Source: Acidobacteriota bacterium
Lineage (GTDB): Bacteria > Acidobacteriota > Terriglobia > Bryobacterales > Bryobacteraceae
DNA length: 64,000 bases
Reading direction: 5' to 3'
Assembly: GCA_026393985.1 (NCBI GenBank)
Contig: JAPKZB010000078.1
Location: forward strand, 124,001 to 188,000
In this document: positions 1 through 64,000 of the stretch, piece by piece
How the letters are laid out: each line of letters starts with the position of its first letter
How positions within the stretch are numbered: the stretch's first letter is position 1
Translations under genes and position numbers: made by a program
The notes under the pieces: model-generated
Told to the model about the DNA's origin: nothing
Database searches by the model: none
The model's input: the letters and a program-made list of their open reading frames with translations, nothing else

Positions 1-162
1 CGCCGCTTGTGGGAGATGGAGCGCCATCTGCAGCGCGAAATCGGCCGGGCCTCCCGCTTCGGCTTCTCCCGCGGCGAACGCGAACGGATCGCCCGGCTGT
101 CGGCACAACTCGATGCCGCCATCGCCCGGCAGATGCGCGACGGCGACCGCCGCTGGCGCTAA
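1..162 (+). CDS. C-terminal end of an unidentified protein (partial)
   Basis: An open frame enters from the left edge in frame 1 and ends at TAA 160-162, leaving 53 residues. The visible part is rich in Arg, Glu and Ala and looks like a charged helical tail (WEMERHLQREIG near its start, MRDGDRRWR at its end). No domain is recognisable. The third positions favour C like the neighbouring genes, which supports real coding. The next gene starts 34 bases downstream on the same strand. The start and function lie outside the window. Confidence 0.5.
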   Translation, partial: RRLWEMERHLQREIGRASRFGFSRGERERIARLSAQLDAAIARQMRDGDRRWR

Positions 163-196
163 CACTCCGGCGCGGGGAGTGCTGTAGGCTGAGGAA

Positions 197-1615
197 ATGC
201 CCCATCTCCAAGCCGGCACTGGCCGTAGCGACATCACCCCCGCGCCGGGGACACCCCAAGGCATCTGGGGCGCGCAACTGCATCAGCGCGGCGCCGGCGC
301 CGACATGCCGCTCTACGCCACGGCCCTCGCCCTTTCCGACGGCGCCACCACCGCGCTGCTGATCGACGTCGACGTCATCGGCTTCAACGAAGAGTGGGCC
401 ACCCGCGTTACCACCGCCGTTGCCGAGCTCACCGGCCTACCCGCCGCCGCCATCCGCGTGGCCGCCTCGCACACCCACTCCGGACCCAAAACGCTTCGCC
501 TCGAAGTCGTCTCCGAAGGCCTCGACATGGGCCTCGAATACCTTGAAACCCTGCCCCGCCGCATCGCCGGCGCCGGCTGGCAGGCGCTGCGCAATCTGCG
601 CCCCGTGCGCGTAGCGGCCGGCGAAGGCGCCTGCGCCATCAACGTCAACCGGCGGCTTACCCTCGACAACGGCCGCGTCGTCGTCGGCCGCAACTGGCAG
701 GCCCCCGTAGACCGCACCGTGCGCGTCATCCGCTTCGACGACCTCGACGAGCAGCCGGTGGCCGTCATCGTCCACTACGCCTGCCACCCCACCATCATGG
801 CCTGGGATAACGAGTGGTTCACTCCCGACTTCCCCGGCGTCGTCCGCGAGGTCGTCGAACGCGACCTCGGCGGCCACTGTCTCTTTCTCCAAGGCGCCGC
901 CGGATCCGTCGGACCCATCCTCGGCTTCACCGGCGACCGCGCCGTCTACCGCCGCCTCGGCCGCATCCTGGGCCTCGAAGCCGCCAAGGTCGCGCTGTCC
1001 ATCGACACCCGCCAGCGCACCGAACGCTTCGTCGGGGTCATGGAATCCGGAGCGCCCATCGCCCTCTACGACGAGGTGCCAACCCCGGACGCCCCCGTCC
1101 CCTTCACCATGCGCTGCCGCACGCTCCGCCTGCCGGCCAACGAGTTCCCACCCCACGCCGAACTCGTCGAAGCGGTCACCCAACTCCGCGCCGCGCTCGA
1201 CGCCGCCCGCGCCGCTGGCAGCGGCGTCCGCGAAGCCACCGCGGCTCTCACCCGCGCCACGATGAAAGAAGAGCGCGCCCGCATGGTGCGCGGCCAAGCC
1301 TTCGTCGAACGCCAATTGCAGGTCCTCCGCCTCGGCGACATCGTCCTCGTCTCCATGCAGGACGAGCCGTTCGGCGAAATCGGCGACCGCATCGTCGCCG
1401 GCAGCCCGTTCCGCCACACGCTCGTCTCCGGCTACTCCAACGGCACCTTCGGCTACATGCCCACCCGCGCCGCCTTCGCCGAAGGCGGCTACGAGGTCGA
1501 CACGGCGCTCTACGGCCCCGCCACCGAAGACCTCGTCGTCGAAGCGGCCCTGGCCCTGCTAGGAGAGCTCGACCCGCCCGGCGTAGCGCCGTGCCAGCAC
1601 ACTGCAAACGAATAG
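197..1615 (+). CDS. Neutral/alkaline non-lysosomal ceramidase-like protein
   Basis: A 472-residue protein resembling the N-terminal catalytic domain of neutral ceramidases (PF04734 type), which are zinc amidases acting on ceramide N-acyl bonds. The diagnostic signs are the SHTHSGP motif at residues 91-97 (zinc His-x-His), a later ACHPT segment, and FTPDFPG followed by LQGAAGSVGP, matching the family pattern of His-Pro-Thr, Asp-x-Pro-Gly and a GAAG loop. No signal peptide is evident. The C-terminal domain of full ceramidases is absent, as is common for the many bacterial relatives of unknown substrate. ATG at 197 follows a GAGG ribosome-binding sequence (191-194). The last 57 bases overlap the convergent transporter gene. 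The family call is good; the ceramide substrate is only inferred. Confidence 0.8.
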   Translation: MPHLQAGTGRSDITPAPGTPQGIWGAQLHQRGAGADMPLYATALALSDGATTALLIDVDVIGFNEEWATRVTTAVAELTGLPAAAIRVAASHTHSGPKTLRLEVVSEGLDMGLEYLETLPRRIAGAGWQALRNLRPVRVAAGEGACAINVNRRLTLDNGRVVVGRNWQAPVDRTVRVIRFDDLDEQPVAVIVHYACHPTIMAWDNEWFTPDFPGVVREVVERDLGGHCLFLQGAAGSVGPILGFTGDRAVYRRLGRILGLEAAKVALSIDTRQRTERFVGVMESGAPIALYDEVPTPDAPVPFTMRCRTLRLPANEFPPHAELVEAVTQLRAALDAARAAGSGVREATAALTRATMKEERARMVRGQAFVERQLQVLRLGDIVLVSMQDEPFGEIGDRIVAGSPFRHTLVSGYSNGTFGYMPTRAAFAEGGYEVDTALYGPATEDLVVEAALALLGELDPPGVAPCQHTANE

Positions 1616-2521
1616 CTGAATCTGGTGGTAAACGATGATCGGCAGCAGGATCGGCCCCAGACTCGCCGAGCCGGCAAAGATCAACTTCGCCATCGGCGCA
1701 CCCGACGCCAGCGTCTTCTTCGATCCGCACAGCACGGCGACAATCTCATCGGGAACGTTAAAGCGCAGCACCCGCGCCAGCGTGGTCGTCAGCGCCAGTA
1801 CGAAAGCCAGCAGAGCCGAAGTCGCCAGCACCGTCAGCGCCAGAACGCCCGGGCCATAGGTGGTCCACAGCCCCGCGTTCACCGAATCCGAAAACGCGGC
1901 AAACACCAGCAGCAGGATGATGCACTTGTCCGAGATCGCCGTGTACTTCTTGTACCGGCCGAAAAACTTGCCGGCGAACGGGCGCAGCAGTTGCCCGAGC
2001 GCAAACGGCAGCAGCAGCAGCGTGGCGACCTTCGTCACCGTCTGGCCCAGCGGCGGCGCCTGCCCCGTCGTCTGCGCCACCAGGCTCACCAGGGCCGGCG
2101 TAACCACCACACCCAATAAGCTCGATAGCGTGGCGTTGAAGATCGCGGCCGGAACGTTGCCGCGCGCTATGGCCGTCATCGCCACCGACGACGAAATCGT
2201 CGACGGCAAAGCGCAAAGATAGAAAAAGCCGAGCAGCAGATCCGCCGGCAGCCACGGCCCGGCCACCGCCCGGAACGGCAGAAACAGCAGTGGAAACAGA
2301 ACGAAGGTCGAAAGCTGCACCAGCAGATGCAGCCGCCAGTTCACCAGGCCCGTGCGCAGGCTCTCCACGGAAAGGTTCACGCCGTAGAGGAAAAAGATGG
2401 CAAAGATGCCGTAGTCAGAAAGCGTGTTGGCATGAATCGCCCCGGCCCAGTGCGGAAAGAGGCTGGCCAGGGTGACCATGGTGAGGATGGCCCAGAGGAA
2501 CCAGTCAGAGAGGATTTGCAT
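1559..2521 (-). CDS. Bile acid:sodium symporter family (SBF-like) membrane transporter
   Basis: A 320-residue, strongly hydrophobic protein with about nine to ten predicted membrane spans. It matches the SBF-like group (PF13593; human SLC10A7 and E. coli YfeH relatives): an N-terminal region with FFLYGVNLS, a central SSSVAMTAIARGN crossover-type segment and a conserved C-terminal GSKKTLASGAPMA stretch. These are sodium-coupled carriers of organic anions; the substrate here is unknown. Its start codon lies 13 bp from the start of the divergent MFS gene, so the two promoters must overlap each other or the neighbouring coding sequence. Its 3' end overlaps the ceramidase-like gene by 57 bp. Confidence 0.85.
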   Translation of the reverse strand: MQILSDWFLWAILTMVTLASLFPHWAGAIHANTLSDYGIFAIFFLYGVNLSVESLRTGLVNWRLHLLVQLSTFVLFPLLFLPFRAVAGPWLPADLLLGFFYLCALPSTISSSVAMTAIARGNVPAAIFNATLSSLLGVVVTPALVSLVAQTTGQAPPLGQTVTKVATLLLLPFALGQLLRPFAGKFFGRYKKYTAISDKCIILLLVFAAFSDSVNAGLWTTYGPGVLALTVLATSALLAFVLALTTTLARVLRFNVPDEIVAVLCGSKKTLASGAPMAKLIFAGSASLGPILLPIIVYHQIQLFVCSVLARRYAGRVELS

Positions 2522-2534
2522 ATGATTAACGGAA

Positions 2535-3772
2535 GTGCAATTTTTGGCGCTGCTGCGGCAGAACCCAAATTATCGCTCGCTCTGGGTGGGCCAGTTGGTG
2601 AGCGAGACGGGCTACCATTTCAATTCCATCGCGGCGCTGTCCTTATCGCTGCATCTTACCGGGTCCGGGTCCACCGTCGGAGCCGTCATGATTGCGCGGA
2701 CGCTGCCCGCCATTCTGGTGGCGCCCATCGCCGGGGTCTACCTCGACCGCCTCGACCGGCGCCGCGTCATGCTGGCCAGCGAACTGTTCCGGGCGCTGAT
2801 TGCGCTGGGCTTTCTGCTCCTACTGCAGTGGCCCGTTACAGCGCTGCTCTACGGCCTGAGCGCGCTGCTGATGGTGGCGACGCCGTTCTTCACCGCCGGC
2901 CGCTCCTCGATTCTACCGGACCTCGCCACCGGCGAAGAGCTGCACACGGCCAACGCCATGACGCAAACCACCTCGTGGCTCACGCTCTCTTTCGGCACCA
3001 TGCTCGGCGGAGCGGCCGTCGCCGCCTTCGGCTACGGCCCGGCTTTCGTCTTTAACGCCAGCGCGTTTCTATTCAGCGCCTGGTCCATTTCACGGCTGGT
3101 TGGCTCGTTCCGCGTGTTGCGGGAGCCCGGGCAGCCCGACCACGGCGTCAGCGAGTTCCGGGAGGGTCTCCAACTGCTCTGGCGGACACCGTTGCTGCTG
3201 GCCATTGCCTTAGCGGGAGTGGGCTGGGCCTCCGGCGGCGGGGCGGCGCAGATTCTGTTCACGCTGTTCGGGGAGGTGGTTTTCCGGGCCGGTCCGGCGG
3301 GGGTGGGGATCATTTGGGGCTTCGCCGGCGTGGGCCTCGTGCTGGGGGGCTTTGTCGGTCTCCGCGCCGGCCGGGAGCTCAGCTTCGAACAGTACAAGTG
3401 GGCCATTGCCTCGTGTTTCTTCGTAATCGGCGGGGCCTACATGGCCTTTACGCAGATGGAATCCATAGCGAGCGCGGTTTTCTTCATCACGCTGTCACGC
3501 ATTGCCATGGGCGCCAACAATGTGTTGAATCGGAGCATGCTGCTGCACCATGTGCCGGAGGCGTACCGCGGGAGGGTCTTTGCCACGGTAGAGATGCTCA
3601 TGAACGTGTCGATGATGGTGTCGATGACGGTGGCGGCGCTGGCCGTGGACCGGTATCCGGTCCGGCTGGTGGGACTGGTGGCCGGCGGGATGACGGCGCT
3701 CACCGCGGTGCTCTGGACATGGGCGAATCTGGCCGGGAAGCTGCGGGCGATGCCGGTCCCGTCCTGGAAGGA

Positions 3773-3776
<4 letters not shown>
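2535..3776 (+). CDS. MFS transporter (enterobactin exporter/MFS_3-like)
   Basis: A 413-residue major facilitator with about 12 spans. The N-terminus reads as the classic exporter opening (NPNYRSLWVGQLVS), followed by the loop 2-3 signature YLDRLDRRRVM at about residues 69-79. This is the layout of EntS/MefA-like drug or siderophore exporters. The start is GTG at 2535, chosen because the conserved N-terminal motif begins only a few residues later; no good ribosome-binding site is visible. The gene is less C-biased at third positions than most neighbours. The stop codon overlaps the end of the convergent sensor pseudogene by 4 bp. The substrate cannot be told. Confidence 0.88.
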
Positions 3777-5949
<2,173 letters not shown>

Positions 5950-5981
5950 GAGACCAGAATCACCAGTTCGGCCAACTACGA

Positions 5982-5987
5982 TAAAAT
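5982..5987 (+). promoter_or_regulatory. -10-like hexamer of the PQQ/cytochrome c gene
   Basis: TAAAAT lies nine bases before the ATG at 5997, inside GATAAAAT. There is no ribosome-binding sequence between it and the start codon. If used, the transcript would be leaderless or nearly so. This is one of several start-proximal hexamers in the window. Confidence 0.3.
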
Positions 5988-5996
5988 CAAGCGGCC

Positions 5997-8312
5997 ATGA
6001 TCCGCAGCGCCCTTCTCCCCCTCGCCCTCGCGTGTGCCCTCTCCGCGCTAGCCCAACAACCCCCTCCCTCCTACAAAAAATACTGCGCCGCCTGCCACGC
6101 CGACTCCGCCACCGGCACCGACCGCGGCCCCAATCTCATCGACACCCGCTCCCTCCGCTCCCGCTCCCTCACCCAAATTCGCGACCTCATCCGCAACGGC
6201 ACCAAAGGCGGCATGCCCGCCTTCCCCCTCCCCGCCGCCGAACTCGACTCCCTCGCCGCCGCCGTCCACTCCTGGAACGCCTCCGCCTTCGACGCCCACC
6301 CCCCCGGCGACCCCGCCGCCGGCCGCCAACTCTTCGCCCAACAGTGCCAAAACTGCCACACCGTCGCCGGCCAGGGCGGTGCCAACGGCCCCGACCTCTC
6401 CGCCGCCGGCCGCGAACTCACCATCAAAGAGCTCGACGAAACCCTCACCAACCCCTCCTCCCGCAAAGGCCAGCGCAACGGCGCCACCTGCCCCAGCTGG
6501 GCCTTCTGCCCCGACGACCCCTGGGCCGTCGTCACCGCCCGCCTCCGCAACGGCCAATCCCTCCGCGGCTTCGCCCGCAGCCGCGGCCAACACGACCTCC
6601 AACTCCAAACCCTCAACGGCAAAATCGTCTCCCTCACCACCGCCGACTACTCCAAACTCGACTTCGAAAAATCCTCCCTCATGCCCGCCTTCAGCGGCGA
6701 CGCCAGCCAGCGCCAGAACCTCATCGCCTACCTCAGCACCCTCGGTGGCATCGCCCCCGGCCCCGTCTCCGGCCCCGTTCCCCCCGCCACCCCCGCCGAA
6801 ATGCAGCGCGTCCAGCAGCCCGCCCCCGGCCAATGGCCCGGCTACCACGGCCTCCCCTCCGGCAACCGTCACAGCTCCCTCACCGAGATCCACCCCGGCA
6901 ACGCCGCCAACCTCCAATCCGCCTGGACCTACTCCCTTCCCCACCTTGGCCTCCAGACCACCCCCCTCGTCGCCGACGGCATCATGTACGTCACCGCACC
7001 CAACCAGGTCTGCGCCCTCGACGCCCGCACCGGCCGCGAAATCTGGTGCTACCTCCGCTCCCGCACCCAAGCCACCACCATCTCCGGCGACGCCGCCAAA
7101 GGCGCCCAACGCGGCGTCGCCCTCCTCGGCGACCGCGTCTTTTTCCTCACCGACGACGCCCACATGATCGCCCTCCACCGCCTCACCGGCGCCCTCCTCT
7201 GGCAGGTCTACATGCCCACCCCCGGCTCCCCCGGCGCCTACGGTGCCACTGCCGCTCCCCTCGTCGTCGGCGACCTCGTCATCGGCGGCGTCGGCGGCGG
7301 CGATGCCCCCCTGCTCGGCTTCATCGCCGCCTACCGCGCCACCACCGGCGAAGAGGTCTGGCGCTTCCGTACCATCCCCCCCCGCGGCGAAAAGGGCTCG
7401 GAAACCTGGGGCGGCAAAGCCATCAACTACGGCGGAGGCGCCACCTGGTTCACCGGCTCCTACGACCCCGAAACCGCCACCCTCTACTGGCCCACCGGCA
7501 ACCCCTACCCCGACACCGACGGCACCGACCGCGCCGGCGACAACCTCTACACCGACTCCGTCGTCGCCCTCGACGCCAAAACCGGCAAACTCAAATGGCA
7601 CTTCCAGTTCACCCCCCACGACCTCTGGGACTGGGACGCCACCGAACCCCTCCTCCTCGTCGATACCAGGTTCCAGGGCCGCGACCGCAAACTCCTCCTC
7701 CAGGCCAACCGCAACGGCTTCTTCTACGTCCTCGACCGCCTCACCGGCGAGTTCCTCCTCGGCAAACCCTTCGTCGAACGCCTCACCTGGGCCTCCGGCC
7801 TCGATCCCAAAGGACGCCCCATCCTCACCGCCAACAGCAAACCCACCCCCGGCGGCACCAAAACCTGCCCCGCCGTCCGCGGCGCCACCAACTGGTACTC
7901 GACTGCCTTCAATCCCGACACCCGCCTCTTCTACGTCATGGCCGTCGAAGACTGTAACCTCTACCGCCAGGCCGGCAGCTGGTTCGTCCCCTACAACGAC
8001 CCCGCCAACCCCCCCGTCAAACTCCTCCGCGCCCTCGATATCGAAACCGGCAAAATCGTCTGGGAGGTCCCCCAAACCGGCGCCCCCGAAAGCAACTACT
8101 CGGGCGTCCTCTCCACCGCCGGCGGGCTGCTCTTCTACGGCGAATCCGGCGGCACCTTCGCCGCCGCCGACGCCAAAACCGGCAAAACCCTCTGGCACTT
8201 CAACACCGGCCAGGCCTGGAAGGCATCCCCCATGACCTACACTGTCGACGGCAAACAGTACGTCGCCATCGCCGGCGGCGGCAACATCTTCGCCTTCACC
8301 CTCCGGCCCTGA
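5997..8312 (+). CDS. Exported PQQ-propeller dehydrogenase with two N-terminal cytochrome c domains
   Basis: A 771-residue protein starting with a signal peptide (cleavage near ALAQ, residue 20). A first class I cytochrome c follows (CAACH, residues 30-34; likely distal Met73 in GGMPAF), then a second heme site CQNCH (117-121). A stretch resembling the planctomycete-type heme-binding domain (TIGR02603-like) ends in a SSLMPAF Met motif. From about residue 275 the rest is a quinoprotein beta-propeller with repeated ALDARTGREIW / ALDAKTGKLKWHF tryptophan-docking motifs and a WDWDATEP segment. Such enzymes oxidise alcohols or sugars in the periplasm and pass electrons to the attached hemes; the substrate is unknown. 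Heme-first order differs from classical quinohemoprotein alcohol dehydrogenases, which carry the heme at the C-terminus. Third codon positions are almost all C. Confidence 0.85.
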   Translation: MIRSALLPLALACALSALAQQPPPSYKKYCAACHADSATGTDRGPNLIDTRSLRSRSLTQIRDLIRNGTKGGMPAFPLPAAELDSLAAAVHSWNASAFDAHPPGDPAAGRQLFAQQCQNCHTVAGQGGANGPDLSAAGRELTIKELDETLTNPSSRKGQRNGATCPSWAFCPDDPWAVVTARLRNGQSLRGFARSRGQHDLQLQTLNGKIVSLTTADYSKLDFEKSSLMPAFSGDASQRQNLIAYLSTLGGIAPGPVSGPVPPATPAEMQRVQQPAPGQWPGYHGLPSGNRHSSLTEIHPGNAANLQSAWTYSLPHLGLQTTPLVADGIMYVTAPNQVCALDARTGREIWCYLRSRTQATTISGDAAKGAQRGVALLGDRVFFLTDDAHMIALHRLTGALLWQVYMPTPGSPGAYGATAAPLVVGDLVIGGVGGGDAPLLGFIAAYRATTGEEVWRFRTIPPRGEKGSETWGGKAINYGGGATWFTGSYDPETATLYWPTGNPYPDTDGTDRAGDNLYTDSVVALDAKTGKLKWHFQFTPHDLWDWDATEPLLLVDTRFQGRDRKLLLQANRNGFFYVLDRLTGEFLLGKPFVERLTWASGLDPKGRPILTANSKPTPGGTKTCPAVRGATNWYSTAFNPDTRLFYVMAVEDCNLYRQAGSWFVPYNDPANPPVKLLRALDIETGKIVWEVPQTGAPESNYSGVLSTAGGLLFYGESGGTFAAADAKTGKTLWHFNTGQAWKASPMTYTVDGKQYVAIAGGGNIFAFTLRP

Positions 8313-8314
8313 AC

Positions 8315-8344
8315 CCGGCCGCCCCGCTACCCCAGGGCGGCCGG
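8315..8344. terminator. GC-rich hairpin between convergent genes
   Basis: A perfect 10-bp inverted repeat (8315-8324 pairs with 8335-8344; arm CCGGCCGCCC) with a 10-nt loop sits just after the PQQ gene stop and before the end of convergent htpG. No T-tract follows on either strand, so it may end transcription inefficiently or protect 3' ends. Confidence 0.5.
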
Positions 8345-8364
8345 ATCAGAATCCCGCCGACTAA

Positions 8365-10230
8365 CTAAACCGCCCGCGTCAACACCCGGTTCAGCCGTTG
8401 GACGAACGCGCCCGGATCTTCAAGCGCAATGCCCTCAACCAGCAGCGCCTGATCGAGCAACAGAAACGCCGCATCATCCACCAGCGAATCGTCGCTCGCC
8501 GCCAGCAGCTTCTTGACAATCTCGTGGTCCGGATTGATCTCCAGAATCGGCTTGCCCTCGGGCATCTCCTTCTGACCCATCGCCCGCAGCATCTGCCGCA
8601 TCTGCAGCGACGGCTCCTCCTCATCAGAAACAATGCACGATGGACTATCGGCCAACCGCGCCGACTGCCGCACGTCTTTCACCTTCTCCCCCAAAACCCT
8701 CTTCAGCTTCTCGAGCAGCGGCGTCAACGCCTCGCGCTTCTCCTCGGCCGTCTCGTCCTTCAGATCATCGCCCGACGAAGCCTTGTTCACCGACTTCAAC
8801 TCGACGTCCTGATACTTCTCAATCCGCGAGAAGATAAACTCGTCGATCTCATCCGCCAGGATGACCACTTCGATGTCTTTCTTCTTGTAGATCTCAAGCA
8901 GCGGCGAATTCCGCAACTGCGTCGCGTTCTGCCCCGTGATGAAGTAAATCCCCTTCTGCCCCTCCTGCATCCGGCCCTTCACCTCGGCCAGACTCGTCCA
9001 GGCATCGCTCTTGGTCGTCTTCACCCGGATCAGATCGAGCAGCGTTTCTTCGTTGGCGTGATCGCTGTACAACCCTTCCTTGAGCGGGCGGTTAAACTCT
9101 TCAATGAACTTCGTATACTGCTCCGGATTGTCCACCGCCAGCGACTTCAACTCCGACAGAATCTTCTTCACGCTCGCCGTCCGGATCGCCGTCAACACCC
9201 GGTTCTGCTGCAGAATCTCGCGGCTCACGTTCAGCGGCAGATCTTCGCTGTCGATAATGCCCCGCACAAAGCGCAGATAGGTCGGCAGCAGCTCTTTCGA
9301 GTCGTCCATGATGAAGACGCGCCGCACATACAGCTTCACCCCCGGCCGGTAGTCCGCCTGATAGAGGTCAAACGGCGCCTTCGACGGAATGTAGAACAGC
9401 GTCGTGTATTCCATCGTGCCTTCGGCCTTGGTGTGGAACCAGCACAGCGGATCCTCCCAATCGCCCGAAACCGACTTGTACAGCTCTTTGTAGTCTTCGT
9501 CTTTCAGCTCGTTCTTCGGCCGCTTCCACAGCGCGCTCGCCGCGTTCACCTGCTTGGTCGTCCGCTTCTTGACCGACTTCTTCTCCGCCTCGTCCCACTC
9601 ATTCTCGTCCGCCGTCAGGAAGATCGGAAAAGCGATATGGTTCGAATACTTCTTGACGATCTCGCGCAGCTTCCAGCTATTGGCGTACTCCTTGCCCTCG
9701 GTATGGAAGTGCAGAATCACGGTCGTGCCGCTCTTGTCCCGCTCGGCCGGTTCGAGCTCATAACCCGACTTGCCATCGCTCGTCCAGCGCCAAGCCTTCT
9801 CTTCACCGGCCTTCCGCGAGATGACTTCCACCTTGTCCGCCACGATAAAGGCGCTGTAAAAACCCACGCCGAACTGCCCAATCAGGTTCGAATCTTTCTT
9901 GGCGTCACCCGAAAGGTTCGCCAGAAAGTTCTTCGTTCCCGACCGCGCAATCGTACCCAGATGCGAGACCAGATCTTCATCGTTCATCCCGATACCCGTA
10001 TCGGCAATCTGCAGCGTCCCCGCCGCCTCGTCCAGTTCGAGGTCGATCCGCGGATCAAACGGCATCGACTTATACGGCTCCTCGGTCAGTGACAAATACT
10101 TCAGCTTGTCCAAAGCATCCGAGGCGTTCGAGACTAATTCTCTGAGAAAAATCTCCTGATGCGAGTACAAAGAATGTATGATCAGCTGCAAAAGCTGGCT
10201 GACTTCAGTTTGAAATTCACGTTGTGCCAT
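8365..10230 (-). CDS. htpG: Molecular chaperone HtpG (Hsp90 family)
   Basis: A 621-residue cytosolic Hsp90 homolog, full length for bacterial HtpG. The N-terminal GHKL ATPase has LRELVSNASDALDK near residue 30, the DTGIGMND ATP-lid motif near residue 80 and GQFGVGFYSAF near residue 120. The middle domain contains LNVSREILQQNR with the catalytic-loop Arg, and a C-terminal dimerisation domain follows. It refolds or stabilises client proteins using ATP, usually with DnaK. It is a single-gene unit, divergent from the PH-domain pair (144 bp between starts) and convergent to the PQQ gene. A TTGAGC element lies upstream on the minus strand, but no convincing sigma-32 promoter was found. Confidence 0.97.
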   Translation of the reverse strand: MAQREFQTEVSQLLQLIIHSLYSHQEIFLRELVSNASDALDKLKYLSLTEEPYKSMPFDPRIDLELDEAAGTLQIADTGIGMNDEDLVSHLGTIARSGTKNFLANLSGDAKKDSNLIGQFGVGFYSAFIVADKVEVISRKAGEEKAWRWTSDGKSGYELEPAERDKSGTTVILHFHTEGKEYANSWKLREIVKKYSNHIAFPIFLTADENEWDEAEKKSVKKRTTKQVNAASALWKRPKNELKDEDYKELYKSVSGDWEDPLCWFHTKAEGTMEYTTLFYIPSKAPFDLYQADYRPGVKLYVRRVFIMDDSKELLPTYLRFVRGIIDSEDLPLNVSREILQQNRVLTAIRTASVKKILSELKSLAVDNPEQYTKFIEEFNRPLKEGLYSDHANEETLLDLIRVKTTKSDAWTSLAEVKGRMQEGQKGIYFITGQNATQLRNSPLLEIYKKKDIEVVILADEIDEFIFSRIEKYQDVELKSVNKASSGDDLKDETAEEKREALTPLLEKLKRVLGEKVKDVRQSARLADSPSCIVSDEEEPSLQMRQMLRAMGQKEMPEGKPILEINPDHEIVKKLLAASDDSLVDDAAFLLLDQALLVEGIALEDPGAFVQRLNRVLTRAV

Positions 10231-10374
10231 GGTTGTTCAATCCAATGAATAAATGTGCCCGCGCTCAAGGCTGCCTGTACGATTCGACCATGCAGGAAAC
10301 CACCCCGGACCAACCCCGGGAAATGGACGTTCAGCGCATGCTCCTATCGTAACCAATTCAGGCATAATGCAGGC

Positions 10375-10884
10375 ATGGTCCCCGCCCCTCCCGCCATCGC
10401 CTCCCTCACCCGGCCCACCGAAAACCTTTTCACCTACTACGTCCTCCGCGCCCTCGCCACGCTCCCCGCCCTCCCCATCACCCTCCCCCTCCTCTACTTC
10501 CGCCACCACACCATGCGCTACGAGTTCAGCCCGGAAGGGATCCGCATGAGTTGGGGCGTCCTGTTCCGCCACGAAATCGTCCTGAACTACGCCCGCATCC
10601 AGGACATTCACCTGCGCTCAAACGCCATCGAACGCTGGCTCGGCCTCGCCCGCATCGAAATCCAAACCGCCAGCGGCTCAAGCAGCGCCGAAATGGTCCT
10701 CGAAGGCATCCCCGACCCCGCCGCCATGCGCGACTTCCTCTACGACCGCATGCGCGGCGCTTCCACCCCCACCGCCGACCCCAACGCCAGCCTCGCCGCC
10801 ATCCTCCACGAAATCGCCGCCGAAATGCGCGCCCTCCGCCTCGCCCTCACCCCGGAAGGCCCCCCGCTCCATCCCCATGGTTAA
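10375..10884 (+). CDS. Bacterial PH-domain (YdbS-like) membrane protein, first of a pair
   Basis: A 169-residue protein with a hydrophobic segment near residues 18-40 (YYVLRALATLPALPITLPLLYF), then a bacterial PH domain (bPH2, PF03703 type): YEFSPEGIRMSWGVLFRHE and LNYARIQDIHLRSNAIERWLGLARIEIQTAS. It matches the YdbS half of YdbS/YdbT pairs, whose function is poorly known; a role at the membrane is inferred. The start is taken at ATG 10375 because the upstream open frame is not conserved in style and a CATAAT hexamer lies at 10363-10368. The last 8 bases overlap the next gene, implying translational coupling. Confidence 0.8.
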   Translation: MVPAPPAIASLTRPTENLFTYYVLRALATLPALPITLPLLYFRHHTMRYEFSPEGIRMSWGVLFRHEIVLNYARIQDIHLRSNAIERWLGLARIEIQTASGSSSAEMVLEGIPDPAAMRDFLYDRMRGASTPTADPNASLAAILHEIAAEMRALRLALTPEGPPLHPHG

Positions 10885-11575
10885 TGCCATCGAACAACTC
10901 CTCCTCGGCTGGCTCCGCGTCCCCCCGGAGCCGGCCCCGCCCGAAGGCGCCCCCGGCTCCCTGCTCCTGTTTCGCGCCGGCCGCAACTACTGGCGCTGGC
11001 GTCTGCTCTGCTGGGCCGGCGCCCAGGCCGCCCTCCTGCTCCTCGTCCTCCTACCCCTGCTCGCCCTGCTCCTCCGCCGACCGCACCCCCTTCTGGCCGG
11101 CCTCACCACCCTGCTGCTCCTCCTCTACCCCCTCCAGGCCCTCTTCACCTACTTCGCCCAACGGCTCGACTACCGTCTCCGCTGGTACATCGTCACCGAC
11201 CGCAGCCTCCGCATCCGCGCCGGCCTCTGGTCCGTCTCCGAAACCACCATGACTTTCGCCAACATCCAGGACCTCCGCATCACCGCCGGCCCCCTCCAGG
11301 GCGCCCTCGGACTCGCCGACCTCGAAGTCAGCAGCGCCGGCGGCTCCGTCTCCAAAGAACCCGGCGCCAGCCCCACCCACCTCGCCCGCTTCGCCGGCAT
11401 CGACAACGCCGAAGCCCTCCGCGACCTCCTCCTCGCACGCCTCAAACACTACCGCGACTCCGGCCTCGGCGACCGCCCCGAAACCGCCCCCCTCACCGCC
11501 GAAGCCGCCGCCCGCGAACTCCTCGCCGAAACCCGCGCCCTCCGCGCCGCCCTCTACCCGAAAACCTCCTCATAA
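10877..11575 (+). CDS. Bacterial PH-domain (YdbS/YdbT-like) membrane protein, second of a pair
   Basis: A 232-residue partner of the preceding protein. Two adjacent hydrophobic spans lie at roughly residues 45-65 and 75-97, then a bPH2 domain: LDYRLRWYIVTDRSLRIRAG and MTFANIQDLRITAGPLQGALGLADLEVSS. The same signature (NIQD...G.LGLADLEV) occurs in the upstream protein, so the two are paralogous domains probably acting as a complex. A low-complexity Ala/Glu/Arg tail ends the protein. It overlaps the upstream gene by 8 bp and the convergent alcohol dehydrogenase gene by 22 bp. Confidence 0.8.
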   Translation: MVNAIEQLLLGWLRVPPEPAPPEGAPGSLLLFRAGRNYWRWRLLCWAGAQAALLLLVLLPLLALLLRRPHPLLAGLTTLLLLLYPLQALFTYFAQRLDYRLRWYIVTDRSLRIRAGLWSVSETTMTFANIQDLRITAGPLQGALGLADLEVSSAGGSVSKEPGASPTHLARFAGIDNAEALRDLLLARLKHYRDSGLGDRPETAPLTAEAAARELLAETRALRAALYPKTSS

Positions 11576-12669
11576 AGCCCCACAATCTCCTCCCGCGTCG
11601 GCACCCGCGGATTATTCCCCGGCGACCCCGACTCAAGCGCATCCGCCGCCATCTGCCCCATCACCGCCCGAAACGCCCCCGCCTCCACCCCGTACTCCCG
11701 CAGCGTCGGCACCCGCAAATCCCGGTTGAACGCCTCAAGCGCCCCCACCACATCCTCGCCCAACCCCGTATGCGCCGCAAACGCCCGATACCGCTCCGGC
11801 GCCCCCGGCAAACTGAACCGCGTCACCGCCGGCAGCAGCATCGCGTTCGACAACCCGTGCGGAATATGAAAGTACGCCCCCAACGGCCGCGACATCCCGT
11901 GCACCAGCGCCACGCTCGCGTTCGAAAACGCCATGCCCCCCAGCATTGCCCCCGTCATCATCGCCTCCTTCGCCGCCCGGTCCCCCGCGTCCGCCCACGC
12001 CCGCCGCAGGTGCGGCACAATCAACGCCCCCGCCTGCAGCGCAATGGCGTCGGAAAACGCGCTCGCCTTCCGCGACACATACGCCTCCAGCGCGTGCGTC
12101 AGCGAATCAATCCCCACCGCCGCCGTCAACCCCTGCGGCATCGACAACGACAACTCGTAATCCACCAGCGCCACCGCCGGCAGCAGATGCCCATCCAGAA
12201 TCATCATCTTCACGTTCCGCGCCCGGTCCGTGATAATCGTAATCCGCGTCGCCTCGCTCCCCGTCCCCGCCGTCGAAGGGATCGCAATCAGCGGCAGCCC
12301 CGGCGCCGGAATCTTGTGGTACCCCATGTACTGCGCAAGCGGCCCCGCGTTCGTCCCCAGAATCGCCATCGCCTTGGCCGCGTCAATCGCCGAACCCCCG
12401 CCCAGCGCCACCAACCCATCGCCCCCGTGCGCCCGCAGCGCCGCCAACCCCTGCTCCACCACCTCCAGATCCGGATCCGGCGTCACCCCCGCAAACTCCG
12501 CCACCGGCAGCGCCTCCCGCAGCGCCCGCGCCGCCGCGCTCTCCCGCAGATAGGGATCCACCACCAGCAGCGGCCGCCGGATCCCCAGCCGCCGGCACTC
12601 CGCCGCTGCCCCGAGCGACGCCCCCGCCCCAATCTGTATCGTCGGTGGTAACTGCAGCTTTACGACCAT
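11554..12669 (-). CDS. Iron-containing alcohol dehydrogenase
   Basis: A 371-residue group III (Fe-ADH, PF00465) enzyme. It has the NAD-binding GGGSAIDAAKA motif near residue 95 and the metal-ligand region SIDSLTHALEAYVS (Asp and His) with the later HGMSRPLGAYFHIPHG His pair. The start is set at ATG 12669 (MVVKLQLPPTIQIGAG), because the frame upstream reads into the preceding gene without conserved sequence. It overlaps the end of the aldehyde dehydrogenase gene by 10 bp, so the two form an operon that would interconvert an alcohol, its aldehyde and an acid or acyl-CoA. The physiological substrate is unknown. Confidence 0.9.
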   Translation of the reverse strand: MVVKLQLPPTIQIGAGASLGAAAECRRLGIRRPLLVVDPYLRESAAARALREALPVAEFAGVTPDPDLEVVEQGLAALRAHGGDGLVALGGGSAIDAAKAMAILGTNAGPLAQYMGYHKIPAPGLPLIAIPSTAGTGSEATRITIITDRARNVKMMILDGHLLPAVALVDYELSLSMPQGLTAAVGIDSLTHALEAYVSRKASAFSDAIALQAGALIVPHLRRAWADAGDRAAKEAMMTGAMLGGMAFSNASVALVHGMSRPLGAYFHIPHGLSNAMLLPAVTRFSLPGAPERYRAFAAHTGLGEDVVGALEAFNRDLRVPTLREYGVEAGAFRAVMGQMAADALESGSPGNNPRVPTREEIVGLYEEVFG

Positions 12670-14099
12670 CGCGTCAACGTTACCTTCGTTCGTGTGTAGA
12701 ACTGAATCCCCTCGTTCCCCTGCACATGCAGGTCTCCAAAGAAACTCTCGTTCCACCCCGCGAACGGAAACAGCGCCATCGGCGCGGGCACCCCAATGTT
12801 CACCCCGATCATCCCGCAGTTCACGTTCCGCGCAAATTTCCGCGCCGCCCCGCCCGACCGCGTATAAATCACCGCCCCGTTCCCGTACGGCGACTCGTTC
12901 GCCCGCGCAATCGCCCCGTCCAGATCCTCCTCCCGCAGCAGCGTCAACACCGGTCCAAACACCTCATCCCGCAACAAGCCCGACTCCGCCCCCACCCCCG
13001 AAACAATACTCGGCCCCACAAAATAACCCTCGGCCGGCCGCGCGTGCCGCCGCCCGTCCACCAGCATCTCCACCCCCTGCGCCTCCCCCATCGCCAAATA
13101 CCGCCGCACCCGCTCCTCCGCCGTCCCGTCAATCACCGGCCCCATCCCCACCGCCGCCCCCTCATCCGTCGCCCCCACCGCCATCGTCTCGGCCAACCCC
13201 CGCAGCCGCTCCGTAATCGGCTCCGCCGCCCGCCCCGCCACCACCGCTACGCTCCCCGCCATGCACCGCTGCCCCGCGCACCCGAACGACGACGACAAAA
13301 TCGCCTCCGCCGCCAGATCCATATCCGCGTCCGGCATCACAATCATGAAGTTCTTCGCCCCGCCCGCCGCCTGCACCCGCTTCCCGTTCGCCGTCCCCCG
13401 CCGGTACACCTCCCGCGCCACCGGCGTCGACCCCACAAAGCTCACCGCCGCAATCCCCGGATGATCCAAAATCGCGTGCACCGTCTCCACCCCGCCGTGC
13501 ACCAGGTTCAACACCCCCGGCGGCAGCCCCGCCTCCACCAGCAGTTCCACCAGCCGCGCCGCCGTCAACGGCACCTTCGGCGACGGCTTAAACACAAACG
13601 TGTTCCCGCACGCCAGCGCCAGCGGAATCATCCACAGCGGAATCATCGCCGGAAAATTATACGGCGTAATCCCCGCGCAAACCCCCACCGGAAACCGCTC
13701 CGCCTCCCCGTCAATGTTCCGCGCCACCTGCCCCAGCTTCTGCCCCATCAGCAGCGATGGAATCCCACACGCCAGGTCCACCACATCCAGCCCCCGCCGC
13801 AAATCCCCCTGCGCCTCGACGAGCGTCTTGCCGTGCTCCCGGCAAATCAGCAGCGCAATCTCGGCGAACTTCTCCTCGAGCAGCGCCTTGTAGCGGAACA
13901 GAATCCGCGCCCGGTCCCCCGGCGGCGTCTCCCCCCACCCCGCCAGCGCCCCCCGTGCCGCCGTCACCGCCGCATCCACATCCGCCGCGCTCCCCACCGG
14001 GCACCGCGCAATCTCCACCCCCCGCGAAGGGTTCATCACCGCCGTCCATTCCGCCGCCGCGCTCGGCGTCCATCGATTCGCAATCAGATTCTCAAGCAT
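12660..14099 (-). CDS. mmsA: CoA-acylating (methylmalonate-semialdehyde type) aldehyde dehydrogenase
   Basis: A 479-residue aldehyde dehydrogenase closest to the MmsA/IolA group, which converts malonate or methylmalonate semialdehyde to acetyl- or propionyl-CoA with NAD. Visible motifs are PYNFPAMIPLWMIPLALACGNTFVFKPS, FVGSTPVAR, the catalytic-Cys region FGCAGQRCMA and the C-terminal MALFPFAGWNESFFGDLH typical of MmsA. ATG 14099 is preferred over an upstream TTG at 14120. It is first in a two-gene operon with the iron alcohol dehydrogenase. The symbol is given by family; valine, inositol or pyrimidine catabolism genes are not nearby. Confidence 0.85.
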   Translation of the reverse strand: MLENLIANRWTPSAAAEWTAVMNPSRGVEIARCPVGSAADVDAAVTAARGALAGWGETPPGDRARILFRYKALLEEKFAEIALLICREHGKTLVEAQGDLRRGLDVVDLACGIPSLLMGQKLGQVARNIDGEAERFPVGVCAGITPYNFPAMIPLWMIPLALACGNTFVFKPSPKVPLTAARLVELLVEAGLPPGVLNLVHGGVETVHAILDHPGIAAVSFVGSTPVAREVYRRGTANGKRVQAAGGAKNFMIVMPDADMDLAAEAILSSSFGCAGQRCMAGSVAVVAGRAAEPITERLRGLAETMAVGATDEGAAVGMGPVIDGTAEERVRRYLAMGEAQGVEMLVDGRRHARPAEGYFVGPSIVSGVGAESGLLRDEVFGPVLTLLREEDLDGAIARANESPYGNGAVIYTRSGGAARKFARNVNCGMIGVNIGVPAPMALFPFAGWNESFFGDLHVQGNEGIQFYTRTKVTLTRWS

Positions 14100-14145
14100 C
14101 CGTCTGCCAGCGTAACGCAACCCGCTCGGGCGAAACTAGAAAGCA

Positions 14146-14493
14146 ATGCGCAGCGTACAGATCTTCGGCGTCAAAAACTCCCAACCCACCCGGGCCGCCG
14201 AACGCTTCTTCAAGGAGCGGAGCATCACTATCCACTTCGTCGACCTCAAACTCAAACCCATGGCCCCCGGCGAGATCAAACGTTTCATCGACCGCTTCAC
14301 CCTTCCGAATCTCCTCGATCGCGAAGGCAAAGCCTTTGAAAAGGCCGGCCTCAAATACCTCAAGCAGTCCGACGCCGAACTGCTCCTCAAAATCGAACGG
14401 GAGCCGCTCCTGCTCCGGCTCCCGTTCGTTCGCTTTGACAAAAAGATCAGCATCGGCCCCGACGAAGCCGCCTGGAAATCGATGCTCGACTAA
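14146..14493 (+). CDS. ArsC/Spx-fold small protein lacking the catalytic cysteine
   Basis: A 115-residue thioredoxin-fold protein of the ArsC/YffB family: IFGVKNSQPTRAAERFFKE at the N-terminus, ITIHFVDLK, a middle helical region and the C-terminal PLLLRLPFVRFDKKISIGPDEAAW (family pattern LL-x-RP-[IV]-x-x-x-x-x-x-x-x-G). In active arsenate reductases and YffB proteins a Cys follows the GxKN or P segment; here the matching position is Ser (VKNS), and the protein has no other N-terminal Cys. It is therefore unlikely to act as a reductase and may bind a partner, as Spx does. It is divergent from mmsA with 46 bp between starts. Confidence 0.8.
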   Translation: MRSVQIFGVKNSQPTRAAERFFKERSITIHFVDLKLKPMAPGEIKRFIDRFTLPNLLDREGKAFEKAGLKYLKQSDAELLLKIEREPLLLRLPFVRFDKKISIGPDEAAWKSMLD

Positions 14494-14504
14494 CCCAGGC
14501 TCGA

Positions 14505-16340
14505 CTAGGGCACGCAAGCCTGCGTCAACGTATTCGCCCGCGTCCCATCATTGCCAACGCCCCGCAGCAGTTCGTCGAACGTCTGCAGCGGCACGCCCGA
14601 TCCCGTCGCGCCCACCGCCGGAATCAGAGCAAACCGGTCCGCCGCGCTCGACGCAAACCGCCCGTCCTTGCTGTCCTTGACGAGCGTCCCCGCCGCCGAC
14701 TCCTCATGGCCCACCGCCACGCACAGCGACGGATGGTCAAACGGCGCCCGTTGGAAGCGCACCCGGTCATCCGTCAGCGCCTTCAAAAACGCCACCACCG
14801 CCGTCCGCTCCTGCGGGCTCAGCCGGATCCGCCCCATCCCCGGTCCCAGGTTCCCATCGGCCGGGAAATCCCCGTTCCGTCCGTAAAACTCCAACACCTG
14901 CTCAAGCGTCGCCTGGCTCCCGTCGTGGAAGAAAGGCCCCGTGAACTCCACGTTCCGCAGCCCCGGCGTCTTGAACATGCCGTTCGCGCTTGCCGCGCCG
15001 CGGGTAATCTGACTCGCCAAAGCCGCCGGCAAATTCCCCAACCCCCGATCGTCCGCAATCGGCGTCACCCCAATTCGAAAAAATCCACCCCGGCGAACGT
15101 TCTCCGTCCAGGAGGCCGCCGTGAATTCCGCCCCCGCGTGGCATCCGGCGCAGGACCCGGAATTCGGCGCGTCAAACGTCTGCAGCCCCTGCCGCTCCAA
15201 CGGCGACAACGCTCCCGCGACTCCTTCAAGCGAGCGATCGAGCGGCGAGTCATTCGACACCAACGTGGACAAATACGCCTGAATCGCCAACCCCCAGTAC
15301 AAAGAGAAGTTCGCCTCCATCTGGTTCTGTGTGCCGCTCACCGGCGCCTGCCAATAGGCCGGATCAATCGCCGCCTCAATCAGCGTCCGGTAGCTAAGAT
15401 CCACCACCAGCCCGTTGCCGGAAGCGTTCGCTACTGGCCCCAACACACTATCGGTCACCGCCACCCGCTGCCGCCCCAGCGGCCGCAACGCCAGCAGTTT
15501 CCGCCCCACCAGCCCGAAGCTCCTGCCCTCGTACGACATCTCGATCGGGTTCAACACCGGACCTACCGCCAGCGATGCCAAACTCGAGTTCTGCAGCCGT
15601 ACCACCTCGCGCACCAGCCGGCCATTCCGCCACGCCTGCACCGCTGCGGCCGGATCCGCCTCTCCCAACTCCGACACCCCGTTGAACACCGGGCTCGCCC
15701 GCCCGTCCCAGAACTGCCGCACGTTGAACACCGCATTAATCACGCTCGGCGTGTTTCGCGACGTCACCTGCCGCGTCAGCAGCCCGTTCTTGTTGAACCG
15801 GCTCGTCACTAAGTCCGCCCCATTCTCATCAGCCGCCCCCGGCGTGACGTTCAAGAACCGCCGCGCCATCACCCCCGCGCTTCCCGCCACCATCGGCGGG
15901 CCACTCACCACCCCCGCCCGGTGAAACGGGAACTCTCCCGCCGTCAGCATCCGGTTCGGTGAGGTCAACGCCGTCGTCGCGCTGTGCGGCGGAGCCAACT
16001 GGTTCTGCCTCCGGTGGTCCGCCCCGGCGTGGAAGTGGCACGACGCACAAGCCGTCTTCCCGTCGCTGCCCGCCTGCACATCCCAGAAGAACACCTTGCC
16101 CAGGGCGATCAACGCCTGCTGATTCCGGACATACTGGCCCACGCCCGGCACCGCGGGTACCGGTACCTGCTTCAGCGACCGAAGACCCGGAAGCGGCAGT
16201 GGTGCCGTTGGCGGCGGGGGAGGAGGCGGGGGAGGCGGCCCCGGCGGTTGCGCGCTCGCCATCGCCGTAAGTAGAAGAAAAAATAGGGAAGTTCGGGCCG
16301 CCCTGGCCGGGCGCCTACTTGGCTTCTTGTCAAAGAACAT
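14505..16340 (-). CDS. Exported diheme cytochrome-c peroxidase family protein (paralog B)
   Basis: A 611-residue member of the diheme cytochrome-c peroxidase/MauG superfamily. After a signal peptide (cleavage near ASAQ, residue 31) comes a run of ten prolines (residues 35-44), then heme site 1 CASCH (98-102) and heme site 2 CAGCH (397-401). Family signatures are GKVFFWDVQAGSDGKTACASCH, RNTPSVINAVFN..FWDGRA and the C-terminal KTPGLRNVEFTGPFFHDG. It is about 250 residues longer than classic peroxidases. ATG 16340 is chosen because it opens the signal peptide; the upstream frame has no such feature. The next gene upstream is a close paralog. Probable role: periplasmic peroxide reduction or oxidation of an unknown substrate. 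Confidence 0.88.
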   Translation of the reverse strand: MFFDKKPSRRPARAARTSLFFLLLTAMASAQPPGPPPPPPPPPPTAPLPLPGLRSLKQVPVPAVPGVGQYVRNQQALIALGKVFFWDVQAGSDGKTACASCHFHAGADHRRQNQLAPPHSATTALTSPNRMLTAGEFPFHRAGVVSGPPMVAGSAGVMARRFLNVTPGAADENGADLVTSRFNKNGLLTRQVTSRNTPSVINAVFNVRQFWDGRASPVFNGVSELGEADPAAAVQAWRNGRLVREVVRLQNSSLASLAVGPVLNPIEMSYEGRSFGLVGRKLLALRPLGRQRVAVTDSVLGPVANASGNGLVVDLSYRTLIEAAIDPAYWQAPVSGTQNQMEANFSLYWGLAIQAYLSTLVSNDSPLDRSLEGVAGALSPLERQGLQTFDAPNSGSCAGCHAGAEFTAASWTENVRRGGFFRIGVTPIADDRGLGNLPAALASQITRGAASANGMFKTPGLRNVEFTGPFFHDGSQATLEQVLEFYGRNGDFPADGNLGPGMGRIRLSPQERTAVVAFLKALTDDRVRFQRAPFDHPSLCVAVGHEESAAGTLVKDSKDGRFASSAADRFALIPAVGATGSGVPLQTFDELLRGVGNDGTRANTLTQACVP

Positions 16341-16390
16341 ATTCCCGCAGTGTGACTTTCGGTCCGGTATGGAGCAATGGGCACTTGGTA

Positions 16391-16432
16391 CGGCTAAGGT
16401 TCTAAAACCAAGTCTCCGGAAAACCTTAGCCG
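16391..16432. promoter_or_regulatory. Perfect inverted repeat between the two peroxidase paralogs
   Basis: An 11-bp perfect inverted repeat, CGGCTAAGGTT (16391-16401) and its complement at 16422-16432, with a 20-nt spacer, lies in the 118-bp gap between the two peroxidase genes. No T-tract follows on the minus strand, so it is more likely an operator or an mRNA-stability hairpin separating expression of the two genes than a simple terminator. Confidence 0.5.
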
Positions 16433-16458
16433 TCTCCTCCGTGGCCCGCCCGCCTCCC

Positions 16459-18225
16459 CTAAGGCACACACCCCTCGGTCAACGTATTCGCCCGCGAACC
16501 GTCATTCCCAATCCCCCGCAGCAGCTCGTCGAACGTCTGCAGCGGCACGCCCGCCCCCTCGCTCCCCACCGCCGGAATCAGCGCCCACCGGTCCACCGCG
16601 CTCGACGCAAACCGCCCGTCGGTCGTATCCGCCGCCAGCACCCCCGCCGCCGGCTCTTCGTGCCCCGTCGAAACGCACAGCGACGGATGGTCAAACGGCG
16701 CCCGTTGATACTTCACCCGGTCATCCGTCAGCGCCTTCAAAAACGCCACCACCGCCGTCTGCTCCTGCGGGTTCAGCCGAATCCGTCCAATCCCCGGCCC
16801 CAGGTTCCCGTCCGCCCGGAAGTCCCCGTTCCGCGCATAAAACGCCGTCACCTGCTCCAGTGTCGCCTGGCTCCCATCGTGGAAGTACGGCCCCGTGAAC
16901 TCCACGTTCCGCAGCCCCGGCGTCTTGAACGCCCCGCTCGTCTGCGTCGTCGCAAACGGCGCCGCCAACCCGCCCAACCCCGCATCATCCGCCACCGGCG
17001 TCACCCCAATCCGGAAGAACCCCGCCCCCTGCGCACTCGCCGGATTCACCCCCCGCGCCTGCGCCGCGCTGTACGACGCCGCCGTAAACTCCGCCCCCTG
17101 ATGGCAAACCGCGCACTGCGCCCCGCCCCCGGCAAACTCCTGCATCCCCTGCTGCTCCAGCGTGGTTAACGCCGTCCGGTTCCCTTCGAGAAACCGGTCC
17201 ACCCGCGACTCGTTCGCCACCAGCGTCGACTCGTAAGCCTGAATCGCCAGCCCCCAGAACAAGCTGAAATTCCTCGCCATCTGCTCGTCCCCCGGCGCCG
17301 CCCAGTAAGCCGGCGCAAACGCCGTCTCAATCAACTGCCGGTAGGAGTACTCCGCCGCCAGCCCCACCCCCGACCGGTCCGCGTACCCCCCCAGCACGCT
17401 ATCGGTCGCCGACACCATCTGCCGCCCCAACGGCCGCAGCGTCAGCAACTTCCGCCCCACATCGGCAAAGCGCCGCCCCGCGTACGACATCTCCATCTCG
17501 TTCAACACCGGCCCCACCGCCTGCGACGCCAGACTCGAGTTCTCCAATCGCACCCGCTCCTCCACCAGATGCCCGTCGCGCCACGCCACCACCCGCGCCC
17601 CCGCATCGGCATCCCCCGCCGGCGAAACCCCGTTGAAAATGTCGCTCGCCCGCCCGTCCCAGAAGTTCCGCACGTTAAACACCGCGTCAATCACGCTCGG
17701 CGTGTTCCGCGACGTCACCTGCCGCGTCTGCCGCCCGTTCGCGCTGAAGCGGCTCGAAAACAGGTCCGCCCCGTCCTCCTCCGCCGCCCCCGCCGCCACG
17801 CCAAAGAAGTTCCGCGAAAACGTCCCCGCCGAACCCGTCACCACCCGCGCCGCCCCCTGGTTCCCCGGCCCGTGAAACGGATAATCCGCCGCCGTCAACG
17901 TCCGGTTCACCGTCACCGTCCCGCTCCCGTTCGCCGGCGGCGCCAACTGATTCTGCACGCGGTGGTCCCCCCCGGCATGAAAGTGGCAAGACGCGCACGC
18001 CGTCTTCCCATCGCTGCCCGCCTGCATATCCCAGAAGAGCGCCTTACCCAGCACCACCAGCGCCTTCTCATCCCGCACATACTGCGCCAGTCCCGGCACC
18101 GCCGGCACGGCCACCGTTTTTAAGGACCGCAGCGGCGCCCCGCCACCCGGACGCCCGCCGCCCGGTTGTGCGCAAGCCGTCCCCGCCAAAGTCACCAGCA
18201 CAGAGAGAAAAGTTGTCGTTTTCAT
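16459..18225 (-). CDS. Exported diheme cytochrome-c peroxidase family protein (paralog A)
   Basis: A 588-residue paralog of the downstream gene, sharing almost every signature: signal peptide ending near ACAQ (residue 20), heme site 1 CASCH (77-81), heme site 2 CAVCH (371-375), NTPSVIDAVFNVRNFWDGRAS, KTPGLRNVEFTGPYFHDG and a shared C-terminal block PLQTFDELLRGIGNDGSRANTLTEGCVP-like end. It has a Gly-rich linker (PGGGRPGGGA) where the other has polyproline. AGGAG lies seven bases before the ATG at 18225. It is transcribed divergently from a histidine kinase/response regulator pair across an operator-like palindrome, suggesting control by that system. Substrate unknown. Confidence 0.88.
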   Translation of the reverse strand: MKTTTFLSVLVTLAGTACAQPGGGRPGGGAPLRSLKTVAVPAVPGLAQYVRDEKALVVLGKALFWDMQAGSDGKTACASCHFHAGGDHRVQNQLAPPANGSGTVTVNRTLTAADYPFHGPGNQGAARVVTGSAGTFSRNFFGVAAGAAEEDGADLFSSRFSANGRQTRQVTSRNTPSVIDAVFNVRNFWDGRASDIFNGVSPAGDADAGARVVAWRDGHLVEERVRLENSSLASQAVGPVLNEMEMSYAGRRFADVGRKLLTLRPLGRQMVSATDSVLGGYADRSGVGLAAEYSYRQLIETAFAPAYWAAPGDEQMARNFSLFWGLAIQAYESTLVANESRVDRFLEGNRTALTTLEQQGMQEFAGGGAQCAVCHQGAEFTAASYSAAQARGVNPASAQGAGFFRIGVTPVADDAGLGGLAAPFATTQTSGAFKTPGLRNVEFTGPYFHDGSQATLEQVTAFYARNGDFRADGNLGPGIGRIRLNPQEQTAVVAFLKALTDDRVKYQRAPFDHPSLCVSTGHEEPAAGVLAADTTDGRFASSAVDRWALIPAVGSEGAGVPLQTFDELLRGIGNDGSRANTLTEGCVP

Positions 18226-18271
18226 CAGTCGCTCCTGTTACCAGCAGACGCCGAAAAGCCCCCCAAGTCAC

Positions 18272-18318
18272 GTTAAGCGATGTTATGGCGCACCTCCCCC
18301 GCCTTAACATCGCTTAAC
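18272..18318. promoter_or_regulatory. Operator-like palindrome between the peroxidase genes and the two-component system
   Basis: A perfect 14-bp inverted repeat: GTTAAGCGATGTTA at 18272-18285 and its complement at 18305-18318, spaced by 19 bp. Each arm itself contains two direct half-sites, GTTAA-N5-GTTA, repeating every 10 bp, which is the geometry bound by OmpR/PhoB-family regulators. It lies in the 142-bp divergent promoter region, immediately upstream of the kinase promoter (-10-like TAATAT at 18344-18349). Binding by the adjacent regulator is inferred. Confidence 0.7.
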
Positions 18319-18343
18319 TGGGCTTACCCCCCGAAAAGCGGTC

Positions 18344-18362
18344 TAATATGGGGTGCGGAGGA
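18344..18362 (+). promoter_or_regulatory. -10-like element and ribosome-binding site of the histidine kinase gene
   Basis: TAATAT at 18344-18349 is a good -10 hexamer. A strong GGAGGA at 18357-18362, five bases before ATG 18368, decides that start over an upstream in-frame GTG at 18353. Confidence 0.5.
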
Positions 18363-18367
18363 AACAC

Positions 18368-20044
18368 ATGCGGCAAACCGGGCAACAATGGGCGTGGCTC
18401 GCCGTCATCACCACCCTCTGCGCCGTCCTCGCCTTCCTCCAGTACCGCTGGACCGGCGAACTCAGCCAGGCCGAACAGGCCCGCCTCACCACCGGCCTCG
18501 ACGAACAACTCCACCGCATGGCCCGCGCCTTCGATCAGCAGGTCTTTGAAACCGTCGAAACCCTCCTCCCCGCCGAATCCGACCTCGCCGCCTCCGGCCT
18601 CCCCGCCGCTCAGGCCGCCGCCTTCCAACGCTGGCAGCGCCGCTCCCCCGGCCCTTCTCTGTTTGCCCGCATCGCCATCGCCACCCCCGAAAACGACTCG
18701 CTCTCCCTCGCTCTCCTCGATCCCCCATCCGGCGCCACCTCCCCCCTCCCCTGGCCCCCCGCCTGGCAGCCCCTGCGCGAAGCCCTCGAACTCCGGCGCC
18801 AGGACCGCCGCAGCCCCCCGCGCCTCGCCCCCGAATCCCTCCTCCTCGAATTCCCCATCTTCGACCCCGGCACCCGCCACGAACTCGCCTGGATGATCTT
18901 CGAATTCGACCCCGCCCAGCTCTGGCAAAATCTCCTCCCCTCCCTCGTCCGCACCCATCTCAACCCCGGTGACCAACCCGATTTCGACGTCGAAGTCACC
19001 GCCGGCCGCCAACAAACGCTCCTCTTCTCCACCCTCACCAACCATCCCCCCATCGCCTATCCCGACGCCCGCGCCCCCCTGCTTACTGGCCTCCGCGACG
19101 GCCTCCGCCGCGCCCCCCACGGCCCGCCCCGCAAAAACGGCCCCCCCGGCACCCGCTGGACCCTCACCGCCAAACACCGCCACGGCTCCCTCGCCGCCGC
19201 CGTCGCCGCCAACCGCTGGCGCAACCTCGCCGTCGCCGGCGGCCTCCTCCTCCTCATCGCCGCCGCCGGCGCCGCCCTCGTCCATCACACCAGCAAAGCC
19301 CGCCGCCTCGCCCAAATGGAGTTCGCCTTCGTCGCCGGCGTCACCCATGAACTCCGCACCCCCCTCACCGTCATCCGCGGCGCCGCCCACAATCTCCTCT
19401 CCGGCGTCGTCCGCACCCCCGACCAGCAAGCCCGCTACCTCCGCCTCATCGTCCAGCACACCGAAAGCCTCACCGAAATGGTCGAACAGATCCTCGGCTT
19501 CGCCGGCGCCCGCGGCGGCCAGGCCAGAAACTCCAACCAACCCGTCTCCCTCCTCGACGCCCTCAACGAAGGCCTCGAAGCCGCCGCCGGCGACATCGAA
19601 GCCGCTCGCTGCGAAGTCGACCTCCAGGCCCCCCCCGACATCCCCCCCGTCCTCGGCGACCCCGTCGCCCTCCGCCGCGCCTTCCAAAACCTCCTCAGCA
19701 ACGCCGCCCGCCACGGCGGCGAAGGCGGCGCCATCTCCATCCTCGTCGAAATCGACCCCACCCCGCCCCGCCCCCACCTCCTCGTCCACGTCCGCGACCG
19801 CGGCCCCGGCATCCCCCCCGCCGACCTCGAACATCTCTTTGAACCCTTCTACCGCGGCGAACGCGCCAAAGCCGACCACCTCCGCGGCACCGGCCTCGGC
19901 CTCAGCCTCGTCGCCGAAATCGCCCACGCCCACGGCGGCACCATCACCGCCCAAAATCTCCCCACCGGCGGCGCCGGCTTCACCCTCCGCCTCCCCGCCG
20001 CCCTCCCGGAACAATATGACGAATTCGCAAATCCTGCTCGTTGA
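18368..20044 (+). CDS. Membrane sensor histidine kinase
   Basis: A 558-residue sensor kinase. An N-terminal membrane span (about residues 9-26) precedes a periplasmic region of about 250 residues with no recognised domain, then a second span (NLAVAGGLLLLIAAAGAALV, about 285-305). The HisKA H-box is VAGVTHELRTPLTVIRG with the phospho-acceptor at about His327, followed by N-box FQNLLSNAARHGG, G1 DRGPGIP and G2 GTGLGLSLV. There is no HAMP domain. It overlaps the response regulator gene by 29 bp and is divergent from the diheme peroxidase genes, so a signal linked to that periplasmic redox function is likely. Codons end almost uniformly in C. Confidence 0.9.
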   Translation: MRQTGQQWAWLAVITTLCAVLAFLQYRWTGELSQAEQARLTTGLDEQLHRMARAFDQQVFETVETLLPAESDLAASGLPAAQAAAFQRWQRRSPGPSLFARIAIATPENDSLSLALLDPPSGATSPLPWPPAWQPLREALELRRQDRRSPPRLAPESLLLEFPIFDPGTRHELAWMIFEFDPAQLWQNLLPSLVRTHLNPGDQPDFDVEVTAGRQQTLLFSTLTNHPPIAYPDARAPLLTGLRDGLRRAPHGPPRKNGPPGTRWTLTAKHRHGSLAAAVAANRWRNLAVAGGLLLLIAAAGAALVHHTSKARRLAQMEFAFVAGVTHELRTPLTVIRGAAHNLLSGVVRTPDQQARYLRLIVQHTESLTEMVEQILGFAGARGGQARNSNQPVSLLDALNEGLEAAAGDIEAARCEVDLQAPPDIPPVLGDPVALRRAFQNLLSNAARHGGEGGAISILVEIDPTPPRPHLLVHVRDRGPGIPPADLEHLFEPFYRGERAKADHLRGTGLGLSLVAEIAHAHGGTITAQNLPTGGAGFTLRLPAALPEQYDEFANPAR

Positions 20045-20705
20045 AGACGAACCCGATATCGCCCTCATCATCGCCGACCTCCTCTCCGCCCAGGGCCACC
20101 ACGTCGCCCACGCCGCCACCGGCCCCGACGGCCTCCACGCCGCCACCAACCACCGCTACGACCTCCTCATCCTCGACGTCATGCTCCCCGGCCTCGACGG
20201 CTTCGCCCTCTGCCAAAAAATGCGCCAGCAAGGCTTCGACGGCGGCATCCTCATGCTCACCGCCCGCGGCCAGGTCGCCGACCGCGTTCAGGGCCTCCAC
20301 CTCGGCGCCGACGACTACCTCGCCAAACCCTTCGACCCCCACGAACTCACCGCCCGCGTCACCGCCCTCCTCCGCCGCATGGGCAAAGAAGCCCTCACCC
20401 CCGTCACCCGCTTCCAGTTCGGCCCCGTCTCCGTCGATTTCTCCGTCCCCGCCGTCCACCGCCACGGCGCCCCCGTCAACCTCGCCGCCAAAGAGATGCA
20501 GCTCCTCCGCTGCCTCATCGATCACCGCGGCCAGGTCCTCACCCGCGAATGGCTCCTCACCCAGGTCTGGCGCCACCAGCCCTTCATCACCCCCCGCACC
20601 GTCGACGTCCACATCGCCTGGCTCCGCCAAAAACTCGAAGAAGAGCCCCAAACCCCCAAACACATCCTCACCGTCCGCGGCGAAGGCTACCGCTTCACCG
20701 GTTAG
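20016..20705 (+). CDS. OmpR/PhoB-family response regulator
   Basis: A 229-residue regulator. The receiver domain has acidic pocket LVEDEPD (8-14), phospho-acceptor Asp54 in LLILDVMLPGLDG and Lys104 in DDYLAKPFDPHEL. The DNA-binding winged helix contains AAKEMQLLRCLIDHRGQVLTREWLL and the C-terminal TVDVHIAWLRQKLEEE...VRGEGYRF signature. The start ATG lies inside the end of the kinase gene. The palindrome at 18272-18318 has half-sites with 10-bp spacing, as this family binds, so autoregulation plus control of the peroxidase genes is the natural hypothesis. Confidence 0.93.
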   Translation: MTNSQILLVEDEPDIALIIADLLSAQGHHVAHAATGPDGLHAATNHRYDLLILDVMLPGLDGFALCQKMRQQGFDGGILMLTARGQVADRVQGLHLGADDYLAKPFDPHELTARVTALLRRMGKEALTPVTRFQFGPVSVDFSVPAVHRHGAPVNLAAKEMQLLRCLIDHRGQVLTREWLLTQVWRHQPFITPRTVDVHIAWLRQKLEEEPQTPKHILTVRGEGYRFTG

Positions 20706-20729
20706 CCCCAACGCGATAAGCTCGTAATC

Positions 20730-21113
20730 GTGAAGCACCCGGAAACCATCCACGTCCCCGCCCTGCCCCCCGGCAACCACACCTACCACCAGGCCACCCG
20801 CCTCGGCGACCTCCTGTTCGTCTCCGGCCAGCTCGGCATCGATCCCGCCACCGGCGAACTCGTCCCCGGCGGCCAGGTCGCCGAATACCGCCAGGCCCTC
20901 GACAACATCAAAACCATCCTCGAAGCCGCCGGCAGCAGCCTCGCTCAGGTCGCCAAAACCACGGTGTATATGACCAACGTCGACGAACTCGCCGAACTCA
21001 ACGCCCTCTACGCCGAATACTTCCCCCACGCCCCCGCCAAAACCGGCGTCGAAGTCCGCCGCCTCTCCTCCCGCGCCCACATCGAAATCGAAGTCATCGC
21101 CTCCGCCGTCTAA
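20730..21113 (+). CDS. RidA/YjgF family protein with Lys at the usual catalytic Arg position
   Basis: A 127-residue protein of the RidA (YjgF/YER057c/UK114) family, whose canonical members hydrolyse reactive enamines/imines from amino-acid enzymes. It shows DLLFVSGQLGIDPATGELVPGG, EYRQALDNIKTILEAAG and HIEIEVIASAV. The family Arg that binds the substrate carboxylate lies in a P-x-R-[ST] segment; here the segment reads PAKTGVEV, with Lys instead. The start is GTG 20730. The stop overlaps the start of the next gene by one base (TAATG), so the two are coupled. It is cytosolic, unlike the second RidA at 57660. Confidence 0.88.
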   Translation: MKHPETIHVPALPPGNHTYHQATRLGDLLFVSGQLGIDPATGELVPGGQVAEYRQALDNIKTILEAAGSSLAQVAKTTVYMTNVDELAELNALYAEYFPHAPAKTGVEVRRLSSRAHIEIEVIASAV

Positions 21114-21730
21114 TGCCCTTCCACCCCGCCACCGACCTGGTGATTCTCGCTACCGTCGACGCCGCCGTCGCCCAGTCCCACGCCCAGGCCGGCAAATGGA
21201 TCGCCTGCCGCCCCGGCTGCAGCGAATGCTGCTCGGTCCTGTTCCCTATCACGCTCCAGGACGCCGCCCGCCTCCACCGCGGCCGCCTCGCCGCCCCGCC
21301 CGCCGTCCGTGCCGATATTGAGGAGCGCGCCCGCCAGCTCTGGCAGCGCATCGAACCCGACTTCCCCGGCGACGCCGCCTCTGGCCTCTTCCGCGCCAAC
21401 GACGAATGGCAGGAATGGTTCCTCACCCGCCACAAAGGCCAACCCTGCCCCGTCGTCGACCCCGCCACCGGCGCCTGCCGCCTCTACGAACACCGCCCCG
21501 TCGCCTGCCGCCTCTACGGCCATCTCATCCAAATCGGCGACGAACCCCAAACCATCTGCCACTACTGCTTCCGCGGCGCCACCCCGGCCCAGATCGACGC
21601 GGCCCGCGTCCACGTCCCCCTCGCGGCCGTCAACCAGGCCCCCCTCGACCCCGGCGAAACCCTCATCACCCGCGTCCTCGCTACTGCGGAATGGCCGCCA
21701 TCCAATACCCCGGACGCGTCCGCACCTTAA
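21113..21730 (+). CDS. YkgJ-type cysteine-cluster protein
   Basis: A 205-residue protein with the cysteine cluster of the YkgJ/CxxCxxCC family (PF03692 type): CRPGCSECCSVLFPIT near residues 32-47, C-P-VVDPATGACRLYEHRPVACRLYG in the middle and CHYC further on. The spacing suggests a bound Zn or Fe-S site; no biochemical role is established for most members. It is translationally coupled to the RidA-like gene. The 3' end overlaps the convergent VWA gene by 50 bp. Confidence 0.85.
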   Translation: MPFHPATDLVILATVDAAVAQSHAQAGKWIACRPGCSECCSVLFPITLQDAARLHRGRLAAPPAVRADIEERARQLWQRIEPDFPGDAASGLFRANDEWQEWFLTRHKGQPCPVVDPATGACRLYEHRPVACRLYGHLIQIGDEPQTICHYCFRGATPAQIDAARVHVPLAAVNQAPLDPGETLITRVLATAEWPPSNTPDASAP

Positions 21731-22772
21731 GTCCCGTCCGCAGCACATCCACCCGAATCTCGTGATATCCGCCCTCTTCCGTATTGTTCGGCGAGTAGCT
21801 GATCAGATACTGGCTGTGCAGCTCCTGCCCGATATCGGCTATCACCCGCTCGAGATCCTTGTAGGTCAGGAAGGAACGCTCCGTCCCACCGGTAAACTTC
21901 GTGAACACCTCCAGTTGGTTATCCACGAAAATACTCTTCACCTGCCGCAGAATCTCCACCGCCAGCGGCACCACGTTGCCGTTATAGATCCCCGTCTGCT
22001 GGCTGATCGTCTCCGGCGTCGCCAGCGCCCCGGCCGGCAGGTGCCGCGCCCCCACCGGCAGCGGATCCGGCCGCGGCGGCTGCGCCTTGGTCAGCAGCGA
22101 AGTCACCAGGCGATTGATGTTCACCGAATAAACGGCAATGTTGCCAAACTGCAGATCGAGCAGCGCCTGCCGTGTCTTAGCCTCGCTGCCTTTGTCCCGC
22201 GTCTCGGCAATCAGCAAAACCACCTTCCGGTGATCCGCCGGCCGGTTCCGCAGCATCCGCGCCGCCATCACCACGGCATCGTTCATCGCCGAAGTCGTCG
22301 ACCCGGCGTTGATCTTCGCCAGGGCTTTCTTGAACAGCGCCCCGTCGTTCGTAAAATCCTGCATCGTGCGGACCCGGTGGTCGAAAGCGAGGATAGCCGC
22401 CTGCCCCTTCTCGCCCAGCACCAGGTTCTCGAGCAGCGGGCCAATCTGCTTGATCTTATCGAGCACCGGCTCAACGGTGTTGTTCGCCTGAATGCAAACG
22501 ACAATCTCCAGCGGCTGAAACGCCAGGTCCACCCGCAGCTTCTGCTCCTTGCCCCGGTCCACCAGCCGGAACTCGTGCGGCTGAATGTCGCTCACGTACC
22601 GCCCGTCCTGGTCGGTCACCGTGGTCGGTGCCACCACGAAGCGCACGAACGTGCGGATGGTGGCCAACCCCTCCTGCTCTTCCGGGGTGAGGGCCGGCGC
22701 TGGCGGCTTCTCCTGCCCAAGCAAAGGCGCGCCCAAGGCGAGCGAAGAGAATATCCGGCGGGTCAGGCTCAT
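21681..22772 (-). CDS. VWFA-related acidobacterial protein (TIGR03436-like), MIDAS degenerate
   Basis: A 363-residue exported protein with a twin-arginine-like N-terminus (LTRRIFSSLALGAP). It matches the VWA-domain family expanded in Acidobacteriota: FVVAPTTVTDQDGRYVSDIQPHEFRLVDRGKEQ, then a VWA fold, ending in QYLISYSPNN...GGYHEIRVDV and RTRPGYW. The first strand of the VWA fold normally carries Asp-x-Ser-x-Ser for metal binding; here it reads VVCIQANNT, so the MIDAS is missing. It follows moaC by 13 bp and is the third gene of the moeA-moaC unit, although a molybdenum link is not obvious. Confidence 0.82.
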   Translation of the reverse strand: MSLTRRIFSSLALGAPLLGQEKPPAPALTPEEQEGLATIRTFVRFVVAPTTVTDQDGRYVSDIQPHEFRLVDRGKEQKLRVDLAFQPLEIVVCIQANNTVEPVLDKIKQIGPLLENLVLGEKGQAAILAFDHRVRTMQDFTNDGALFKKALAKINAGSTTSAMNDAVVMAARMLRNRPADHRKVVLLIAETRDKGSEAKTRQALLDLQFGNIAVYSVNINRLVTSLLTKAQPPRPDPLPVGARHLPAGALATPETISQQTGIYNGNVVPLAVEILRQVKSIFVDNQLEVFTKFTGGTERSFLTYKDLERVIADIGQELHSQYLISYSPNNTEEGGYHEIRVDVLRTGLKVRTRPGYWMAAIPQ

Positions 22773-22785
22773 AGCTACTCTGATG

Positions 22786-23268
22786 TTACCGCTTTGCTTT
22801 GGGTTTCACCCGGCGCCACACCCCGGACTTCCCCCCGGTCTTCTCGACGAGGTAAACGTCCTGAATCTCGATCCCCTTATCGAGCGCCTTCGTCATGTCA
22901 TAGACGGTCAGCGCCGCCACGCTCGCCGCGGTGAGCGCCTCCATCTCGACGCCCGTCTGCCCGGCGGTTACGGTCAGCGTCGCAATCTCGATCCCGGTCG
23001 CCCGCGGCGTCAGTTCCACCTCGACGTGCGTCAAAGCCAGCGGATGGCACATCGGGATCAGCTCCCCCGTCTTCTTGGCCGCCAGAATCCCCGCCACCCG
23101 CGCCACCTCGAGCGGATCGCCCTTCGGGTTGTTCTGCAACTCGGCCAGCACGGCCCGGCTCATTTTCACAAACGCGTGCGCCCGCGCCGACCGCTGCGTC
23201 ACCGCCTTCCCCGTCACATCCACCATCCGCGCCTGCCCGGCCGCGTCATAATGCGAAAGCTTGCTCAT
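22786..23268 (-). CDS. moaC: Cyclic pyranopterin monophosphate synthase MoaC
   Basis: A 160-residue MoaC, full length for the family. It acts after MoaA to form cyclic pyranopterin monophosphate in molybdenum cofactor synthesis. Visible signatures: MVDVTGKAVTQRSARA near residue 15, AAKKTGELIPMCHPL near residue 70, GVEMEALTAASVAALTVYDMTKALDKGI. ATG 23268 is preceded closely by AAGGGAG. The frame remains open upstream only because the preceding repeat is a low-complexity G-rich tract on this strand. It lies downstream of moeA across a 233-bp spacer made of tandem repeats. Confidence 0.96.
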   Translation of the reverse strand: MSKLSHYDAAGQARMVDVTGKAVTQRSARAHAFVKMSRAVLAELQNNPKGDPLEVARVAGILAAKKTGELIPMCHPLALTHVEVELTPRATGIEIATLTVTAGQTGVEMEALTAASVAALTVYDMTKALDKGIEIQDVYLVEKTGGKSGVWRRVKPKAKR

Positions 23269-23347
23269 ACTCCCTTCAATTATCGCTGCCGTCGCCCCCC
23301 GCCATCCGCACAGCATCCCCCACCACCCCCCGCCCCCGACCCAACCC

Positions 23348-23501
23348 CGCCACAACCCCCACCCCCGAAAACACCCACCCCGCCCCCCGTCCACCACCAC
23401 CAACCCCAGCCCCCGACTCACCTCCGCCACAACCCCAACCCCGGCAAACACCCACCCCGCCCCCCGTCCACCACCACCAACCCCAGCCCCCAACCCAACC
23501 C
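23348..23501. repeat. Two tandem copies of a 77-bp C-rich unit between moeA and moaC
   Basis: Copy 1 is 23348-23424 and copy 2 is 23425-23501. The first 67 bp match with three differences, including an identical block with CCACCACCACCAA. A more degenerate third relative may lie just before copy 1. The second copy ends exactly at the moeA stop codon. On the minus (transcribed) strand the unit is made of G3-G6 runs and could form G-quadruplexes in the moeA-moaC mRNA. Confidence 0.85.
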
Positions 23502-24683
23502 TCATCCCATCGGCAAAACCTCAATCTCCTCCCCCGGCAAATACACATCCCGCTCCGGATCCGTCACCACAAACACATTCGCCCGCGCCAGCGCCGGCAC
23601 ATCCCCCGACCCCGAATACCGCACCGGAAACACCCCCGTCCCCCGCATCTCCGCCGGCAAAAACCGCGTCAACCCCGGCTTCAGCCGCAACTCCCCCTGC
23701 AGCGTCCCCATCCATCGCACCCCCTCCCCCGCCGTCTCGCCCCCCAATCGCGCCACCGCCACCCGCGCCACCGCCGCAAACGTCACCATCGTCGACGCCG
23801 GATTCCCCGGCAACCCAAAGAAATACCGCCCCCGCGCCTGACCAAACACCAACGGCTGCCCCGGCTGCATCCGCACCCGCGTAAAGAAAAACTCCGCCCC
23901 GTACTCCGCCAGCACCGTCTCCACCAGGTCATACTTACCCGCCGAAACCCCGCCCGAAAGCAGCAGCAGATCCTGCTCCAAACCCTCCGCAATCCGCCGC
24001 CGCGTATCCGCCAGATTGTCCTTGGCCACCGGTAGCACCGTCGGAATCCCGCCCGCCTGCAGCACCTGCGCCGCCACCGAATACGAGTTCGAGTTCCGCA
24101 CCTGCTCCGCCGCCGGCGCCGCCTCTACCCCCACCACCTCATCCCCCGTCGCCAGAATCGCCACCCGCGGCCGCCGGTAAACAAGCACCTCCGCCTGCCC
24201 CACCGTCGCCAGCATCGCAATGTGGTTGCTCCGCAGCCGCACCCCGGCCTCCACCACCACCTGCCCCGCCTGCGCATCACATCCCGCCGGCGTCCAGTGG
24301 TCCCCGCTCATCTGCCGCCGCTCCGTTGTCATCACCCCATCGGCCAGCGTCGCGTGCTCCACCATCACCACGCAGTCCGCCCCCGCCGGCATCGGCGCGC
24401 CCGTCATGATCTCCACGCACTCGCCCGGCCCCAACTCCCCCGCAAAACTCCCCCCCGCCCGCACCTCCCCCACCACCCGGAACGAACCCGGCAGCTCCGC
24501 CGCCCGCACCGCATACCCATCCCGGATGCTCCGCGCCACCGGCGGATACGCCCGGTCCGCGCTCACCGGCGCCGCCAGCACCCGCCCCGCCGCCTCCAGC
24601 AGCGGAACCCGCTCGGCCTCCCCCATCGCCTGCACGCGAGACCGCACCGCCTCCACCGCGTCTGAATAAATCAATGCTTCCAC
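23502..24683 (-). CDS. moeA: Molybdopterin molybdenumtransferase MoeA
   Basis: A 393-residue MoeA that inserts molybdate into adenylylated molybdopterin. Signatures: YPPVARSIRDGYAVRA (family P-x-x-x-x-SxxDGYA), GECVEIMTGAPMPAGADCVV, VAILATGDEV, LLLLSGGVSAGKYDL and FFGLPGNPASTMVTF. The start is GTG 24683; the first ten bases overlap the start of the divergent amidase gene, so promoters for both must lie in coding sequence. It is the head of the moeA-moaC-VWA unit. Confidence 0.96.
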   Translation of the reverse strand: MEALIYSDAVEAVRSRVQAMGEAERVPLLEAAGRVLAAPVSADRAYPPVARSIRDGYAVRAAELPGSFRVVGEVRAGGSFAGELGPGECVEIMTGAPMPAGADCVVMVEHATLADGVMTTERRQMSGDHWTPAGCDAQAGQVVVEAGVRLRSNHIAMLATVGQAEVLVYRRPRVAILATGDEVVGVEAAPAAEQVRNSNSYSVAAQVLQAGGIPTVLPVAKDNLADTRRRIAEGLEQDLLLLSGGVSAGKYDLVETVLAEYGAEFFFTRVRMQPGQPLVFGQARGRYFFGLPGNPASTMVTFAAVARVAVARLGGETAGEGVRWMGTLQGELRLKPGLTRFLPAEMRGTGVFPVRYSGSGDVPALARANVFVVTDPERDVYLPGEEIEVLPMG

Positions 24684-26008
24684 TCTTTGAGTCTAATGGA
24701 GAAGTGCACCAGCTCCCGCTCCACCACCAGCTCGCCGGCATCCGCGAAAAACAGTGGAGCCCCCGCGAGCTCTGGCAAGCCCATCGCCAGGAACCCGACC
24801 TCTGCAACGCCTTCGTCTCCCGCTTCGACGACTTCGTCGAACCCCCGCCCGGCCCCCTCCCCGGCGCCATGCTCACCGTCAAAGACTCCCTCCACCTCGC
24901 CGGCCTCCCCACCTCCTGCGGCTCCCGCTACCCCCTCGCCCCCCGCCCCGCCCGCGACGCCGCCGCCGTCGCCAAACTCAAAGCCGCCGGCGCCACCATC
25001 CTCGGCAAAACCAACTGCCCCGAATTCCTCGCCAACTACGAAACCGATAACGCCCTCACCGGCTTCACCGCCAACCCCTGGGACCGCTCCCGCTCCGCCG
25101 GCGGCTCCTCGGGCGGCGAAGCCGCCGCCATCGCCTCCGGACTCAGCGCCGGCGGACTCGGCAGCGACGGCGGCGGCTCCATCCGCCTCCCCGCCCACTT
25201 CTGCGGTATCGCCGGCCTCAAACCCACCCCCGGCCGCATCTCCGCCGTCGGCCACGTCCCGGAAATCGCCCACCCCGGCGGCCTCCTCGGCGTCGTCGGC
25301 CCCATGGCCCGCTGCGTCGCCGACCTCCGCCTCCTGTTCGACGTCCTCGCCGGCTACGACCCCGCCGACCCCTTCTCCGTACCCTTCACCCCCCGGCCCT
25401 TCAGCCTCCGCGGCCTCCGCATCGGCGTCGTCGAGTCCTTCCCCATGGCCCCGGAAACCGCTACAGCCCTCCGCCTGGCCGCCGATCTCCTCGGCGGAAC
25501 TGAAATATTTAGTTTCAGTGGCTTCGTTTCGTCAAGTGCGTGCTGGCAATTCTTTTTCAACGTCTTAACCGACCCCTTCAAACGCGAAATCATCGCCACC
25601 AACCCCGATCTCGTCCACTGGACCGGCCGCGAACTCCTCATCGACCCCCCCGCCCAACCCTCCGGCGTCGAAGTCGTCAAACAGCTCGCCCTCCGCGACA
25701 AACTCCGCGCCGCCCTCCTCCGCCAAATGGAAGACGTCCCCGTCCTTCTCGCCCCCGCCTGCGCCGTCACCGCCTTCCGCCCCCGCGAACGAAACTGGAA
25801 CGGCATCACCCTCGCCGACGCCATGTCCTGCCTCACACCGTTTAACCTATTGGGGATGCCCGCTCTCACGGTTCCCTTCGCCCTCTCAAGCGAAGGACTC
25901 CCCATCGGCGTCCAACTCATCGGCCGGCCCTACACCGAAGAACTCCTCCTCGCCGTCGGCGAGCAACTCGAAGAACTCCGTGGATTAGACCTATGCGCAC
26001 TCTCTTAA
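24674..26008 (+). CDS. Amidase signature family enzyme
   Basis: A 444-residue amidase (PF01425). The Ser-cisSer-Lys triad is present: Lys70 in TVKDSLHLAG, the cis-Ser in SAGGSSGGEA (145-146) and nucleophile Ser169 in GSDGGGSIRLP. This fits hydrolysis of a small amide or peptide amide; no GatB partner is near, so it is not assumed to be GatA. ATG 24674 overlaps the divergent moeA start; an in-frame GTG at 24704 is an alternative. A patch around 25496-25570 is AT-richer and uses different codons from the rest. The 3' end overlaps the M16 peptidase gene by 16 bp. Confidence 0.88.
   Translation: MLPLFESNGEVHQLPLHHQLAGIREKQWSPRELWQAHRQEPDLCNAFVSRFDDFVEPPPGPLPGAMLTVKDSLHLAGLPTSCGSRYPLAPRPARDAAAVAKLKAAGATILGKTNCPEFLANYETDNALTGFTANPWDRSRSAGGSSGGEAAAIASGLSAGGLGSDGGGSIRLPAHFCGIAGLKPTPGRISAVGHVPEIAHPGGLLGVVGPMARCVADLRLLFDVLAGYDPADPFSVPFTPRPFSLRGLRIGVVESFPMAPETATALRLAADLLGGTEIFSFSGFVSSSACWQFFFNVLTDPFKREIIATNPDLVHWTGRELLIDPPAQPSGVEVVKQLALRDKLRAALLRQMEDVPVLLAPACAVTAFRPRERNWNGITLADAMSCLTPFNLLGMPALTVPFALSSEGLPIGVQLIGRPYTEELLLAVGEQLEELRGLDLCALS
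25499..25519. repeat. Inverted repeat inside an AT-rich patch of the amidase gene
   Basis: ACTGAAA and TTTCAGT (7-bp perfect arms) flank a 7-nt TATTTAG loop, within a stretch of about 75 bp that is much less GC-rich than the surrounding gene. Confidence 0.45.
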
Positions 26009-27321
26009 CTCTCCTCCTCGCCGCCGGCGCCTACGCCGCGCCCCCCTCGAAAATCTTCCCCTACGGCTACGACCTCTACGACCTCCCGAACGGTCTCCGC
26101 CTCCTCACCATCCCCACCGACTTCCCCAACATCGTTTCCCTCTACACCGTCGTCAGCGTCGGCTCCCGCCACGAAGTCGAACCCGGCAAATCCGGCTTCG
26201 CCCACTTCTTTGAACACTGCATGTTCCGCGGCACCAAACGCTTCCCACCCCAAAAATGGGAGACCGTCATGAAAGCCGCCGGCGCCGCCACCAACGCCTA
26301 CACGAGCGACGACCTCACCGTCTACCACGCCACCTTCGACAAGTCCGGCCTCGAATCCATCCTCGACCTCGAAGCCGACCGCTTCCAGAACCTCGAATAC
26401 TCGGAAAGCGCCTTCCGCACCGAAGCCCTCGCCGTCAACGGCGAGTACAACAAGAACAGCTCCGAACCCGCCGAACAGCTCATGGAAAAGCTGCGCGCCA
26501 CCGCCTTCGACCGCCACACCTACCGCCATACCACCATGGGCTTCCTCGCCGACATCAAGGACATGCCCAACCAGTTCGCCTACTCAAAACAGTTCTTCGA
26601 CCGCTTCTACCGCCCCGAAAACGTCACTCTCATCCTCGCCGGCGACCTCGACCCCAAACAGGTCCGCGCCATGGTCGAAAAGTATTGGGGCCCGTGGAAG
26701 AAAGGCGCCGTCGCCCCCCAAATCCCCGTCGAACCGCCCCAAACCGCCGAACGCAAGGCCCACGTCCCCTGGCCTACCCCCACCCTGCCCTGGATGACGA
26801 TCGGCTACAAAGTCCCCGCCTTTGCTCAAAACATGCGCGATGCCGCCGCCCTCGACCTCATCTCCTCCCTCGCCCTCGGCCGCAATTCCCCGCTCTACAA
26901 AAAGCTCCTCCTCGAAGACCAGACCAACGACATCCTCCAGGGCGGCTACGAAAACCACGCCGACCCCTACCTCTTCCTCGTCTACGCCCGCGTCAAAAAG
27001 GAGGCCGACCTCCCCGCCGTCCAGGACGCCATCATCTCCACCCTCAACGGCTTCAAAGATAACCTCGTCGACGCCCAACGCCTCGAAGCCGTCAAAAGCA
27101 ACCTCCGCTACAGCTTCGCCCTCGGCCTCGACAACAGCGAAGCCATCGCCGCCAACCTCGCCGGCTTCATCGCCCTCACCCGCACCCCGGAAACCCTCAA
27201 CCAGGTCTACGACCTCTACGCCTCGCTCACCCCGGAAGACCTCCGCGCCGTCGCCCGCAAATACTTCGTCGCCTCCGGGCGCACCATCGTCACCCTCACC
27301 CATCAGAAGGAGGCCAAATGA
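25993..27321 (+). CDS. Exported M16 zinc peptidase (catalytic subunit)
   Basis: A 442-residue M16B-type peptidase with a signal peptide (about residues 1-16, ending AYAA). The inverted zinc motif HFFEH is at 71-75 and the distal Glu is Glu151 (76 residues later, as in pitrilysin/processing-peptidase families). The glycine-rich strand RLLTIP...SVGSRHE and GYENHADPYLFLVYARV support the fold. It is followed with a 4-bp overlap by a non-catalytic M16 protein, so the active enzyme is probably a heterodimer in the cell envelope, like bacterial PqqF-type or mitochondrial processing-peptidase pairs. Substrate unknown. Confidence 0.92.
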   Translation: MRTLLTLLLAAGAYAAPPSKIFPYGYDLYDLPNGLRLLTIPTDFPNIVSLYTVVSVGSRHEVEPGKSGFAHFFEHCMFRGTKRFPPQKWETVMKAAGAATNAYTSDDLTVYHATFDKSGLESILDLEADRFQNLEYSESAFRTEALAVNGEYNKNSSEPAEQLMEKLRATAFDRHTYRHTTMGFLADIKDMPNQFAYSKQFFDRFYRPENVTLILAGDLDPKQVRAMVEKYWGPWKKGAVAPQIPVEPPQTAERKAHVPWPTPTLPWMTIGYKVPAFAQNMRDAAALDLISSLALGRNSPLYKKLLLEDQTNDILQGGYENHADPYLFLVYARVKKEADLPAVQDAIISTLNGFKDNLVDAQRLEAVKSNLRYSFALGLDNSEAIAANLAGFIALTRTPETLNQVYDLYASLTPEDLRAVARKYFVASGRTIVTLTHQKEAK

Positions 27322-28772
27322 AAACCCTCATCTTACTGCTTGCCACCGCCACCCTGCTCCCGGCCCTCGAACTGATCAGCCTCCCCGGCCAGTCCCCCAT
27401 CATCAACTTCCGCTTCGTCTTCCGCTGCGGCTCCCTCAACGATCCCAAAGGCAAGGAAGGCGCCGCCGCCCTCACCGCCGCCCTGCTCGCCCGCGGCGGC
27501 TCCCGCTCCACGCCCTACAGCGGCATCATCGAAAAGTTCTACCCCATGGCCGCCAGCGTCGAGGACCAGACCGACCAGGAGATGCTCGCCATCACCGGCG
27601 TCACCCACCTCGACAACCTCGAAGCCTACTACGCAACCCTCCGCGACATGCTCCTCGATCCCGGCTGGCGACCCGAAGACTTGAAACGCCTCCGCGACGA
27701 CCAACTCACCTCGCTCCGCGTCGCGCTCCGCCAGCAGAACGACGAAGAGCTCGGCAAAGAGGTGCTCTACAACCTCCTGCTCGGCACCGCCCATCCCAAT
27801 GGCACCGTCTCCGCGCTTGAAAAGCTCACCCTCGCCGACCTCCAGGCCTTCTACCGCCAGCACCTCACGCAAGCCAACCTCACCATCGCCCTCGCCGGCA
27901 ACTACCCCGCCGGCTTCGCCGACCGCGTGAAGAAGGACTTCAGCCGCCTCCCCGCCGGCCGGCCCTCCGCCGTCAAGCGCCCCGCCCTCCGGCCCCTCGC
28001 CCAAACCCGCGTCACCATCGTCAAAAAACAGACCCGCGCCGTCGCCTACTCCCTCGGCTTCCCCATCGCCGTCAACCGCGCCCATCCCGACTTCCCGGCC
28101 CTCCTCCTCGCCAACACCTGGTTCGGCCCCCACCGCTCAAGCAACGGCAACCTCTACCAGCGCATGCGCGAAATCCGCGGCCTCAACTACGGCGACTACA
28201 GCTACCTCGAATACTTCCCCCGCGGCATGTTCCAGTTCGAGCCCGACCCCAACCTCGCCCGCCGCCAGCAGATCTTCCAGCTCTGGATCCGCCCCGTCGA
28301 GCCCCCCACCGCCCACTTCGCCCTCCGCCTCGCCCTCCACGAGCTCGACCGTCTCGTCGAAAAAGGCCTCACCGAAAGTGACTTCGAAGAGACCCGCGCC
28401 TTCCTCGCCCGCAACGTCAACCTCCTGCTCAAAACCAAAGCCAACGAACTCGGCTACCGCATCGACAGCCGGTTCTACGGCATCGGCGAATACCCCGCCT
28501 ACATCCGCTCCGCCATCGCCAAACTCACCGTCGACGACGTCAACCGCGCCATCAAACGCCACCTCCGCAAAGACCGCCTCGAAATCGTCGCCGTCGCCGA
28601 AGACGCCGAAGCCCTGCAAAAGGCCCTCCTCAGCGACGCCCCCTCGCCCATGACCTACAACAGCCCCAAGCTCGCCGACATTGTCGAAGAAGACAAACTC
28701 GTCTCCACGCGCAAGCTCGGCCTCACGCCCGCTCAGGTCCGCATCATCCCCGTCGACCGGTTCTTTGAGTGA
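27318..28772 (+). CDS. Exported M16 family protein without zinc motif (regulatory subunit)
   Basis: A 484-residue M16 homolog with a signal peptide. At the place of HxxEH it reads KEGAAALTAALL, so it cannot bind zinc. It keeps the C-terminal substrate-binding region with REIRGLNYGDYSYLEYFPRG (Arg and Tyr of the partner pocket) and conserved helices. This is the expected pattern for the inactive half of an M16B heterodimer. ATGA overlap (27318-27321) couples it to the catalytic subunit, and its TGA overlaps the GTG of the following msrB. Confidence 0.9.
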   Translation: MKTLILLLATATLLPALELISLPGQSPIINFRFVFRCGSLNDPKGKEGAAALTAALLARGGSRSTPYSGIIEKFYPMAASVEDQTDQEMLAITGVTHLDNLEAYYATLRDMLLDPGWRPEDLKRLRDDQLTSLRVALRQQNDEELGKEVLYNLLLGTAHPNGTVSALEKLTLADLQAFYRQHLTQANLTIALAGNYPAGFADRVKKDFSRLPAGRPSAVKRPALRPLAQTRVTIVKKQTRAVAYSLGFPIAVNRAHPDFPALLLANTWFGPHRSSNGNLYQRMREIRGLNYGDYSYLEYFPRGMFQFEPDPNLARRQQIFQLWIRPVEPPTAHFALRLALHELDRLVEKGLTESDFEETRAFLARNVNLLLKTKANELGYRIDSRFYGIGEYPAYIRSAIAKLTVDDVNRAIKRHLRKDRLEIVAVAEDAEALQKALLSDAPSPMTYNSPKLADIVEEDKLVSTRKLGLTPAQVRIIPVDRFFE

Positions 28773-29260
28773 AGCGCCGCCTCTGCCTGCTCGCGCCCCT
28801 CGCCGCCTGTGCCCGGCGCCCGGATCCCCTCCCGGCGCCGGAAACGGTCCGCCTCGCCGACCCCGCCCAGGGCATGATCACCGTCGAAAAGATCGTCCGC
28901 ACTAAAGCCGAATGGCGCCAGGCCCTCTCCCCCACCCGCTACTGGGTCATGCGCGAAGCCGGCACCGAACAGCCCTTCACCGGCGAGTACAACGAGTATT
29001 CCGGCCCCGGCCTGTTCCGCTGCGCCGCCTGCGCCACCGCCCTCTTCTCGGGCGACCACAAGTTCCCTTCGAGCTCCGGCTGGCCCAGCTTCTGGCAGCC
29101 GCTCGCCCCTCAGAACATCCTCAAACGCCCCGATGGCGATCGCACCGAAGTACTCTGCCTCCGCTGCGAAAGCCACCTCGGCCACGTCTTCGACGATGGC
29201 CCGCCGCCCACCGGCCTCCGCTACTGCATCAACTCCATCGCCCTCACGCTCACCACGTAA
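28769..29260 (+). CDS. msrB: Lipoprotein peptide-methionine (R)-S-oxide reductase MsrB
   Basis: A 163-residue MsrB that reduces methionine-R-sulfoxide in proteins. Zinc-binding pairs are C85/C88 and C130/C133; the catalytic Cys is C153 in RYCINSIAL. GLFRCAACATALFS and SSSGWPSFWQP are typical. The N-terminus KRRLCLLAPLAAC ends in a lipobox (Cys14), so the enzyme is probably anchored in the envelope rather than cytosolic. GTG start overlaps the previous stop by three bases, placing repair of oxidised methionine in one operon with the amidase and the M16 pair. The end overlaps the convergent gene by 11 bp. Confidence 0.92.
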   Translation: MKRRLCLLAPLAACARRPDPLPAPETVRLADPAQGMITVEKIVRTKAEWRQALSPTRYWVMREAGTEQPFTGEYNEYSGPGLFRCAACATALFSGDHKFPSSSGWPSFWQPLAPQNILKRPDGDRTEVLCLRCESHLGHVFDDGPPPTGLRYCINSIALTLTT

Positions 29261-30500
29261 CCGCGGTCCGCTTCTCCACCTTCGCCTCATCAATCGCAAT
29301 CCCAAAGCCCGGCGTCTCCGGCAGCGCAATCCGGCCGTTCACCGGCGCCGGATTCCACTGCTCGAAGTGGTAGTAGCTGCTCATCTTCGGAATCAGGTAC
29401 TCCACCAGCGGACACGTCATCGGGCTCTGCGCCGCCACCACGTGAAGCGCCGTATGCACGTTATGCCCGTGCGGAATCACCTGCGCATCGTAAGCGCTCG
29501 CAATGTGGCAGATCTTCACAAGCTCGCTCACCCCGCCGCACCACTCCGGGTCGGCCTGCACCACGCTGATCGCCTGCGCCTCCAGGTACCGCTTGGTCTC
29601 CCACCGGCCATAGAAGTGCTCGCCCGACGCCACCGGCACCGACGTCGCCCGCCGCAGCGCCGCGAAGCTTTCCATCTTGTCTACGGCAAACGCCTCTTCA
29701 ATCCACCGCGGCCGGTACTGCTCCACCTGCTTCACCCACTGCAGCGCGTAGTTCAGGTCCCAGCCCATGAAGGCGTCGAACATGATGTCCACCTCTTCGC
29801 CGAGCGCCTCGCGCAGGTTCCGCACAATCGCCACGTTCTTCATCATGCCCGCCGCCCCGTCGCCGGGCCCGTACGGCAAAAACCACTTCTGGCGCAGAAA
29901 GCCCCGCTGCTTTAACTCGACGCACTTCTTCCGCAGCAGCTCCGGCTCCACGCTAAAGCCCAGGCAGCTCCCGTAGGCCTGCACCACCGCCCGCGTCGGC
30001 CCGCCCAACAACTGATACACCGGCGCCTTGAAGTACCGGCCCCGCAGATCCCACAGCACGTTATCGACGGCCGAAATCGCCATCATGTAATGGCTCGACC
30101 GCGCGTGGCGATTCGACCGGTACATCTGGTCCCACAGCGTCTCGCCCGCCAGCGCCTCTTTCCCCAGTAGAAACGGCCGCAGTTGCCGGTGCACCACCAC
30201 CGCCGCCTCTTCATCAATCGGCCCGTAGATCGCCTCGAGCCCCGCGTCGGTCTTCAGCTTCAGATACAGCGCCGTCACGCGGCTCTCCCCCGCCGGCCGC
30301 CCCTTCTCCCGGTACTCGGCCGGCCGCAGCGCGTCGTAGATATGCAGCGGATTGGTCTGATACTGCTTGTCCGCCGTCCCGGCCTCATACCGGTAGCGCC
30401 CTTCGAGGCGCACAAATTCGAGCGCGGCAATCTTGCCGGCCGCCGCCGCGTTCGCCACCGGATAAGCCGCCAGCCCAGCCAGAAATGTCCGTCGTTTCAT
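29250..30500 (-). CDS. Tat-exported enolase-superfamily (mandelate racemase/muconate lactonizing) enzyme
   Basis: A 416-residue protein with a twin-arginine signal (KRRTFLAGLAAYPVANA). The enolase-superfamily barrel carries metal ligands in DIMFDAFMGWD (Asp), WIEEAF (Glu) and ASGEHFYGR (Glu), and the catalytic His region IPHGHNVHTALH. The QKWFLPYGPGDG segment recalls sugar-acid dehydratases of the mandelate racemase subgroup. The likely reaction is dehydration or epimerisation of a sugar acid, in the periplasm. GGAGG lies just before ATG 30500, and the gene overlaps the end of prmA by 4 bp as the last member of a four-gene operon. Confidence 0.88.
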   Translation of the reverse strand: MKRRTFLAGLAAYPVANAAAAGKIAALEFVRLEGRYRYEAGTADKQYQTNPLHIYDALRPAEYREKGRPAGESRVTALYLKLKTDAGLEAIYGPIDEEAAVVVHRQLRPFLLGKEALAGETLWDQMYRSNRHARSSHYMMAISAVDNVLWDLRGRYFKAPVYQLLGGPTRAVVQAYGSCLGFSVEPELLRKKCVELKQRGFLRQKWFLPYGPGDGAAGMMKNVAIVRNLREALGEEVDIMFDAFMGWDLNYALQWVKQVEQYRPRWIEEAFAVDKMESFAALRRATSVPVASGEHFYGRWETKRYLEAQAISVVQADPEWCGGVSELVKICHIASAYDAQVIPHGHNVHTALHVVAAQSPMTCPLVEYLIPKMSSYYHFEQWNPAPVNGRIALPETPGFGIAIDEAKVEKRTAVTW

Positions 30501-31303
30501 CTCGCCTCCGAAGGGTCCTCCCACGCCATGCAGACCCAGATATCCCGATCCACGCGCTCCCGCAGCGTCCACTCCTGCGCGCCCAGCGCCTTAATCACCC
30601 GGTCGGCGTGCCGCGGCGGAATGCCGCCCACGATCAACCGCCCGCCCGGCTTCAACACCCGCTTCATCTCCTCGGCGTTATGCGCCACGGTCTCAGCGTT
30701 GATGTTGGCAAAAATCACATCGGCCCATCGCGCCTCAATCGACCGCAGCGTCCCCGTGAACAGCCCGATCTCGGGCGGCATATCCTCCCGCGCGGCCACC
30801 ACGGCGTCATGGTCGATATCGCAGCCATGCACCTCTCCCGCGCCCAGCCGCAGCGCGGCCAGCGCCAAAATGCCCGACCCCGTCCCGAAATCGAAAACCC
30901 GATCGCCCGGCCGCACCGTCCGCTCCAGCACCTCGAGCGCCAACTGCGTCGTCGTGTCCGCACCCGTCCCGAACGCGATGCCCGGGTTGATCACCAGCCG
31001 CTCCCGTCCCGCCGGCGTCGGCTCCGTGCACCACGGCGGCGCGACAAACAGCCGCTCGCCCACCGGCCGCCCCGGCCACGCCGCTTCGGATTCGGCCTGC
31101 CAGTCCACCTCCGGCTCCTCTCGCCAGACGGGCCCGAAGCCGGCGAACTCGGCGGCGTCAAACGCCTCGGCGAAAAACGCCCGCAGGCTCACGCGGTTCG
31201 CCGTCAGATCCTCTTCCGTTACCCCCGCCGTCTCCAGCTCCCAGAGCCGGCCCAGCAGTTCGTCCTTCTCCTCCTGCGTGCATTCGATCGTAAGAGAGTG
31301 CAT
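30497..31303 (-). CDS. prmA: Ribosomal protein L11 methyltransferase-like PrmA
   Basis: A 268-residue SAM-dependent methyltransferase of the PrmA family, which trimethylates ribosomal protein L11. Signs: LVINPGIAFGTGADTTTQLALE (PrmA signature PGxAFGTGxHxTT, with Asp for His), motif I VFDFGTGSGILALAAL, DIDHDAVVAARED and VIFANINAET. The start is ATG 31303, overlapping the acyl-CoA synthetase stop by one base. The N-terminal L11-recognition domain looks shortened and divergent, so another protein target is possible. Confidence 0.85.
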   Translation of the reverse strand: MHSLTIECTQEEKDELLGRLWELETAGVTEEDLTANRVSLRAFFAEAFDAAEFAGFGPVWREEPEVDWQAESEAAWPGRPVGERLFVAPPWCTEPTPAGRERLVINPGIAFGTGADTTTQLALEVLERTVRPGDRVFDFGTGSGILALAALRLGAGEVHGCDIDHDAVVAAREDMPPEIGLFTGTLRSIEARWADVIFANINAETVAHNAEEMKRVLKPGGRLIVGGIPPRHADRVIKALGAQEWTLRERVDRDIWVCMAWEDPSEAR

Positions 31304-32853
31304 TATCCTTGAACTCGTTTGACCTTCCCGGCCCAGAACGATTCCTTCAGCTCCAATTTGCGAATCTTCCCCGTGCCCGTCTTCGGCAGCGCCTCGGCGC
31401 GGAACGCAATAATCCGCGGCAGTTTGAACCGGCCCAGCCGCTCGCCCAGAAACGCAAGCAGCTCCTCCTGCGACAACTCCGCCCCCGCCTTGCGCACCAC
31501 CACCGCCGCCGGCACCTCGCCCCACTTCTCATCCGGCGCCGCCACCACCGCGCATTCCAGCACCGCCGGATGCGCCGCAATCGCCCGCTCCACCTCAATC
31601 GAAGAGATGTTCTCGCCGCCGCTGATGATGATCTCCTTCTTACGGTCGACAATCAGCACGTAGCCCTCGGCGTCCCACACGGCCATATCCCCCGTGTGAA
31701 ACCACGCGCCCTCCATCACGGCGGCCGTCGCGGCCGGCTCTCGGAAGTACCCGGCCATGACATGGTCGCTGCGCGTGATGATCTCGCCAATCGAGCTCGC
31801 ATCCCGCGGCACATCGTTGCCCTGCGGGTCCACCACGCGAATCTCTACCCCCGGCAGCGACCAGCCCGTCATCGCCTGCCGCCGCTGCCGGTCGGCCTCA
31901 TCGGCAAACACTACCCCCGGCTTCGGCCCGGCTTTGCTCAACACCGGCGCCGTCTCCGTCAACCCGTAGCCGGCCGCTGCCTCGCAGCCGAAGGCCGCTT
32001 CGAGCCGCGCAATCAACTCGGGCGAAGACGCCGCGCCGCCCAGCATGATATGCCGCAGGCTCGAGGTATCAAACTGCCCCAATTGCTGGCAGTTGAGCAG
32101 CGCATTGGCCATGGTCGGCACCAGACACATATCGGTCGCCTTATGTTCGGCGATCAGCGCCAGCACCGCCGCCGGGTCAAACCGCCGCACCATCACCTGC
32201 TTGGTGCCCATCATCGCGCACGCCTGCGGCATGCCCCAGCCGTTGGCGTGGAACAGCGGAATGGTATGCAGATCCACCTTCGTCTTCGGATCATCGAAGG
32301 TGGTGGCCAGCGACATCGCGTGCAGGTAGAGCGTGCGGTGCGTCAGGCTCACGCCCTTCGGCGTGCCCGTGCTGCCGCTCGTGTAAAACAGCTCGGCAAT
32401 CCCGTTCTCGTCAATCTTCGTCCAGTCGCACGGCGCCGCCGGCGCGTCCATCACAAAACCATCGAGCGAAATCCAGTGCTCCACCGCCGGGCATCCCTCG
32501 CGGTTGATCGACCCCGCGAACTCCGGCTCGTAGAAGACAATCCGCGCCCCCGAGTGGTTCAGGATCCCGGTGATCTCCCCCGGCGTCAGCCGCACATTCA
32601 GCGGCATCACGATGCCGCCCGCCATCACCACGCCGTAGTAGCCTTCGAGCAGCAGATGCGTGTTAAAGCTCAGGTAAGCCACGCGGTCGCCCGGCTCAAC
32701 GCCCAGCGCGAGCAACTGGCCCGCCAGGCGCTCGCAGCGCTCGGCGAACTCGCCGTAGGTGAACTCCTTGTCGCCGCAGACAATGCCCACCCGGCGGGCA
32801 AACAGATCGGCGGCGCGGTAGAGAAAGCGGATGGGAGTCAGTGGGAGAGTCAT
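31303..32853 (-). CDS. AMP-forming acyl-CoA synthetase
   Basis: A 516-residue ANL-superfamily ligase activating a fatty or other carboxylic acid to its CoA thioester via an acyl-adenylate. Core motifs: P-loop LFYTSGSTGTPKGVSLTHR, YGLTETAPVLS, WFHTGDMAVWDAEGYVLIVDRKKEIIISGGENI, and the C-terminal catalytic Lys in PKTGTGKIRKLEL. It resembles medium/long-chain ligases (AlkK-like). Its start overlaps the M28 peptidase stop by 4 bp and its stop overlaps the prmA start, so translation is coupled along the operon. Confidence 0.92.
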   Translation of the reverse strand: MTLPLTPIRFLYRAADLFARRVGIVCGDKEFTYGEFAERCERLAGQLLALGVEPGDRVAYLSFNTHLLLEGYYGVVMAGGIVMPLNVRLTPGEITGILNHSGARIVFYEPEFAGSINREGCPAVEHWISLDGFVMDAPAAPCDWTKIDENGIAELFYTSGSTGTPKGVSLTHRTLYLHAMSLATTFDDPKTKVDLHTIPLFHANGWGMPQACAMMGTKQVMVRRFDPAAVLALIAEHKATDMCLVPTMANALLNCQQLGQFDTSSLRHIMLGGAASSPELIARLEAAFGCEAAAGYGLTETAPVLSKAGPKPGVVFADEADRQRRQAMTGWSLPGVEIRVVDPQGNDVPRDASSIGEIITRSDHVMAGYFREPAATAAVMEGAWFHTGDMAVWDAEGYVLIVDRKKEIIISGGENISSIEVERAIAAHPAVLECAVVAAPDEKWGEVPAAVVVRKAGAELSQEELLAFLGERLGRFKLPRIIAFRAEALPKTGTGKIRKLELKESFWAGKVKRVQG

Positions 32854-34397
32854 TTGGCGAATCGCTTGAAAAAGCTATCAGATTTCCAGGCGGGCCGCTG
32901 CGGCAGGTTCGCCGTGCGGGCCACCAGGGCCGCCAGATACTCGGTAAACCGCCCCGCCGCCGGGATGTCCACCGGCTGCGACAAATCGTCCGAAACGGCA
33001 TGGTACCGGGTCTTCAACCACTCGGCTTGCAGCTTCTCCTCGGGCGAACCCTTCTGGTAGCCGAACTTAAACGCCAGCGACGGAATGCCCGCCCGGATAA
33101 AGCTGTACTGGTCGCTGCGGATAAACCGCCGCTGCTCGGGAATCGGATCCGGCAGCACCGGCAATGCGAACTCCCCGGCCACCTCGCGCGCCGTGTCGCC
33201 CAGCGTCGACTCATCAATGCCGAGCATCGTCAGGTATCGCAGCGCGTGCAGCGGCATGAACATGTCCATGTTGCAGTTGGCGACCAGCTGCCGGGCCGGT
33301 ACCGTCGGGTTGCGCGCGAAGAAGCGCGACCCCTGCAGCCCCTTCTCTTCACCCGTCACGGCCACGAACAGCACGCTGCGTTCGAGCGGCTTGCCGGCCT
33401 TCAACTGCCGGGCCACTTCAAGCATCGCCGCAATGCCGGAGGCGTTATCGAGCGCGCCGTTGAAGATGCCATCGCCGGCAAACGACGTCGTCTTGCCGAG
33501 ATGATCGAGATGCGCGCTCACGACGACATACTCCTGCTTCCGCTTCGGATGCGTACCTTCTAGCTTGGCCACCACGTTCGGGCTGCTCAGCTCGCCGCGC
33601 TTCACCGCCACCGTCGCCGCCAACTCCCCCCGCAGCGGAAACTTCGGCAGCGGCTTCTCCGCCGCCGCCAGATCAAACAGCTCCTTCACCGTGTGCCCCG
33701 ACCCGGTAAACAGCACCTCTGCGTGCTCCGGGTTGAAAACGATCGAAACCTGCTGGCCTGCCTCATCGGCCACCGCCGTCATCGAAGCCTGCAGCCGGGC
33801 CGCCGACGCCCGCGGCCACGGCACCGTCTGCACGCGCGACAGCGTAATCAGCCCAATCGCCCCCTGCTTCCGCAGCGGCTCCCACCGCACGTCGCTCGAC
33901 TGCACATGCGCCGCCAGCGGCCCGGGCCAGGCCTTCGGAGCCCCCGCCAGCATCACCGCAATCTTCCCCTTCAGGTTCACCCCCTTCAGGTCATCATGAT
34001 TTTGCTCCGGCACCCGCAGCCCGTAGCCAACAAAAACCATCGGCGCCCGCACCTCCGGCGCCGGGTCCGTCCGCAGGCTGAAGTAGGCCTGTTTGCCCAG
34101 TTCGACGGCCACCGCCTTGCCGTCGCGCACAATCTCCAGCTTCGAATTCGCCTCGTCAATCTGCCGCGTTGCAAACGGCACCGGCTGCAGGTAGCCCTGC
34201 GTCCCCGCCGCCTGCAGGCCCAGCCGTTCGAACTCCGCCGCCACGTAGGCCGCCGCCTGCCGGTGCCCCTCGCTGCCCGTGTTCCGGCCCTCGAGCTTAT
34301 CGTCGGCCAGAAACTGCACATGTTTCCACCAGCGCTCCCCCACACTTTCCGCGAAAAGAGAGCTGACGACCAGAGCAAAGCAGAACAGACGGCGCAT
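32850..34397 (-). CDS. Exported M28 family zinc aminopeptidase
   Basis: A 515-residue M28 peptidase with a signal peptide (RRLFCFALVVSSLFAES) and a PA-domain-like insert (about residues 110-230). The two-zinc site is visible as VSAHLDHLG (His, Asp), GALDNASGIAAM (bridging Asp), TGEEKGLQGSRFF (catalytic Glu and Glu ligand), NCNMDMF (Asp) and RYHAVSDD (His). It would trim N-terminal residues from peptides outside the cytoplasm. AAGGAT precedes ATG 34397 by a usual spacing; the much longer open frame upstream is antisense to the gamma-glutamyltransferase gene. First gene of a four-gene operon. Confidence 0.92.
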   Translation of the reverse strand: MRRLFCFALVVSSLFAESVGERWWKHVQFLADDKLEGRNTGSEGHRQAAAYVAAEFERLGLQAAGTQGYLQPVPFATRQIDEANSKLEIVRDGKAVAVELGKQAYFSLRTDPAPEVRAPMVFVGYGLRVPEQNHDDLKGVNLKGKIAVMLAGAPKAWPGPLAAHVQSSDVRWEPLRKQGAIGLITLSRVQTVPWPRASAARLQASMTAVADEAGQQVSIVFNPEHAEVLFTGSGHTVKELFDLAAAEKPLPKFPLRGELAATVAVKRGELSSPNVVAKLEGTHPKRKQEYVVVSAHLDHLGKTTSFAGDGIFNGALDNASGIAAMLEVARQLKAGKPLERSVLFVAVTGEEKGLQGSRFFARNPTVPARQLVANCNMDMFMPLHALRYLTMLGIDESTLGDTAREVAGEFALPVLPDPIPEQRRFIRSDQYSFIRAGIPSLAFKFGYQKGSPEEKLQAEWLKTRYHAVSDDLSQPVDIPAAGRFTEYLAALVARTANLPQRPAWKSDSFFKRFAK

Positions 34398-34430
34398 GGG
34401 TATCCTTAAGGTTGCTGACGGAATCTCCAT

Positions 34431-34436
34431 TATAGT
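34431..34436 (+). promoter_or_regulatory. -10-like hexamer of the gamma-glutamyltransferase gene
   Basis: TATAGT lies 12 bases before ATG 34449, in the 51-bp gap between divergent start codons. The leader would be only a few bases long. Confidence 0.35.
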
Positions 34437-34448
34437 GAGGGCACCTCC

Positions 34449-36281
34449 ATGAAGCGCATCTTCTTCGGTCTGGCCATGCTCGGCCTGTTCGGTATCGCTG
34501 TGGCGCAGCGGCGGGCGCCCTCGGAACCGCCGCAGCGCTTTGCCTCCCGCGGCACCCGCATCGCCATCGGCGCCGGCACCGACGCCTCGGCCGACGCCGG
34601 CATGCGCCTCGCTCAGAACGGCGGCAACGCCGTCGACGCCGGCGTCGCGGCCATGTTCGCGGCCAGCATCGTCGAATACTCCCACTTCGGCTTCGGTGGC
34701 GAAGCCCCCATTCTCATTCGCACCAAAGAAGGCAAGGTCGTCTCCATCGCCGGCATCGGTACCATGCCCAAACTCGCCACGGCCGACCTGTTCCGCAACC
34801 GCCGCATGCAGCCCGGCGAAATTCAAAACCTCGAACCCAACGGCCTCAAAGGCATGGTCCCCGTCGCCGGCCTCATGCCCGCGCTCGTCCCCGGCATGGT
34901 CGAAGCCGGCCTCGTCGCCCTCCGCGAGTACGGCACCAGGTCCTTTGCCGAGGTCATCCAGCCGGCCATCGAACTCGCCGACGGCGCGCCGCTCGACGAA
35001 GTTCGCGCCACCTCGCTCGCCCGCTCGCGCCGCTTCTTCGAACTCTGGCCCACCTCGAAAGCCGCCTACCTCCCCCCCGGCTTCACCCCCCGGCCCAGCA
35101 CCATCTTCGAGCAGCCCGACCTCGCCCGCACCCTCCGCGCCATGGCCGCCGCCGAAGCCCGCGCCCTCAAAGGCGGCGCCGCCCGCCAGGCCGGCATCGA
35201 CGCCGTCCGCGACTACTTCTACCGCGGCGACATCGCCCGCAAAATCGACGCCTTCAGCCAGGCCAACGATGGCCTGCTCCGCTACGAAGACATGGCCGCC
35301 TTCCGCCTCCAGCCCGAAGAACCGGTCTCGACAACCTACCGCGGCTACACCGTCTACAAGCCCGGCTTCTGGAGCCAGGGCCCCATCTTCCTCGAAGCCC
35401 TCAATCTCCTCGAAGGCTTCCCGCTCGCCGAGATGCAGCACAACTCCTCGCAGTATCTCCACACCGTCACCGAAGCCCTCAAACTCGGCTACGCCGACCG
35501 CGACACCTACTACGGCGACCCCACCTTCAACAGCCTCCCGGCCGCTGCACTGCTCTCGAAAGAGTACGCCGCCGAACGCCGCGCCCAGATCGGCGACCAG
35601 GCCTCGATGGCCTTCCGTCCCGGCCTGATCGACGGCAAGAAGGGCCAGCACCCGTCAGAAACCGAAATCGTCCGCCACAAAATCGACGACGAACTCATGG
35701 CCCGCGACACCACCTGCATCACCGCCGCCGACGCCGACGGCATCATGTTCTCCGTCACGCCCTCCGGCTCCTGGCTGCCTTCGGTCGTCGCCGGCGACAC
35801 CGGCATCCCCCTCACGCAGCGCGCCCAGAGCTTCCTGCTCATCCCCGGCCACCCCAACGAACTCGCCGGCGGCAAGCGCCCCCGCGTTACCCTCAGCCCC
35901 ACCCTCGTCACCCGCAACGGCCGGCCCTTCCTGGCCCTCGCCACCCCTGGCGGCGACAACCAGGACCAGGCCCTGCTCCAGATGTTCCTCAACGTCGTCG
36001 ACTTCGGCATGAACGCCCAGGCCGCCGTCGAAGCGCCCCGCCTGCAGACGCGGCACCTCGTCTCGAGCTTCGACAACCACGCCATGAGCCCCGGCGACCT
36101 CATGCTCGACGAACGCATCGCCCCCAGCGTCATCCAACAGCTCGCCCAGCGCGGCCACGACGTCAGCACCCGGTCCAAATGGTCCGGCGGCGCCGCGCCC
36201 GTCATCATCCGCTACGCCCCCGGCGGGGTCATGGAGGCCGGCGCCGACCCTTACGGCTACCGCACCGCGCGCGCCTGGTGA
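34449..36281 (+). CDS. ggt: Exported gamma-glutamyltransferase
   Basis: A 610-residue Ntn-hydrolase of the gamma-glutamyltranspeptidase family, made as a precursor that cleaves itself. Signal peptide 1-19; GGNAVDAGVAAMFAASIVEYSHFGFGGEAPI is the conserved N-terminal block. The nucleophile is Thr421 in RDTTCITAADADG (family usually TTH; Cys replaces His), and PGGDNQDQALLQMFLNVVDFGM ends the small subunit. It hydrolyses or transfers gamma-glutamyl groups, for example of glutathione, in the periplasm. Its stop overlaps the GTG of the DUF72 gene by 4 bp, starting an operon with a sulfatase. Confidence 0.92.
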   Translation: MKRIFFGLAMLGLFGIAVAQRRAPSEPPQRFASRGTRIAIGAGTDASADAGMRLAQNGGNAVDAGVAAMFAASIVEYSHFGFGGEAPILIRTKEGKVVSIAGIGTMPKLATADLFRNRRMQPGEIQNLEPNGLKGMVPVAGLMPALVPGMVEAGLVALREYGTRSFAEVIQPAIELADGAPLDEVRATSLARSRRFFELWPTSKAAYLPPGFTPRPSTIFEQPDLARTLRAMAAAEARALKGGAARQAGIDAVRDYFYRGDIARKIDAFSQANDGLLRYEDMAAFRLQPEEPVSTTYRGYTVYKPGFWSQGPIFLEALNLLEGFPLAEMQHNSSQYLHTVTEALKLGYADRDTYYGDPTFNSLPAAALLSKEYAAERRAQIGDQASMAFRPGLIDGKKGQHPSETEIVRHKIDDELMARDTTCITAADADGIMFSVTPSGSWLPSVVAGDTGIPLTQRAQSFLLIPGHPNELAGGKRPRVTLSPTLVTRNGRPFLALATPGGDNQDQALLQMFLNVVDFGMNAQAAVEAPRLQTRHLVSSFDNHAMSPGDLMLDERIAPSVIQQLAQRGHDVSTRSKWSGGAAPVIIRYAPGGVMEAGADPYGYRTARAW

Positions 36282-37231
36282 GCAATCTCTCCCTGTTCGC
36301 CGCCGAACCCTCGCCGCTCGCCGCTAAACTCGCGCGCCTCGCTGCCCGCGGCATCCTGATCGGCGGCAGCTCCTGGAAGTACGAAGGCTGGCTCGGCCAG
36401 ATCTACACCCCGGAACGCTACTTCACCCGCGGCAAATTCTCGGCCAAGAAGTTCGAAGACACCTGCCTGGCCGAATACGCCGAAACCTTCCCGGTCGTCT
36501 GCGGCGACTTCAGCTTCTATCAGTTCCCGTCGCAGGAGTTCTGGCAAAAACTCTTTGCCAGCGCCCCCGCCTCGCTGCAGTTCGCCTTCAAAGTGCCCGA
36601 AGAGATCACCGTCAAGGTCTTCCCGGCCCACCCCCGCTACGGCCGCCGCGCCGGCCTCGAAAACCCTAACTTCCTCGACAGCGAACTCCTCCGCCAGATG
36701 TTCCTCGAACCGCTCCGGCCCTACGCCGGCCGCACCTTCGCCCTCATCTTCGAGTTCGGCCAGATGTCCCGCAAAACCATGCCGGACGTCGAAGCGTTCC
36801 TTGAAAAACTCGTCCCGTTTCTTGAAAAACTGCCCGCCGGCCCCCACTACTCGGTCGAGCTGCGCAACGCCGAGTTCCTCACCCCCGCCTACTTCGCCGC
36901 GCTGCGCGAACACGGCGTCGCCCACGTCTTCAACGCCTGGACCCGCATGCCGGAACTCCCCGCGCAAACCGCCCTGCCCGACGCCCACACCGCCCGCTTC
37001 ACCGTCGTCCGCGCCCTCCTCCGCCAGGGCCGCTCCTATGAAGACGCCGTCAACACTTTCTCCCCCTACGACCGCATCCAGGACCCCAACCCCGCCGCCC
37101 GCGACGCCCTGCGGGTCCTCATCAACCGCTCGCTCCGCCTCGGCCAACCCGCCAGCATTTTCGTCAATAATCGTTTCGAGGGCAACGCGCCCGCCACCAT
37201 CGAATCCATCGTCGAGGGGATCGACCTATGA
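36278..37231 (+). CDS. DUF72 domain protein
   Basis: A 317-residue DUF72 (YecE-like) TIM-barrel-type protein. Signs: ILIGGSSWKYEGWLGQIYTPERY near the N-terminus, FAFKVPEEITVKVFP, HYSVELRNAEFLTP, and a C-terminal VFVNNRFEGNAP-like end (family N-N-H-[YF]-x-G-x-A). The biochemical role of the family is not settled. GTG 36278 is chosen because it gives the 4-bp overlap with ggt and starts just before the conserved block; the 3' end overlaps the sulfatase gene by 4 bp. Confidence 0.9.
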   Translation: MSNLSLFAAEPSPLAAKLARLAARGILIGGSSWKYEGWLGQIYTPERYFTRGKFSAKKFEDTCLAEYAETFPVVCGDFSFYQFPSQEFWQKLFASAPASLQFAFKVPEEITVKVFPAHPRYGRRAGLENPNFLDSELLRQMFLEPLRPYAGRTFALIFEFGQMSRKTMPDVEAFLEKLVPFLEKLPAGPHYSVELRNAEFLTPAYFAALREHGVAHVFNAWTRMPELPAQTALPDAHTARFTVVRALLRQGRSYEDAVNTFSPYDRIQDPNPAARDALRVLINRSLRLGQPASIFVNNRFEGNAPATIESIVEGIDL

Positions 37232-38670
37232 TTTCAAGACGCGAACTGCTCGCCGCCCCGGCGCTCTACCAGCGCACCCCCACCCGCCGCAACGTGCTCT
37301 TCCTCATGGCCGACCAGCACCGCGCCGACTGCCTCGGCGCCGCCGCCCACACCCCCAACCTCGACCGCCTCGCCCGCGAAGGCGCCCGCTTCGTCAACGC
37401 CTACTCCTCCACCCCCACCTGCACCCCGGCCCGCGCCTGCCTGCTCACCGGGCTTTCCCCCTGGAACCACGGCATGCTCGCCTACGGCCGCGTCGCCCCC
37501 AAGTATCCCTACGAAATGCCGCGGGCGCTGAACGATCTCGGCTACTTCACCGGCGCCATCGGCAAACTGCACTACTCCCCGCAGCGCAACCTCCACGGCT
37601 ACCAGATGGCGCTGCTCGATGAAAGCGGCCGCGTCGAAAGCCCCGACTTCCGCAGCGACTACCGCAGCTGGTTCGCCTCCCAGGCCCCCCTGCTCAACCC
37701 GGACGCGACCGGCGTCGGCTTCAACGACTACAACGCCAAACCCTACGTCCTGCCCGAACGGCTCCACCCCACGCGCTGGACCGCCGACTGCGCCGTGAAT
37801 TTCCTCGAAGGCTACCAGCGCCCGGAACCCTTCTTCCTGAAGGTCTCCTTCGCCCGGCCCCACAGCCCCTACGACCCGCCGCAGCGCTGGATGGACTTCC
37901 ACAAAGACCGCCCGCTACCCCTTGCCGACATCGCCCCGTGGGCCGACCGCCACCGCGCCCGCAACACGACGAAAAACGACATCTGGCGCGGCGACATGGG
38001 CCCCGCCACCGTCCGCGAGTCCCGGCAGGGCTACTGGGGCGCCGTCTCGTTCATCGATGAACAGATCGGCCGTATCCTTGCCGCCCTCGATCAGCGCGGC
38101 CTCGCCGACAACACCCTCGTCATCTACACCTCCGACCACGGCGACATGCTCGGCGATCATCACCTGTGGCGGAAGTCCTACGCCTACGAAGGCTCGGCCC
38201 GCGTGCCGATGATCGTCCGTCTGCCCGGCGCGCCCCGCGGCCAGACGTTTGAGCAGCCCGTCGAACTCCGCGACATCTTCCCCACCGTCCTCGACGCGGC
38301 CGAAGCCGCCCCGGCCCGCCCCCTCGACGGCCGTTCTTTGCTCGACCTCATCCGCGGCCGCGCCGCCAACTGGCGCGAATGGATCGACATTGAACACGGC
38401 GTCTGCTACGACAACGCGAACCAGTGGACGGCCCTGACCGACGGCCGCACCAAGTACATCTTCCACGCCTTCACCGGCGAAGAGCAGCTGTTTGATCTCA
38501 CCACCGACCGCGCCGAACTCCGCAACCGCACCGACGATGCGGCGCGCCTGCGCCTCTGGCGCGGCCGCATGGTCCAGCACCTCGAAGCCCGCGGCGAAGC
38601 CTGGGTCAAGGGCGGCCGCCTGGCCACGCGCGAGAAGATGGTGCAGTACTCGCCGCTCTATCCCCGCTAA
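37228..38670 (+). CDS. Sulfatase (arylsulfatase family), exported
   Basis: A 480-residue sulfatase with a twin-arginine-like start (ISRRELLAAPAL). The formylglycine motif is CTPAR at residues 65-69 in PTCTPARACLLTG, so maturation by a formylglycine-generating enzyme is needed. Metal-site segments are NVLFLMADQHRAD, GKLHYS and YTSDHGDMLGDH. It would cleave sulfate esters from sugars or other compounds in the periplasm. It overlaps the DUF72 gene by 4 bp, and its stop overlaps the convergent SDR gene by 4 bp. Confidence 0.93.
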   Translation: MISRRELLAAPALYQRTPTRRNVLFLMADQHRADCLGAAAHTPNLDRLAREGARFVNAYSSTPTCTPARACLLTGLSPWNHGMLAYGRVAPKYPYEMPRALNDLGYFTGAIGKLHYSPQRNLHGYQMALLDESGRVESPDFRSDYRSWFASQAPLLNPDATGVGFNDYNAKPYVLPERLHPTRWTADCAVNFLEGYQRPEPFFLKVSFARPHSPYDPPQRWMDFHKDRPLPLADIAPWADRHRARNTTKNDIWRGDMGPATVRESRQGYWGAVSFIDEQIGRILAALDQRGLADNTLVIYTSDHGDMLGDHHLWRKSYAYEGSARVPMIVRLPGAPRGQTFEQPVELRDIFPTVLDAAEAAPARPLDGRSLLDLIRGRAANWREWIDIEHGVCYDNANQWTALTDGRTKYIFHAFTGEEQLFDLTTDRAELRNRTDDAARLRLWRGRMVQHLEARGEAWVKGGRLATREKMVQYSPLYPR

Positions 38671-39419
38671 CGCCGCCGCCACCGCCCGTCGACAAACTCA
38701 GCCTCGGCCTCCCGCCACGGGCCAAACTTACACGCCATCTGCCCGCCGTCCACCAGCAGCGTCGCCCCCGTAATGTAGCTCGCCCAGTCGCTCGCCAGGA
38801 AGACAGCCGCCTTCGCCACCTCCTCCGGCTCCCCGCCGCGGCCCATCGGGATGGCGCGGAAATACTCCTTAATCACCGACTCCGTATTAAACGCCTCCGC
38901 CGTCAGCCGCGTCCGGATCAGCCCCGGATTCACCGCGTTCACACGGATACCATACGGTCCCAACTCATTCGCCGCCGTGTGCACAATCCCCAGCACCCCG
39001 GCCTTGGTCGCGTTGTAGGCAATCAGGTTCTCCTCGCCGTCATACGAGTTGGTCGAGGCCGTCAGTACAATCGCGCCCGGCCGCCCCGCCGCCCGCATCC
39101 GCCCCGCCGCCGCCTGCAGCGTCTCAAACGCCGCCGTCAGGTTCAGCGTCACCGTCTTGTCCCAAACCTCGCGCGTGGTCTCGGCAATCGGCCGCACAAA
39201 AGCCGTGCCCGCGTTGATCATCACAATATCCGGCGCCGGGCCGGCCGCAAACGCCGCCGCCAAGCTCCCCCAGTCCGTCACGTTCACCGGGGGCGAGGAC
39301 TCCAGGTCAAAAACGGTTACCGCCGCGCCGCACGCACTAAGCGTCTGCGCCATCGCGCGCCCGATGCCGTGGGCGCCGCCGGTCACGATAGCGTGCCGGC
39401 CGGAGAGATCAATCTGCAT
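38667..39419 (-). CDS. Short-chain dehydrogenase/reductase
   Basis: A 250-residue classical SDR: NAD(P)-binding TGGAHGIG (14-21), MINAGTA (NAG motif), LTASTNSYD with catalytic Ser, and YNATKAG for the Tyr-x3-Lys pair, followed by NAVNPGLIRT. The C-terminal AVFLASDWASYITGATLLVDGG is typical. Likely oxidises a sugar or alcohol; substrate unknown. It lies between two sulfatase genes, divergent from the second with 24 bp between starts. Confidence 0.92.
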   Translation of the reverse strand: MQIDLSGRHAIVTGGAHGIGRAMAQTLSACGAAVTVFDLESSPPVNVTDWGSLAAAFAAGPAPDIVMINAGTAFVRPIAETTREVWDKTVTLNLTAAFETLQAAAGRMRAAGRPGAIVLTASTNSYDGEENLIAYNATKAGVLGIVHTAANELGPYGIRVNAVNPGLIRTRLTAEAFNTESVIKEYFRAIPMGRGGEPEEVAKAAVFLASDWASYITGATLLVDGGQMACKFGPWREAEAEFVDGRWRRR

Positions 39420-39429
39420 CCTCTTACGC

Positions 39430-39435
39430 TATCCT
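39430..39435 (+). promoter_or_regulatory. -10-like hexamer of the second sulfatase gene
   Basis: TATCCT lies eight bases before ATG 39444 in the 24-bp divergent gap, with no ribosome-binding sequence, again suggesting a very short leader. Confidence 0.3.
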
Positions 39436-39443
39436 GTTCGCTG

Positions 39444-40772
39444 ATGAATGGTCTAACCCGCCGCGGTTTCCTCGGCACCCCCGCCGCCTTCGCGCCCCCC
39501 TCCCCCGCGGCGCCCCCGCCCAACATCCTCTTCCTCATCTCCGACGACCATACCGCCGCCGACCTCGGCTGCTACGGCAACACCCACATCCACACCCCCC
39601 ACCTCGACCGCCTCGCCGCCCGCGGCGCCCGCTTTGCAAACTGCTTCGTCACCTCCCCGCAGTGCAGCCCCAACCGCTCCGCCCTCTTCACCGGCGCCAC
39701 CGCCCACACTACCAACACCTCCCGGCTCCACACCCCCATGCCGCCCTGGGAGAAGACCTTCCTCGATTCGCTCAAAGAACGCGGCTACCACACCGGCGCC
39801 TACCGCAAAATCCATCAGGGCGAAGAGTTCAACCGCCGCTTCGACTTCTACCGCTCCAACCCCGCCGCCTCCTTCGCCGAATTCTTCGATCAGCGGCCCG
39901 CCCGCCAGCCCTTCTTCCTCCACATCGGCTTCACCGACCCCCACCGCCCCTACCGGCCCAACGCCTTCCAACCGCCCCACGACCGCGCCAAAGTCCGCCT
40001 GCCGAACTTCCTGCCCGATACCCCCGAAATCCGCGAAGACCTCGGCCTCTACGCCGACTACATCGCCCGCATGGACGCCGAGTGCGGCCAACTGCTCGAC
40101 CTCCTCTCCGCCCGCGGCCTCGCCGATCACACCATCATCTTCTTCACCGCCGACAACGGCATGCCCTTTCCCGGCGCCAAAGGCACCTGCTACGACCCCG
40201 GCCTCCACGTGCCGCTGCTCGTCCACTGGCCCGGCAAGCCCCCGGGCGTCGTCCACCCGCACCTGATCTCCCACGTCGACCTGCCGGCCACGTGGCTCGA
40301 CCTGGCCGGCGCGCCGGCGCTGCCCAAAGCGCAGGGCCGCAGCTTCCGCGGTCTCCTGGACGGCTCCGGCTATCAACCGCGCGAAGCCGTCTTCAGCGAA
40401 CGCAACTGGCACGACAACTTCGACCCCATCCGCAGCATCCGCACCACCCGGCACAAGCTCATCTTCAACGCCGCCCCCCACTTCCCCTACCGCCCCGCCT
40501 GGGACCTCGCCGACAGCCTCACCTGGAAGAGCTACCAGGCTTTGGCCCGCCAAGGGAAGCTCTCCGCCGTCCACAACCGGCTCGTTCAACCGGCCCGTCC
40601 CATGGTAGAGATCTACGACCTCGCCGACGACCCCGACGAGTTCCGGAACCTGGCCGGCCGCCCCGAACACGCCGCAATTCAAGTTGAACTGCAGAAAAAG
40701 CTGGCCGAATGGATGGAGCAAACCTACGACTTCCTGCCGCCGTCGGCCCCTGGTTGGCCCGCCCGGCTCTAA
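39444..40772 (+). CDS. Sulfatase (heparan N-sulfatase-like), Tat-exported
   Basis: A 442-residue sulfatase. The N-terminus TRRGFLGTPAAF is a twin-arginine signal followed by a Pro/Ala-rich stretch. The formylglycine motif is CSPNR (74-78) in SPQCSPNRSALFTG. Metal-site segments are NILFLISDDHTAADLGCYGN and FFTADNGMPFPGAKGT. The gapped pattern and length resemble sulfamidases/heparan N-sulfatases. Together with the upstream sulfatase and SDR it suggests degradation of sulfated carbohydrate. Start ATG chosen because it opens the Tat signal. Confidence 0.9.
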   Translation: MNGLTRRGFLGTPAAFAPPSPAAPPPNILFLISDDHTAADLGCYGNTHIHTPHLDRLAARGARFANCFVTSPQCSPNRSALFTGATAHTTNTSRLHTPMPPWEKTFLDSLKERGYHTGAYRKIHQGEEFNRRFDFYRSNPAASFAEFFDQRPARQPFFLHIGFTDPHRPYRPNAFQPPHDRAKVRLPNFLPDTPEIREDLGLYADYIARMDAECGQLLDLLSARGLADHTIIFFTADNGMPFPGAKGTCYDPGLHVPLLVHWPGKPPGVVHPHLISHVDLPATWLDLAGAPALPKAQGRSFRGLLDGSGYQPREAVFSERNWHDNFDPIRSIRTTRHKLIFNAAPHFPYRPAWDLADSLTWKSYQALARQGKLSAVHNRLVQPARPMVEIYDLADDPDEFRNLAGRPEHAAIQVELQKKLAEWMEQTYDFLPPSAPGWPARL

Positions 40773-40780
40773 TCCGCGCC

Positions 40781-40808
40781 TTGACGGAGGAGAAAAAACG
40801 GTGATAAG
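40781..40808 (+). promoter_or_regulatory. Candidate sigma-70 promoter before the M23 peptidase gene
   Basis: TTGACG at 40781-40786 and GATAAG at 40803-40808 are spaced by 16 bp, the best -35/-10 pair seen in this part of the window, with a leader of about 60 bases to the start. Confidence 0.45.
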
Positions 40809-40880
40809 GTCAAGGTTGAGTCGTACCTTCCGGGAGATCCTTGCCCGGTCGGTTCTCATGTGAGCGAATCCGGATCGAGC

Positions 40881-41771
40881 ATGAAGCAGCCACATTTCGT
40901 CGTTGTCATTGCCCACTCCGTCCACGGACGCCTGCGTCGCGTGCATTTATCGCACACGGTGCTCTATACGGTGCTGGCATTGGCGGCAGTCGGTTGCTTC
41001 ACGGTGGTCGGCTTCGTCACGTCCTACGCCCGCATGGTGTGGAAAGTAACTAATTACAACAGCTTGCGCGACGAAGTCAGCTCCCTGCAGCGCCGCTATC
41101 AGGATCTGCAGCGCTCTACCGAACAGACCAAAGAGCAGTTGGCCACGCTGCAGATTCTCGCCTCGGAAGTCTCGATGGCGTATGGGATTAAAGAGCGGAT
41201 GGACGGTCCGCGGTCGCTCGTGGGCGAAGGCAAGCTGATGCCGACCTTCCAGGAATCGATTGAACAGTACGACCTGCTGCGCTCCACCCGCCTGTTCAAC
41301 CCCGGTACCCGCCGCATCAATCAGATGTGGCAGCAAAACGTCGTGCCGAGCATTTGGCCCACCAACGGCCGCCTGCTCAGCTCCTTCGGCTCCCGGTCGG
41401 ATCCCTTCACCGGCGGTTCGGCCTTCCACGCCGGCGTCGATATCTCCTGCCCCACGGGCACTCCCATCAAAGTGGCCGCCGATGGCATCGTCCGCTCGGC
41501 GCAGTGGGGCGGAGCCTACGGCAAGCTCATCGTGATTTCGCACGGCGGGGGGCTCGAAACCTACTACGCCCATCTGTCCGGCTTCGAGGTGATTCCGGGT
41601 CAGGAGGTGCGTCGCGGGCAGGTTATCGCGCGCAGCGGCAGCACCGGGCGGTCCACTTCGCCTCATCTGCACTATGAAGTCCGCCAGGGCGGCGCCCCGG
41701 TGAACCCGTACAAATACCTCGCCAAATCGCTGGTCCTCAAAACCTCCGTGCAAAAGGACCTGCCTTTCTAA
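40881..41771 (+). CDS. Membrane-anchored M23 family murein endopeptidase
   Basis: A 296-residue protein: N-terminal cytoplasmic stretch, one membrane span (about residues 26-48), a coiled coil (LRDEVSSLQRRYQDLQRS...TKEQLATLQ) and a C-terminal LytM/M23 domain. Zinc ligands appear in FHAGVDISCPTGTP (His, Asp) and SPHLHYEVRQGG (His-x-His), with VISHGGGLETYYAHL between. It fits cell-wall remodelling or, like EnvC-type proteins, amidase activation. An in-frame GTG at 40860 would add seven residues; ATG 40881 is preferred because conserved-looking sequence starts there. Confidence 0.88.
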   Translation: MKQPHFVVVIAHSVHGRLRRVHLSHTVLYTVLALAAVGCFTVVGFVTSYARMVWKVTNYNSLRDEVSSLQRRYQDLQRSTEQTKEQLATLQILASEVSMAYGIKERMDGPRSLVGEGKLMPTFQESIEQYDLLRSTRLFNPGTRRINQMWQQNVVPSIWPTNGRLLSSFGSRSDPFTGGSAFHAGVDISCPTGTPIKVAADGIVRSAQWGGAYGKLIVISHGGGLETYYAHLSGFEVIPGQEVRRGQVIARSGSTGRSTSPHLHYEVRQGGAPVNPYKYLAKSLVLKTSVQKDLPF

Positions 41772-41807
41772 TAGAATCATCGAGGGTTGTAGAAGGGCCC
41801 TTAAACG

Positions 41808-42833
41808 ATGAATTCGAACTCTTTGCGTATCTTTGCCGCCTCCGGAGCGGCGCTCTTGCTGGTTGCCGCCGCCTATCGGACGCAGACGCCCCGCGTCATG
41901 TCCGACACCGCGACAGCGTTTCTTGCCTCCCTGTCCGCCGAACAGCGCGGCAAGGCGGTCTTCGCCTTTGAAGACGACGAACGGCTGAACTGGCACTTTA
42001 TCCCGAAGGTCCGCAAGGGGCTGCCGCTCAAGCAGATGGGCCATGAGCAGCGCGCCCTGGCGCATGCGCTGCTGAGCGCCGGCCTCTCCCAACAGGGCTA
42101 CATTAAGGCCACCAGCATTATGAGCCTTGAAGATATTCTCCGGCAGCTCGAAAAGGACACCACCGGCCGCCGCGACCCCGAACAGTACTTTTTCTCCATC
42201 TTCGGCACCCCAACCGAGAACGGCACCTGGGGCTATCGCGTCGAAGGCCACCACCTCGCCCTGAACTGGACCATCGTCAAGAACCGCGTCGCCTCAAGTC
42301 CCATGTTCTTCGGCACCAATCCGGCCGAGATCAAGGAAGGGCCGCGCAAAGGCCTCCGCGTCCTCGGCCGCGAAGAGGATCTCGGCCGCGCCCTCCGCGT
42401 CGCCCTCACCCCGGAGCAGGCCAAGACCGCCGTGGTCTCCGAGACCGCCTACAAAGACATCTTCACCATGGCCGACCGCAAGGCCGCCCTCAAAGGCCAG
42501 CCCAATGGGCTCTCCGCCACGAAGATGAACACCCAGCAGCGCGCCCTGCTCGCCGCCCTGCTTGACGAATACGCCTCCAACGCCCCCGAACAGGCTGCCG
42601 CCACCCGCGCCGCGCAAATCAAGGCGGCCGGCAACAACCTGTTCTTCGCTTGGGCCGGCGCGCCCGGCAAAGGCGAAGGCCACTACTATCGCGTCCAGGG
42701 GCCGACGTTCCTGGTCGAGTACGACAACACCCAGAACGGCAACAACCACGTCCACTCGGTTTGGCGCGATCTGGCTGGCGACTTCGGCTACGATCTGCTC
42801 GGCGATCACGTGCAGGCGAGCCATAGCAAGTAA
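41808..42833 (+). CDS. Exported DUF3500 protein
   Basis: A 341-residue protein with an N-terminal signal anchor (residues 7-22) and the DUF3500 domain: FLASLSAEQRGKAVFAFEDDERLNWHFIP, GLPLKQMGHEQRALAHALL, GTWGYRVEGHHLALNWTIV, and a near-repeat later (TQQRALLAALLDEY, GHYYRVQGPTFLVEYDN..NNHVHSVWRDLAGDFG). The two GHxxxRV-His segments may form a metal or substrate site. The family has no established function. A GAAGGG about ten bases before the ATG could act in initiation. Confidence 0.85.
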   Translation: MNSNSLRIFAASGAALLLVAAAYRTQTPRVMSDTATAFLASLSAEQRGKAVFAFEDDERLNWHFIPKVRKGLPLKQMGHEQRALAHALLSAGLSQQGYIKATSIMSLEDILRQLEKDTTGRRDPEQYFFSIFGTPTENGTWGYRVEGHHLALNWTIVKNRVASSPMFFGTNPAEIKEGPRKGLRVLGREEDLGRALRVALTPEQAKTAVVSETAYKDIFTMADRKAALKGQPNGLSATKMNTQQRALLAALLDEYASNAPEQAAATRAAQIKAAGNNLFFAWAGAPGKGEGHYYRVQGPTFLVEYDNTQNGNNHVHSVWRDLAGDFGYDLLGDHVQASHSK

Positions 42834-42852
42834 GCCAAGCTAAACTGGTCGT

Positions 42853-43935
42853 ATGCCTTCCCGCCGCGCGTTCCTCACCCTGATGAGCGCGCGGCCCATG
42901 TTATTCGCCGCGGGTAAGGGGCAGGAGTCTCCCGGAGACATGAAGCGGTTTCTCGACGCGGCGACCGAGTTCGAAGTCGTCCGCATGACGGGAACCGACT
43001 ACGAGAGCATTCTCCCGTCCAACACCGGCCGCGCCGTCTCCCGCCGCGCCGAGTTTTTCCTCTGCGCCTCGGACCGCGGCCAAGGCATGCAGGCCTACCG
43101 GATCGACGTGAAGACCGGCAAAACGCGCCAACTGACCGAACTCGCCGCGCTCGAACCAGAGACGATGACCCTGGCCGGGAACGACCGCTGGCTCTACGCC
43201 ATCGACGGCGTCCGCCTGCTGCAGATCAACCTCGGCAGCCTGCGCGAACGGCAGTTGGCCGAGTTATCCGGCAGCGCCCGCAAGCTCAGCGTCTCCGAAG
43301 ACGGCCTCAACGCCGTCTACGCCGAAAAAACCGGCGACCGGACCCGCCTCCGCTTTCTCCCCACCGGCAAACCCGTGCCCCAGACCGTAGCCGAATTCGC
43401 CGGCACCCTCACCGAAGTCGGCGTCCGGCCCCGGCGCGCCGGACTCTTCTACGTCCACGACAACGTGCTCTCCCTCGCCAGCTTCGACGGCCGCGAGAAC
43501 CGCGAATTGAAGACCCCGCCCGGCCAGGTGCTCGAAGCCCAATGGTCGCCCGACGGCCGGGCGATTCTCTACCTCCACAAGCCGGAGGGTGAGGGCAAGC
43601 TGAACGAAATGCGCGAGATCGTGCCGGATACCAATTCGGACGCGCTGCTGGCAAAAACCAGCCAGTTCGTCCGCTTTGCCCCCAACGGCGATGCGTCGGT
43701 GTTTCTCGGGGCCTGCGGCAGCAAGGCGCAGCCGACGCTCCTGCTCCTGCTCCGCTCCGTGCGGCGCGAACTGACAATCTGCGAGCACAAGTGCTCGGAT
43801 GCCCGCCTCGCCAACCCCACCTTTGCCCCGAACTCGCAGCGCATCTTCTTTCAAACCGACCGCCACGGCAAAATGGTGATCTACTCGATGGTGGTGGACC
43901 GCCTGGTAGACCCCACCGAAGAGACTCCGCAGTGA
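42853..43935 (+). CDS. Tat-exported beta-propeller protein (oligogalacturonate lyase/TolB-like)
   Basis: A 360-residue protein with a twin-arginine signal (SRRAFLTLMSARPMLFAAG). The body shows WD40/PD40-like blades: FFLCASDRGQGMQAYRIDVKTGKTRQLT, NDRWLYAIDGVRLLQINL, AQWSPDGRAILYLHKP, PTFAPNSQRIFFQTDRHGKMVIYSM. The opening (EFEVVRMTGTDYESILPSNTGRAVSRRAEF) resembles oligogalacturonate-lyase-type propellers (PF14583), but the Mn-binding residues cannot be confirmed by eye. Activity on pectin oligomers is possible but unproved. Confidence 0.7.
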   Translation: MPSRRAFLTLMSARPMLFAAGKGQESPGDMKRFLDAATEFEVVRMTGTDYESILPSNTGRAVSRRAEFFLCASDRGQGMQAYRIDVKTGKTRQLTELAALEPETMTLAGNDRWLYAIDGVRLLQINLGSLRERQLAELSGSARKLSVSEDGLNAVYAEKTGDRTRLRFLPTGKPVPQTVAEFAGTLTEVGVRPRRAGLFYVHDNVLSLASFDGRENRELKTPPGQVLEAQWSPDGRAILYLHKPEGEGKLNEMREIVPDTNSDALLAKTSQFVRFAPNGDASVFLGACGSKAQPTLLLLLRSVRRELTICEHKCSDARLANPTFAPNSQRIFFQTDRHGKMVIYSMVVDRLVDPTEETPQ

Positions 43936-44074
43936 GGAGTACTCCCCTATCTCAGACAGGCCTTGTGCCCCTCCGGAATTTATTCAAAAATTAGGGTAAG
44001 CGGACGAAATGCGCTCATGGGCGCAAAAAGTCTTGTTGCCGTTCAGCCGTTGTCTGCCTTCGAAGGAGCCCTTT

Positions 44075-44437
44075 GTGCAGTTCTCTTCGCAAATTGATCG
44101 CTTGAACTTCGCTGTGGCGCTCGAGCGCCTCGGCGGGGACGAACAACTGCTTTGCGAAGTGGCGCAGCTTTTCCTCGAAGAGTGTCCGGAGCTGGTCGCG
44201 CAGGTTCGCACCGCGGTGGCCAGCGGCGATGCTGACGCGCTACAGCAGGCGGCGCACAGTTTGAAGGGTTCGGTCTCCAACTTCGGGGCCGATGCCGCCT
44301 CCGAGGCAGCGCTCGCCCTCGAATTGATGGGGCGCAACGGAGAACTGAACCAAGCGCAAAGCGGCCTCGCGGCGCTCGAGCAGGCGCTCGCCCACATCCA
44401 ACCCGCGCTCGCCGAGTTGGCGGCTCAGGCGGAATAG
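44075..44437 (+). CDS. Stand-alone histidine phosphotransfer (HPt) protein
   Basis: A 120-residue single-domain HPt protein. The phospho-acceptor is His61 in QQAAHSLKGSVSNFGA, embedded in a four-helix pattern with DEQLLCEVAQLFLEE before and an Ala/Leu-rich helix after. It would shuttle phosphoryl groups between a hybrid kinase and a response regulator. No hybrid kinase is nearby except the pseudogene at 3773-5949. GTG 44075 is chosen because AAGGAG sits six bases upstream; the longer upstream frame lacks any conserved feature. Confidence 0.85.
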   Translation: MQFSSQIDRLNFAVALERLGGDEQLLCEVAQLFLEECPELVAQVRTAVASGDADALQQAAHSLKGSVSNFGADAASEAALALELMGRNGELNQAQSGLAALEQALAHIQPALAELAAQAE

Positions 44438-44445
44438 TTCCTTGG

Positions 44446-44467
44446 CCCCCCCCCCGTTTGCTATAGT
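44446..44467 (+). promoter_or_regulatory. C10 tract and extended -10 element before mqnD
   Basis: A run of ten C (44446-44455) is followed by TGCTATAGT (44459-44467), an extended -10 element. The tract would sit in the promoter spacer, next to a TTCCTTGG sequence. ATG 44479 is 11 bases past the hexamer. Confidence 0.4.
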
Positions 44468-44478
44468 GAAGGTTCCTT

Positions 44479-45315
44479 ATGGAAGTCACGGACATTGTTT
44501 GCGCCCACAGCCCGGATTCTGACGATGCCTACATGTTTTACGGCTTGGCGACCAAAAAAATTCGCTCCAAGCTATTGAATCTGAAGCATGTTCTGAGCGA
44601 CATTCAAACCTTGAACCAGAAAGCGATGGCTGGCGAGTATGAGTTGACCGCCATCTCCTATCACGCCTACCCCTACGTGGCCGATAAGTATTTCGTCATG
44701 GCATCCGGCTCGAGCATCGGCGATGGCTACGGGCCCATCCTCGTCTCCAATCACCCGATGACCCCGGAAGAACTAAAGGGCAAGCGGATCGCCATCCCTG
44801 GACGCATGACCACGGCGTTTCTCACCCTGAGCATCTTTCAGCCCGATTTCATCCCCGTCGAAGTGCCTTTTGACAAGATCCTCGACGTGGTGAAGGATGG
44901 CGCGGCCGACGCCGGCCTGGTGATCCACGAAGCACAGCTGACCTACGCCCGGGGCGGCTTCCATCAGATCGTCGACCTCGGCAAATGGTGGAAAAAGACC
45001 TACGATATGCCGCTGCCTCTCGGCTGCAACGTGTTGCGTCGCGATCTCGCCCCGGAACTGCTGACCGAAAGCTGCCGGCTGATGCGGGAAAGCATTCAGT
45101 ACGCCCTCGATAACCACGAAGAGGCGCTCGCCTACGCCATGCAGTTCGCCCGCGACATGGAAAACGAACTGGCCGCGAAGTTTGTCGGCATGTATGTGAA
45201 CCACTACACCGTCGACGCCGGCGAGGTGATCCCCAAAGCCGCCCAACTGCTGCTCGACATGGGTCACGACATCGGATTGATCCCCAAGCGCGTGCAGCTC
45301 GAGTTTATCCGCTAA
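44479..45315 (+). CDS. mqnD: 1,4-dihydroxy-6-naphthoate synthase MqnD (futalosine pathway)
   Basis: A 278-residue MqnD that converts cyclic dehypoxanthinylfutalosine to 1,4-dihydroxy-6-naphthoate in the alternative menaquinone pathway. Signs: AHSPDSDDAYMFYGLATKKI at the N-terminus, ELTAISYHAYPYVADKYFVMASGSSIGDGYGPILV, KRIAIPGRMTTAFL and LVIHEAQLTYARGGFHQIVDLGKWW. It adopts a periplasmic-binding-protein fold but is cytosolic here, with no signal peptide. It shows that this organism makes menaquinone by the futalosine route. Other mqn genes are not in the window. Confidence 0.94.
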   Translation: MEVTDIVCAHSPDSDDAYMFYGLATKKIRSKLLNLKHVLSDIQTLNQKAMAGEYELTAISYHAYPYVADKYFVMASGSSIGDGYGPILVSNHPMTPEELKGKRIAIPGRMTTAFLTLSIFQPDFIPVEVPFDKILDVVKDGAADAGLVIHEAQLTYARGGFHQIVDLGKWWKKTYDMPLPLGCNVLRRDLAPELLTESCRLMRESIQYALDNHEEALAYAMQFARDMENELAAKFVGMYVNHYTVDAGEVIPKAAQLLLDMGHDIGLIPKRVQLEFIR

Positions 45316-45346
45316 ACTTTTCGGCCGCGCGGAGCGTCCTAAAGCT

Positions 45347-46621
45347 ATGCGTTTTGCGATCCTCGTTCTGCTGTGTCCGGCCCTGCTGCTGGCGCAAACC
45401 TCGACGCCCAAGGAACGGCAGAAGTATGTGAAGTCCCTGGCGCGCGAGGGGCAGGCCGGTATCGCCAAGCTGCTGCCCTACGCGCAGGACCCGGAGGTCG
45501 AAGTCCGGAGAGAGGTCGTCCGCACGACGGTCGCAATTGGCGGGCCGGCCTCGCTCGCCCCGCTCACCCATGCCCTCACCGACAGCGACGAGGAGATTGT
45601 CACCCGCGCCGCCGATGGCCTCGTGAACTTCTACCTGCCCGGCTACTGGGAGCAGGGCCTCGGCGGTTCGCTGAAGCGCGCCGGCAACAAGCTCGTCAGC
45701 CGCTGGACGGACAAAAACGATCAGGTGGTTCCCGCCCACGTCGAAGCCCGCCCGGAGGTGGTGGCGGCGCTCGGGAAAGTGGTCAGCGGCACCGGCCCCC
45801 TCCCGGCCCGCGCCAATGCGGCCCGCGCCATCGGCGTCCTGCGCGGTCGGGCCGCCACCGACGACCTGATTGCCGGCCTGGCGTCCAAAGACAGCAGCGT
45901 GCTCTACGAGTCGCTGGTGGCCCTTGAAAAGATCCGCGACCCGCGCGTGTCCCCCCGCATTCATTACCTCCTGCGCGACCTCGATGAGAAGGTCCAACTG
46001 GCGGCGCTCGAAACCGTGGGGATCCTCAAGAACCCGGAGTCGGTAGCGCCGCTGCGCGATGCCTACGAGCGGGCCAGAAACGACAAGGTCCGCCGGGCCG
46101 CCCTCGGCGCGCTGTCGCAGATCCCCGCCGAAGCCTCCCGGCCGCTGTTTACCGCCCAGTTGGACTCGTCCGACGAATGGCTGCGCGCCGGCGCCGCCGA
46201 AGGCATCGCGCGCCTCGGCCAGACCGCCGACCGCGCCCTGCTGCACTCCAAGTTCGACGCCGAAACCAAAATGCGGGCGCGCTTGGCGCAGGCCTTCGGC
46301 GCCGCGCTGCTCGGCGATCACGCCATGGGCGAGTTCGACCCGCTGCGCTACCTCGTCAACAGCTTAAACCAGAAGGCCTGGAAGGGTATCGCCGAAGCCT
46401 ATCTGATTGAGTTGGTGCGAAACGAACCCATTCGGGCCGCCCTCGCGCCGGCGATTCCGGCGTCGACCAAAGCAGAGAAACTCAGCCTGGCCCTGGTCCT
46501 CGGCCGCAGCGGCGCCCCTGCCGCCGCGCCGTTACTCGAATCGCTGTCGAAGGATCCGGACACGGAAGTGGCGGGCGAAGCCCTGCGGGCGCTGCGTACC
46601 CTGCGGGTCATGAATCCGTAA
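45347..46621 (+). CDS. Exported HEAT-repeat protein
   Basis: A 424-residue protein with a signal peptide (RFAILVLLCPALLLAQ) and a chain of HEAT-like repeats: PYAQDPEVEVRREVVRTTVAIGG, HALTDSDEEIVTRAADGL, LASKDSSVLYESLVALEKIRDPR, RDLDEKVQLAALETVGIL, LDSSDEWLRAGAAEGIARLG and LSKDPDTEVAGEALRALRTL. It is probably a periplasmic scaffold or binding protein. It starts 31 bases after mqnD on the same strand and may share its transcript. No enzymatic motif is seen. Confidence 0.85.
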   Translation: MRFAILVLLCPALLLAQTSTPKERQKYVKSLAREGQAGIAKLLPYAQDPEVEVRREVVRTTVAIGGPASLAPLTHALTDSDEEIVTRAADGLVNFYLPGYWEQGLGGSLKRAGNKLVSRWTDKNDQVVPAHVEARPEVVAALGKVVSGTGPLPARANAARAIGVLRGRAATDDLIAGLASKDSSVLYESLVALEKIRDPRVSPRIHYLLRDLDEKVQLAALETVGILKNPESVAPLRDAYERARNDKVRRAALGALSQIPAEASRPLFTAQLDSSDEWLRAGAAEGIARLGQTADRALLHSKFDAETKMRARLAQAFGAALLGDHAMGEFDPLRYLVNSLNQKAWKGIAEAYLIELVRNEPIRAALAPAIPASTKAEKLSLALVLGRSGAPAAAPLLESLSKDPDTEVAGEALRALRTLRVMNP

Positions 46622-46632
46622 CGAGAAACACG

Positions 46633-46654
46633 AAAAGCCCCGCCTGAGCGGGGC
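46633..46654 (-). terminator. Intrinsic terminator for the small minus-strand gene
   Basis: GCCCCGC (46637-46643) pairs perfectly with 46648-46654 around a CTGA loop. On the minus strand the hairpin is followed by TTTT, giving a proper rho-independent terminator; the + strand HEAT gene could also be ended by it, less well. Confidence 0.75.
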
Positions 46655-46681
46655 CTCTCGGAAGTCGCAAGTTGCGAAAAA

Positions 46682-46891
46682 CTACTTCGCCTTTTTCTGT
46701 TTCTGCTGACCGACGCGGACTTTGGTGATCGACGCTTTCTGGTCGTTCCAGGCCTTCCAGTCAAAGCGCGCCGAGGCGTCTTTGAGGAAGGTGTCGTGGT
46801 CGGTGCCCTTCGGGACAACGGCCATGAGGGTCGCCGTGTTGAGACCATCGGGGCTCGTGATACGGAAGCGCTTTACGTTCGGAATTGCCAT
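46682..46891 (-). CDS. Small conserved-looking protein of unknown function
   Basis: A 69-residue basic protein: MAIPNVKRFRITSPDGLNTA, then LMAVVPKGTDHDTFLKDASARFDWKAWNDQKAS and a Lys/Gln tail (GQQKQKKAK). No domain is recognised. AAAGAG precedes ATG 46891, a TATTCT hexamer (complement of 46901-46906) lies just upstream and a good terminator follows, so it is a self-standing, probably well-expressed unit. The basic tail might allow nucleic-acid binding, which is speculation. Confidence 0.7.
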   Translation of the reverse strand: MAIPNVKRFRITSPDGLNTATLMAVVPKGTDHDTFLKDASARFDWKAWNDQKASITKVRVGQQKQKKAK

Positions 46892-46913
46892 AACTCTTTC
46901 AGAATAGCACGGG

Positions 46914-47810
46914 CTAACCGAAAATGGCGTCCAAAGCGGGCCGCAGTTCCGGATAGCGGAAGGGAAAACCCGCCGCCTGCGCCGCCGCCGGCTGCACGCG
47001 CTGCGAGGCGAACAGAATCTGCGCCATTTCGCCATACAGCAGCTTCACCCCGAACTCCGGCGCCGGCAGCAGCGCCGGCCGGTGGAGCGCCCCGGCCAAC
47101 TGCCGCGTGAATTCGGCGTTGGTCACCGGGTTCGGCGCCACCCCGTTCACAACCCCGGAGACCGCTTCGTTTTCAACGCAAAACTGAATCATCCGCGCCA
47201 GGTCGTCAACGTGAATCCAGCTCATCCACTGCTTCCCGCTGCCAAGCACCCCGCCCAGACCCCAGCGAAACAGCGGCGCCATCGCCGCCAGCGCCCCGCC
47301 ATCGGCCCCCAACACGATGCCGATGCGCAGCTTCACCACCCGCAGGCCATACTCCCGCGCCCTATCCGCCTCGGCCTCCCAAGCCGTGCACACCTCGGGC
47401 AAAAAGCCGGACGCGGGCGGGGCGCTCTCCGGCAGGACCTCCTCGCCACGGTGGCCGTAGATGCCCACCGCCGAGGCGCAAACCAGCGTCTTCGGCCGGT
47501 GCCGCAGCTTCCCAATCGCCGAAACCAGATGGCGCGTGCCCAGCACGCGGGAGTCCCGGATGGCGGCCTTCACAGCCGGCGTCCACCGCTGCGAAACCGG
47601 CTCCCCGGCCAGATGGATCACCGCCTCGGACCGCTGCAGCAGCTCCCGGCTTGGCTCGCCAGCCGCCGGGTCCCAATGGCCGTAGTGGACGAGCGGGTCA
47701 AGCCGCGGATTCTTCCGGCCGAGGACGACCAGCGAGTGCTGATCAGGAGGATAGAGAGCGAGAAGGCGCCGGCCAATAAAGCCGGTCGCCCCGGATATGG
47801 TCAGGAACAT
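46914..47810 (-). CDS. TIGR01777 family NAD(P)-binding epimerase-like protein
   Basis: A 298-residue extended-SDR protein of the TIGR01777 (YfcH/SDR39U1) family: ISGATGFIGRRLL at the N-terminus, VIHLAGEPVSQRWTPAVKAAIRDSRVLGTRHLV, LVCASAVGIYGHRGEEVLPESAP, RIGIVLGADGGALAAM, WMSWIHVDDLARMI, GVVNGVAPNPVTNAEFTRQLA and a DUF1731-like C-terminus. The reaction is unknown. ATG 47810 overlaps the photolyase stop by 10 bp, so the two are in one operon. Confidence 0.9.
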   Translation of the reverse strand: MFLTISGATGFIGRRLLALYPPDQHSLVVLGRKNPRLDPLVHYGHWDPAAGEPSRELLQRSEAVIHLAGEPVSQRWTPAVKAAIRDSRVLGTRHLVSAIGKLRHRPKTLVCASAVGIYGHRGEEVLPESAPPASGFLPEVCTAWEAEADRAREYGLRVVKLRIGIVLGADGGALAAMAPLFRWGLGGVLGSGKQWMSWIHVDDLARMIQFCVENEAVSGVVNGVAPNPVTNAEFTRQLAGALHRPALLPAPEFGVKLLYGEMAQILFASQRVQPAAAQAAGFPFRYPELRPALDAIFG

Positions 47811-49228
47811 AAGAGCGAGGGTCCCGGGGCGGCATCCTGGCCCGTCCGCAGCATCTGCGCGATGTCCCGCAGATAGCAGTCGACGTCCGTTTTGCGCTTC
47901 ATGCCGTCGAGGGACATAAATCGAATCATGCCAAAAACGCTCCGCTCCTGCCACGGGCGGTCGTGGAGGCCGAAGCACCAGAGAATACCGGTGTACGTAT
48001 TCGGGTCGCGGCCGTCGAGGGCGTACAGGTCGTGGCACTTGATCATCGTTCGCAGCGCGTCGGCGTGGGTGGCGGACCACTCGATGATCTTTTTACCCCA
48101 GTACATGCGATAGTAACCGTGGATCTTGCCGCGCAGGCGCATCTCCTGCTGGCAGGCGTTCCACAGCGCGTCGTGGGTCTCCGCCGCCAGGAACTGCGCT
48201 TCGGTGTAGACGTAGTCGCGGCGGTCGCCGGCGTGTTTGGCCAGCGTCTTGAGCGCCCAATCGGGCAGGCATTCGAGTTGATCGTAGTTCGGGGTGAAGC
48301 GGGCGAAGTTGAAGGCCAACTCGCGGCGCACGATCAGCTCTTCGAGAAACTCAGCGGCGATCAGCTTCTGTTCGGCCGCGTAGCCTTCGACGGCCAGGGC
48401 GATCTCGAGCGTACTGATCATGCCGAAGTGCACATAGGGCGACAGTTCGCTCGTGGCGTGGTTCGAAGGCGAGTTCTTGTCGCGCGCGTAGCGGCTCAGC
48501 CGGTCGATCAGAAAGCGCTGCAGCGACCGCTCGGCCGCCGCGCGGCCGCCGGGGAAGGCGATCGAAGGCGGGATAGAGTGGTCAATCGCGCAGCCGGCTA
48601 CCAGCGCGGCGACGTTTTCCGGGGTGACCGTGACGTGCCAGCGGGGGCGGGGGGCCGTCCACCGGTGCGCGGGCCGGAGCGGCGGCACCGGGACGAGGTG
48701 ATCGGCCAGCATCCGCTTCACCTTCGGGCGCATGGAGTAGGCGGCCCACTCCCGCTTCTCAAACCGGTTCATCGGGATGATGCAGCTCGAATCGACCGCC
48801 TGATACGCCAGCCCCAGCTTGGCGGGGACCGAAGAGTTATGCCAGGAGGCGATGAAGGTCGGGTAGTCGTCGGTCACCACCAGCGCCGCCCGCGCCGCCA
48901 GTTGGTAGAGTACGTCGTTCGGATCCTCCGGCCGCTGCCGGAGATAGAAGCAGTAGCCAATGCCCAGCGCCGCGAGCGCCTCCTGCGTCTCCGGCACGTT
49001 GGCCAGCACGAAGGTGTGAATGCGGTCGTTGGCGTGGGGATAGCTGCAGGTGAGGCCTTCGTAGAACAGCACGGGCAGGCCCAGTTCGTTCGCCTTTTCG
49101 ACGGCGTAGAGCAGCGCGTGGTTAGCCGCCACCCGCCGGTTCATCTGGCACCAATACAGCACGTATTCGGCGCCGGAGGTGCGCAGCGGAGCGTCGTTGA
49201 GCGGGCGAACCCGGTGTTCCAAAATCAC
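47801..49228 (-). CDS. phr: Class II CPD photolyase
   Basis: A 475-residue flavoprotein that uses blue light to split cyclobutane pyrimidine dimers. Class II signs are AEYVLYWCQMNRRVAANHALLYAVEKANELG at the N-terminus (MTHF-type antenna domain), FLEELIVRRELAFNFARFTPNYDQLECLPDWALKTL in the helical domain, and GKIHGYYRMYWGKKIIEWSATHADAL close to the FAD and Trp relay. The start is GTG 49228. It is complete, so the separate photolyase-like cassette at 60792-62070 is not a replacement. Divergent from the radical SAM gene with 49 bp between starts. Confidence 0.93.
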   Translation of the reverse strand: MILEHRVRPLNDAPLRTSGAEYVLYWCQMNRRVAANHALLYAVEKANELGLPVLFYEGLTCSYPHANDRIHTFVLANVPETQEALAALGIGYCFYLRQRPEDPNDVLYQLAARAALVVTDDYPTFIASWHNSSVPAKLGLAYQAVDSSCIIPMNRFEKREWAAYSMRPKVKRMLADHLVPVPPLRPAHRWTAPRPRWHVTVTPENVAALVAGCAIDHSIPPSIAFPGGRAAAERSLQRFLIDRLSRYARDKNSPSNHATSELSPYVHFGMISTLEIALAVEGYAAEQKLIAAEFLEELIVRRELAFNFARFTPNYDQLECLPDWALKTLAKHAGDRRDYVYTEAQFLAAETHDALWNACQQEMRLRGKIHGYYRMYWGKKIIEWSATHADALRTMIKCHDLYALDGRDPNTYTGILWCFGLHDRPWQERSVFGMIRFMSLDGMKRKTDVDCYLRDIAQMLRTGQDAAPGPSLLCS

Positions 49229-49277
49229 ACTCCATGGGATGCCGGCGGCGTGCCTTCCGCTGCAATAATGGAAGCAG

Positions 49278-50354
49278 ATGCGAATCTGGAATCGCGCGAA
49301 ACTGCTGGGGGCCTATCTGCGCGGCCAGGAGCGCGTCCATGCGCTGCCGGTGGAGTATATCGTCGAGACCACGGCCAAGTGCAACCTCTACTGCCCCATG
49401 TGCCCGCGCGAGACGCACAAGCAGCCTAAAGAGGACATGACCGGCGAGATCTTCGAGCGCCTCGTGCAGCAGGCCGGCCAGACCGGCGAGCACATGATGC
49501 TGATCGGGCTCGGCGAACCCTTCCTCGACCCCAAGATCTACGACCGCATCGAATACTGCGACCGCCACCGCGTCTACACCCTGCTCTCCACCAACGGCAC
49601 GCTGCTCGACGCCGCAGCCACCGAGCGCATCCTCGCAAGCACCCTCGAACACATCACGCTCAGCTTCGACGGCTCCACCAAAGAGAGCTTCGAGTTCTAC
49701 CGCAAGGGCGCCCGCTTCGAGCGCGTCCGCGACAATTTTCTCCACTTCTGCCGCCGGAAGCACGAAACCGGCGCCCGGATCCAGGTGGTCGTCCAGATGG
49801 TCCGCATGGAGAAGAACTGGAACGAGGTCGACGACTTCCTCCGCTTCTGGTCCGCCGTGCCGGGCGTCGACCAGGTGCGCGTCAAGGCCGACGAAACCAA
49901 TCTGATGCGGCCCGAGGCCGGCCACGCCGCCGCCGACTGGAGCCACGCGTGCCACTATCTCTGGCGCGGGGCGATGTATGTGAAGCACAACGGCGATGTC
50001 TACCCCTGCTGCCAGAGCTACATGCTCGATGGCAAGCCGGTCGGCAACATCGGCCGGGAGGAGCTGCCGGCCATCTTCAACGCGCCCGAGATGCAGCGCA
50101 TGCGGCGGCTCCACCGCGAGCGCCGCGCCGGCGAGATCGACATCTGCTCCCGCTGCTGCACGACGATTCCCCATCCGCTGCTGGTCGCCGGCAGCCTGCT
50201 CTTTCACGGGCGCACGGTGCGGAAGCTGCTGCCGGTGGTCGAACGGTTGGTTTATCTCACCAAACTGCCCGGCCGCTGGCTCAAACCGCAGGCCCCGCAG
50301 CCGCCTCCCAAACAGGATCTCGTGCAGATCAGCGGGGGCCGAGAATCGCGCTGA
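49278..50354 (+). CDS. Radical SAM/SPASM-domain protein
   Basis: A 358-residue radical SAM enzyme. The 4Fe-4S motif CxxxCxxC is C35, C39, C42 in AKCNLYCPMCPRE. GLGEPFLDP and LLSTNGTLLDA are SAM-binding strand motifs. The C-terminal part has a SPASM-like cluster (DVYPCCQSYMLDGKPVGNI, then DICSRCCTTIP). SPASM enzymes often modify peptides or take part in cofactor synthesis; no precursor peptide gene is visible nearby. The last 26 bases overlap the convergent nuoM-like gene. Confidence 0.9.
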   Translation: MRIWNRAKLLGAYLRGQERVHALPVEYIVETTAKCNLYCPMCPRETHKQPKEDMTGEIFERLVQQAGQTGEHMMLIGLGEPFLDPKIYDRIEYCDRHRVYTLLSTNGTLLDAAATERILASTLEHITLSFDGSTKESFEFYRKGARFERVRDNFLHFCRRKHETGARIQVVVQMVRMEKNWNEVDDFLRFWSAVPGVDQVRVKADETNLMRPEAGHAAADWSHACHYLWRGAMYVKHNGDVYPCCQSYMLDGKPVGNIGREELPAIFNAPEMQRMRRLHRERRAGEIDICSRCCTTIPHPLLVAGSLLFHGRTVRKLLPVVERLVYLTKLPGRWLKPQAPQPPPKQDLVQISGGRESR

Positions 50355-51765
50355 CCGGCTGCGCGAACCAGCCGAGCAGCGGGCCCGGCTGCAGCCCGAG
50401 CCAGAAGATGCCGGCGACGAACGGCGCCATGATCGCGAGTTCGCGCGGGCGCAGGTCCGCCATCCCCGCTGGCTTCGTTTCGCAAAACACGGTGCGCTGG
50501 TAGAGCCAGAGCAGGTAGGCCGCCCCGAGCAGAATGCCGCCGGCCACCCCGGCGGCCCACCAGGCCGACACCGGGTAAACCCCTTGCAGAATCAGCACTT
50601 CGCCCACAAAGCCGTTCAGCGGGGGCATCCCCATCGCGCTCAGAATCGCCACCAGAAAGACGCCGCCAAAGACCGGCATCGTCCGCCCCAGCCCCCCGTA
50701 GGCGGCGATCTCCCGCGACCCGTGGCGGTCGTAAACAGCACCCACCAGCAGAAACAGCAGCGCGCTCGAAAGGCCGTGGTTGATCTGCTGGAGCAGCGAG
50801 CCGGTGAGACCATGGGGCGTGAAGGCGAACAGGCCGAGGGTGCAGAAGCCCATGTGGCTGATGGAGGAGTAGGCGATCAGCCGCTTCCAGTCGGTCTGCA
50901 TGAGGCAGACGAGCGCCCCGTACAGGATGGCGATGAGCGAGGCGGCGGCCAGCAGGCCCGCCGACTCCCGCGCCGCGTCCGGAAACAGCGGCACGGCGAA
51001 GCGAAACAGGCCGTAGGTGCCGAGCTTCAGCAGCAGGGCGGCCAGCAGCACGGAACCGGCCGTGGGGGCCTCGGTATGGGCGTCCGGCAGCCAGGTGTGG
51101 ACGGGGAACAGGGGGATTTTCACGGCAAAACCGGCGAGGAAAGCCCAGAAGAGCCACCGCTGGGCTTCCAGTGGCAGCGGGGCACCGGTGAGCGCGGCGA
51201 GCGCGAAGGTCCGCTGGCCGGTGAGCAGGAAGTGCTGGTGGTGCAGCGCCACGAGACCGACCAGCAGCACCACCGACCCGAGCACCGTGTAAATCAGAAA
51301 CTTCATGGCGGCCGCCGGCGCGCGTTCGCCGCCGTAACCGGCCACCAGGAAGTACATGGGGATCAACACGATCTCGAAGCAGAAGAAGAACAGCAGAAGG
51401 TCGAGAGCGAGAAAGCTACCCAGCACGGCGGCTTCGAGCAGCAGGAACCAGGCGTAGAAGGCGCGGTCGCGGGCCGGGAGCAGGAGCGTCAGAAAACAAA
51501 CGCCGGTGGTCAGCAGGACGAAGGCGAGGCTGATGCCATCGATGCCGAGCAGGTAGGAGGCGCCCCAGGAGGGGATCCAGGCGGCCTGTTCGAGGAGTTG
51601 GATCCCCCGCGCCGGGTCGAAGCGGGGGATCAGGGACAGGGCCAGAGCCAACTCCGCCGCGGCGACGGCGAGAGCCATCAGCCGGGCGAAGGCGGCGGGC
51701 AGAGACAGAACAAGGAGAAGACCGACGATCGGCCCGGCCAGCAGGGCCGACAAAGGATGGTCCAT
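50329..51765 (-). CDS. nuoM: Orphan NADH-quinone oxidoreductase subunit M-like protein
   Basis: A 478-residue membrane protein with about 14 spans, homologous to the antiporter-like subunit NuoM. Proton-path residues are kept: Glu in FCFEIVLIPMYFLVAGYGG, Lys in AVKIPLFPVHTWLPDAHTEAPTAGSV and Lys in LLKLGTYGLFRF. No other nuo gene is near; upstream lies a secreted TIGR03437 protein. It may serve a second complex I copy or another ion-pumping complex. ATG 51765 opens the first span. The symbol reflects homology only. Confidence 0.88.
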   Translation of the reverse strand: MDHPLSALLAGPIVGLLLVLSLPAAFARLMALAVAAAELALALSLIPRFDPARGIQLLEQAAWIPSWGASYLLGIDGISLAFVLLTTGVCFLTLLLPARDRAFYAWFLLLEAAVLGSFLALDLLLFFFCFEIVLIPMYFLVAGYGGERAPAAAMKFLIYTVLGSVVLLVGLVALHHQHFLLTGQRTFALAALTGAPLPLEAQRWLFWAFLAGFAVKIPLFPVHTWLPDAHTEAPTAGSVLLAALLLKLGTYGLFRFAVPLFPDAARESAGLLAAASLIAILYGALVCLMQTDWKRLIAYSSISHMGFCTLGLFAFTPHGLTGSLLQQINHGLSSALLFLLVGAVYDRHGSREIAAYGGLGRTMPVFGGVFLVAILSAMGMPPLNGFVGEVLILQGVYPVSAWWAAGVAGGILLGAAYLLWLYQRTVFCETKPAGMADLRPRELAIMAPFVAGIFWLGLQPGPLLGWFAQPVSAILGPR

Positions 51766-51808
51766 GGGGTAACTATCCAGTGTAGCCTGTAGCTGGCCGG
51801 GACTCTGC

Positions 51809-53527
51809 TTACTGGACGTTGACGCCTTTGAACGAGGTCGCCGAGTGCGTGGCCACCCCAACGTCGAGGTTGCTGGCGGTGAACCGGACCGGATCGCTTG
51901 TCAGGCCGATACCGACCTGGCCGGTGGGCGTGAGATCGCCGCCCTGGCCGGGCGCGGCCACGTTACGGGGCAGCGCGAGCAGAACGGAGGCCGGAACGGT
52001 AAAGCGGTTGGCGCTGCCGCGTTCGAGGCAGAAGAACCCGCCGCCGGCCCGCGCCGCCGCGTCGAAGGAGAAGCCCTGGATGGAGACCGTCGAGTTGGCT
52101 CCGGCGCCGCTCCAGGTGAACTCCTGGCCGGCGGCCCGGTTGATGGTGTTCACCGAGCTCTCGTTGGTCCAGGTGAAGTTGCCGGGGATGGTCAACTGCG
52201 TGCGGAATCCGCCGACGACGGCGCCGGCGCCGTTGTCGATTGTGAAGGCGCCGGCATCAAGAAACGGCCCCGCGCCGCCGCCGGGCAGGCCGGGAATCGA
52301 CGGCAGGCCGGGGATGCTCGGGGTGCCGCTTGAGAAGGTGGCCGAGTAGGAGCCCGATGCGGCATCGCGCAGCATCTCGCGGGTGCCCGAGGGACCGGTG
52401 ACCGTCAGCTTGGGCCCCGCGTCGAGCATGGCGCCTACGATAGGATCCGGCGGCAGGCCGCTGGCCTGCTCACTGGACGAGAAGGTCAGGCAGCTACCGA
52501 GCGGCAGGGCGTTGCCGGCGGCGAACTGCGAGGCGGTGAGCTGGGCGGCGGTGAACCGCACAAACGAGGCCGAACCGTTATCGATTTTCAGCTCCTGCGT
52601 GCCGAGGGGACCCAGCGAGACCTTGATGGCGTTCCGATTTAAATTGACACTGCCGATGCTCAGCGTGCCGCCGCTGCTGACCTTCTGCAGGTCGGCATCG
52701 GAGAAGGGCGTGCCGGCGGTGCAGCGACCGCCGTTGGGGGTGATGGCGAGATAGGTGGAGTTGCTGACGATGTTGCCGATGCGGACGGTGAGCGGCACAT
52801 AGCAGCCCTGGATGCCGGTTGGCACGTCGAAGACGATCTGGTCAACGGCGGCGCAGCAGCCGGAGCGGCCGCGGTAGCGAATCGTTGCTGGGCGGTTGCC
52901 AACCAGCACTTCGAGGTTCGTGCCGAGGTCGCCGGGCGCGGCGCCGGCGGCGTCGTCGCCGCTGATGGGGCCGAGGCCGGTACCCCAGAGCGTGATGGTC
53001 TGGCCGGGGCGGGCGGAATTGAGGATAGAGTTGATGGGCTGGTCGGTCTGCGAGTTGAAGTTCTGGGCGATGGCCGGACCGGTGCCGCCCTGGTTCGCCG
53101 TGAAGATGCCGAAGCTCGACCGGACGATGTTGACGGCGAAGTTGGCGCTGTTCTGGCCGCCGAAGGTGACGGTGAGCTGGGCGGCGCCCACCGGGGTATT
53201 GGAGGGAATAATGGCGCCGACCTGGGAGGCGACCGAGTAGGTGAGGATCAGGTCATAGTTGGCGCCGCCGGCGGTGAGCCGCGCGGCGGTGCCGCCGAGG
53301 TTCCGCGGCAGGGGGAACGATTGAGCCAGCGCAATCGAGGCCGGGCCCAGGTTGCGTCCGAAGATGGCGATCATCGAACCCTGCGCGAGCGAGCCATTCG
53401 GCAGGCCCGACAGGGCGTAGCTGGCGGTATTGAGCGCGCCGGTAACCACCGGTTGCGCCGCGGCGGTGGCGGCCAGCAGGCCGGCCAGGCCGAAGAGAGG
53501 GAGAAAACGATTCATCATACAAGGCAT
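51809..53527 (-). CDS. Exported TIGR03437 (Solibacter-type) domain protein
   Basis: A 572-residue secreted protein. After a signal peptide (cleavage near ATAAAQ) it opens with the Solibacter-type domain: GALNTASYALSGLPNGSLAQGSMIAIFGRNLGP, a QVGAIIPSNTPVGAAQLTVTFGGQNS strand block, GIFTANQGGTGPAIAQNFNS, PGQTITLWGTGLGPISGDD, VDQIVFDVPTGIQGCYVPLTVRIGN. These are Ig/IPT-like beta domains. A Gly/Pro-rich linker (about residue 415) leads to a second beta region. It is probably a surface or matrix protein and is the best lineage marker in the window. The start may be Met1, 4 or 5. Confidence 0.85.
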   Translation of the reverse strand: MPCMMNRFLPLFGLAGLLAATAAAQPVVTGALNTASYALSGLPNGSLAQGSMIAIFGRNLGPASIALAQSFPLPRNLGGTAARLTAGGANYDLILTYSVASQVGAIIPSNTPVGAAQLTVTFGGQNSANFAVNIVRSSFGIFTANQGGTGPAIAQNFNSQTDQPINSILNSARPGQTITLWGTGLGPISGDDAAGAAPGDLGTNLEVLVGNRPATIRYRGRSGCCAAVDQIVFDVPTGIQGCYVPLTVRIGNIVSNSTYLAITPNGGRCTAGTPFSDADLQKVSSGGTLSIGSVNLNRNAIKVSLGPLGTQELKIDNGSASFVRFTAAQLTASQFAAGNALPLGSCLTFSSSEQASGLPPDPIVGAMLDAGPKLTVTGPSGTREMLRDAASGSYSATFSSGTPSIPGLPSIPGLPGGGAGPFLDAGAFTIDNGAGAVVGGFRTQLTIPGNFTWTNESSVNTINRAAGQEFTWSGAGANSTVSIQGFSFDAAARAGGGFFCLERGSANRFTVPASVLLALPRNVAAPGQGGDLTPTGQVGIGLTSDPVRFTASNLDVGVATHSATSFKGVNVQ

Positions 53528-53536
53528 ACGCGTAAT

Positions 53537-54886
53537 TCAATCCTTCAAGGCGATTCCGAGCGCCTTCATTTTTCTATACAGATGACTTCGCTCGAGGCCG
53601 AGTAACTCAGCAGTGCGGCTGACATTGCCTTTCGTTTCTTCGAGCTTCTTAAAAATGTAGTCCCGTTCGGCGGCCTCGCGAACCTCCTGGAGGCTCGAAA
53701 ACGTCTCGGCCGGGGCGCGGCGGCTGACGGGCAGCGGCACGTGCCGGGCGTCGATGCGCATCTGCGGGTTCATGATCACGATCCGTTCAATCAGGTTGCG
53801 CAACTCCCGCACGTTACCGGGCCAGGGGTATTCCTCGAGCAGGGTCAGGGCGTCGGGAGCGAATTCTTTGGCCTTGCGACCGTAGGCGCTCGTAAACTCG
53901 TGGAGAAAGTGGCGGGCCAGCAGCGGGATGTCCTCGACCCTGTCACGCAGGGCGGGTACGTTGAACGGAATCACGTTCAGCCGGTAGAACAGATCTTCGC
54001 GGAAGTTGCCGCGATCGATCTCCTGTTCGAGCTGCTTGTTGGTGGCGGCGACCACGCGGCAGTCCACGCGGACGCTTTCGAGCGCGCCGACGGGTTCGAC
54101 ACGCTGTTCGTCGAGCACCCGCAGCAGCTTGGCCTGCGTACGGAGGCTCATGTCGCCGACCTCGTCCAGGAAAAGCGTGCCGCCGTCGGCTTTCTGAATC
54201 TTCCCGGTCTTGTCTTCACTCGCCCCGGCGAAGGCCCCGCGCCGGTGGCCGAACAGCTCGCTTTCTATCAGGTCTTCCGGGATGGCGGCGCAGTTGACTT
54301 CGACGAACGCCTCCTTGGCCCGAGGACTCAGGGCGTGAATGGCGTGGGCCACCAACTCCTTGCCGGTTCCGCTTTCGCCGTAGATGAGCACGCGGCCGTT
54401 GGTGGCCGCCATGAGCGCCAACTGCTGGCGGACGGCCTTCATGGGGACGCTTTCGCCAATGATGGGGTAGCGCGTCGAGGGCTCTCCAAGGCGGCTCAAC
54501 TCCATGGCCATGCGGCGCTGTTCAATCGAATTCTTGACGACAACGACGACCTTTTCAATGGTGAGCGGCTTTTCAAGGAAATCGAAGGCGCCCATTTTCG
54601 TCGCGCGGACCGCGGTTTCGATGGTGGCGTGGCCGGAGATCATGACCACGGCCGGCCGTTCGGCCTCCGGGCGCTCCTCGATGCGGTTGAGCACGTCCAT
54701 GCCGTCGAGTCCGGGCATCCAGACGTCGAGCAGGACACAGTCGAACGGAAACTCGGCGAGGCGGGCGAGTCCGGCGGCGCCATCGGCGGCAGCATCGGCC
54801 GCGTAGCCTTCGTCTTCAAGAACCGCGCACAGCGTTTCGCGGATTCCCGGTTCATCGTCAATAACTAAAATGTGGTGGCGCTTCAT
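53537..54886 (-). CDS. ntrX: NtrX-like sigma-54-dependent response regulator with altered GAFTGA loop
   Basis: A 449-residue NtrC-family regulator: receiver with Asp54 (VLLDVWMPGLDG) and Lys106 (FLEKP), AAA+ domain with Walker A GESGTGKE (170-177), Walker B GGTLFLDEVGDMS, arginine fingers in NFREDLFYRLNVIPF and a Fis-type HTH (NVSRTAELLGLERSHLYRKMKALGI). The loop that contacts sigma-54 normally reads GAFTGA; here residues 217-222 are GAFAGA. NtrX-group proteins often vary here and may not use sigma-54. It overlaps the kinase gene by 4 bp. The symbol is by best resemblance. Confidence 0.88.
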   Translation of the reverse strand: MKRHHILVIDDEPGIRETLCAVLEDEGYAADAAADGAAGLARLAEFPFDCVLLDVWMPGLDGMDVLNRIEERPEAERPAVVMISGHATIETAVRATKMGAFDFLEKPLTIEKVVVVVKNSIEQRRMAMELSRLGEPSTRYPIIGESVPMKAVRQQLALMAATNGRVLIYGESGTGKELVAHAIHALSPRAKEAFVEVNCAAIPEDLIESELFGHRRGAFAGASEDKTGKIQKADGGTLFLDEVGDMSLRTQAKLLRVLDEQRVEPVGALESVRVDCRVVAATNKQLEQEIDRGNFREDLFYRLNVIPFNVPALRDRVEDIPLLARHFLHEFTSAYGRKAKEFAPDALTLLEEYPWPGNVRELRNLIERIVIMNPQMRIDARHVPLPVSRRAPAETFSSLQEVREAAERDYIFKKLEETKGNVSRTAELLGLERSHLYRKMKALGIALKD

Positions 54887-56949
54887 GCGCGGGGGGTAAC
54901 CTCTTCCGGCACCAGGGCCGGGATTTCAATGATAAAGCGGGCGCCCGCCGGTTCGTTGTCTTCGACACGGATCTGGGCCTGGTGGTCGCCCAGGATGTGG
55001 TTGACGATGGCGAGGCCCAGGCCGGTGCCCCGATTCTTGGTGGAGAAGTAGGGCAGGAAGAGTTTCTCTTTATCTTCGGGGGAGATGCCGCAGCCGGTGT
55101 CGGCCAGGGTGAGTTCGACGGATTCCGGAGTCGGGGCGGCGGTGGCGATGAGAAGGCGGCGGAGCGGGGCGCCCTCCATGGCTTCGGCGGCATTGTCGAC
55201 GAGGTTGACGATGACGCGTTTGAACTGCTCGCGGTCCAGGCTGACCGGCGGCAGGCCGGGGGCGAGTTGTTTGGAGATTTCGATTCCTTCGAGGCGTCCG
55301 GCAAAGACGGCGAGGGCGTTTTCAATCACCTGGTTCAGGTCCGAAGGCTGGGGCTGGGCGGCCGGGAAGCGGGCGAACTGGGAGAACTCATCGACCAGCG
55401 TCTTCACGCTCTCCACCTCGTGGGCGATGGTCCGGGTGGACTCGCGGATAACGCGGGCGAACTCGTGCGAGGTGGGCGCCTTTTCCAGTTGGCGGGCGAT
55501 GCGTTCGGCGCTGAGGGCGATGGGGGTGAGCGGATTCTTGATTTCGTGGGCGATGCGCCGGGCGACTTCGTGCCAGGCGGCGGCTTTTTGGGCGCGGAGG
55601 AGTTCGCTGGTATCTTCGAGCACGAGCACGAAGCCGGAGTTGATGCGCTGGTCGATGGGGGCGACGGTGACGGACAGGTGGAGGGTGCGGTCGGGGCGGG
55701 TGAGGTCGAACTGGCGGGAGGCGACGCCGGTGCGACGGGCGCGGTTCATCAAATAGCGCAGTTCGGCCGCCTCTTCGGGGCCGAAGAGGTCTTCGAGGCG
55801 CAGGGCGGCCGAGACGCGCGCAGCCGGGAACATCTGCTGCAGGGCGCTGTTGATGGTTTGAATGCGGCCATCCGGCGTCACGCTGATCACACCCGTGGGA
55901 ATGGATTCAAGGATGGTTTCCGTGAAGCGGCGCCGGGCTTCGAGTTCGCGGCTGGAGGTTTCAAGGGCCTGCGTCATGTCGTTGAAGGCGCGGACGAGCG
56001 TGGCGAGCTCATCAATGGCGCCGACGTTGACCCGGTGGTTCAGATTGCCGCCGCGGACTTCGCGGGCGGCGGTGAGTAGGGCGGTGATGGGTTCGGTGAT
56101 CTGGCGGGAGAGGAAGAGCGCAATCCAGGCGGCAACGAAGAGGATGAAGAGCGTGATGAGCGCGAGGTAGGTGAGATACAGCTGGCGGGTCTCTTTGCGA
56201 TTGATGCTGAGCTGGTCGTAGTCGGCAACGTAGCGGGAGATGTCCCGGTCCATGGTCTCGAGGTCGATGGGCAGCAGGGCGGCGAGCACGAGCGTGCCGC
56301 CAGCGGCGAGGGGGATGCGGAGTTCGGCGGGCTTGCTGCTTTCGGCGCGTCCGCGGCTGTCGTAGGCGCAAACGGTCCGGCGCCTGGCCTCCGGGGTGAG
56401 CATATAGGCCTCAGCGATATCGTTCTGCTCACAGAAGCGCTCGAAGACAGGGGTAGGGCGGTCCCCGCCGGCGGCGTAGGCGGCGGTTTCCGGGAGGCTG
56501 GCCAGCCAGTGCGCTTGCGCGTTCAGGCGCAAATGAAACTGGTTTTTTATAGAACTGCCGAGTTCAATGAGTTCGAGCCGGACGCCTTCGGCGGGCCGAC
56601 TAAACCACTGCTTGATATTGAGGTTGAGGACCTGGTAGCTCCACAGCACCATGAAGATAACCGGGAGAAAGCTCAGGATCATGGCGCCCATCACCAGTTT
56701 GGCCTTGATGCCGGACCCTTCCCGCTCCTTACTGCGCTCGATGTAAAGCTTTATGAGGATCCGGAACAACAGGAAGGCCATCGTGACCATGAGCAGGAAG
56801 ACGAGCGTGCTCATGGCCCAGAACAGCAATACCTGGTCGGTGGAGGAGGGGCCGAACTTGCCCATGTTGAAAGAACCTTGCCACACGACCAGAGCCAACA
56901 GGACGACCAGCGTGACGATAGCCGCAACCAGAAGCAGACGCTTCCTCAT
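54883..56949 (-). CDS. ntrY: NtrY-like membrane sensor histidine kinase
   Basis: A 688-residue sensor kinase with the NtrY layout: three N-terminal membrane spans (about residues 2-24, 38-63, 85-105), an extracytoplasmic region of about 150 residues, a fourth span (about 261-282), HAMP (SRQITEPITALLTAAREVRGG), PAS (about 343-450), H-box RRIAHEIKNPLTPI with about His468, and the ATPase (NLVDNAAEAM, DTGCGI, GTGLGLAIV). ATG 56949 is preferred over an upstream TTG at 56976. It lies 23 bases downstream of the PilZ gene and overlaps ntrX by 4 bp, so c-di-GMP and phosphorelay signalling may be joined. Confidence 0.9.
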   Translation of the reverse strand: MRKRLLLVAAIVTLVVLLALVVWQGSFNMGKFGPSSTDQVLLFWAMSTLVFLLMVTMAFLLFRILIKLYIERSKEREGSGIKAKLVMGAMILSFLPVIFMVLWSYQVLNLNIKQWFSRPAEGVRLELIELGSSIKNQFHLRLNAQAHWLASLPETAAYAAGGDRPTPVFERFCEQNDIAEAYMLTPEARRRTVCAYDSRGRAESSKPAELRIPLAAGGTLVLAALLPIDLETMDRDISRYVADYDQLSINRKETRQLYLTYLALITLFILFVAAWIALFLSRQITEPITALLTAAREVRGGNLNHRVNVGAIDELATLVRAFNDMTQALETSSRELEARRRFTETILESIPTGVISVTPDGRIQTINSALQQMFPAARVSAALRLEDLFGPEEAAELRYLMNRARRTGVASRQFDLTRPDRTLHLSVTVAPIDQRINSGFVLVLEDTSELLRAQKAAAWHEVARRIAHEIKNPLTPIALSAERIARQLEKAPTSHEFARVIRESTRTIAHEVESVKTLVDEFSQFARFPAAQPQPSDLNQVIENALAVFAGRLEGIEISKQLAPGLPPVSLDREQFKRVIVNLVDNAAEAMEGAPLRRLLIATAAPTPESVELTLADTGCGISPEDKEKLFLPYFSTKNRGTGLGLAIVNHILGDHQAQIRVEDNEPAGARFIIEIPALVPEEVTPRA

Positions 56950-56972
56950 GGCTACCACTGTAGCGAATTCGC

Positions 56973-57308
56973 TCAAGCCACGGCGTTTTTGGCGGTCCGG
57001 AACTCGTATTGCTGGATTTCCATGGCCGCCCTCCCTTCGTCGAACCGGATGATGCGGCCCCGGGCGACGAGTTTGAGTGCAGTTTGGTTATTGAGTTGCG
57101 CCGGCCAGCTGATGGCCAGTTCGAGCCGCTTTCCCGGGAGCAGGATATGCTCCGTGGTGAAAAAGACTCCCGTGCTGCTCATGTTGAGGGTTTGGCCTAG
57201 ACCGATTTCATCGGAATTTTTCTTGTTCAAGACCTTATAGCGGACCTCCCGAGCAATCGGGAATCGGTCCGCCGAGCGTCGCTCGCTTTGATTTTTCTGA
57301 GGGATCAA
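56973..57308 (-). CDS. PilZ-domain protein (c-di-GMP binding), TTG start
   Basis: A 111-residue single PilZ domain. The c-di-GMP motif pair is SERRSADRFP (RxxxR) and LNMSSTGVFF (the D/N-x-S-x-x-G element), followed by PGKRLELAISWPAQLNN. TTG 57308 is chosen because AGGAG lies seven bases upstream and the domain begins a few residues later; a longer open frame upstream has no conserved content. It heads a co-directional group PilZ, ntrY, ntrX, TIGR03437 protein, nuoM-like. Confidence 0.82.
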   Translation of the reverse strand: MIPQKNQSERRSADRFPIAREVRYKVLNKKNSDEIGLGQTLNMSSTGVFFTTEHILLPGKRLELAISWPAQLNNQTALKLVARGRIIRFDEGRAAMEIQQYEFRTAKNAVA

Positions 57309-57659
57309 TTTAGCACTCCTTACTTCCGGGTCTACGGCAAGACCCTTTTCACCTGAACCCACTTCGCGGTCTGAGTGAAAATTTCGAAAGGTTTCATCTA
57401 GATTGCTACGGAGCGCGAATTCCAACAATGGAACCGGGGATTCATCGTGGATTGGTACCTGTTTCGGCGGCGTAAGGGGTAAGCGCTTCCGGGCGGGGAG
57501 GAGAAGGACTGACCTGAGTTTTCCACCTGTCAATTACTTTTCTTTTTCAACGACTTACGGCCTTCTGGGGAGGGCGCTACGGGACATGGATTAGTACTTA
57601 ATGGTAGTTCCGTTGGGCCTAAGGTAATTCGCTTAGAGGTGGGGTATCCTACGGTCACT
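57309..57659. other. Gene-free divergent intergenic region
   Basis: About 350 bp between the PilZ and exported RidA genes, visibly less GC-rich than the rest. A TTGACA on the minus strand (complement of 57528-57533) could be a -35 element for the PilZ operon, but no good -10 is at the right distance. No riboswitch, RNA gene or conserved small frame was recognised. This is the largest gene-free stretch in the window. Confidence 0.5.
57645..57650 (+). promoter_or_regulatory. -10-like hexamer of the exported RidA gene
   Basis: TATCCT lies nine bases before ATG 57660, another start-proximal hexamer without an intervening ribosome-binding site. Confidence 0.3.
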
Positions 57660-58079
57660 ATGAAAATTTTCCTTGTTTTTTTTCTTGCCGGCAGTCTTTT
57701 GCTGGCTGCGGACAAAAAAGTGGTGGCTCCGAAGGACACCAAGCCGGGCCGTCCGTTCTCGCCGGGCATCCTGAGCGGAGGGACGCTGTACGTTTCAGGC
57801 CAGACCGGAGCGGATAAGAGCGGGAACTATCCCGAGAAGTTCGAGGACGAAGTGAAGCAGACGCTGGCGAATGTCGAGGAGATTCTGAAGGCGGGCGGCC
57901 ACACGTTTGGCGATGTGGTGGCGGTACAGGTTTATCTGACGGATATGGAGTTGTTTGGGCGGATGAACACCGTGTACATGGCGACCATGCCGGAGCCGCG
58001 GCCGACGCGGACGACGGTGGGCGTGGCGAAGCTGGTGGGCAAGGCGCGGATTGAAATCACCGTGACGGCCCGGAAGTAG
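57660..58079 (+). CDS. Exported RidA family protein
   Basis: A 139-residue RidA/YjgF-family protein with an N-terminal signal peptide (KIFLVFFLAGSLLLAA). The family core is GTLYVSGQTGADKSG, EDEVKQTLANVEEILKAGG, AVQVYLTDMELFGRMNTVY and ARIEITVTARK. The catalytic-type Arg is kept in PRPTRTTVGV, unlike the cytosolic RidA at 20730. RidA proteins usually work in the cytosol on enamines, so export suggests another substrate. It is convergent with rarA, nine bases apart. Confidence 0.88.
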   Translation: MKIFLVFFLAGSLLLAADKKVVAPKDTKPGRPFSPGILSGGTLYVSGQTGADKSGNYPEKFEDEVKQTLANVEEILKAGGHTFGDVVAVQVYLTDMELFGRMNTVYMATMPEPRPTRTTVGVAKLVGKARIEITVTARK

Positions 58080-58088
58080 GGCGGGCGT

Positions 58089-59366
58089 TTACCGTTTCGA
58101 TGCGCGGATTTCGCGCAGGCGGTCGGCGATTTTCTTTTCAAGCCCCCGGTCGGTCGGCTGGTAGAACTCCCGGCCGGCCAGGGATGGTGGAAGGCACTCC
58201 ATGCCGGTGACGGCGTCGGCGAACTGGTGGGCGTGTTTGTAGCCGGCGCCGTAGCCCATGCCCTTCATGAGGCGGGTGGGGGCGTTGCGGAGGTGCATGG
58301 GGACGGGTTCGGCGACGCCCTGGCGGATTTCGGCGCGGACGGTGTTGAGGGCGCGGTAGGCGGCGTCGGACTTGGCGGCAAGGGCGAGGTAGAGGGTAAC
58401 CTGAGCGAGGGCTTGGTCGCCTTCCGGGATGCCGAGGAAGTGGGCGGTCTGCTGGCAGGCGATGGCCTGTTCGACGGCGCGGGGGTCGGCCAGGCCGATA
58501 TCTTCGACGGCCATGCGGACGAGGCGGCGGGCGATGTACATGCGGTCTTCGCCGGCTTCGAGCATGCGGGCGAGCCAGTAGAGGGCGGCGTCGGCGTCGG
58601 AGGCGCGGACGGATTTGTGGAGGGCGGAGACGAGGTTGTAGTGCTCTTCCCCGCCCTTGTCATAGAGCAGGACTTTGCGGGAGAGCACCTCTTCGAGGAT
58701 GGCGGTGGGGATGGCGGGGCCGTCCGCGGCGGTGGCGGCGAGGTCGAGGATGTTGTAGGCGGTGCGGGCGTCGCCGTTCGAGAAGATGGCGATCTGTTCG
58801 AGGAGTTCGGGGTCGGCGGTTTTGCCGAGAAGGGCGAGGCCGCGGGCGAGGAGGGTGACGAGCTGGGCCGTCGACAGCGCCTGCAGGGTGAAGACGCGGG
58901 ATCGGGAGAGCAGGGCGCCGACGACTTCAAAAGAGGGGTTTTCGGTGGTGGCGCCGATCAGGATGACGTCGCCTTTTTCGACGTAGGGGAGAAAGGCGTC
59001 CTGCTGGGCTTTGTTGAAGCGGTGGATTTCGTCGACGAACAGGACGGTGCGGCGGCCGAGGCGGCGGGTCTGTTCGGCGCGGGCCATGACTTCGCGGATC
59101 TCCTTGATGCCGCTCATGACGGCGCTGAAGGGGACGAACTCGGCTTTGGTGGTACGGGCGATGATGGAGGCGAGAGTGGTTTTGCCGACGCCGGGGGGGC
59201 CCCAGAGGATGATGGAGCCGAGTTGATCGGTTTCAATGGCGCGGCGGAGGGGCTTTCCGGGTCCGAGGATGTGCTCCTGGCCGATGTAGTCGTCGAGGGA
59301 CTGGGGGCGGAGGCGTTCGGCGAGCGGGCGAGTTGCGTCTGGCGGCGGGGAGTCGAAGAGGCTCAC
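58089..59366 (-). CDS. rarA: Replication-associated recombination protein RarA (MgsA)
   Basis: A 425-residue AAA+ ATPase related to clamp loaders that acts at stalled replication forks. Signs: PLAERLRPQSLDDYIGQEHILGPGKPLRRAI, Walker A GPPGVGKTTLAS, Walker B VLFVDEIHRFNKAQQDAFLP, sensor 1 IGATTENPSFEV, and the C-terminal tetramerisation domain (MHLRNAPTRLMKGMGYGAGYKHAH). The start is GTG 59366, overlapping the methyltransferase stop by 4 bp. Confidence 0.96.
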   Translation of the reverse strand: MSLFDSPPPDATRPLAERLRPQSLDDYIGQEHILGPGKPLRRAIETDQLGSIILWGPPGVGKTTLASIIARTTKAEFVPFSAVMSGIKEIREVMARAEQTRRLGRRTVLFVDEIHRFNKAQQDAFLPYVEKGDVILIGATTENPSFEVVGALLSRSRVFTLQALSTAQLVTLLARGLALLGKTADPELLEQIAIFSNGDARTAYNILDLAATAADGPAIPTAILEEVLSRKVLLYDKGGEEHYNLVSALHKSVRASDADAALYWLARMLEAGEDRMYIARRLVRMAVEDIGLADPRAVEQAIACQQTAHFLGIPEGDQALAQVTLYLALAAKSDAAYRALNTVRAEIRQGVAEPVPMHLRNAPTRLMKGMGYGAGYKHAHQFADAVTGMECLPPSLAGREFYQPTDRGLEKKIADRLREIRASKR

Positions 59367-60148
59367 GGGCGGCTCCGCTGGCGGCGGGCTTCATAGAGGA
59401 GGATGCCGGCGGCGACGGCGGCGTTGAGGCTTTCGACGGTTTCGGTGGGGATGGTGACCGGGTGGCAGGCGGCGAGGATTTCGGGCCGGACGCCGCGGCC
59501 TTCGCTGCCGATGACGACGCCGCAGGGCTGGCGCCAATCGACGGCGTCGATGGGTTGGGCGGCGGAGGCGGCGGTGGCGTAGACGGGAAAATCGAAAGCC
59601 GGCAGTTCAGCGGCGGCGAGAAAGGGGAGACGGAAGAGAGAGCCGGCGGCGGCGCGGAGCGTCTTGGGGTGGTAGGGGCTGGCCGAGCCTTTGAGAAAGA
59701 TGACGCCGGTGGCGCCGAAGGCTTCCGCGGAGCGGACGATGGCTCCGGCGTTCCCGGGATCCTGGAGGCCGTCCAGAAGAACGATGAGGGCGGGTCGGGA
59801 GAGCAGGTCGACAAGGGTCCATTCCGGCAGGCGGACGAGGGCGAGGATGCCTTGCGGGGATTCGGTGGTGGAGAAGGTGGCGAAGGTGGCGGGGTCGACC
59901 GAGAAGAGGCGGGTTTCCGGGGGGCAGGTGTCGAGTAGCGCCTCAATTTGTAACGCGGCAGGTTGTAACGCGGCAGGGGTGGCGATCACGGTATCGATGG
60001 GGAGGCGGCTGCGCCGGGCTTCCTCGAGTAGATGAAATCCTTCGGCGACGACGAGTCCGTCGTCGGTGCGGACACCTTTTTGAATGGCCTTCCGGATGGT
60101 GGTGCAAAGCGGGTTCCGGGCGCCGAGCGGAGTAACGGTAGCGGCCAT
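59363..60148 (-). CDS. TrmH/SpoU family RNA methyltransferase
   Basis: A 261-residue SPOUT methyltransferase with an N-terminal substrate-binding domain (TIRKAIQKGVRTDDGLVVAEGFHLLEEA). SPOUT motif 1 is VLLDGLQDPGNAGAIVRSAEAFGATGVIF, motif 2 is CGVVIGSEGRGV and motif 3 is ETVESLNAAVAAGILLYEA. Motif 3 has Ala-Ala for the usual Val-Ser after Asn. It probably 2'-O-methylates a ribose in rRNA or tRNA. ATG 60148 is taken as start because the sequence before it is not family-like. Confidence 0.92.
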   Translation of the reverse strand: MAATVTPLGARNPLCTTIRKAIQKGVRTDDGLVVAEGFHLLEEARRSRLPIDTVIATPAALQPAALQIEALLDTCPPETRLFSVDPATFATFSTTESPQGILALVRLPEWTLVDLLSRPALIVLLDGLQDPGNAGAIVRSAEAFGATGVIFLKGSASPYHPKTLRAAAGSLFRLPFLAAAELPAFDFPVYATAASAAQPIDAVDWRQPCGVVIGSEGRGVRPEILAACHPVTIPTETVESLNAAVAAGILLYEARRQRSRP

Positions 60149-60191
60149 TCCAATAAATTCCAGTAAAATGTTAAGGATACCGCACAGGCTC

Positions 60192-60779
60192 ATGAAACGA
60201 GGTGTCCAATTCGGGATTGCTTTGGTCGGGGTGACTCTACTGGTCTGGCTGGGGTGGCTAACGCTCGAGATCCGGAAGCAATCCGTATTGGAGGAGGCGG
60301 CGCCGGCGGACGTGATTGTGATTATGGGTGCGGCGGAGTACCGGGGGCGGCCTTCGCCGGTGCTGCGGGCGCGGCTCGATCACGGTTTGGAGTTGTTTGA
60401 ACAGGGGTTAGCGCGGCGGATTCTGACGACGGGCGGGGCGGGCGGCGACCCGGTGTTTACCGAAGGCGCGGTGGGGCGGAACTATTTAATGAGTCACGGC
60501 GTGCCGCCGGAGGCGATTATGCTCGAGGACGAGGGCGACAGCACGGTGCACTCGACGATTGCGGTGGCGGAAATAATGAGGCGCTCCGGGCTGCGGACCT
60601 GCATCTTAGTGAGCGATGGGTATCACATCTACCGGGCCAAGAAGATGCTGGAGTTCCGGGGTCTTGAGGTGTTCGGTTCGCCGCGGTCGATTAAGCAGGA
60701 GACTGGCTTACAGGACTGGTGGCTGTACCTCCGCCAAGCGGCTGGGTATGCGCTGTGGACGGCCGGCATTACGATTTGA
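60192..60779 (+). CDS. ElyC/SanA/YdcF family (DUF218) membrane protein
   Basis: A 195-residue protein with one N-terminal membrane span (about residues 7-24) and a DUF218 domain: DVIVIMGAAEYRGRPSPVLRARLDHGLELF, RILTTGGAGGDPVFTEGAVGRNYLMSHGVPPEAIMLEDEGDSTVHSTIAV, LVSDGYHIYRAKKML. Relatives in E. coli affect envelope integrity and vancomycin resistance (SanA, ElyC). It lies 12 bp upstream of the DUF2256/photolyase-like cassette on the same strand and may be cotranscribed. Confidence 0.9.
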   Translation: MKRGVQFGIALVGVTLLVWLGWLTLEIRKQSVLEEAAPADVIVIMGAAEYRGRPSPVLRARLDHGLELFEQGLARRILTTGGAGGDPVFTEGAVGRNYLMSHGVPPEAIMLEDEGDSTVHSTIAVAEIMRRSGLRTCILVSDGYHIYRAKKMLEFRGLEVFGSPRSIKQETGLQDWWLYLRQAAGYALWTAGITI

Positions 60780-60791
60780 GCGGGAAGTCCG

Positions 60792-60938
60792 GTGAAGGGC
60801 GTCAAGAAGCAGCACCTGCCGGAGAAGATCTGCCGGCGCTGCGGGCGGCCGTTTACCTGGCGCAAGAAGTGGGAACGGGATTGGGAGCAGGTGCTCTACT
60901 GCAGCGACCGCTGCCGCGGCGCCAAGGGGAAGGGATGA
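60792..60938 (+). CDS. DUF2256 zinc-ribbon peptide
   Basis: A 48-residue protein. The whole length is the DUF2256 domain: [21 protein letters not shown] followed by YCSDRCRG, i.e. CxxC and CxxxC pairs that should bind zinc. DUF2256 genes are often found beside cryptochrome/photolyase-family genes; this one overlaps the next gene by 4 bp (ATGA). GTG 60792 gives the full domain; CGGGAA precedes it. A role in assembly or regulation of the photolyase-like proteins is inferred from position only. Confidence 0.88.
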
Positions 60939-61702
60939 GAAGAGATTTTGGCTCGCGCGCAGAGCTGGTGGATTATGTGAAGCAGGAGTTCCCGGAGTGC
61001 CTGGAGCATGGGGAGCAGGTGAGTGAGACACGGGGCGGGCGGCGGGCGGCCGAGGCGCTGCTTGAGAAGGTGAATCCGGACCGGTATGCCCGGTCGCGGA
61101 ACTTTTTGAGCGGGGCGGTGACGCGCCTGGCGCCTTACCTCCGGCACGGGGTGCTGTCGCTGGGCGAGGTGCGGCGGCGGGCGCTGGCGAAGCCGAATCA
61201 CGAAAAGCTGGTGAACGAGTACGCGTGGCGGGATTACTGGCGCCGGGTGTACGGGCAGATTGGCGAGGGGGTGTGGAAGGACCGCGAGGAGCCGAAGCGG
61301 CGTTGGCGGAGCGCGCGGGAGCAGACCGCGCTACCGGAGGACATTGCGGGCGCGCGGACGGGCCTTGCGTGCATGGATGGGTTTGTGTCGGAGTTGATTT
61401 CGACCGGCTATGTGCACAATCACGCCAGAATGTGGTTTGCGTCGTATGTGATTCACTGGCGGCGGGTGCGGTGGCAGGCGGCGGCGAAATTTTTTTTAAC
61501 GCATTTACTTGACGGGGACCCGGCGAGCAATAATTTGTCGTTTCAGTGGGTGGCATCGACCTTTGGGGCCAAGCCCTATCTGTTCAACCGGGAGAACCTG
61601 GAGAAGTACACCGATGGGAAGTTTTGCCGGGGGTGTGCGCGGGCCAACGATTGTCCGTTTGGCAAGTCCTACGAGCAGATTGACGAGGAGTTGTTCCAAT
61701 GA
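60935..61702 (+). CDS. Stand-alone photolyase/cryptochrome FAD-binding domain with Cys-rich tail
   Basis: A 255-residue protein equivalent to only the C-terminal helical FAD domain of photolyases/cryptochromes. Matching blocks in order: [79 protein letters not shown] with the Asn pair that lies at flavin N5. A C-terminal tail [12 protein letters not shown] (C-x2-C-x5-C) follows where other photolyases have their last helices. No antenna domain precedes it: ATG 60935 overlaps the DUF2256 stop. The next gene encodes a shrunken antenna-like domain. Function probably light- or redox-linked flavin chemistry. Confidence 0.85.
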
Positions 61703-62070
61703 AGCCAGTGGTTTGGATGCACGAGGATTGTTTGCGGCCGATTGTGCCGGGGGCGCCGGCGATTTTTGTTTTTGAGAGCAATGGCCATTCGCTGAAGCGG
61801 CTGGTGTTTCTCTACGAGTGCCTGCTCGAGCTGGACGTGGAGATTGAAAAGGGCGAAATTGTGCCGCTGGTGCGGTCGTTCGCGGCGCGGCATGGGGCCG
61901 ACAAGATTGTGACGGCGTTCACGGAGTGTCCTCGGCTGATGGGTTACGCCAAGACGCTGGGGGCGGAGGTGGTAAACGACGATCCGTTTGTGGCGGCGGC
62001 GGGGCCGTTCGATTTGAAGCGGTTTTCGCGCTACTGGCAGCGGATTGAGCGGCAGGCCTTAAAGCTTTAG
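61699..62070 (+). CDS. Short photolyase N-terminal-domain-like protein
   Basis: A 123-residue protein. The opening VVWMHEDCLRP resembles the photolyase start (VWFRRDLRL), then AIFVFESN, RLVFLYECLLELDVEIEKGE (photolyase F-L-x-E-S-L-x-D-L helix), AARHGADKIVTAFTECPRLMGYAKTLG, and GPFDLKRFSRYWQRIERQ. The order fits a shortened alpha/beta antenna domain. It overlaps the FAD-domain gene by 4 bp (ATGA), so the two are made together, in reverse order to a normal photolyase. The relationship is inferred by eye and is weaker than for the FAD domain. The end overlaps the convergent LytTR gene by 12 bp. Confidence 0.7.
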   Translation: MKPVVWMHEDCLRPIVPGAPAIFVFESNGHSLKRLVFLYECLLELDVEIEKGEIVPLVRSFAARHGADKIVTAFTECPRLMGYAKTLGAEVVNDDPFVAAAGPFDLKRFSRYWQRIERQALKL

Positions 62071-62844
62071 GAGCGAGCGGAGGCGCTTGGTCTGCACGCG
62101 GCTGACGGGGACCTCGGTGCCGCGCTTGTCATCCATTTTCAGTTGGAAGCTGGACTTGAACCAGGGGATGACTTCCTTGATGCGGTTGATGTTGACGAGC
62201 CAGGAGCGGTGGACGCGCCAGAAGGTGTCGGGGTCGAGCGTGGACTGGAGCTCTTCGATGGTTTTGTAGGTGGATTCGCCTTCGAGGCCCTGGCAGACGA
62301 TGGTGATGAGGCCGTCGTCGATGGTGGCGAAGATGATGTCCTGGGAGTCGACGATGAGGTTGCGGTTGTCGCGGCGGATGAGGATTTTGGCGCGGACGGG
62401 CCCGGTGCGGACGATGATGGGGCCTTCGGGGGCGGGTTTCTGGCGATCGGCGATGGTGCGGCGGGCGCGGTCGATGGCCTGCGCAAGGCGTTCCTTCTCG
62501 ATGGGCTTGAGGATGTAGTCCATGGCTTCGAGTTGGAAGGCTTCGACGGCGTAGTGGTCGAAGGCAGTAGCGAGGATGAAGTGGGGGAGAGGGATCTCTT
62601 TTTCGCGGAGTCGTTTGATGACGCCGAGGCCGTCGAGGCCCGGCATTTGGACGTCGAGGAAGGCGAGGTCGGGTTCGAGGTCCTCGATGAGTTTGACGGC
62701 TTCGAGACCGTTCGAGGCGGTGGCGGCGACTTCGATATCGGGGAAGTCTTTGAGGAGGAAGGCGAGTTCATCGCGGGCGAGGGCTTCATCGTCGACGAGG
62801 ATGGCCGTGATGGTTTGCGGGGGAGCGGCGGCGCGGCTTTGCAT
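62059..62844 (-). CDS. LytTR-family response regulator
   Basis: A 261-residue regulator of the LytR/AlgR type. The receiver has ILVDDEALARDEL, phospho-acceptor Asp64 in LAFLDVQMPGLDG and Lys in YILKPIEKERL. The LytTR DNA-binding domain (about residues 150-261) shows DIIFATIDDGLITIVC, DTFWRVHRSWLVNINRIKEV and a conserved end with EVPVSRVQTKRLRSLL. No sensor kinase gene is adjacent. The start is ATG 62844, 32 bp from the divergent epimerase gene. Confidence 0.93.
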   Translation of the reverse strand: MQSRAAAPPQTITAILVDDEALARDELAFLLKDFPDIEVAATASNGLEAVKLIEDLEPDLAFLDVQMPGLDGLGVIKRLREKEIPLPHFILATAFDHYAVEAFQLEAMDYILKPIEKERLAQAIDRARRTIADRQKPAPEGPIIVRTGPVRAKILIRRDNRNLIVDSQDIIFATIDDGLITIVCQGLEGESTYKTIEELQSTLDPDTFWRVHRSWLVNINRIKEVIPWFKSSFQLKMDDKRGTEVPVSRVQTKRLRSLLKL

Positions 62845-62876
62845 TCCGATGCTAGGATAGCAGGGCAGGGGTTGGG

Positions 62877-63860
62877 ATGAAGGTTCTGGTTATCGGCGGC
62901 ACGCTGTTCATTGGACGGGCACTGGTGACGGAACTGGTGAAGGCGGGGCATGAGGTGACGGTGCTGCACCGGCGGGCGCAGCATGATCTGGGGGCGGTGG
63001 GCCGGAAGCAGATCGGGAATCTGATGGCGGACCGCAATGACCCGGCCCAGATTCGAGAGGCGTTGGCGGGGCAGCGGTTTGAGGTCGTGTTCGACAACGT
63101 CTACGACTGGGAGCGTGGGACGACGGCGGCGCAGGTGGAGGCGACGGCGATGGCGGCGGGGGATTCGCTGCGGCGTTACGTGTTTGTTTCGAGCGTAGCG
63201 GCCTACGGGGCGGGACTGAACCACCACGAAGGGGATGGGCTGGCGGGGGAGGATCATCCGGACTCTTATGTGCGGAACAAGGCCAACAGTGAGAGGGCGC
63301 TGTTCCGGCTGCATCAGCGCTACGGGTTGCCGGCGGTGACGCTGCGGCCGCCGTACATTTACGGGCCGGGGAACCCGTTTCACCGGGAGTCCTTCTTCTG
63401 GGAGCGTTTCCGGGACAACCGGAAGGTTATAGTTCCGGGGGATGGGCGGCGGTTGATGCAGTTTGTGTACGTCCGAGACCTGGTGGCGGCGGCGATGGCG
63501 GCGATGACGGCGCCGGGGGCGGTGGGCCATGCGTTCAACGTGGCCAACGCGAAGGCGATTACACAGATGGAGACGGTGCTGGCGTTGGCGGAGGCGGCGG
63601 GCAAGAAGGGCGTGGAGATGGCGAAGGTGCCGCGGGAGAAGCTGCTGCAGGCGGGGGGGCATCCGATGGGGCCGAAGCTGTACTTCGGGTTCTACTTCGA
63701 TCTGCCGCCGATTACGATGCTGGTGACGAAGGCGCAGCGGATGTTGCTGTTCCGTCCGACGGAGTTTGCGGCGGGATTGAAGGAGACGTTTAAGGCCTGG
63801 AAGGCGGTGGAAGGGACGCTGCCGGTGCCGGATTACGCGTACGAAGACAGTGTCTTGTAG
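62877..63860 (+). CDS. NAD-dependent epimerase/dehydratase (extended SDR)
   Basis: A 327-residue extended SDR. The dinucleotide motif is GGTLFIGRALV (8-18), the catalytic pair is in SYVRNKANSE (Tyr-x3-Lys), and VTLRPPYIYGPGNPFHRESFFWERF and VYVRDLVAAA follow. This group resembles mRNA-binding chloroplast-type or sugar-nucleotide epimerases; the substrate is unknown. Codons end mainly in G, opposite to + strand genes in the left two thirds of the window. The 3' end overlaps a convergent partial gene by 28 bp. Confidence 0.9.
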   Translation: MKVLVIGGTLFIGRALVTELVKAGHEVTVLHRRAQHDLGAVGRKQIGNLMADRNDPAQIREALAGQRFEVVFDNVYDWERGTTAAQVEATAMAAGDSLRRYVFVSSVAAYGAGLNHHEGDGLAGEDHPDSYVRNKANSERALFRLHQRYGLPAVTLRPPYIYGPGNPFHRESFFWERFRDNRKVIVPGDGRRLMQFVYVRDLVAAAMAAMTAPGAVGHAFNVANAKAITQMETVLALAEAAGKKGVEMAKVPREKLLQAGGHPMGPKLYFGFYFDLPPITMLVTKAQRMLLFRPTEFAAGLKETFKAWKAVEGTLPVPDYAYEDSVL

Positions 63861-64000
63861 GCGCTGCGGGCGGTGTTGGTGTGGATGGTGACGGTGTCTT
63901 CGACGCGGCGGGCGTAGCCGCCGGCGAGGGTAACGACGACGGGTAGGCGGCGGCGCATGGCGGCGGCGAAGACGGCTTCATCGCGGGCGAGGAGGCCGGC
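63833..64000 (-). CDS. C-terminal end of a histone-deacetylase-family protein (partial)
   Basis: The minus-strand frame enters from the right edge and ends at TAA (complement of 63833-63835), giving 55 residues. It reads GLLARDEAVFAAAMRRRLPVVVTLAGGYA followed by DTVTIHTNTARSAY. This is the C-terminal signature of HDAC/AcuC-like deacetylases, in which Leu-x-Gly-Gly-Tyr carries the catalytic Tyr. The rest of the gene lies beyond the window. It overlaps the epimerase gene end by 28 bp. Confidence 0.8.
   Translation of the reverse strand, partial: AGLLARDEAVFAAAMRRRLPVVVTLAGGYARRVEDTVTIHTNTARSAYKTLSSYA

Follow-up and report, generated by a model that had tools for sequence, protein, structure and literature searches.

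Within the 64,000-nucleotide stretch of DNA analysed here (the window), three adjoining genes, designated Z, F and R (Table 1), were confirmed, of which F and R probably specify a two-subunit Fe-S photolyase for cyclobutane pyrimidine dimers (CPD), of the short photolyase-like (SPL) or Phr4/Phr5 kind, in which the order of the domains is reversed. The FAD domain is encoded first, by F, and the antenna-type domain follows as the product of R. The arrangement is real and conserved, and F-R is a further case of a design published for marine cyanobacteria.

Table 1. The Z-F-R locus and related genes of the same genome (numbered positions are those of the window)
Feature	Position	Strand	Description
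Z	60792-60938	+	48-aa DUF2256 peptide, GTG start; TRASH-clan, metal-binding type
F	60935-61702	+	255-aa FAD domain of a photolyase, no antenna domain; SPL/Phr4 ("short photolyase-like") type with Fe-S
R	61699-62070	+	123-aa antenna-type alpha/beta domain protein; putative partner of F (Phr5 type)
ATGA overlap, Z stop and F start	60935-60938	+	
ATGA overlap, F stop and R start	61699-61702	+	
Cys146 codon of F	61370-61372	+	first of four predicted Fe-S ligands
Cys231 codon of F	61625-61627	+	predicted Fe-S ligand
Cys234 codon of F	61634-61636	+	predicted Fe-S ligand
Cys240 codon of F	61652-61654	+	predicted Fe-S ligand
Response_reg + LytTR gene	62059-62844	-	converges on R, 12-base overlap
Class II photolyase	47801-49228	-	best match TIGR00591, 412.8 bits, under the model cut-off of 550
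PF00875/PF03441 protein	contig C92		same genome
PF04244 protein	contig C54		same genome

The 4-bp overlaps by which the earlier note had joined the three genes were confirmed at both junctions. The locus lies on contig C37 of a 5.9-Mb genome (G000) and is adjoined on its upstream side by a DUF218 gene; F is 95% identical to the F of a Bryobacteraceae (Acidobacteriota) record. In comparisons with the related loci L003 and L004, dN/dS values of 0.02-0.16 were obtained for Z, F and R, with the dS of Z saturated against L003. A sequencing frameshift as the source of the F/R split was ruled out, because the identical junction recurs in related genomes.

The sole Pfam match of F was FAD_binding_7 (PF03441, E 5.3e-19), which upholds the reading of F as a photolyase FAD domain only; the N-terminal antenna domain that marks a class I photolyase is absent from the chain. 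The best PDB sequence match of F was a photolyase (2e0i, E 2.5e-15), and the E. coli photolyase chain also aligned to it. The active site was compared in an alignment of 92 FAD domains at E. coli positions E274, W277, N341, M345, N378 and W384, which we take, in both numbering and role, to be the CPD active-site positions. All six E. coli letters are present in the F of the window, and they are kept in the window clade (4/4 rows), in the other non-fused rows (19/19) and in the rows where F and R are fused (17/17), with the exception of W277, which is replaced by Y in four of the 17 fused rows. In the three PF04244 proteins of the alignment, one of them from this genome, E274 is replaced by Q, N341 by H, M345 by L and W384 by Y or F. 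As Q is also found at the E274 site in four of the five class I rows, this site is a poor marker of type. The R342 site is His in F and its relatives, compared with Arg in the class I rows, and the W382 (electron-relay) site is Phe throughout the window clade (4/4), different from all 36 other non-fused and fused rows.

The C-x2-C-x5-C motif with which F had been said to end is indeed present (residues 231, 234 and 240), but it does not stand at the very end, as 15 residues follow it. Together with a fourth conserved cysteine at residue 146, these residues are invariant in a 34-row alignment (A1), which leaves out the close loci L002, L005, L010, L025, L034, L035 and L038, and they share alignment columns with four cysteines in all three PF04244 proteins. 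No PF04244 match was found by Pfam in F or R, and the active-site residues are also unlike those of PF04244, which distinguishes the pair from the Fe-S (6-4) photolyases of that family. Taken together, the CPD-type residues and the cysteines in PF04244 columns suggest that F combines a mostly CPD-type active site with a (6-4)-type Fe-S module.

The association of F with R was examined in the close loci, L001 (the window itself) to L040, among the best 80 of 583 F-relative loci. R is present in 37 of these 40 loci. F runs to the contig end in L005, and no R was found within the available sequence around F in the two Chloracidobacterium loci, L020 and L022; in the latter two (F near 5947-6753) a pyridine nucleotide-disulphide oxidoreductase gene comes next, as identified by Pfam on L020. 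In 17 of the 40 loci a single reading frame encodes both, with F in front; these loci belong to Methylophilaceae, Granulicella-type Acidobacteriaceae and a Rhodospirillales bin and include L025, cut by a contig end. These natural fusions carry the FAD domain first within one chain and thus bear out the reversed order proposed earlier. In the 20 split loci the genes overlap by 4 bases (16 loci), 1 base (two) or 8 bases (one), and the start of R was not located in L010. A quick tree of 60 F rows, calculated without 29 of the 41 Phr7-like rows and the three CPF rows, requires a minimum of two changes between fused and non-fused forms; it carried a warning of long branches meeting, and its rows called split include L005, L020 and L022, for which no R was found.

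The same association was observed in 120 genomes of the order, where F (E <= 1e-20) was found in 25 and R (E <= 1e-3) in 26, with R in all 25 of the F-bearing genomes; the lack of co-occurrence that was to have spoken against the earlier reading was seen neither here nor in the close loci. At 25 of the 26 F matches R lies no more than 27 nt from where the match ends; the exception is G115, in which F reaches the end of a contig and R is on a different one. The p-values of the Fisher tests on the co-occurrence of Z, F and R ignore shared ancestry. In one genome, G020 (98% complete), R is present (L166, 2274-2810, minus strand) and no F match was found at E 1e-20.

Several individual loci may be described in addition. 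In G004, of the same genus as the window, F, R and a full-length photolyase-family gene, the start of which is placed near 1492, lie in a row (L091, 198-2910). The contig of L036 is titled Candidatus Paceibacterota, and its F-R pair falls inside a Verrucomicrobiota group, indicative of mis-binning or gene transfer. On the Deinococcus plasmids NZ_CP044989.1, NZ_CP031163.1 and NZ_CP034186.1, matches to F and R were found about 100 bases apart, under features named "FAD-binding domain-containing protein".

R had been described as resembling a shortened antenna/Rossmann domain, and the structural evidence supports a photolyase-type alpha/beta fold. An AlphaFold model of the R of the window, built from 33 rows, had a mean pLDDT of 88.1 and a pTM of 0.74, with lower confidence past residue 90. 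Searched by Foldseek against 350,542 PDB chains, the model gave 3 matches at E <= 0.001 and 1310 at E <= 10, and all 50 of the matches listed were cryptochromes or photolyases, with E-values of 7.6e-4 to 9.9e-3 and query-normalised TM-scores of 0.44-0.64. Given the alpha/beta fold of R and the helical nature of the FAD domain, we infer that the matched part of these targets is the N-terminal domain. In agreement, an hhalign comparison of the R family with eight N-domains of class I reached 87.5% (121 columns; E 3.6e-6, for a single comparison), and that with the N-domains of another family type a weak 30.9%. R also matched the C-terminal part of Phr7-like proteins (95.5%); as the direct comparison of that part (39 tails) with N-domains failed (3.1% for class I, 0.8% for the other type), the link of Phr7 to antenna domains is an indirect one, through R. 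The outcome that was to have spoken against the pairing, a predicted structure of R unrelated to photolyase N-domains, was not seen.

It is very improbable that R is a Rossmann-type protein without relation to photolyases that happens to lie next to F. Such a reading could draw on the modest Foldseek E-values and on sequence searches, in which neither Pfam nor NCBIfam gave a match for R and PDB gave none that was meaningful, its single row being a 30S ribosomal protein S1 (E 0.48) that we took as chance. It is contradicted by the uniform identity of the listed fold matches, by the natural fusions and by the co-occurrence of the two genes. The natural fusion of L008, modelled as a single chain, gave a confident structure (pLDDT 91.2, pTM 0.92) with photolyases as its best PDB fold matches, and in this model the F and R domains are predicted to pack together.

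Z is a clear member of the DUF2256 family (PF10013, E 3.6e-22, 78.7 bits against a curated cut-off of 25) and the single DUF2256 match in the genome. The family is placed in the TRASH clan (PMC4047054, as far as the available text goes), no function is given for it in the literature passages that name it, and no literature was found in which "photolyase" and "DUF2256" are mentioned together. Within the order, the link between Z and F is strong: Z was found in 30 of the 120 genomes, including 23 of the 25 with F, and it lies 14-57 nt upstream of F, match end to match end, at 20 of the 26 F matches. Z occurs without F in seven of the 120 genomes. Directly downstream of Z, another photolyase-family gene takes the place next to it in L135, L137 and L139, and Z is near a PF04244 gene in L157. 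In two loci of the same order, L118 and L123, Z-F is followed by another photolyase-family gene, and in these two loci and in L136 an upstream gene, encoded on the other strand, is a match to the L157 PF04244 protein. Other DUF2256 genes lie downstream of genes for FAD enzymes, of the DAO type (glycerol-phosphate-oxidase-like) in L114, L116 and L117 and of the Amino_oxidase type in L130 and L131, one of each kind having been scanned with Pfam and the rest assigned by sequence match. Because of these neighbours, DUF2256 was considered as a general marker of FAD enzymes; the idea was not adopted, since these cases are drawn from a small number of genera and 21 of the 22 Z loci that lie outside the order (L143-L164) had no match to the five query proteins, the remaining one having a match.

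The earlier note knew of no characterised example of such a design, but one has been published. The Synechococcus genes phr4, phr5 and phr6 share this layout, and both mutants and expression have been described for them (PMC9426592, mBio 2022, as far as its available text goes): in phr4/phr5 of Synechococcus RS9916 and phr6 of Cyanobium, as here, the FAD domain comes first and the photolyase domain second, in two adjacent genes or one fused gene. The four cysteines of F (C146, C231, C234 and C240) have exactly the spacing, 85, 3 and 6, of those in Phr4 of RS9916 (C169, C254, C257 and C263). Unlike phr4/phr5, which could be compared through the text of that paper, the genes here overlap by 4 bases and have a DUF2256 gene in front. 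None of the best 80 of 583 F-relative loci is cyanobacterial by record title, and no other split or reversed photolyase was found in the literature by title. F-R is thus not a new design, since phr4/phr5, and the reversed Phr7, had already been published.

SPLs (Xu et al. 2021, as described in PMC9649867, PMC9178010 and PMC9498864) are mentioned in the available passages as having an Fe-S cluster and are described there as lacking an antenna domain; in contrast, an antenna-type domain follows the FAD domain here and in the fused relatives. The available text of PMC9426592 also gives Phr7/NewPHL (Emmerich et al. 2020) as reversed, with the FAD domain first, and that of PMC13274461 ascribes an inverted domain topology to NewPHLs and SPLs. 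L041-L081, which we regard as being of the NewPHL/Phr7 type, share the active-site letters of F; however, they are single chains with an incomplete Fe-S cysteine set and form a separate group in the tree, and F-R does not show this combination of features. The PF04244 Fe-S (6-4) photolyases (PhrB/FeS-BCP), which have the four cysteines in the same columns, differ in their normal domain order and in their active-site residues, and are represented by a separate gene in this genome.

For Phr4/Phr5, a (6-4) photolyase was predicted by the authors from the Fe-S cysteines, and the available text of PMC9426592 reports that survival after UV-C, but not after UV-B, was reduced when phr4/phr5 had been lost. 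The same activity for F-R would agree with the position of its four cysteines and with this mutant phenotype, and the E274 site alone does not tell the types apart. However, the N341, M345 and W384 sites of F are CPD-type, unlike those of the three PF04244 proteins; a (6-4) role could instead fall to the separate PF04244 protein of this genome; and SPLs and NewPHLs are called CPD enzymes, or similar to them, in the passages available from secondary sources. We therefore regard a (6-4) specificity of F-R as improbable.

Nearly the same low probability is given to F-R being a blue-light sensor or redox protein without a role in DNA repair, perhaps acting with the neighbouring response regulator. 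The regulator gene also lies beside R in L002, L003 and L004, the other loci of the window clade, which keeps a sensor role in play, and the Phe at the W382 site is likewise confined to this clade. Furthermore, family searches found four photolyase-family members in the genome, the F-R pair and three others, among them the intact class II photolyase that had been noted at 47801, and these others could perform repair; in addition, the protection of E. coli from UV-C by phr4/phr5 was not significantly different in the light and in the dark (PMC9426592, available text). Against a sensor, the lesion-contacting residues are kept in all four clade rows, the regulator was not found at E 1e-10 at the other 33 R loci (nine of which have less than 3.5 kb after R), and it is convergent on R and hence not in the same transcript. 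Because the CPD-type active-site residues are conserved, repair appears to be the simpler reading. The points that count against CPD repair in particular are the His at the R342 site, the ambiguity of E274, the Phe at W382, the loci L020 and L022, where R was not found beside F, and the genome G020, where R has no F match, the shortness of R (123 aa) relative to PF00875 (164 positions) and the adjoining LytTR gene, together with the (6-4) prediction, the effect of the mutation on survival after UV-C and not UV-B and the lack of a significant light/dark difference reported for phr4/phr5.

Under the preferred reading, a two-subunit Fe-S CPD photolyase, F and R would be made as translationally coupled, separate polypeptides and would assemble as subunits of one enzyme. 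F would bind FAD and hold the lesion, and its reduced, light-excited flavin would donate an electron by which the cyclobutane pyrimidine dimer is split. R would pack against F as an alpha/beta (antenna-type) domain, contributing stability and perhaps light harvesting, and the four cysteines of F may carry a [4Fe-4S] cluster that is either structural or redox-active. Z may be a small metal-binding companion of the pair, with a putative helper or signalling role as proposed earlier. A wider proposal, which we consider doubtful, is that the three products make up a single three-part Fe-S photolyase system, with DUF2256 as a dedicated assembly factor for metal, Fe-S cluster or flavin and with F uniting a CPD-type site and a (6-4)-type Fe-S module; the "antenna-less" SPLs would then be back-to-front photolyases, with the antenna domain perhaps a separate subunit.

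With these observations, the reversed two-gene design described for photolyases of picocyanobacteria is extended to Acidobacteriota, Verrucomicrobiota and Betaproteobacteria, and naturally split and fused forms of F-R become available for comparison. The CPD repair predicted for F-R runs counter to the published (6-4) guess for Phr4/Phr5. SPLs have been proposed to be ancestors of photolyases that lack an antenna, a view for which it matters that 37 of the 40 close Fe-S SPL relatives sampled here are accompanied by an R-type domain.
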